Counted from the stretch's first letter, positions 1-22,384 are shown. The stretch: 22,384 nucleotides of DNA from a virus (IMGVR_UViG_3300027686_000037:1-22384), one strand, 5' to 3'. Numbers and translations are program-made. Notes: generated from the sequence alone by a model not told the origin.

Positions 1-2
1 AT

Positions 3-233
3 CTTAATAAGTTTCGTGATTATTTAAAACATATAACTACACTTAAAAAGTTCTTAACCGAAATGCCAGGAGCTTTAGACTTTGTACCTAAAGAATACAA
101 AGACAGAATGAATAAAGCAGTAGTTAAAAGACCTACTGGCAACAGATTGACTCCAGAACAAATAATGCCAGAAGAGTTAAAAACTCAGATGAGCGAAGTT
201 ATACTAGAGAACAAACTATTAGGAGATTTGTAA
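3..233 (+). CDS. C-terminal end of an unrecognised protein (partial)
   Basis: An open frame runs in from the left edge and stops with TAA at 231-233; 76 residues are visible. They are hydrophilic and mixed-charge, with several Lys-rich helical stretches and a PTGNRLTPEQIMPEEL segment that looks like a linker before a final helix. I do not recognise the family and the start lies outside the window. The stop overlaps the next gene's start as TAATG, so the two are probably co-transcribed and translationally coupled. Codon use matches the downstream genes. It could be the tail of a much larger protein. Confidence 0.6.
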   Translation, partial: LNKFRDYLKHITTLKKFLTEMPGALDFVPKEYKDRMNKAVVKRPTGNRLTPEQIMPEELKTQMSEVILENKLLGDL

Positions 234-421
234 TGGATAAAACGGCCGAAAGAAGCATAGCTTTAAAAAGAGCTATGAAAAATGCTAAAGACGACGAATT
301 TAAAGCAGTTTGGGCAATGAAACTTAAAGAATTAATAGGGAGAGCTGAAAGAGGTTTGCCAACTTCTAAGGCTTATGCTAAATTTAATAAATTAGTGTAT
401 AAACTTATTAGGAGAAAATAA
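233..421 (+). CDS. small basic hypothetical protein
   Basis: This 62-aa protein is rich in Lys, Arg and Ala and is predicted by eye to be mostly helical, ending in IRRK. The ATG overlaps the upstream stop (TAATG), and the upstream sequence TTAGGAGAT supplies a Shine-Dalgarno AGGAG at a suitable distance. The next gene starts on the base after its stop. I see no family motif. The charge suggests nucleic-acid or protein binding, but that is only a guess from composition. Confidence 0.6.
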   Translation: MDKTAERSIALKRAMKNAKDDEFKAVWAMKLKELIGRAERGLPTSKAYAKFNKLVYKLIRRK

Positions 422-613
422 ATGGGCTCACTTAAATCTGCTATGTTCGATATCGGTTACCATGCCGAAGAACATGGCGTTGCACAAACAGCAGATCAAT
501 ACATGATGTCAGAAGACGATGTAAAAGTGTGTATATTATTTGTAAACAGTTTTGATGGGACCTGGGAAGATTATTTAGCATATAGTGCTAAAAATGGACC
601 AGTAATTCATTAA
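422..613 (+). CDS. small acidic hypothetical protein
   Basis: This 63-aa protein starts with ATG directly after the preceding stop, with AGGAG in the end of the upstream gene as ribosome site. It is acidic in the middle (SEDDVKV) and aromatic toward the C-terminus (FDGTWEDYLAYS). I recognise no domain. It is the last gene of the short left rightward group. It is followed by two hairpins and then faces a leftward gene, so rightward transcription probably ends after it. Confidence 0.55.
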   Translation: MGSLKSAMFDIGYHAEEHGVAQTADQYMMSEDDVKVCILFVNSFDGTWEDYLAYSAKNGPVIH

Positions 614-620
614 CTAAAAC

Positions 621-636
621 ATACCATGGATGGTAT
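621..636 (+). other. perfect hairpin with GGA in the loop (possible CsrA-type site)
   Basis: ATACCATGGATGGTAT folds as a 6-bp perfect stem, ATACCA/TGGTAT, with loop TGGA. It lies just behind the stop of the 422-613 gene. In RNA it resembles the CsrA in-vitro consensus RUACARGGAUGU, with one extra C and R replaced by U. The phage itself encodes a CsrA homologue at 3279-3473. It could equally be a weak terminator stem; no T-run follows on the plus strand. Confidence 0.35.
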
Positions 637-646
637 TAGCAAGGGC

Positions 647-676
647 TAGGTAGCAAGAGTCTCCACTCACTACCTA
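647..676. terminator. hairpin between convergent genes, possible bidirectional terminator
   Basis: TAGGTAG at 647-653 pairs with CTACCTA at 670-676, and an inner GAGT/ACTC pair extends the stem around loop CTCC. It sits between the rightward gene ending at 613 and the leftward gene ending at 756, where transcripts meet. A long T-run is lacking on both strands, so intrinsic termination would be weak. On the minus strand the loop reads GGAG, giving a GGA in the apical loop. Confidence 0.4.
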
Positions 677-755
677 TCCTTTGTGCCTTTATCTAGATTC
701 AGTCTTCTTAAAATTTAACTAAGTTATATTTTCTGAACCTGTCTAAACAATCAAC

Positions 756-1166
756 CTACGATACGTATACCCACATTTCAAGTGTACCAACAGCTACGTC
801 TGTAGCAGGATCTACTTGAACAAGAATATCAATAGTATCATCAACAGTATATAACTGAGGTACTAAATCAGCAGCTTCGTGGTCTACACCACCAGCTTGT
901 CCAATTGTTGAACCATCAATATATCTGTCAGTATCACCACCATCACCAATATCAAACACTAGTTCAGTACCAGCATCTAAATCAGATGATTTTACTTTAA
1001 CGTCATGAACAGTTTCACCAGCGAAAACTTGTACTAATTGGTACACATCGTTAGTGTTACATGCTGCAGTAACATTTAATTTAGCATATCTAACTGCTAC
1101 CATTCCACTTGGAAAAGGTTTAAAAGATGAATTGCTATCTACTTGGCCACTTTTAAAAATTGCCAT
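756..1166 (-). CDS. hypothetical protein, structural-looking (possible head decoration or fibre protein)
   Basis: This 136-aa protein starts at MAIFKSGQVD. I chose this start because GAGG lies about 9 nt upstream of the ATG at 1166; a longer reading from 1196 lacks such a site. The sequence is beta-rich and acidic, with VFDIGDGGDTDRYIDGS and a Val-rich end (GTLEMWVYVS). I recall similar small proteins in marine phage genomes, probably associated with the virion, but cannot confirm a family. It is the only leftward gene in the rightward early region. It has its own promoter with a palindrome in the spacer and hairpins behind it, like an independently controlled moron. No signal peptide or membrane segment is seen. 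Confidence 0.7.
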   Translation of the reverse strand: MAIFKSGQVDSNSSFKPFPSGMVAVRYAKLNVTAACNTNDVYQLVQVFAGETVHDVKVKSSDLDAGTELVFDIGDGGDTDRYIDGSTIGQAGGVDHEAADLVPQLYTVDDTIDILVQVDPATDVAVGTLEMWVYVS

Positions 1167-1180
1167 AATATTATCCTCAC

Positions 1181-1209
1181 TTGTCATATTACACAAAAGT
1201 ATGTAATAC
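1181..1209 (+). promoter_or_regulatory. possible rightward promoter of the replication operon
   Basis: TTGTCA at 1181-1186 (5 of 6 matches to the sigma70 -35) is followed after 17 nt by TAATAC at 1204-1209, a poor -10 with 3 of 6 matches. Transcription would start near 1216, putting the palindrome 1221-1238 at the transcript's 5' end. The spacing is right, but the -10 is weak in this AT-rich DNA. Confidence 0.3.
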
Positions 1210-1214
1210 TTAAT

Positions 1215-1243
1215 GTTTTAAAGACTAATATTAGTCTTGTCAA
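1215..1243 (-). promoter_or_regulatory. leftward sigma70-like promoter for the 756-1166 gene
   Basis: On the minus strand a perfect -35 TTGACA (1243-1238) is followed by a 17-nt spacer and -10 TAAAAC (1220-1215, 4 of 6 matches). Transcription would start near 1208, about 42 nt before the ATG at 1166. The palindrome fills the spacer almost exactly, so a bound protein would block polymerase. Confidence 0.55.
1221..1238. promoter_or_regulatory. 18-bp perfect palindrome, candidate operator
   Basis: AAGACTAATATTAGTCTT is a gapless perfect palindrome in the divergent region between the leftward gene (start 1166) and the rightward operon (start 1270). It occupies the spacer of the leftward promoter and would lie at the 5' end of the rightward transcript. 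A dimeric repressor is the simplest reading. No repressor gene is visible in this window, so the binder would come from elsewhere in the phage or from the host. Confidence 0.55.
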
Positions 1244-1269
1244 GTTTAATTCAAGGAGGAGTGAACTTA

Positions 1270-1473
1270 GTGATATACGTAAAGCGTAACCCCCGCCATC
1301 CCTACAGAAGATATAATCACCCCGATGATCTCCCATACATACAATGGAAGAGAGTATCGAGGTCTATTGCTTACAACATGGTTGTGTCTAAGCAGAAAGG
1401 TTGGGAACAAGCATCACTAAAACAGTATCTTAATTGGAAACAAAACATGCTCAATGCTGGGCACAACATTTAA
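1270..1473 (+). CDS. hypothetical protein, first gene of the replication operon
   Basis: This 67-aa protein starts with GTG at 1270. I chose it because AAGGAGGA at 1253-1260 is a near-perfect ribosome site 9 nt upstream. The in-frame GTG at 1261 abuts that site, and a TTG at 1237 lies before it. The protein is basic and aromatic (RNPRHPYRRYNHPDDLPYI, then a Trp-rich C-terminal half). I do not recognise a family. It is separated from the polymerase gene by only 19 nt and so is probably an early protein. Confidence 0.6.
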   Translation: MIYVKRNPRHPYRRYNHPDDLPYIQWKRVSRSIAYNMVVSKQKGWEQASLKQYLNWKQNMLNAGHNI

Positions 1474-1492
1474 TTAACCCAAGGAGGGATTA

Positions 1493-3289
1493 ATGCAAAA
1501 GATATACTTAGATTTTGAAACTTACTACGACGTACAAGTTTCCCTGACAAAAATGTCTACTGTACAATACGTCAATCACCCAGACTTTAAAGTGTGGGGC
1601 GTAGGTATAAAAGTAGACGAAGGCGATACGGAATGGTTTAACGAAGAAGAAACACCTGACATACTTGCACAAATAGATTGGGATAACTCAGCTATTGTAT
1701 GCCACAACACTTTGTTTGACGCTTACATACTAACTCAATACTTTGGCTATAGACCAGCATACTACTACGACACCGCAGCTCTTAGCCGTGGTTTGTACCC
1801 AAATATGTCAGCAAGACTTAAAGATGTAGCTGTGCGGTTGTTTCCAAATGACGCTGCTATGCGTAAGGGCGACGAGCTTGTAAACGCTAAAGGCGTACAA
1901 GATTTAGATCCAGAGCTTGACGCACAAATAGGAGGCTATTGTATTCAAGATGTAGATTTAACTTATGCATTGTTTTGGAAAATGTCGGTAGGTTACCCGC
2001 AATCAGAATTTGATCTTATTGACCTCACAGTCAGAATGTTTGTAGAACCAAAACTAATACTCGACCGTGGACGGTTGACCACATACAAAGAAGAAATATC
2101 TAAAAACACTGCTGAAGCTATACAAAATAGTGGTACTACAAGAGAAGTACTTGCTAGCCAACAAAAGTTTAAGTTGCACTTAGAAAATTTAGGCATTACT
2201 GTACCGACAAAGAAAAGTCCTACAACAGGCCAAAAAATACCAGCGTTTGGCAAAAGCGATGCTGCGTACACACAACTTTGCCAAGCATACCCTGAGTACG
2301 AACACATATGGAAAGCTAGAGAAGCAGTAAAATCGCGAGTAGAAGAAACAAGAGCAGAAAGGTTCTTAGAATCTGTTAATCCAGACGGTACATTTTCTGT
2401 GCCTTTACGGTATTACGCAGCCCACACAGGCAGGTTCGGTGGTTCTGATAAAATAAATATACAGAACTTACCTAGGGGATCTACTTTGCGTACTGCAATC
2501 ATGGCACCCGAAGGACAAAAACTATTCATATCAGATTTATCAAACATAGAAGCTAGGATGTTAGCGTGGATGGCTAAAGAACACGATTTAGTACAAGCAT
2601 TTGCTACAGGCAGAGATGTTTATTGCGAATTTGCTAGTCAAATATACGGTCGTACAATTACAAAGAAAGATAAATTAGAAAGGTACGTAGGCAAAACTGC
2701 CATCTTAGGATTAGGATACGGTATGGGTGCAGAACGATTTAAACTTACATTAAAAACAGGCTCTCCATCTGTAGACATAACAGAACATACTGCACAAGCA
2801 ATTGTTGCTCAGTACCGAGGCATGTACCCAAACATACCAAAACTCTGGTCAGGTATGAAGGACAGCTTGTTTCAAATGATTAACCCTAGAAGTGTAGGTA
2901 TGAAATACGGTCCTTTATCTATAGAATCGCGAGCTTTAAAATTACCTAATGGTATGTGCTTAAGCTATCCAAATCTTTCGTACGAACACGGTAACTTTAT
3001 ATATAAAACAGAAAGAGAAGTTATTCGTACGCATGGCCCAAGAATAACAGAAAACGTCATACAAGCATTAGCACGTATAGTTATCACAGATCAAATGTTA
3101 GACATACAAAAAATGCCTCAAGTAGATATTGTTATGCAAATACACGATGAAATAATAGCTATTGGATCAAATCAAGATGCAGAACAGACAATGGCCCAAA
3201 TAATTGATATCATGAGAACTCCCCCATCTTGGTGTAGTGATCTACCTCTTGATGCTGAAGGTGGAGCAAGCCAAGTTTATGACAAATAA
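1493..3289 (+). CDS. polA: family A DNA polymerase (PolI-like, 3'-5' exonuclease + polymerase)
   Basis: This 598-aa phage replicative polymerase lacks a 5'-3' exonuclease domain. The N-terminal DnaQ-like proofreading domain shows D7/E9 in LDFET, D76 in HNTLFDAY, and Y149/D153 in YCIQDVD. The polymerase domain has the TGR motif (312-314), motif A DLSNIEAR (348-355, metal D348), motif B from R397 through K401 to Y409-G410, and motif C HDE (551-553, metal D552). The residue matching E. coli Phe762 is Leu405, a state linked in published phage work to slower or temperate lifestyles. AAGGAGGG lies 5 nt upstream of the ATG. The 3' end overlaps the CsrA-like gene by 11 nt, suggesting translational coupling. 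Confidence 0.96.
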   Translation: MQKIYLDFETYYDVQVSLTKMSTVQYVNHPDFKVWGVGIKVDEGDTEWFNEEETPDILAQIDWDNSAIVCHNTLFDAYILTQYFGYRPAYYYDTAALSRGLYPNMSARLKDVAVRLFPNDAAMRKGDELVNAKGVQDLDPELDAQIGGYCIQDVDLTYALFWKMSVGYPQSEFDLIDLTVRMFVEPKLILDRGRLTTYKEEISKNTAEAIQNSGTTREVLASQQKFKLHLENLGITVPTKKSPTTGQKIPAFGKSDAAYTQLCQAYPEYEHIWKAREAVKSRVEETRAERFLESVNPDGTFSVPLRYYAAHTGRFGGSDKINIQNLPRGSTLRTAIMAPEGQKLFISDLSNIEARMLAWMAKEHDLVQAFATGRDVYCEFASQIYGRTITKKDKLERYVGKTAILGLGYGMGAERFKLTLKTGSPSVDITEHTAQAIVAQYRGMYPNIPKLWSGMKDSLFQMINPRSVGMKYGPLSIESRALKLPNGMCLSYPNLSYEHGNFIYKTEREVIRTHGPRITENVIQALARIVITDQMLDIQKMPQVDIVMQIHDEIIAIGSNQDAEQTMAQIIDIMRTPPSWCSDLPLDAEGGASQVYDK

Positions 3290-3473
3290 AAATTTAATAT
3301 TAACTAGAAAACAAGGAAACAAAATCATCATCCACGATGGTGATAACGTTTTATGTACTCTTACGGTCGTAGCCCTGGGATCTGGGCAATGTAAGTTAGG
3401 CTTTCAAGCTGACGCTAACATTAGAATAGATAGAGAAGAAATATATAAAACAAAACTATTAGAGGAGGAATAA
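3279..3473 (+). CDS. csrA: CsrA/RsmA-family RNA-binding translational regulator
   Basis: This 64-aa protein has the CsrA signature. It begins with LILTRKQGNKI, matching LILTRRVGETL of E. coli CsrA, and ends the core with IRIDREEIY, matching VSVHREEIY; LGFQA sits where E. coli has IGVNA. The RNA-contacting Arg of strand 5 (E. coli R44) is R52, and the strand 1 Leu and Arg are present. CsrA dimers bind GGA in mRNA leaders, usually blocking translation. The start at 3279 overlaps the polymerase end, and its TAA overlaps the primase ATG (TAATG), so it is fixed in the replication operon. Targets could be phage or host mRNAs; candidate GGA hairpins lie at 621-676. Confidence 0.88.
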   Translation: MTNKNLILTRKQGNKIIIHDGDNVLCTLTVVALGSGQCKLGFQADANIRIDREEIYKTKLLEEE

Positions 3474-5923
3474 TGGAAGTAATATTTTTACAAGGAAAGA
3501 AACCGTTATGCAAAGAAATAAGTGATCAAGGTACTAAACCTTATCCATTAGCTAAAAACTTTACATCACACCATCACGAGGTTAACCCTGACCAAAAAGG
3601 TCTTAATCAATTTTACAAATTACTAACTAAGTATGCAGACCAAGGGTTTTGTTTACATAAAGGGGCGTTAAAACAACCCTTACAAGATGAGCCCAGAGCA
3701 TTCATGTCTGACCGTAACGCATCTACTCAACTACTTGTATTAGATATAGATGGACTGCCTTACAAGAGCAGTAACGTTGGCATAGCCACTATTGCAGAAA
3801 TGATAATCCTACAATTACCTGACATCTTTCATGATGTAAGTTACGTAGCACAAGCTAGCGCATCGCTTGGCTTTAAGAAAGACAAGTTATCTTTACACCT
3901 GTTCTTTTTTATGGACATGCCAGTACATCCTAAAACACTAAAAGATTGGTTGCGTATGGTAAATTACGACAGTGATTTTTTAGCAGAACAAATAGGACTG
4001 TCAGCTAATGGTCAAAGTTTATCTTACATAGTTGATCCATCTGTAGCAGACAACAGCAAGTTAATATACATTGCCCCACCTACATTCAAGAACGTACAAG
4101 ATCCTCTTCCTGACGGCAGGTTTGTAAAGATCGACCGTGGTTCGGCGACCTTAGAAATATCTAGATCATTACTGACCGTTAACCCAGAACGTACTCATTC
4201 ATTAGGCTTAAAAATTAAAGATAATCTTAGAGTCAAAATGAACTTACCTAAAAAAGCAGGTAAAGTAGCAACTGTTAATGTATCAGGTGACATAGAAGAA
4301 GTTTTACAGAACCCAGATAAAATGACTATACAAGTAGCTCGGGTAGCAGAACCTTACGTAAACTGTAATATAAACAATGGCGACAGCGGAGGTTATTACT
4401 TTTTATTAACTAACCCTCATTATATGTTTAACTTTAAAGGCGAACCTATATGGGAAATAGAAAAAGCAGATGCAGATTTCTACAAAAGTATATTTGAAAT
4501 CTTTGCAGATCAAATAGATTCAGAAGAAAAGAAAAAACCAATAGCGTTACGTGACTTCTATACAGATACTTATTACAACGGAATATATGATGAATCATTA
4601 CAACAATTCAGCGACAGCTATCCCCTTACTCCAACAACTAAAAATTCTATTAACGATTTTATGCGGTCTCATGGCAGGCCTAATATGGATTACGTTCCTG
4701 ACGCTAGGGTTGTCTTTGATCCTAGTAACGACAAAGGCGTACAACTGGACGAAGTTCCCTACTACGTAAACTTGTTTCGTCGTACAGAATACATGTTAGC
4801 AGCTAACGAAAATGTAAAAGAATTAGAATATGGAACAGCAATAGAAATGCAAAAGATTGCGCCTAATTTTTACAAATTATTAATGCACGTACTTGGAGAT
4901 GGCAAACCAGAGTTTGAACACTTTGTTAATTGGTTAGCGTACATATATCAAAACAAACGCAAAGCAATGACCGCGTGGATATTTACAGGCATACCTGGTA
5001 CAGGTAAAGGATTATTTATACACAAAATACTTAAACCTTTATTTGGTGATGCACAAACTCCTATGAGAGCTTTAGAAAATATAGAAGAACAATTTAACTT
5101 ATACATGAGAACAGCATTGTTCTTAGTAGTTGATGAGTTCCGTATGGCAGATTCAGGCAATGCAGGGCGTATGGCCGATAAGCTTAAACATCAAATTACA
5201 GAACCTACTCTTACAGTTCGTGCGATGCGTACAAACCAAATAGAGCTGCCATCTTTTACAAACTTCTTATTCCTTACAAACAGAGGAGACGCAGTTAAAA
5301 TAGAAGATAGCGACAGACGGTACAACGTAGGACCTCGACAAGAAGTTAAGATAGACATAGCTCACCCAGAGCTAATAGAAAATTTAGATTCATTAGATGC
5401 AGAGTTGTATATTATTGCAGGCGTATTAAAAAAGTTTAAAGTAAACGAACGTATGGCACACACCGCATTAGAAAACGATGCTAAAAAAGAAATGAAACAA
5501 ATATCTATGTCAGTCTTAGAAGAATTTGCTAACGCTATACGAACTAGAAATTTAGATTACTTTACAGAAATACTAGACATACCACTTACAAACACTTTTG
5601 ACGCCGGCGGTATAGGTACTGCACAGAGATACTTAAAAGATTGGGTTGCTACTGTAGGCCAAGAAACGGTTATACCATTAGCGCACTTTAAAATTGTGTA
5701 CGATGCTTTAACAGACAGTCGTAACAAACTTTCTACAAGAGACTTTGCAAAGGCTATGTCAAGATTAAACATACATACAGCACGTAAACGTATAAGTAAA
5801 GACAGAACTGCAAGCGTCCCAAGAGGGGTTGTAATGACATGGAAATTAGATAATACTATTCGAGAAGATTTAATTAAGGAACATTTTGAAGAACGAGATC
5901 TTCAGCTTATTAACAATCAATAA
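3473..5923 (+). CDS. primase-helicase: N-terminal PrimPol-like + C-terminal SF3/DUF5906-type ATPase
   Basis: This 816-aa protein likely primes and unwinds at the phage fork. The N-terminal part has archaeo-eukaryotic primase-like motifs: LDIDG (D91, D93), then KLSLHLFF (S140, H142), then IVDPSV (D188). The C-terminal ATPase has Walker A GIPGTGKG (506-513), Walker B LVVDEF (551-556), sensor FLFLTN (598-603) and an arginine-finger-like SDRRY (613-617). Such phage proteins are commonly labelled DUF5906. The middle region, roughly 240-480, has no motif I recognise. GAGGAGGAATAATG gives a strong ribosome site overlapping the csrA end. The PrimPol assignment rests on the motif triad only; the ATPase is clear. 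Confidence 0.88.
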   Translation: MEVIFLQGKKPLCKEISDQGTKPYPLAKNFTSHHHEVNPDQKGLNQFYKLLTKYADQGFCLHKGALKQPLQDEPRAFMSDRNASTQLLVLDIDGLPYKSSNVGIATIAEMIILQLPDIFHDVSYVAQASASLGFKKDKLSLHLFFFMDMPVHPKTLKDWLRMVNYDSDFLAEQIGLSANGQSLSYIVDPSVADNSKLIYIAPPTFKNVQDPLPDGRFVKIDRGSATLEISRSLLTVNPERTHSLGLKIKDNLRVKMNLPKKAGKVATVNVSGDIEEVLQNPDKMTIQVARVAEPYVNCNINNGDSGGYYFLLTNPHYMFNFKGEPIWEIEKADADFYKSIFEIFADQIDSEEKKKPIALRDFYTDTYYNGIYDESLQQFSDSYPLTPTTKNSINDFMRSHGRPNMDYVPDARVVFDPSNDKGVQLDEVPYYVNLFRRTEYMLAANENVKELEYGTAIEMQKIAPNFYKLLMHVLGDGKPEFEHFVNWLAYIYQNKRKAMTAWIFTGIPGTGKGLFIHKILKPLFGDAQTPMRALENIEEQFNLYMRTALFLVVDEFRMADSGNAGRMADKLKHQITEPTLTVRAMRTNQIELPSFTNFLFLTNRGDAVKIEDSDRRYNVGPRQEVKIDIAHPELIENLDSLDAELYIIAGVLKKFKVNERMAHTALENDAKKEMKQISMSVLEEFANAIRTRNLDYFTEILDIPLTNTFDAGGIGTAQRYLKDWVATVGQETVIPLAHFKIVYDALTDSRNKLSTRDFAKAMSRLNIHTARKRISKDRTASVPRGVVMTWKLDNTIREDLIKEHFEERDLQLINNQ

Positions 5924-5934
5924 AGGATTTATAA

Positions 5935-6690
5935 TTGTCTGAATTAACCCAGTCTAAAAGACCCGATTTAATTAACGCCATTGAAGTTAATGATGACACT
6001 GAGCTAGGACTTGTTCCAGCTTGGTCTCATTCAGCACTTAAAGTGTTTGAATCCTGCGCTTACAAAACATACATATCAAAAGTAAAACGTGTCAAAGAAG
6101 ACTTTGGCCCAGCAGCTGCACGTGGAACAGACATTCACCAACAAGCAGAAGATTATGTAAGAGGTACTCTAGCAGAAATGCCAGTTACTCTTAAAAAATT
6201 TCAGAAGCAATTTGACTTTTTAAAACAAGAATATGCTAACGCAGCTGTAGAATTAGAAGGAGATTGGGGGTTCACTCGCAAGTGGGAAATATGCGATTGG
6301 ATGGCACCTGATGTATGGGCAAGAGTAAAACTCGATGCCCTAGTAAACGAATCAGAAACATCAGCTAGAGTCATTGATTATAAAACAGGTAAACAATTTG
6401 GTAATGAGATATCGCATTCACAGCAAGCTCTTACTTACGCAATCGGAAGTTTTTTTAGGTATCCGAATTTAGAAATTGTTAAAACAGAATTGTGGTATTT
6501 AGACCACGGCACTGTAATGGAACAAGTTTATACAAGAGATGAAGCTATGGTATTTATGCCTAAGCTACACGAACGAGCTACAGAAATGACTACAGCTACT
6601 AAATTTCCTCCTAACCCTTCTACAATAGCTTGTAGATGGTGCTCATTTGGCAAAGGAGAAAGTCCCTATTGTGAATGGGGTATTAATTAG
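5935..6690 (+). CDS. PD-(D/E)XK exonuclease, Cas4/RecB-like with Cys cluster
   Basis: This 251-aa nuclease of the PDDEXK_1 type has ARGTDIH (H68), D134 in VKLDALV, D148-Y-K150 in VIDYKTGK and QQALTY (Q164, Y168), the expected order of catalytic motifs. Cys41 pairs in pattern with C233, C236 and C246, like the 4Fe-4S clamp of Cas4 and AddB nucleases. The start is TTG at 5935, with AAGGA at 5923-5927 seven nt upstream and no better in-frame start. It lies between the primase-helicase and the SNF2-like helicase. It probably works in end processing or recombination during replication; a Cas4 role in CRISPR is not supported here. Confidence 0.87.
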   Translation: MSELTQSKRPDLINAIEVNDDTELGLVPAWSHSALKVFESCAYKTYISKVKRVKEDFGPAAARGTDIHQQAEDYVRGTLAEMPVTLKKFQKQFDFLKQEYANAAVELEGDWGFTRKWEICDWMAPDVWARVKLDALVNESETSARVIDYKTGKQFGNEISHSQQALTYAIGSFFRYPNLEIVKTELWYLDHGTVMEQVYTRDEAMVFMPKLHERATEMTTATKFPPNPSTIACRWCSFGKGESPYCEWGIN

Positions 6691-6703
6691 GTACAATAAA
6701 TAC

Positions 6704-6735
6704 TTGGTATTCACCCAACTAACACCGAATATCAA
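6704..6735 (+). promoter_or_regulatory. inverted repeat in the leader of the helicase gene
   Basis: TTGGTATTC (6704-6712) and GAATATCAA (6727-6735) pair over 9 positions, one being G-U in RNA, around a 14-nt A/C-rich loop. It lies in the only notable gap of this part of the operon, just before the ribosome site AAGGAAG. It could be an RNA hairpin tuning translation, an operator, or a processing site. Confidence 0.3.
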
Positions 6736-6752
6736 ACAACGAAGGAAGAAAC

Positions 6753-8114
6753 ATGAACAACGAACGAAAAATCCCGGAGCCGTATGCGCACCAATCTAAG
6801 ACTACTCAATTTATAATAGACAATCCTAAGTGTCTTGTTACGTCTGATCCAGGCACTGGTAAAACACGTGCAGTATTAGATGCGTTAGTTAAGCTAGGCG
6901 GTAAAACTTTAGTACTAGCCCCGCTATCTATACTAGAAGCAGCATGGGCAGAAGACATTGATAAGTTTACCCCTTCTATTAAATATGGCGTAGCGTATGC
7001 AAAGAATCGTGAAAAGGTATTTGCACAAGATAATTTAGATATGGTCATTACAAATTTTGAAGCTGTTAACTTCTTATGTAAAAACAAAGCAACCAAAACG
7101 TATTTAAAAGAATTTGACAATATAGTTATAGACGAATTTACAGCCTTTAAAAATAGAGAATCTAAAAGAAGTAAGAACTGTAAAGCTATTATGGAAAACT
7201 TTAACTGCAGAATTGCTATGTCAGGTACTCCAAATAGCAACGGTATATTAGATCTATGGCATCCTGTGTGTCTTGTAGATGATGGCAAACATTTAGGGTT
7301 ACGTTTTTACGCGTACCGTAATCAAGTTTGTACTCCTAAGTTTAATGGTTTTGCTAACGAGTGGATTGACAAACCTGGCATAGAAGAAACTGTAGCAGAC
7401 AATTTACGAGATATAACAATTAGATATGCACTAGAAGATTGCATTGATTTACCTGACAGAATAAAACGTACAGTCAAAACAAAATTAAGTCCTGCTGTAG
7501 CTAAAATGTATAAACTGCTAGCAGATGAATCTGTACTTTATACAAAGTCTGGCACAGTTAACGCTGTACACGCAGGAGCCAGGGTAAAAAAACTACTCCA
7601 GTTAGTTACGGGTGCAGTATATGATGAAGATGGAACAGTCCAGTTCTTACATCAAGAACGTTATGACATTGTTATGACTCTTGTAGCACAACGTGCACAT
7701 TCATTAGTAGCATTCAACTGGCGACACGAACGTGATGCGTTGGTCAAGATTGCAGAACGAGAAAAGATATCCTACGAAATTATTGATGGTTCAATCCCTG
7801 CACACAAACGTGTAGGTATTGTAGAAAGATTTCAAGCTGGCCAAATACAAGTATTGTTTTGCCATCCGCAATCCGCAGGTCATGGTCTTACTCTTACTAA
7901 AGCTAACACAGTTATATGGTGTTCACCTACGTACAACGCAGAACACTTTCAGCAATTTAACCAACGTATATATAGAGCAGGTCAAACACAAAAGACAGAA
8001 ACTATATTGATTGCGGCAAAAGACACTTGGGAACCCGAAGTCTATAAAAAATTAAATGGTAAGTTAGGAAAGATGGAAAACTTACTGCATGTACTAACGG
8101 AGTTACAAAAATGA
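6753..8114 (+). CDS. SNF2-like superfamily 2 DNA helicase/translocase
   Basis: This 453-aa two-domain SF2 ATPase shows a Q-like PYAHQ (10-14), Walker A SDPGTGKT (31-38), motif Ia LVLAPLSIL, a DEAH-box variant VIDEF (125-129), motif III SGTP (157-160), motif V SAGHGLTLT (374-382) and motif VI QRIYRAGQ (404-411). The RxGQ ending is typical of SNF2/Rad54-type proteins. It is compact compared with cellular members, as phage versions usually are. AAGGAAG precedes the ATG by a few bases. The stop overlaps the next start as ATGA. It probably moves on DNA during replication, repair or recombination together with the neighbouring nuclease. Confidence 0.9.
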   Translation: MNNERKIPEPYAHQSKTTQFIIDNPKCLVTSDPGTGKTRAVLDALVKLGGKTLVLAPLSILEAAWAEDIDKFTPSIKYGVAYAKNREKVFAQDNLDMVITNFEAVNFLCKNKATKTYLKEFDNIVIDEFTAFKNRESKRSKNCKAIMENFNCRIAMSGTPNSNGILDLWHPVCLVDDGKHLGLRFYAYRNQVCTPKFNGFANEWIDKPGIEETVADNLRDITIRYALEDCIDLPDRIKRTVKTKLSPAVAKMYKLLADESVLYTKSGTVNAVHAGARVKKLLQLVTGAVYDEDGTVQFLHQERYDIVMTLVAQRAHSLVAFNWRHERDALVKIAEREKISYEIIDGSIPAHKRVGIVERFQAGQIQVLFCHPQSAGHGLTLTKANTVIWCSPTYNAEHFQQFNQRIYRAGQTQKTETILIAAKDTWEPEVYKKLNGKLGKMENLLHVLTELQK

Positions 8115-8323
8115 AGATTGAATTCTTTGATAAATTAGATGCATTTTTAATGCAAGAAATAGGCGATGAGTGGAACTACACTTACACAGCTGAAAAAGAT
8201 GTATTAGATATACAACTACAAGTTAGGCAAACTCTTATGCCAACTATACCTGAGAACCTAAAAGATGTTTCTGAAGAAACATTAGATACCTTAAACAAAA
8301 TACATAACCCAAAGGAGTTATAA
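8111..8323 (+). CDS. small acidic hypothetical protein
   Basis: This 70-aa protein starts within the helicase stop (ATGA overlap), with GGAG about 8 nt upstream, so translation is coupled. It is acidic and helical by eye, with EIGDEWNYTYTAEKDV near the middle. I recognise no domain. Its tight coupling suggests an accessory partner of the helicase, but that is inferred from position alone. It could also be a DNA-mimic-like small early protein, for which there is no direct support. Confidence 0.6.
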   Translation: MKIEFFDKLDAFLMQEIGDEWNYTYTAEKDVLDIQLQVRQTLMPTIPENLKDVSEETLDTLNKIHNPKEL

Positions 8324-8324
8324 A

Positions 8325-8699
8325 ATGGCAGAGAAAAAAATGACCGACTTACTAGCAGAGATGACCACAATACGTGATCAACTTAAAATTGTACAGGCTG
8401 ACGAGAAAGATCTTAACAGTCAAAAACGAGAGCTAGAATATGAAATCGCAATTAAGATGCAAGAGCAAGGGCTCGAGAAAGTATCTAATGATCTTTGTAC
8501 TGTTTCAGTTAAAGCTGAAATGGTGCCAAGCGTGCAGGACTGGGATGCAGTGCATCAACACATAATTGATACGAATCAATTTGAATTGTTGCAGAAACGT
8601 ATGTCAGCTACTGCGTGGCGTGAGCTTGCAAAAATGGGAATGGAAGTTCCTGGAGTTGTAGGCACTGAACTGACCCGTGTAAACTACAGGTCGAAATAA
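8325..8699 (+). CDS. hypothetical protein with N-terminal coiled coil
   Basis: This 124-aa protein has an AAGGAG site placed well before the ATG. Residues about 5-50 form a highly charged heptad-like helix (DLLAEMTTIRDQLKI, then a KDLNSQKRELEYEIA stretch). The rest is mixed, ending in TELTRVNYRSK. It lies between the SNF2-like helicase group and the probable ssDNA-binding protein, so a DNA-metabolism role is likely from context. I considered Gam-like or Gp157-like proteins, but the match is too vague to name. Confidence 0.65.
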   Translation: MAEKKMTDLLAEMTTIRDQLKIVQADEKDLNSQKRELEYEIAIKMQEQGLEKVSNDLCTVSVKAEMVPSVQDWDAVHQHIIDTNQFELLQKRMSATAWRELAKMGMEVPGVVGTELTRVNYRSK

Positions 8700-8725
8700 T
8701 AACGATGAAAAAAGGAAAATGAAAT

Positions 8726-9418
8726 ATGTCTAAAGATATAAGTATTGTTGCAACTGAGTTACCTGCTCATGTAAAAAAAGGTAGTAATCTAGGAAATGAA
8801 AACATTTCTTCAGAGCACATGATGGTGCCACGAGTTAAACAGCTTCAACAGCTGTCTAATGAAGTGGATGAGAATCATAGTGAATGTATTGAGGGTGCCA
8901 AACCAGGTGACTTCATTAACACGGTAACGCGTGAAAACTATGGTAAAGAAATATACGTTGTTAACGTCCACTTTAAAGAAGACTTTATTGTATGGGTCAA
9001 GCGTGAGAAAGGAGGAGGCCTAGTAGGCACATTCCCGAGTCAAACTGAAGCAGTTACGTATTTAACGGACCAGGGTAAGATAGTGGACGACCATGAAATT
9101 ACGCAAACCCAAACGCACCAACTATTAAAAATGGATGAGAAAACTGGCGAAATAGCTGACATACCATTCTTATTTGATTGTGCATCTTCTAAGCTAAGAG
9201 TATCTAGAGAATGGAATACTCAGATTGCAAGAAAAGGTGGAGACAGATTCTCGTCTCTTTGGAAAATGGGTTCAGTACAAACAGCAAACAGAGCTGGGCA
9301 AAAGTTTTATAACATTGCTTGTTCTGATGTTGGTTGGGTAAAGGACGCTGTATATGACCAAGTAAAAAGTTACTACGATAGAACTTTTCAAGCCAAAGAA
9401 TCAAATTCTGTTGGATAA
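8726..9418 (+). CDS. phage DNA-metabolism protein, possibly ssDNA-binding
   Basis: This 230-aa protein resembles a family I recall from many phage replication regions. It has an N-terminal MMVPRVKQLQQLS segment, an EGAKPGDFINTVTRENYG turn, an aromatic FKEDFIVWVKREKGGG segment, and a later SSKLRVSREWNTQI then a GGDRFSSLWKMGS block. Members are sometimes annotated as putative ssDNA-binding proteins; I cannot verify the fold. AAAGGA lies about 9 nt upstream of the ATG. It is the last gene before a strong dyad (9435-9471) and may end a transcription unit. No acidic gp2.5-like tail is evident. Confidence 0.65.
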   Translation: MSKDISIVATELPAHVKKGSNLGNENISSEHMMVPRVKQLQQLSNEVDENHSECIEGAKPGDFINTVTRENYGKEIYVVNVHFKEDFIVWVKREKGGGLVGTFPSQTEAVTYLTDQGKIVDDHEITQTQTHQLLKMDEKTGEIADIPFLFDCASSKLRVSREWNTQIARKGGDRFSSLWKMGSVQTANRAGQKFYNIACSDVGWVKDAVYDQVKSYYDRTFQAKESNSVG

Positions 9419-9434
9419 CTTGTAATTAAACTTA

Positions 9435-9471
9435 CGTACGGGTGCGACATAATAGTTCGCACCCATGTACG
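9435..9471. promoter_or_regulatory. strong extended dyad (hairpin/operator/terminator) after the 8726-9418 gene
   Basis: GGGTGCGA (9440-9447) and TCGCACCC (9457-9464) form a perfect 8-bp GC-rich stem with a 9-nt loop. Outer arms CGTAC (9435-9439) and GTACG (9467-9471) extend it past a 2-nt bulge. It is much more GC-rich than its surroundings. No T-run follows, so it is not a classic intrinsic terminator. It lies directly upstream of an extended -10 promoter. Confidence 0.5.
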
Positions 9472-9493
9472 CATGGTATACTTTATGCATGCG
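9470..9493 (+). promoter_or_regulatory. extended -10 promoter inside an inverted repeat, apparent leaderless start
   Basis: TGGTATACT (9474-9482) fits an extended -10 (TGn + TATACT). Transcription would start near 9489, which is the A of the following ATG. CGCATG (9470-9475) and CATGCG (9488-9493) form a 6-bp inverted repeat around the -10, a natural place for a regulator. No good -35 is present, which fits an extended -10 promoter. Confidence 0.45.
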
Positions 9494-9902
9494 TGAAAAG
9501 GAGTTCATAAACAAAGTGCACAAGTGTCTTCCAAAAGAAATATACAAATGGAAGATTAACGATCCGTACCATGGAGGAGTTCCCGATACGTTTTATTCAG
9601 GTCCAGAAGGTCACTGTTTTATAGAATACAAATACACTGACAAACTGCCTAGTAAAACTACATCAAAAATTAAACTTAATCTATCTGTACAACAAAGAAT
9701 ATGGCTAACCCAACAGAGTAAGCACAATATCTTTACTTACGCTGTACTTGGATCAGGAGATCTAGTGTACATAACAGAAGATTTTACAATACAAGAATTA
9801 ACAGTAGAACAATTTAACAAAGAAGCAATTTCTTTTAAAGCGTTCATAGAAATATTAACAAAATTTTGTTTAGGAGAAAACAAATGCCAAGAACTCATTT
9901 AA
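9489..9902 (+). CDS. GVPD...ExK nuclease (VRR-NUC/Holliday-resolvase-like)
   Basis: This 137-aa small nuclease of the PD-(D/E)XK superfamily has an N-terminal helix with Glu (REKEFI), GGVPD (29-33, D33) and FIEYK (44-48, E46 and K48), the spacing seen in phage VRR-NUC-type and resolvase-like enzymes. I prefer ATG 9489 because it retains the N-terminal helix. An upstream ATG at 9465 has no ribosome site and would include promoter DNA. An in-frame GTG after AAGGAG is possible but would cut the helix. It likely trims or resolves DNA during replication. Its 3' end overlaps the next gene by 19 nt. Confidence 0.75.
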   Translation: MREKEFINKVHKCLPKEIYKWKINDPYHGGVPDTFYSGPEGHCFIEYKYTDKLPSKTTSKIKLNLSVQQRIWLTQQSKHNIFTYAVLGSGDLVYITEDFTIQELTVEQFNKEAISFKAFIEILTKFCLGENKCQELI

Positions 9903-10075
9903 CGCCAGATAAAAAATCATTTATAAAAATACAATCTGCCACACCTTATCATCACGATTTAATAGATAACTTTCAAGATTGTTTAGATCAAGTTGGAATA
10001 GATTGTTTTAATGATATAGAAATGGCTAAGAAAAAAAAGTGTGATTTATTCATACGTATAGAAAGGAGAGATTAA
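9884..10075 (+). CDS. small hypothetical protein
   Basis: This 63-aa protein starts at MPRTHLTPDK with TAGGAG 7 nt upstream, which decides for 9884 over an earlier in-frame ATG at 9866. It overlaps the nuclease gene by 19 nt, and its stop overlaps the next start as TAATG. It is mixed-charge with a basic end (CDLFIRIERRD). No recognised domain. It may be a small early protein of the nuclease operon. Confidence 0.55.
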   Translation: MPRTHLTPDKKSFIKIQSATPYHHDLIDNFQDCLDQVGIDCFNDIEMAKKKKCDLFIRIERRD

Positions 10076-10260
10076 TGAATGGGCTCATTAATGAAATTAT
10101 AGCTGAAATAAAACGAGACATTGATAAGGATAACCTGATGGCTCTTAGAGACATGTTAACTAGGTTGTTAGAGGATGGAGATAACAAACATATACTTACC
10201 TGCTATCTGTCTGAGTTTCCAGAACTACGAGAAGAATACAAGGAGAAGACTAATGACTGA
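10075..10260 (+). CDS. small acidic helical hypothetical protein
   Basis: This 61-aa protein has GAAAGGAGAG just before the TAATG junction as ribosome site. It is amphipathic and helical (INEIIAEIKRDIDKD, then ALRDMLTRLLEDGD), ending acidic. It overlaps the following DUF3310 gene by 8 nt. No named family. The helix-rich build suggests a protein-protein interaction role, but there is no direct evidence. Confidence 0.55.
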   Translation: MNGLINEIIAEIKRDIDKDNLMALRDMLTRLLEDGDNKHILTCYLSEFPELREEYKEKTND

Positions 10261-10480
10261 TATGGTAAATTCACCACCGCATTACAATAGCGGAGAAATA
10301 GAATGCATCGATGCAATAGAAGCAAGTATGACACCCGAAGCTTTCAAAGGTTACTGTAAAGGTAACTGTTTAAAATACATTTGGAGATTTTCTTACAAGA
10401 ATGGGCTCGAAGATGTTAAAAAAGCACTTTGGTATCTAAATAAACTTGAAGAAGCTATGGAAAAAGAGAAAACTCTTTAG
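10253..10480 (+). CDS. DUF3310 protein (T7 gp1.7 nucleotide-kinase-like)
   Basis: This 75-aa protein starts at MTDMVNSPPHY with AGGAG about 7 nt upstream. VNSPPHYNSGEIECIDAIEA, GNCLKYIWRFSYKNG and DVKKALWYLNKLEE are the three conserved blocks of DUF3310, in order. The family includes phage T7 gp1.7, a nucleotide kinase acting on dGMP/dTMP, so a role in precursor supply is plausible. It is the last rightward gene. Catalytic activity of this short form is not shown by sequence alone. Confidence 0.85.
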   Translation: MTDMVNSPPHYNSGEIECIDAIEASMTPEAFKGYCKGNCLKYIWRFSYKNGLEDVKKALWYLNKLEEAMEKEKTL

Positions 10481-10546
10481 AACAACCTGTGATTAAATGT
10501 ATTAAAAAGTTGTTTAAACTAAAGCTAAGGCCTTACTACAGCAATC

Positions 10547-10582
10547 AAAACGTTACTAGCGAGCTCTGGTGAGGTCGTTTTT
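10547..10582 (+). terminator. possible intrinsic terminator of the rightward operon
   Basis: AAAACG (10547-10552) pairs with CGTTTT (10576-10581). Inner AC/GT and CTC/GAG pairs surround a TGGT loop, and the 3' arm ends in a five-T run (10578-10582). It lies 67 nt beyond the last rightward gene, in the convergence zone. The stem is interrupted, so strength is uncertain. It overlaps the end of a small leftward gene. Confidence 0.35.
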
Positions 10583-10684
10583 CAGGTTATCTTTACTTTT
10601 TTTACTTTTAAAGAATAATTTGTCAGCCTTTCTTTGTAAGCTCTTTTCTACCCATTTAAATACAAATTCTTTTAACACTTCCAT
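10556..10684 (-). CDS. tiny lysine-rich protein, probable last gene of the late operon
   Basis: A 42-aa frame starts at MEVLKEFVFKW and ends at LTRAR. It is amphipathic and helical at the start, then Lys-rich. It overlaps the end of the upstream leftward gene by 13 nt, with AAGAAAAAG as a possible ribosome site. It fills what would otherwise be a non-coding gap at the end of the operon. The residue pattern looks like a real protein, but at this length a chance frame is possible. Confidence 0.4.
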   Translation of the reverse strand: MEVLKEFVFKWVEKSLQRKADKLFFKSKKSKDNLKNDLTRAR

Positions 10685-10968
10685 CTTTTTCTTGCTTGCC
10701 TTAATCTTGAATTAGGATCTTTAGCTGCTTTAGGAAACTTCTTCATTTGTCCAGCTGATCTTGCACAGTAAGATTTTCTTCTTCCTGCTGCTTTACTTCC
10801 TTTTTTAACTTTACCAGTAACTGCGGTCTTTAATTTAGATCCAGGATTTGCACGTCTGTGCGCAGCAACACCTTTGGCCGTCATGCCAGCTCCTGATTTT
10901 GTTTTACGATAATTAGCGCCCTTGCCCGATGTTGTTTTACGAATAGCTTTTTCTTTTTTTCTAGGCAT
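10672..10968 (-). CDS. highly basic small phage protein
   Basis: This 98-aa protein has a very high Lys/Arg content and Gly/Ser linkers: TTSGKGANYRKTKSGAGM, AAHRRANPGSKLKTAV, and an end with RLRQARKRWKC. I recall near-identical small proteins in many marine phages, possibly virion- or DNA-associated, but know no assigned function. Its ATG overlaps the preceding stop as TAATG. It belongs to the run of tiny genes at the end of the leftward late operon. Confidence 0.75.
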   Translation of the reverse strand: MPRKKEKAIRKTTSGKGANYRKTKSGAGMTAKGVAAHRRANPGSKLKTAVTGKVKKGSKAAGRRKSYCARSAGQMKKFPKAAKDPNSRLRQARKRWKC

Positions 10969-11108
10969 TATTTTTTCTTTGCTGTTTTTTTAGCTTTTTT
11001 AAAAGATTTAGCAGTAGGTGCTCCTTTAGATCCTGGCTTACGCATCTTCTCATTAGAACCTGCTTTAATTCTTTTTCTTTTAGCGTGTATATTTGAATAT
11101 AATCCCAT
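10968..11108 (-). CDS. tiny basic protein (46 aa)
   Basis: The frame starts MGLYSNIHAKRKRIKAGS, continues with MRKPGSKGAPTAKSFKKA and ends in a Lys run. It is linked on both sides by TAATG overlaps, and AAGGAGAG lies just upstream. Small proteins with the AKRKRIKAGS and MRKPGSKGAPTA blocks recur in marine phages I recall, function unknown. Conservation of those blocks and the overlaps argue it is a true gene. Confidence 0.7.
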   Translation of the reverse strand: MGLYSNIHAKRKRIKAGSNEKMRKPGSKGAPTAKSFKKAKKTAKKK

Positions 11109-11353
11109 TATGCTCTCCTTGCGGTTTTAGTTCTTTTAAAAGACCTGTTAGATTTTTTAGCTTCCATTTTTATATTTTTACTTTTGTTGTTTAAGGGGTT
11201 GTTGTCTTTGTGCGCAACGTCTTTACCGTCTCCTACACTCGCTTGCCCCGAAGCAATCATTTTTCTTCTAGCTGCATTACGACCTGCTCTTCTTTTCTTC
11301 TGAGCAGAAGTACCCTGATATCTGTCGTACTCTTGTCTATAATTTCTAGCCAT
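11108..11353 (-). CDS. small basic protein with HNH-like remnant
   Basis: This 81-aa Arg/Lys-rich protein has DVAHKDNNPLNNKSKNI in its C-terminal half. It resembles the second half of the HNH-nuclease motif (HxD..PxNN..N), but the usual His-His pair reads Ala-His and no first-half zinc knuckle is seen. It is probably not an active nuclease. The gene starts one base after the cyclase stop region in the leftward operon and ends in TAATG with the next tiny gene. A DNA-binding or virion role is possible from charge. Confidence 0.7.
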   Translation of the reverse strand: MARNYRQEYDRYQGTSAQKKRRAGRNAARRKMIASGQASVGDGKDVAHKDNNPLNNKSKNIKMEAKKSNRSFKRTKTARRA

Positions 11354-13108
11354 TTAAATAGTATACACTTTGAGTGGTTTCTTTTTACCCTTTACATACA
11401 TTTTTTTTACAAACTTTGTGCCTTGTACCTGCGTAGCTGTAGGCTCCCCAATCAATATATCTACTCCAACTTCTTTAGTTGCGGATTCATAACGTGCAGC
11501 ACAATTAACAGCATCTCCAATAGCAGAGTAATCAAACCTAGTACTAGACCCCATATTACCGATCACCGCTGGTCCAGTATTTACACCAACCCCAATAGCA
11601 ATCTCATGCGACAACTCCTTGTTAAGCTCTTTAATAGCTTTCTGCATCTCTACTGCGCAGTCAACTGCTGCTTTTGCATGCTGATCTAGATTAAGGGGGG
11701 CGTTGAATATGGCCATGCAAGCATCACCAATAAACTTATCTACCATACCGCCGTGCGCTTGGACGCATTCAACTTGTACAGTTAGAGCTTTATTCATTAT
11801 TTCAGTTACTTCAGTAGGGGATAGGCTTTCGGATAAAGAAGTAAACCCTCTTACATCAGTAAAAAGAAAAGTACACTCTTTAAGCTCGCCTCCTAGGGTA
11901 AGCAACTCGGGGTTATCTTGCAAACGTTGTACTTGCCTGGGATCTAAGTAATGACCAAACTGTTCTTTTATTTGTTGCCTTAGCTTAAACTGCTCCCTAA
12001 AGCGTAACCAAAACTCTTGTACAGATATAAGCACTAGTGATATAACACTATAACTAACATCTATAAGTATATTGTTTGTTATTAAATAATAACCTCCTCC
12101 CAGAATACTTACAACTAGTGTGCCCGTACATACAGCGCTAGCCGTTACCTTACATGTGCGTATTATAAATATGGCTAATGTAAGTACAGTTAGTAATATA
12201 ACTAATTCATATAATAGTCTATTAGCTGGTATGTAAGGAACATCTGCAACTAATAAGCTTTCTGCAAATGATGCTTGTATCTCATGTGGATACCTAAGAC
12301 CTACTGGAGTAGAAATCTGAGGCTGCACTCCTGCAGCACTAACTCCCACAAACACAAATTTACCATTAACATCCATATCGTCGAGCGTGGTCCGTGGACT
12401 ATTAATCCAAGACACCCATCTACGGCCGACTGAATCTGTACGTATCTCTCCCAGGTTAGGTAGTTTTATGCCAACTATTTCATTGGCCTCTGTATTAATA
12501 ATATAGGTACTAGAATTAGTAATAACCTTTAATACTTCTGTTCCAAAGGTAGGTACCCATTGGTCATCAGCATTCCCCTGTAATAACAAAGGCATTCGTC
12601 TTACTAACTTATCTACATCTACTCTAGCAGTAGCTAAACCTTGGCTAACATTCTTTCTTAGCTCAGGAGTATTTTGTATAACGCCCGATACCCTAAGTCC
12701 ACGAGCCCCGTCCCCTAATATTACTGTACCTTGGGTTGGAGGGTACGCACCATTGGTATTTTCAAACATGCCTAAGACACTCGGGGAAGTGCTTAGCGCA
12801 GTGTTGAAAAGGGCATCCCCTCCAAATCGATCAGGCTGAGGAAAGGTTATAACCCACCCAACTCCTATAGCGCCGTTGTACATTAACTTATCGTGTATAC
12901 CTGCTAAAACAGTTCTAGGAAAAGGCCATCCTCCCATCTCTTCTAAGTCTTTTTCTGTAATATCTAAACGTACAAAGTGCCCACTGGGGTCTGGAGTATG
13001 TACGAGAGAATCAAATATCTTTAATCTAAGTACTTCTAACGCTGTAAAGTTAAACAGCAAAGGTATGGTAAGTGCTAAGACTGCAATAGGACCTAATAGT
13101 TTTTTCAT
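11354..13108 (-). CDS. membrane adenylate cyclase: CHASE2 sensor + 3 TM + class III cyclase
   Basis: This 584-aa predicted inner-membrane enzyme makes cAMP from ATP. An N-terminal membrane segment (about 4-24) precedes a periplasmic CHASE2 domain (about 25-290), then three membrane segments (about 298-366) and a cytoplasmic class III catalytic domain (about 405-584). Metal aspartates are D418 (FTDVRGFT) and D462 (KFIGD). The adenine-selecting Lys is K458, with Ser528 at the partner position. The transition-state residues N535 and R539 lie in AVNCAAR. All expected catalytic residues are present, so it should be active. CAGGGGGGATAATG gives a strong ribosome site overlapping the FecR gene end. 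FecR-CHASE2-cyclase pairs are known in bacteria; here the pair ends a phage curli cassette. Guanylate cyclase is less likely given Lys458. Confidence 0.93.
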   Translation of the reverse strand: MKKLLGPIAVLALTIPLLFNFTALEVLRLKIFDSLVHTPDPSGHFVRLDITEKDLEEMGGWPFPRTVLAGIHDKLMYNGAIGVGWVITFPQPDRFGGDALFNTALSTSPSVLGMFENTNGAYPPTQGTVILGDGARGLRVSGVIQNTPELRKNVSQGLATARVDVDKLVRRMPLLLQGNADDQWVPTFGTEVLKVITNSSTYIINTEANEIVGIKLPNLGEIRTDSVGRRWVSWINSPRTTLDDMDVNGKFVFVGVSAAGVQPQISTPVGLRYPHEIQASFAESLLVADVPYIPANRLLYELVILLTVLTLAIFIIRTCKVTASAVCTGTLVVSILGGGYYLITNNILIDVSYSVISLVLISVQEFWLRFREQFKLRQQIKEQFGHYLDPRQVQRLQDNPELLTLGGELKECTFLFTDVRGFTSLSESLSPTEVTEIMNKALTVQVECVQAHGGMVDKFIGDACMAIFNAPLNLDQHAKAAVDCAVEMQKAIKELNKELSHEIAIGVGVNTGPAVIGNMGSSTRFDYSAIGDAVNCAARYESATKEVGVDILIGEPTATQVQGTKFVKKMYVKGKKKPLKVYTI

Positions 13109-14223
13109 TATCCCCCCTGAGTAATAGTAATAGTTGATTCGCCACCACCATTTACTTTAATTACATTAGACACACCATCTTGAATAAAGATAACCGTATA
13201 AGAGTTACTACTGTTTAGATCCACTTGTACGGACTCATTCACTTGTCTTCGTAAGCTAATAACTTGCCCTGTAATAAGTGTAGTTATTTGAGTATCGGGA
13301 TCTTTGCCTAGTAGAGTACCTGATACCTGTGCACTTATGCCCTGGCTAAGCTTATCATCCTCTTGTACTAAAGCTAAAGCATCTAATACATTAAGCAAGT
13401 CTTCGAGGAAGTTAACATCTAAGTAGTTTATATCTAGTTCTGTAAATTCTAGCTGGTCATCTTTTAAATAATCTTCCGCAAGGTAGTCTATATCCAAATC
13501 ATTAAAGTCTAGTATGTTAGCGGTTTTAACCACTGCTTGTTCTTCTATAACAACTTCTTGTTTGGCAGGAGTAACAATCAACATGTTATCAATCATGTCT
13601 AGTGTAAGGTCTAATATGACAGGCTTGCTTGGGCTAGATTCATAAACAGACACAGTTGTGGCTTCATAAGGTTTGTTAAGTAATACACTACCCATAGCTG
13701 TAACAACTTCTATCTCACCACTAGATAAACCGTTGGGGCCAGGCAAAAGTATTATTAATGATCTGCCTAGCTCATCAACTGTAGTAGTAAAATCTGTACC
13801 CCTAATAGAAATATCAGCCGTAGGAGTAGACAATTTAATATTGTTTTTGTTTATTTTATTTAGGTTACCACTTATAAACCTAGCGGTACCAAGACCAAAA
13901 GTAATTGCCATCTTAGCTTTACTAGGGTCGGGGTCGTAAATGTATTCGGTAATAGTAAGTTTAGAGTGTTCTGTAAGTTTAACTCTAGAGTCATCAAGAA
14001 ACGTAATTGCCATTCTACCATCTGTAGTAATAGCTTCATCGTTGCTTTGTATAGCAAAGTCTAATGTAGCATCTAGGGGTTTGTTTCTTACAATTTGTGC
14101 CGAACCATTTAGTTCAGATATACCGCCAATATCAGCAGCCGACTGCTGTTCCTTGGTCGTTTTGGATAACACAAACTGTGGAAGAAGCATTACCGCCAAT
14201 AGACAGAATCTTAAGCCAGTCAT
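13108..14223 (-). CDS. secreted FecR-domain protein with acidic Leu/Asp repeat
   Basis: This 371-aa protein has an N-terminal signal peptide (LRFCLLAVMLLPQFVLS, 4-20). A FecR domain follows at about 40-160, with MAITFLDDSRVKLTEHS and the family hallmark LSTPTADISIRGTDF (131-145). Residues 238-283 form an acidic repeat of LD..DYL and LDINYLDVNFL type; the rest is beta-rich. It is predicted periplasmic. In bacteria such FecR proteins are often next to CHASE2 cyclases and may present a signal to them. Its start lies inside the curlin-like gene, a 92-nt overlap in another frame. No good ribosome site is seen, so coupled re-initiation is possible. A later Met at 14190 would shorten the signal peptide. 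Confidence 0.87.
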   Translation of the reverse strand: MTGLRFCLLAVMLLPQFVLSKTTKEQQSAADIGGISELNGSAQIVRNKPLDATLDFAIQSNDEAITTDGRMAITFLDDSRVKLTEHSKLTITEYIYDPDPSKAKMAITFGLGTARFISGNLNKINKNNIKLSTPTADISIRGTDFTTTVDELGRSLIILLPGPNGLSSGEIEVVTAMGSVLLNKPYEATTVSVYESSPSKPVILDLTLDMIDNMLIVTPAKQEVVIEEQAVVKTANILDFNDLDIDYLAEDYLKDDQLEFTELDINYLDVNFLEDLLNVLDALALVQEDDKLSQGISAQVSGTLLGKDPDTQITTLITGQVISLRRQVNESVQVDLNSSNSYTVIFIQDGVSNVIKVNGGGESTITITQGG

Positions 14224-14857
14224 TGTCTTGGGTACTCAGTTGTTGGATATTAAAGGTTCTTTGACCACCCGTGTGATCTAGATAAAAATAACCACCAGCA
14301 GAGGCCGTTACGCCTGTACCTGTATAGTTAACTGTATTGTCACTACCGTCTATATCCATAAAGTTAGTAGCTCCATCAATGTTAATGTTTGAAGTAATAG
14401 TATTGTTAGAACCTTGAATGATCCAGTCTAAGTCTAGTGTAGCAGCCAATGCAGACGTAGCTTGGTTTAACGTGAACGTATTCCCAGCACCTGTAACAGC
14501 TACATTTTGATTAGAGCTATCAGCTCCATAAGTGTTGGTTGGATCTACCTGGATTGTAAAGCTGTTTGTTGAGCCCGTAAAGTTGTAGATACCTGTAAAG
14601 CTATCTGCCCAGATGTCACCGAGGAATTTATTAGTAGCACCAATCATATTGATGTCTAAGGTTAACCCTGTACCGTCTAAATCGAAAGCCGTAAGGCTTC
14701 CTGCGCTAGATGATAATCCACCAATAATGTTGGAAATACCGAGTTGCTCGAGGTCTATGTTAGCTCCAGTACCGGACTGGGTCACATAGATTTCGTTATC
14801 TGCTCCTGTAACTCCTATACAAAAAACAGCAAGTAGACTAATTAGCTTGTTCTTCAT
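14132..14857 (-). CDS. secreted curlin-like protein (candidate amyloid fibre subunit)
   Basis: This 241-aa protein has a signal peptide (about 1-19). The first mature segment, VTQSGTGANIDLEQLGISN, fits the curlin repeat (Q.G..N....Q.G..N). Downstream repeats are looser: GATNKFLGD, GSTNSFTIQ, GAGNTFTLNQ, GSNNTITSN and GATNFMDIDGSDNTV, as expected of a beta-solenoid rich in Asn, Gly and Thr. Two Cys (229 and the last residue, 241) could form a disulfide, unlike classical CsgA. It lies 4 nt behind the csgG-like gene, with AGGAG in the csgG end as ribosome site. It is the likely export substrate of the pore. Only one subunit gene is present, not a CsgA/CsgB pair. Confidence 0.78.
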   Translation of the reverse strand: MKNKLISLLAVFCIGVTGADNEIYVTQSGTGANIDLEQLGISNIIGGLSSSAGSLTAFDLDGTGLTLDINMIGATNKFLGDIWADSFTGIYNFTGSTNSFTIQVDPTNTYGADSSNQNVAVTGAGNTFTLNQATSALAATLDLDWIIQGSNNTITSNINIDGATNFMDIDGSDNTVNYTGTGVTASAGGYFYLDHTGGQRTFNIQQLSTQDNDWLKILSIGGNASSTVCVIQNDQGTAVGC

Positions 14858-14861
14858 ACAA

Positions 14862-15698
14862 TTATTCTACTCCTACTAAAGGATTTTGTCTAATCCAGTA
14901 CCCTCTTTCATAGCCTAGGTTGACTATCTCTAGTACCCCGCCTTCTATTGCTTTCATCAAAGCTATAGTTGAAGATTCATTAGAAGCATTGCCTAACTCT
15001 ATCTCTACTAAATCAGTATTAGATTCTATAAACCTAAACACGTCTTCTGACTTTCCGTAAGAGAATATAGTCTTCTGGGATAAGACTTCTAGTAACACTT
15101 CCCCGGTAGCAACAGACACCATACGCAAACTTACAGTTACATTGTCTTCTCTATAGAACAAACTTACCCCAATTCCAAGATACCTAGCGCCTGCACCCCC
15201 CGATTTTAAATTTGATTCATACGATATTACTGCCCCTTCTATTAATACACCTGCAAATAACAAAGGAGCTAATTGCTTTTTCTTTTCTTCTTCTGTGGCA
15301 AATTTTTCTCTTGCAGATCTTATTAACTGACGCTCTTTAACTAAGTTATCTAAGCCAACCCTTTCTACTACCCTAAAAAAGTTACCATTGCCGGCATGTT
15401 TTAGTGCTCTTATTAGTAGTGCATTGGGTTGTTGTGTTATGGCTGTAGAGAATAAGGCAAACTCTGAATTACTTTTACGTTGGCCTGTTTGATCGGTTAA
15501 GGATGTAGGGTATATAGCTACAACCGGTTGTACTTTAGGCAGGTCTACATTTTTTAACTCAACTGATTGTAGATCTTGTATAGATACTACGTCGTTTAGA
15601 TTTAATCTTTGTTCGTATGTGTCTTCTAACTGATAGAAAATAGAACAACTAGAAAGTAAAAGTACCGATAGGTATCGTAATCGAAGTAACTGTGCCAT
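14862..15698 (-). CDS. csgG: CsgG-family curli secretion pore lipoprotein
   Basis: This 278-aa outer-membrane lipoprotein has lipobox LLSSC (Cys18). The body matches CsgG clearly: GLDNLVKERQLIRSA, LIEGAVISYESNLKSGGAGA (about 152-171), then RYLGIG, and VSVATGEVLLEVLSQKTI. E. coli CsgG forms a nonameric channel exporting curli subunits. At the constriction, E. coli Tyr51/Asn55/Phe56 align here to Ser78/Leu82/Phe83, so the narrow ring is altered while Phe is kept. Length equals the family norm. The start overlaps the csgF-like gene by 50 nt in another frame, but it gives a proper lipoprotein signal. Gene order csgF-csgG-curlin suggests a working secretion set. Confidence 0.94.
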   Translation of the reverse strand: MAQLLRLRYLSVLLLSSCSIFYQLEDTYEQRLNLNDVVSIQDLQSVELKNVDLPKVQPVVAIYPTSLTDQTGQRKSNSEFALFSTAITQQPNALLIRALKHAGNGNFFRVVERVGLDNLVKERQLIRSAREKFATEEEKKKQLAPLLFAGVLIEGAVISYESNLKSGGAGARYLGIGVSLFYREDNVTVSLRMVSVATGEVLLEVLSQKTIFSYGKSEDVFRFIESNTDLVEIELGNASNESSTIALMKAIEGGVLEIVNLGYERGYWIRQNPLVGVE

Positions 15699-16188
15699 CT
15701 GCTTCCGTTATTGTTAAAGTTAATGTAATACCATCACTTGAATATACTATGGTATTTCCTTCTAGGGTTATTGTACCCGACTCACTAGGAATTTCACCAA
15801 ATAGGTTGTTTACTAGCTGTCTTGATAGCTCTGCATACACTCTAGATTCTAGGTTTCTTAAAAATCTGGCGAGTGTGCTGTTTTCTTTTTCTCTTTCTAT
15901 TTCGTCTTGTAAGGCTTTAATCTCTTCTTTTATAGTTAGTTTTCTTGAGAACTCTTGGTTTTCTATAGTGAGATAGTGTGAGCTAGTTCCTACGCCATTA
16001 AAGCTAGGAGATTTAAATTTGTGTACTATTTGATCTGCTAAAAGTGTTTGGCAAGATATACCTATTAATAATAATACCCCTACTATAGCTACAAACTGGA
16101 TTACGGAGTCCGCATCTTGCATTCTTTTTCTTCTACGTATTTCTTCTTTTGTAGGTCTGCCTCTTTTTCTAATCTTTTCGTTGGTCAT
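15649..16188 (-). CDS. csgF: CsgF-like pore-associated protein with long basic N-terminus
   Basis: This 179-aa protein has a mature part resembling CsgF. QIVHKFKSPSFNGVG (53-67) matches the CsgF N-terminus that plugs into CsgG, with F58, P61, F63 and G65 conserved. The C-terminal LSRQLVNNLF and GTITLEGNTIVYSSDGITLT follow the CsgF helix and beta part. Unlike E. coli CsgF, it has a 28-residue basic leader with AT-hook-like RKRGRPTK (7-14) before a hydrophobic segment (29-45). It also has an inserted charged coiled coil (80-125). Cleavage could follow Ala51. A shorter start at Met23 would remove the basic leader but has only a weak ribosome site. It overlaps the holin-like gene by 20 nt. Confidence 0.8.
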   Translation of the reverse strand: MTNEKIRKRGRPTKEEIRRRKRMQDADSVIQFVAIVGVLLLIGISCQTLLADQIVHKFKSPSFNGVGTSSHYLTIENQEFSRKLTIKEEIKALQDEIEREKENSTLARFLRNLESRVYAELSRQLVNNLFGEIPSESGTITLEGNTIVYSSDGITLTLTITEADGTVTSITIPIGTFTF

Positions 16189-16519
16189 CGCGGTCCGCCT
16201 TTGCTATTCTATCTGTATTCATAAGTTGTGGTACTCCAAGTATAGTCTTCAAAAGTGTGTCTTGTCTAATTATCTCATTGTCTACAGACCTAACCCTGTC
16301 TATTAGGGCTATTAAAATACCATGCTGTGAATCTAATTTCTGACCTAATCTCTCTTCTATTTGAGCTATTTGTGCGCTTACTTTTTCGTCAAGCACATCT
16401 ACCTTAGTTTCCATTCCATCTATGATTTTGTTTATAAGTTTCCAAATAAACAAACCTAAGCCTATAGCTGCTGCTATTGGAAAACCAACTTCGTTTATTA
16501 GTTGTACTACTGAATCCAT
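16169..16519 (-). CDS. holin-like single-membrane-segment protein with coiled coil
   Basis: This 116-aa protein has one membrane segment (about 12-32, VGFPIAAAIGLGLFIWKLI) followed by a long charged coiled coil (about 36-95). The pattern resembles small phage proteins often labelled holin or BhlA-like, and an AAGGA site lies just before the ATG. A holin would let the cytoplasmic lysozyme (21802-22254, which has no signal) reach the cell wall. Its place directly before csgF-csgG also allows a role as inner-membrane partner of the secretion set. The family is not certain from sequence. Confidence 0.6.
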   Translation of the reverse strand: MDSVVQLINEVGFPIAAAIGLGLFIWKLINKIIDGMETKVDVLDEKVSAQIAQIEERLGQKLDSQHGILIALIDRVRSVDNEIIRQDTLLKTILGVPQLMNTDRIAKADRDDQRKD

Positions 16520-16534
16520 GTCCTTGTCGGGAGG

Positions 16535-16714
16535 TTACTTGCCTTTTTTAGCCATAGCCGCTTTATGCGCGGCGCGCATTGTAGTGCCAGACATCATCTT
16601 ACGTTTCATGAATTTCATGTGCGAAGCTGAATGGTGTTCCCCATGTCTTTTTAAAGAAGCTTCTTGTCTTTTTGTAAGAGATTTCTTTTTGTAAGGTTTA
16701 CGTTTTGTTGCCAT
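16535..16714 (-). CDS. tiny basic, His/Met-rich phage protein
   Basis: This 59-aa protein starts MATKRKPYKKKSLTKRQ and has a middle LKRHGEHHSASHMKFMKRKM block, ending AMAKKGK. The blocks KRKPYKKKSLTKRQ and HHS..HM recur in marine phage proteins I recall, with unknown function. It lies 15 nt before the holin-like gene and directly after the Lys-repeat gene. The His-rich region might bind metal, but this is only a guess. Confidence 0.65.
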   Translation of the reverse strand: MATKRKPYKKKSLTKRQEASLKRHGEHHSASHMKFMKRKMMSGTTMRAAHKAAMAKKGK

Positions 16715-16921
16715 TTATGTTTTTAGCTTTTTTTTCTTTGTTTTGTTTATTATGTCCTGAGAGGTCATGCCGTAAACAGCAGGTTTCTTTTTAGCTGTGG
16801 CTTTCTTAGGTTTTTTCTTTGTTTTGTTTATTATGTCCTGGGAAGTCATGCCATACATAGTAGGTTTCTTTTTAGCTGTGGCTTTCTTAGTTTTTATCGG
16901 TTTTTTCTTTTTCTTTATCAT
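16715..16921 (-). CDS. lysine-rich protein with two 27-residue tandem repeats
   Basis: This 68-aa protein is nearly half Lys. The unit KKATAKKKP..YGMTSQDIIN plus KTKKK occurs twice, so the protein is little more than two copies plus short ends. The DNA repeat has an 81-bp period and high identity. The stop touches the next gene's ATG. YGMTSQDIINKT may be a short binding helix between basic linkers. No named family; a DNA-packaging or nucleoid-binding role would be a guess. Confidence 0.6.
   Translation of the reverse strand: MIKKKKKPIKTKKATAKKKPTMYGMTSQDIINKTKKKPKKATAKKKPAVYGMTSQDIINKTKKKKLKT
16734..16890. repeat. 81-bp tandem repeat, two copies
   Basis: Copies begin at 16734 and 16815 (76 aligned bases each, then a variable linker). 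They differ at only a few positions, mainly in the TCCTGAGAGGTCATGCC segment and the bases after it. The period is 27 codons, so copy number can change without frameshift. It lies wholly inside the lysine-rich gene. Confidence 0.8.
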
Positions 16922-17042
16922 TATTTTTTCCTTTGTTGTTACTATTAGCGCTGTTAGGCGCTCCTCTTACCATTGTAGATTGTGCATAAGATGCGCCTGC
17001 AATAGTTACAGTGGTAGGTTTGCTTTTGTGCCTAATACCCAC
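16887..17042 (-). CDS. tiny hypothetical protein, GTG start
   Basis: A 51-aa frame starts with GTG at 17042 (MGIRHKSKPTTVTIAGASYA), continues QSTMVRGAPNSANSNNKGK and ends in a charged KEKEKTDKN. It fills an otherwise empty stretch between two tiny basic genes, overlapping the upstream one by 11 nt and the downstream one by 35 nt. The ribosome site (AAGAAG) is weak. The composition looks protein-like and similar to its neighbours, but the call rests on context. Confidence 0.35.
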   Translation of the reverse strand: MGIRHKSKPTTVTIAGASYAQSTMVRGAPNSANSNNKGKNNDKEKEKTDKN

Positions 17043-17154
17043 TACTTCTTTTTACAGTTTTCTTTTTAGCCGGTTTCTTTTTCTTCTTTGCTGTTGGCCC
17101 TTTCGGGTATGCGCCTTTCATTCCCATGTCGTTTATTCCTGAGTTACATTTCAT
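17032..17154 (-). CDS. tiny lysine-rich protein
   Basis: A 40-aa frame runs from MKCNSGINDMGMKGAYPKGP through a Lys/Ala/Pro run to RSSGY. A longer upstream reading antiparallels nothing useful and would lie inside the tail chaperone gene in another frame, so I start at 17154, 19 nt after that gene's stop. An internal Met (MGMKG) with nearby AGGA is an alternative start. It is typical of the tiny basic proteins in this operon; function unknown. Confidence 0.5.
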   Translation of the reverse strand: MKCNSGINDMGMKGAYPKGPTAKKKKKPAKKKTVKRSSGY

Positions 17155-17173
17155 AATAACTAATAGTACCTTA

Positions 17174-17518
17174 TTAAGGAGCCGATGGCCAACTAATTGG
17201 GTCAGCTGCTGGTAAGTCCCTGAGTGCCTGTCTGTACGTAACCCATTCTGCTTTTTTAGAATCCGATAGGGGAGAGTCTGCAGCTTGGGTCCAATCTGAT
17301 TCAGATAGCAATAACGTACGTTGTGCGCGTACAAAGTCTAAAGGATCTTCATCTATAGCAGTTGCTGTGCCATCTACAAATCTATATTGCCCCGGAGAAT
17401 AAGTACCTTCTACTGCAGTTTGTCCGCTAGCTACTGCTACATCCGCCACGTCAGTTACATTAGAAGAACCCGTACTTATAATTACTCCGGAAGATGTTGT
17501 GTATACTGTGTAATTCAT
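17174..17518 (-). CDS. phage tail assembly chaperone-like protein
   Basis: This 114-aa protein has a C-terminal block RTLLLSESDWTQAADSPLSD, then KAEWVTYRQALRDLP, which is characteristic of the Phage_tail_APC family (PF16778-type). The N-terminal half is beta-rich and links to the fibre gene by context. In many phages this protein follows the tail fibre gene and helps its assembly, as here. The ATG overlaps the fibre stop (TAATG). No frameshift signal is visible. Confidence 0.85.
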   Translation of the reverse strand: MNYTVYTTSSGVIISTGSSNVTDVADVAVASGQTAVEGTYSPGQYRFVDGTATAIDEDPLDFVRAQRTLLLSESDWTQAADSPLSDSKKAEWVTYRQALRDLPAADPISWPSAP

Positions 17519-19800
17519 TATTGTGTATTATCTATAGTAACGTACAAAGCTTGATACGTAGAGTTTACTTGCCCACCACTTACATTCCAATTAATTCTCC
17601 AGTAGACTGTGCTTTGTGTACTACTTAAACCTGTCATGTCACCGTCCCAAATAAACACGTAAGTTCTAAAAGTACCAGCATTAGCATTTATTTTAGGGTT
17701 TAAGCTAACCGGGCTACTAAAATTAGAGCTAAAGCTGTATTGAACTGTGCCATTTCTAACGTTTCCGTATACTCCTGACACTACAACCCTATATTTAGCA
17801 TTGTTTCTGACCTCGGCCGTGGTACATGAAATGTTAACAACTGAACTTGTCTCTGAAGAAATAATTGTTTGCCCCGGGTATGTACCTGACCAAGACTGCA
17901 CATTGGCCTCTACAGCTAATGGTACAAAAGCACCATTGGACCTGTGGCTTTTTATATCTGTACTTACGTTATCAAAATGCTTTATATTAAGGGTGTTTAC
18001 GTTAATCCTATCTGAATTGATTAAACCCGCAGTTATTTTTGCAGCGTCTAATGTAGCAGTTATCTTTGCATTATCTATGGTAGCGTTTGCAATTTTAGCA
18101 TTTGTTATTACACCATCAGCTATGTTAGCCGCTACTATAGTAGCACTAGCTATTTTTGCAGACTCAATTGTTCCGTTAGCTATACGTGCATTTGTTATAG
18201 CGCCATCTTGTATACGGGCGTCGGCTATATAAACAACACCCCCTACAATAATAAAAGGTGCTATAGCTGCTGATCCACTCCAAACTGCAAACTTGTCTGC
18301 TTGGAATTGCACGTATGATTGCGCTCCTGAACCACTATTTGCATTTGAACCAATCACCATCCCCGCTGCAGATTTAGTACCATTAGATTCAGTCGCAACT
18401 TGAAGCACGAACATGGCATTCACATCGCCGTTAAGGTTAGAGGTAGCAGTACTTAAAGTGTTAACACTTGCAGTAAGGGTGTTGTTATTGCTGGTCACAG
18501 TGCTTGATAAATTAGATATGCTTGTAGCGTTAGCCGAATCAGCGTTTGCTCTGGTCGTTTGTTCGCTTGATAAAGCAGCAGCCGTACTAAGAGCAGCCCC
18601 TACATCTAGTAACGCCCATTCCCCAGAAGTAACTGCATCTGAACCAGCTGAACCAGCCCTATACACTTTGTTATTGTCGTTTGTATCTATCCAAAGGTCG
18701 CCAGCAGATATTGAAGTTGGTATTCCATTTTGGGCAAATGTCTGTGTTTTAGCGTTAACAGTAGAAGTCAGGTTGTTAATGTTTGTAGCCGTAGTGTTGT
18801 CAGCATTGGTTCTAGAAGTAGCTTCAGAACTAATAGCAGAAGTTAAAGTGTTATTGTTATTGGTAACGGTTGTGCCCAAACTGCTTAAAGTACTTGCTGT
18901 AGAGTTATGAGCATTTGTAACAGTGATAATGTCAGATTGCGCAGAGGCTACAGCTCCCGTAATAGTATTACCAGTGTAATTAGTAGAGCCGTACAAGGCC
19001 GTCAAGGTTGCATCTTTCCCCGGTACCCAAGCATTATTGGCGGCGTTCCTTGTGTATATTTGCCCATCATCTGTATCAAACCAAATATCATTTATAACTA
19101 AAGCAGTCCCATCTTCTCTAGTACTAGGGCTGCCACTACTTCTTATTACTCGCGCGGCAACAGCTGATTGAGTAGTTATCAAACCTGTAATAGCCGAATA
19201 CCCAGGAAGATTAGATAGTTCTTCAGAAAGGGCGGCCATGGTAGCTGCTATGTCTTCTAATGTACTAGCTTTAACCCCATTAGTTTTATTAAAAGGCCCT
19301 CTTATATCTGAAGTACTTACAAACCTTACCCAATAATAAAACTCTTGGTCATAACCCACTACGTCTGTAATTACAAATGAATTAGAAGTAGTAACAAGGA
19401 TAGCGCCACCTATCTCATCATTCCTAGATCTAAATACTTCTGTATATGCATGATTGCCGTATTGAGCCGCGTTCCAATTTACTATTATTTGAGTAAAAGC
19501 TCCCGAAGCTTCTAGGCCGGTAGGGGCAGGCGGGATAGATAAATCTCCAGGGGGTAGCTTTGGGGGGGTTATACCTATTCCAGGTACTCCATTGGGGTCA
19601 AACGGGCTGCCTCTTAATTCTTCAGCTAACCCACTATCAATAAGTTCTCGTAGGGTTACAGCCCTATCTCTCGGATCTCCCCTTCTCCCTAAACGTACTT
19701 CAACCGCTTCTTTAACGGAGTCGAGCATGGATCGTAATTCTGGGTCAACTTTTGCCGGTATATTTTTAATAGCCGGGACTTTAGTGCCTTTAGTAGACAT
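17518..19800 (-). CDS. tail fibre / host-specificity protein with FN3 and DUF1983-like region
   Basis: This 760-aa protein has a conserved-looking N-terminal helix region (1-65), probably for attachment to the tail. A fibronectin type III domain follows (about 90-180, VNWNAAQYGNH...YYWVRFVS). Next come two GDLWID/NDIWFD-type modules and Ser/Thr/Asn coiled-coil-like repeats (TSRTNADNTTATN and TTRANADSANATS). A segment like DUF1983 of phage J proteins (about 455-525) precedes short AxITNAKIANAxI repeats (525-600). The C-terminal ~150 residues look like a receptor-binding beta domain. It probably recognises the host surface. It sits between a large virion protein and its chaperone. Confidence 0.88.
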   Translation of the reverse strand: MSTKGTKVPAIKNIPAKVDPELRSMLDSVKEAVEVRLGRRGDPRDRAVTLRELIDSGLAEELRGSPFDPNGVPGIGITPPKLPPGDLSIPPAPTGLEASGAFTQIIVNWNAAQYGNHAYTEVFRSRNDEIGGAILVTTSNSFVITDVVGYDQEFYYWVRFVSTSDIRGPFNKTNGVKASTLEDIAATMAALSEELSNLPGYSAITGLITTQSAVAARVIRSSGSPSTREDGTALVINDIWFDTDDGQIYTRNAANNAWVPGKDATLTALYGSTNYTGNTITGAVASAQSDIITVTNAHNSTASTLSSLGTTVTNNNNTLTSAISSEATSRTNADNTTATNINNLTSTVNAKTQTFAQNGIPTSISAGDLWIDTNDNNKVYRAGSAGSDAVTSGEWALLDVGAALSTAAALSSEQTTRANADSANATSISNLSSTVTSNNNTLTASVNTLSTATSNLNGDVNAMFVLQVATESNGTKSAAGMVIGSNANSGSGAQSYVQFQADKFAVWSGSAAIAPFIIVGGVVYIADARIQDGAITNARIANGTIESAKIASATIVAANIADGVITNAKIANATIDNAKITATLDAAKITAGLINSDRINVNTLNIKHFDNVSTDIKSHRSNGAFVPLAVEANVQSWSGTYPGQTIISSETSSVVNISCTTAEVRNNAKYRVVVSGVYGNVRNGTVQYSFSSNFSSPVSLNPKINANAGTFRTYVFIWDGDMTGLSSTQSTVYWRINWNVSGGQVNSTYQALYVTIDNTQ

Positions 19801-21791
19801 TAAATTGCCCTTAGTTCATCTATAGACTCGCCTATACATATTTCATTTATAACAGTTGCGCCTTCTACTTCTATTGCAAACGTCTTATGTACACTTGCTG
19901 GTAGTCTAACTATAGGTTCTGTTATAGCCGTAGTACTAAAACTAGGAGTAGTACCTGTAACACTAAAAGCATTGCCCGCAGTAGCTATAACAGCGTTATA
20001 TATTACTGAACCATCCCCGTACACTTTTACGCGCACCGGGTAAGTTTCTGCTTCTACTTTAACAAACCCCATACTTGTAGGTTTAGGTGTAACAAACTCT
20101 TTTGATTTCCAATTGTAAGTTAGGTTAGTGTTGCTGCCTTGGAATTTTTTAATTCGGTTAGCGATTATTAAATACAACTGACTGTCGTCTGGGTCCGTAA
20201 ACCCCCCACGTATAAGTGCACTTGCATCTAAGTTTACTAAGCTATTCGTACCGGCTCTTGGGTCGTATATAAAACCACCAAAACCACTGCCCGTAGAATA
20301 AAAACCTATATACCTTCCTTCCCAAAGAAAACCTGTGATAGTAGATGGGTAGTAACTAGCTTGCCACTGTTCTGCGGTTAATTGCCCGGCTGTAACTACT
20401 TCTGCGTTATTACCCGAGGCTGCTATTAATCCATCTGGGCCTGCGTACATAACGTAGGGCCCCATGTCTACCATCGACCGTTTATTTAAACAAGCCTGCC
20501 CAATTTCTAAACGAAGGGGTGTCATAGATTGCGGGTCTGTACCTACTACTAAGTAAGGAGTTCCCTTTGTGCCAACTACAATCCCGTTGCTTGCTGCGGC
20601 TATACTTACAATTTCTTCTTCTAAAGTTATCCTATAAGCAACTGGCCAAGCGTGGGGTAAAAAAGGCTCAGAAAAACATATTCTTTTGCCTGTAAATCCA
20701 GCAAATACACCATTAGGAAGGGGTATAAGTCCCTTCATAGGTCCGTCTGGGTATAGAGCGGTATCATCATCTGGCGGTCCAATATGAAAAGTAGAAGGTA
20801 TTACCTCGGCTAATTCATCATTGTTTGAAGTGTCTGTAAAAGCAGTAGCAGACAAAGCTACTTCCGCAATAAATTGAAATGCGGTAGTGTTAGAGCCTGT
20901 ATTAGATCTGTAGATACGTTTCTTAAGTAGGTTTGAATTTGATTTATTCGTACTAGTTTGTAGCTGAGTAAGAGCTACAGTTTGATTATCATCTGTAGTT
21001 ACAACAGTAGAAGAAGCAGAAGGAGGGCCTTCTTCTCCGTACGCAGATACAAATGTATACACATAAGAAGTTTCAAAGTCTAAGCTAGCATCTGACGGTC
21101 CATTAAAAGCTGCGCCATTTGTAATTGTACTAGAAGTAGCAGCGCTTGTAGCCGACCCGCTGGTTTCAACTGTCAAAGTAGTGGCAGTAGGTACCGTAAC
21201 TATTTTAAAAGTATTATTAATTTCATCTGCTGTAAGACCTGCTGTTACACCAAAGCTCGCTAAAGTAACGAAGGTGCCAACTACAGCGCCGTGGTTACTA
21301 GCAGTAGTAACAGTAAGAACTTGAGAACCGCTTATAGTAGTAATAGTGGCGTTTATAGTTGTAGGAGCCACAACGGCTACGGTAGGAGCTGCTGTAGGCG
21401 CTGGTATTCCTAATCTGTAGAAACCATCAGGATAAGGAGCGCTTGATATTAGAGTTGCACTACGTGCCATTCTAGGAAAAGATTGCCCTGACCAATAAAG
21501 CGTGTCGTTCGTATCCCCGGGTATGGGCCCACGTACGATGTTTACATCCTCATTAAATTGTAGCCATTTTTGGGGGCTGGCATCAGTGTACTTAAATATA
21601 CTTTGTTTGTTGGCGTTGGCAAGGGTTGTTACACCATTGGAAGGGTTGGTAGTAGAGTTGTCTTTAACTGGTACTAAACGCCCACTTTCTAAATTTACGT
21701 CAGTAGCTATTTGCGCTAACGTTTCCCCTAAAAGACGCGGGGATATTCTAGGTGCAAGACCTGCAAAGTTGTTAAGTTTAAAATATGCCAT
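19800..21791 (-). CDS. large virion protein upstream of the tail fibre
   Basis: This 663-aa protein starts MAYFKLNNFAGLAPRISPRL, a beginning I recall in structural proteins of podovirus-like marine phages, where it is usually unnamed. After an N-terminal part with WLQFNEDVNIVRGPIPGD, residues about 145-225 form a Thr/Val-rich insertion. A YVYTFVSAYGEEGPPS module (243-258) follows, and the C-terminal half looks beta-propeller-like with many aromatic turns. It could be a tail hub, head-closure or P22 gp10-like protein; the evidence does not decide. Its stop overlaps the fibre start (TAATG), so the two are probably made together. Confidence 0.7.
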   Translation of the reverse strand: MAYFKLNNFAGLAPRISPRLLGETLAQIATDVNLESGRLVPVKDNSTTNPSNGVTTLANANKQSIFKYTDASPQKWLQFNEDVNIVRGPIPGDTNDTLYWSGQSFPRMARSATLISSAPYPDGFYRLGIPAPTAAPTVAVVAPTTINATITTISGSQVLTVTTASNHGAVVGTFVTLASFGVTAGLTADEINNTFKIVTVPTATTLTVETSGSATSAATSSTITNGAAFNGPSDASLDFETSYVYTFVSAYGEEGPPSASSTVVTTDDNQTVALTQLQTSTNKSNSNLLKKRIYRSNTGSNTTAFQFIAEVALSATAFTDTSNNDELAEVIPSTFHIGPPDDDTALYPDGPMKGLIPLPNGVFAGFTGKRICFSEPFLPHAWPVAYRITLEEEIVSIAAASNGIVVGTKGTPYLVVGTDPQSMTPLRLEIGQACLNKRSMVDMGPYVMYAGPDGLIAASGNNAEVVTAGQLTAEQWQASYYPSTITGFLWEGRYIGFYSTGSGFGGFIYDPRAGTNSLVNLDASALIRGGFTDPDDSQLYLIIANRIKKFQGSNTNLTYNWKSKEFVTPKPTSMGFVKVEAETYPVRVKVYGDGSVIYNAVIATAGNAFSVTGTTPSFSTTAITEPIVRLPASVHKTFAIEVEGATVINEICIGESIDELRAI

Positions 21792-21801
21792 ACTTTAACC
21801 A

Positions 21802-22254
21802 TTATACAGTATTACGAACTACTGCTTGCAGTTCTAGACTCCTTCTTCCTACCTGTTTAAACCATCTGCTGTCTTCCATTTCAGCAGCCATTTTTTCCCA
21901 ATCGTGTTCTCTACAGGCTTTCATCATGTTTTTAAAATTGGAAAGCCTTGTTCCCCCTAGATTAAAACACATATTTACTAGGACGTGTTGGATATCTTCG
22001 GGGAGGTTATAAAAGCCTTCGTCTGTGCCAAACACATGTATAGCTTCTGCTAAGTGTTTTTTAAAATCGTCTTCGTAGTACATGTCTACTACTTCTTGCG
22101 ATACTTTAGTTCCTATTGGGTCATTATATTCAGGATCCCCAGGTTGGCATAAATGCCCAACTCCAAGTGTTTTATACCCTAAACTATCTTCGTACAACTC
22201 AAGAACTTCACCCTCGTGACGTTTTATATCGGCTTTACATTTTTCAATGTCCAT
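21802..22254 (-). CDS. T4-type lysozyme (glycoside hydrolase 24), endolysin
   Basis: This 150-aa enzyme cleaves the peptidoglycan sugar backbone. The T4 lysozyme triad Glu11/Asp20/Thr26 is E14 (RHEGE), D23 (LYEDSLGY) and T29 (YKTLGVGH), all at the correct spacing. The C-terminal part keeps NMCFNLG and SRWFKQVGRR like T4 lysozyme. I place the start at MDIEKCKAD: a longer reading would overlap the upstream gene, whose stop lies one base before this ATG. There is no signal or SAR sequence, so release should need a holin. It is the first complete gene of the leftward operon seen here. Confidence 0.95.
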   Translation of the reverse strand: MDIEKCKADIKRHEGEVLELYEDSLGYKTLGVGHLCQPGDPEYNDPIGTKVSQEVVDMYYEDDFKKHLAEAIHVFGTDEGFYNLPEDIQHVLVNMCFNLGGTRLSNFKNMMKACREHDWEKMAAEMEDSRWFKQVGRRSLELQAVVRNTV

Positions 22255-22255
22255 A

Positions 22256-22384
22256 CTATTTAGCTTCTTCGACCTGTTCTTGCTCGACTTGCACTTGAGG
22301 TTTAATTTTATCTTCTTCAATAATTGTTTTAAGTTCTGCACTAACGCCTGCTTGACCAGCTTGCAGAATTTTTACTTCTACTAC
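22256..22384 (-). CDS. C-terminal end of an unrecognised protein (partial)
   Basis: An open frame enters from the right edge on the minus strand and ends with TAG at 22258-22256. The 42 visible residues begin VVEVKILQAGQAGVSAELKT and end in an acidic, Gln-rich tail (QVEQEQVEEAK). It stops one base before the lysozyme ATG, so the two genes are in one operon. The acidic tail gives no family. It may be a virion or lysis-related protein. Confidence 0.6.
   Translation of the reverse strand, partial: VVEVKILQAGQAGVSAELKTIIEEDKIKPQVQVEQEQVEEAK

Follow-up and report, generated by a model that had tools for sequence, protein, structure and literature searches.

A curli-type secretion cassette joined to FecR-domain and CHASE2 adenylate cyclase genes in a marine phage with a KPP25-like backbone

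Overall organization of the cassette

The window, a 22,384-base IMG/VR virus record (IMGVR_UViG_3300027686_000037), contained a curli cassette on the minus strand at 11354–16188. The right half of the window was composed of leftward late genes, namely a lysozyme (21802–22341, not adjoining the cassette), an internal virion protein, and a tail fibre, followed by the cassette. The left half carried mostly rightward replication genes for DNA polymerase A, a primase/helicase-like protein, a PD-(D/E)XK nuclease, and a helicase. The five contiguous leftward genes named in the first-pass annotation, CsgF, CsgG, curlin-like, FecR, and CHASE2-cyclase, were all present as open reading frames (ORFs), and Pfam matches above the cut-off were obtained for four of the five. 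However, the set was larger than described, since a sixth member, TMcc, had been missed. The features were as follows.

11108..11353, minus strand: small, basic ORF of HNH-like type that immediately follows the cyclase gene in this lineage of phages; it is given no part in the mechanism proposed below
11354..13108, minus strand: CHASE2 adenylate cyclase (Pfam CHASE2 101 bits, Guanylate_cyc 83 bits)
13108..14223, minus strand: FecR-domain envelope protein (Pfam FecR 36 bits), with a signal peptide, a FecR domain (residues ~31–205), a linker, and a curlin-like tail (residues ~330–371)
14132..14857, minus strand: curlin-like repeat protein, a candidate for the exported subunit of a fibre (GxxN excess, Curlin_rpt matches in the family, solenoid model)
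14862..15698, minus strand: CsgG, outer-membrane curli pore lipoprotein (Pfam CsgG 156 bits, cut-off 20.8)
15649..16188, minus strand: CsgF, extracellular curli assembly factor (Pfam CsgF 51.7 bits, cut-off 25.8)
16169..16519, minus strand: TMcc, 116 residues with one transmembrane (TM) segment and a coiled coil, overlapping CsgF, a near-constant cassette member

The overlaps and very short gaps between the genes were confirmed from the ORF coordinates. CsgF and CsgG overlapped by 50 nt, CsgG and the curlin-like gene were separated by 4 nt, and FecR and the cyclase shared 1 nt. The end of the curlin-like gene overlapped the FecR signal peptide, out of frame, by 92 nt (14132–14223), which suggests translational coupling. 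An overlap of similar kind was found in many podophage loci.

When phage collections were searched for the five genes in this order, as had been advised, the order was recovered in many phage contigs, and the arrangement TMcc–CsgF–CsgG–curlin–FecR–(second curlin)–cyclase was nearly invariant. Among viral-type loci with room on the contig, curlin and FecR followed CsgG in 213 of 213, CsgF preceded CsgG in 211 of 211, TMcc preceded CsgF in 201 of 211, and the cyclase was in place in 138 of 140. These counts are not independent, because near-duplicates were included and the loci had been collected by similarity to CsgG or FecR, but they do indicate that the other cassette members are not optional. 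CsgE, CsgC, and CsgD were missing, as earlier stated, with no such match among the window proteins scanned, and these proteins are not universal outside Gammaproteobacteria (PMC9599517). The second curli subunit reported as missing was indeed absent from the window; in the cassettes of many myophages, a gene for such a subunit sits between those for FecR and the cyclase.

The possibility of a chimera of bacterial and phage DNA, raised as a way in which the call might fail, was ruled out as an assembly artefact by the recurrence of the junctions in independent contigs. In L019, for example, the succession of genes was as in the window, starting with lysozyme and virion genes, continuing with the cassette, and passing into the replication genes; in L069 it was seen from the virion genes onward. 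The virion genes of the window lay upstream of the cassette in L005, L019, L059, and L069, and its HNH-like and VRR-type genes, together with the replication genes, lay downstream in L019, L064, L066, L069, and L070. The identities were mostly well below 100%. The HNH-like ORF, for which no Pfam match was obtained, also followed the cyclase in L057, among others. A scan of the window for promoters and terminators gave counts no better than chance, and no tRNA genes, sought as a host clue, were found. The replication cluster contained a CsrA-like ORF (3237–3473, plus strand; Pfam CsrA 44.7 bits, above the cut-off). Bacterial CsrA regulates genes for curli and biofilm formation.

Comparison with published cassettes

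The union of five genes had been taken as new, but this ordered set, with FecR and the cyclase, has been in the literature since 2022 (PMC9599517) and also occurs in two cultured phages, HTVC008M and Melnitz. The published pelagiphage cassette contains CsgF, CsgG, CsgA/B, FecR, frequently a second CsgA/B, and adenylate cyclase, with one or two 'histidine kinases' ahead of csgF. It was described in the genomes of nine HTVC023P-type podophages as well as in pelagimyophages; it is widespread among phages of the ocean, and its expression in ocean metatranscriptomes has been reported (PMC9599517). Partial forms of the cassette were treated in PMC7029224 and PMC9004378, where sibling capture, uptake, and lysis timing were proposed.

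The window matched the published cassette in genes, order, the presence of FecR with adenylate cyclase, and the small gene or genes before csgF. However, the window had no second curlin, and its phage had a KPP25-like backbone unlike that of the HTVC023P-type carriers. HTVC008M (KC465899) and Melnitz (MZ577098) shared with the window the order of CsgF, CsgG, curlin, FecR, and cyclase, whereas their genomes are T4-like, with two copies of TMcc, an additional curlin gene that separates FecR from the cyclase, and roughly 26–50% protein identity to the window. Added here to the published picture are the KPP25-like backbone, the near-invariant order, the lack of a kinase domain and the weak holin match in TMcc, the signal peptide and curlin-like tail of FecR, and the surveys of bacterial curli loci, FecR–CHASE2 pairs, and cNMP-binding domains described below.

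CsgG and CsgF

The CsgG call was upheld by alignment of ~220 residues with the solved E. coli CsgG (E 2e-46). The window CsgG could also be aligned with 8 phage relatives, and a lipobox, LLSSC, was located by reading. CsgF had an extended basic N-terminus ahead of its TM/signal segment, and no significant match was found when it was compared with the PDB by sequence. The start following the signal segment, F-x-P-x-F-x-G, was common to the window CsgF and other phage CsgF proteins in the alignment. Separately, a csgG match of 42.5% identity was observed in OR851715 (298–954), a 1.5-kb record without annotation, labelled Salmonella phage, that may be host DNA.

Curlin-like protein

The curlin-like protein of the window gave no Pfam Curlin_rpt match of its own, and such matches were obtained for 5 of the 13 members of its alignment. 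It contained 8 GxxN motifs where shuffled sequences gave 2.9 (P 0.003). Residues Gln27, Gly29, Gln38, Gly40, and Asn43, which form an N-terminal Q/G/N ladder, were invariant in 45 curlin-like sequences. The monomer was predicted to be a β-solenoid (pLDDT 83). In a fold search of the PDB no significant match to this model was found, and the CsgA fibril appeared at E 2.1.

The weak curlin signature and the confident model of a monomeric solenoid would also fit a soluble surface or released protein that never forms amyloid and acts, for example, in receptor masking. The cultures infected with Melnitz, in which no clumping was seen (PMC9004378), are in keeping with such a non-fibrous effector. However, the conserved Q/G/N ladder, the retention of CsgF, and the second curlins of myophages, which match CsgA/CsgB models, all point to a fibre, and a non-fibrous effector was considered quite unlikely. 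Varied non-curlin stretches preceded the repeats at the N-termini of the myophage second curlins (L002 10447–11772, L149, L156, L158, and L165), and these are possibly different surface-exposed heads.

FecR-domain protein

The FecR-domain protein began with a hydrophobic signal segment (residues 1–19), after which the FecR domain followed. The fold of this domain matched PDB 4m0h and 6ovk, in agreement with the earlier FecR call, in a model of modest confidence (pLDDT 66). A profile search of the PDB gave no significant match, and PF04773 was the only FecR-type model found in the protein. The linker (residues 238–277) was acidic and highly conserved, had a leucine at every fifth position, and was predicted to be disordered over most of its length. 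In the C-terminal stretch, Tyr342, Gln348, and Ile367 were kept in 228 of 228 sequences and Gln369 in 227 of 228. The earlier reading of the gene had missed this curlin-like tail. In profile comparison, the tail matched the C-termini of the second curlins with an E value of 1e-4 and a score of 28.6; the best of 100 column-shuffled controls scored 16.2, so that none was as good. The match of the tail to the first curlin was weak (E 0.02–0.04).

The layout of an anti-sigma regulator, with a cytoplasmic N-terminal part before a single TM segment, was absent from the window FecR, which had the signal segment there instead. Because of the signal peptide and the curlin-like repeat end, the reading of FecR as an iron regulator is poorly supported and unlikely, and the 'iron-dependent' label of PMC9599517 does not appear to be supported here. 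A further reading, offered in PMC9599517, is an uptake channel, in which an ungated CsgG would import nutrients or iron compounds for the infected cell and FecR would be an iron-citrate regulator. Although a FecR domain is present and no CsgE gate was found among the window proteins scanned, such a channel would leave the curlin and CsgF with no obvious role, and it is at odds with the signal segment, the curlin-like tail, and the pairing with a cyclase. Uptake was judged very improbable.

In 289 sampled alphaproteobacterial genomes, the closest FecR matches were N-terminal domains of mostly large proteins. Of seven scanned proteins with an N-terminally placed FecR domain, five contained RTX or cadherin-type repeats above the cut-off. 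The large proteins of this kind were encoded in L346, L349, L350, L351, L355, and L356, most with RTX/cadherin-type repeats, and a class III cyclase was encoded nearby in L350 and L353. Among the matches listed, the full-length FecR type was found in one metagenome-assembled genome (MAG) only (G001), on contigs C32 (L142) and C42. Both are cassette contigs, and C42, apparently L084, had lysozyme and virion matches. In the other matches listed, coverage was confined to the FecR domain and stopped near position 234, so that neither the linker nor the curlin-like tail of the window protein was included.

CHASE2 adenylate cyclase

The cyclase was composed of an N-terminal TM segment, an extracytoplasmic CHASE2 domain, further TM segments, and a class III catalytic domain. 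The metal-binding residues Asp418 and Asp462 and the base-recognition residue Lys458 were kept in 177 of 177 sequences, Arg539 in 176, Asn535 in 174, and the base-recognition residue Asp526 in 167. Judged from these residues, the active site is predicted to be intact and of the ATP type, and the protein should make cyclic AMP.

FecR matches lay within about 5 kb of CHASE2 matches in at least 29 of the 289 alphaproteobacterial genomes, a lower bound that was counted by hand from the rows listed. This closeness, shared with the window, supports a functional FecR–CHASE2 pair, and from the gene pairing we infer that the two proteins may be in contact. Bacterial curli (type VIII) operons share CsgG, CsgF, and a curlin-type substrate with the window. 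In contrast, no FecR or CHASE2-cyclase match was found near 10 alpha- and gammaproteobacterial csgF loci, a small sample covered up to about 10 kb on each side.

Receivers of cyclic AMP were sought as cNMP-binding domains. A match was found in 5 of 61 genomes of the genus of a Pelagibacter MAG, in every case in an 870-residue frame unlike CRP, and no class III cyclase was found in those 61 genomes; this survey bears on SAR11 phages in general. A search of 7 virus records that carry the cassette, fragments among them, gave no cNMP-binding domain.

TMcc, the sixth gene

The TM segment of TMcc was predicted at about residues 11–29. All 13 members of its alignment matched PHROG 18771 (unknown), and 5 of the 13 weakly matched the holin PHROG 4898, the window protein being the best (E 1.4e-5). 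The gene in this place encodes about 70–116 residues as aligned, and its homologues are usually duplicated before csgF in myophages, e.g. HTVC008M and Melnitz. By position and size, TMcc is apparently the gene labelled 'histidine kinase' in PMC9599517, where it is described as short. Neither HisKA nor HATPase was found in the 13 members at E 0.1, and the kinase label thus seems unsupported for the gene in this place.

If TMcc were a holin, CsgG and CsgF a repurposed envelope-breaching pore, and the cyclase a timer, the cassette would be a lysis-timing module, which extends the pinholin/secretin idea of PMC9004378. TMcc shows the holin match in 5 of 13 members and lies directly upstream of csgF, a lysozyme is nearby in several loci, and a lysis role was argued in the Melnitz paper (PMC9004378). 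However, the curlin and FecR are not needed for lysis and were as constant as the pore, the CsgG pore is too small for virions (PMC7029224), the holin match was weak, and the window lysozyme did not adjoin the cassette. Lysis timing was considered unlikely.

Proposed function

The favoured reading is a phage-borne type VIII (curli) system for fibre export, combined with an envelope-sensing pair of FecR and the CHASE2 cyclase, and its chance of being correct was put at about even. During infection, CsgG would form an outer-membrane pore that is capped by CsgF, and the curlin-like protein would be exported as a surface fibre. FecR would remain periplasmic and serve as an anchor or plug, contacting either the subunit or the pore through its curlin-like tail. 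The state of this engagement would be relayed by FecR to CHASE2 at the inner membrane, setting the production of cyclic AMP. TMcc would be a partner in the inner membrane and may resemble a holin. The phage would most likely benefit from an altered surface of the infected cell, leading to aggregation or to the exclusion of other phages.

Fibre export with sensing is favoured by the domains above cut-off, the gene order, the FecR tail, the FecR–CHASE2 pairs, the catalytic residues, and the expression in metatranscriptomes (PMC9599517). On the other side stand the lack of clumping with Melnitz (PMC9004378) and a curlin without a Curlin_rpt or PDB match. The scarcity of cNMP-binding receivers in Pelagibacter, their absence from the 7 phage records, and the modest FecR model also count against this reading.

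A more specific model of FecR as a curlin-tailed anchor is rather less probable and is put forward tentatively. The FecR domain would sit in the periplasm at the CsgG pore, the conserved acidic linker would thread or engage the channel, and the repeat would nucleate or cap the fibre; CHASE2 would sense fibre assembly directly and convert it into cyclic AMP. If true, this would be a phage-made sensor of secretion state with the same layout as the FecR-headed bacterial adhesins. With the two labels corrected, no histidine kinase having been found and a role of FecR in iron regulation being improbable, and with the FecR tail recognised, attention shifts to anchoring and secretion sensing and away from iron.

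Phage lineage and probable transfer of the cassette

By protein comparisons the carrier is a KPP25-like podovirus, a third, unrelated backbone for the cassette. In L019 (58.3 kb), to which the window phage is closely related, the major head protein was 51% identical to that of Pseudomonas phage KPP25, and the window polymerase was 35% identical to the KPP25 polymerase. Compared with the terminase of MW574966, an HTVC023P-type phage, the L019 terminase showed 33% identity and those of several other cassette carriers 54–61%. HTVC023P-type carriers had 47–62% identity in their terminase, head–tail, and capsid proteins.

In the FecR tree, the KPP25-like and HTVC023P-type podophage groups were close together and far from the myophage FecR. 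The podophage FecR proteins were about 75–80% identical to the window FecR despite the 33% terminase identity, which argues that the cassette moves and is selected as one unit. Transfer as a unit between distant podophages, in either direction, would fit the tree and these identities.

A bacterial source of the complete cassette was rejected, because the 'bacterial' matches that carried it appear to be phage contigs placed in MAGs, and no FecR or cyclase match lay near the 10 csgF loci, a small sample. The scan of bacterial genome contigs gave only 8 loci, as its patterns were biased to phage CsgG. The cassettes under MAG names (L084–L090 and L142; Maricaulis, Neomarinimicrobiota, Flavobacteriaceae, Rhodobacteraceae, and Pelagibacter) look like mis-binned phage, and some of these contigs carry lysozyme or virion genes.
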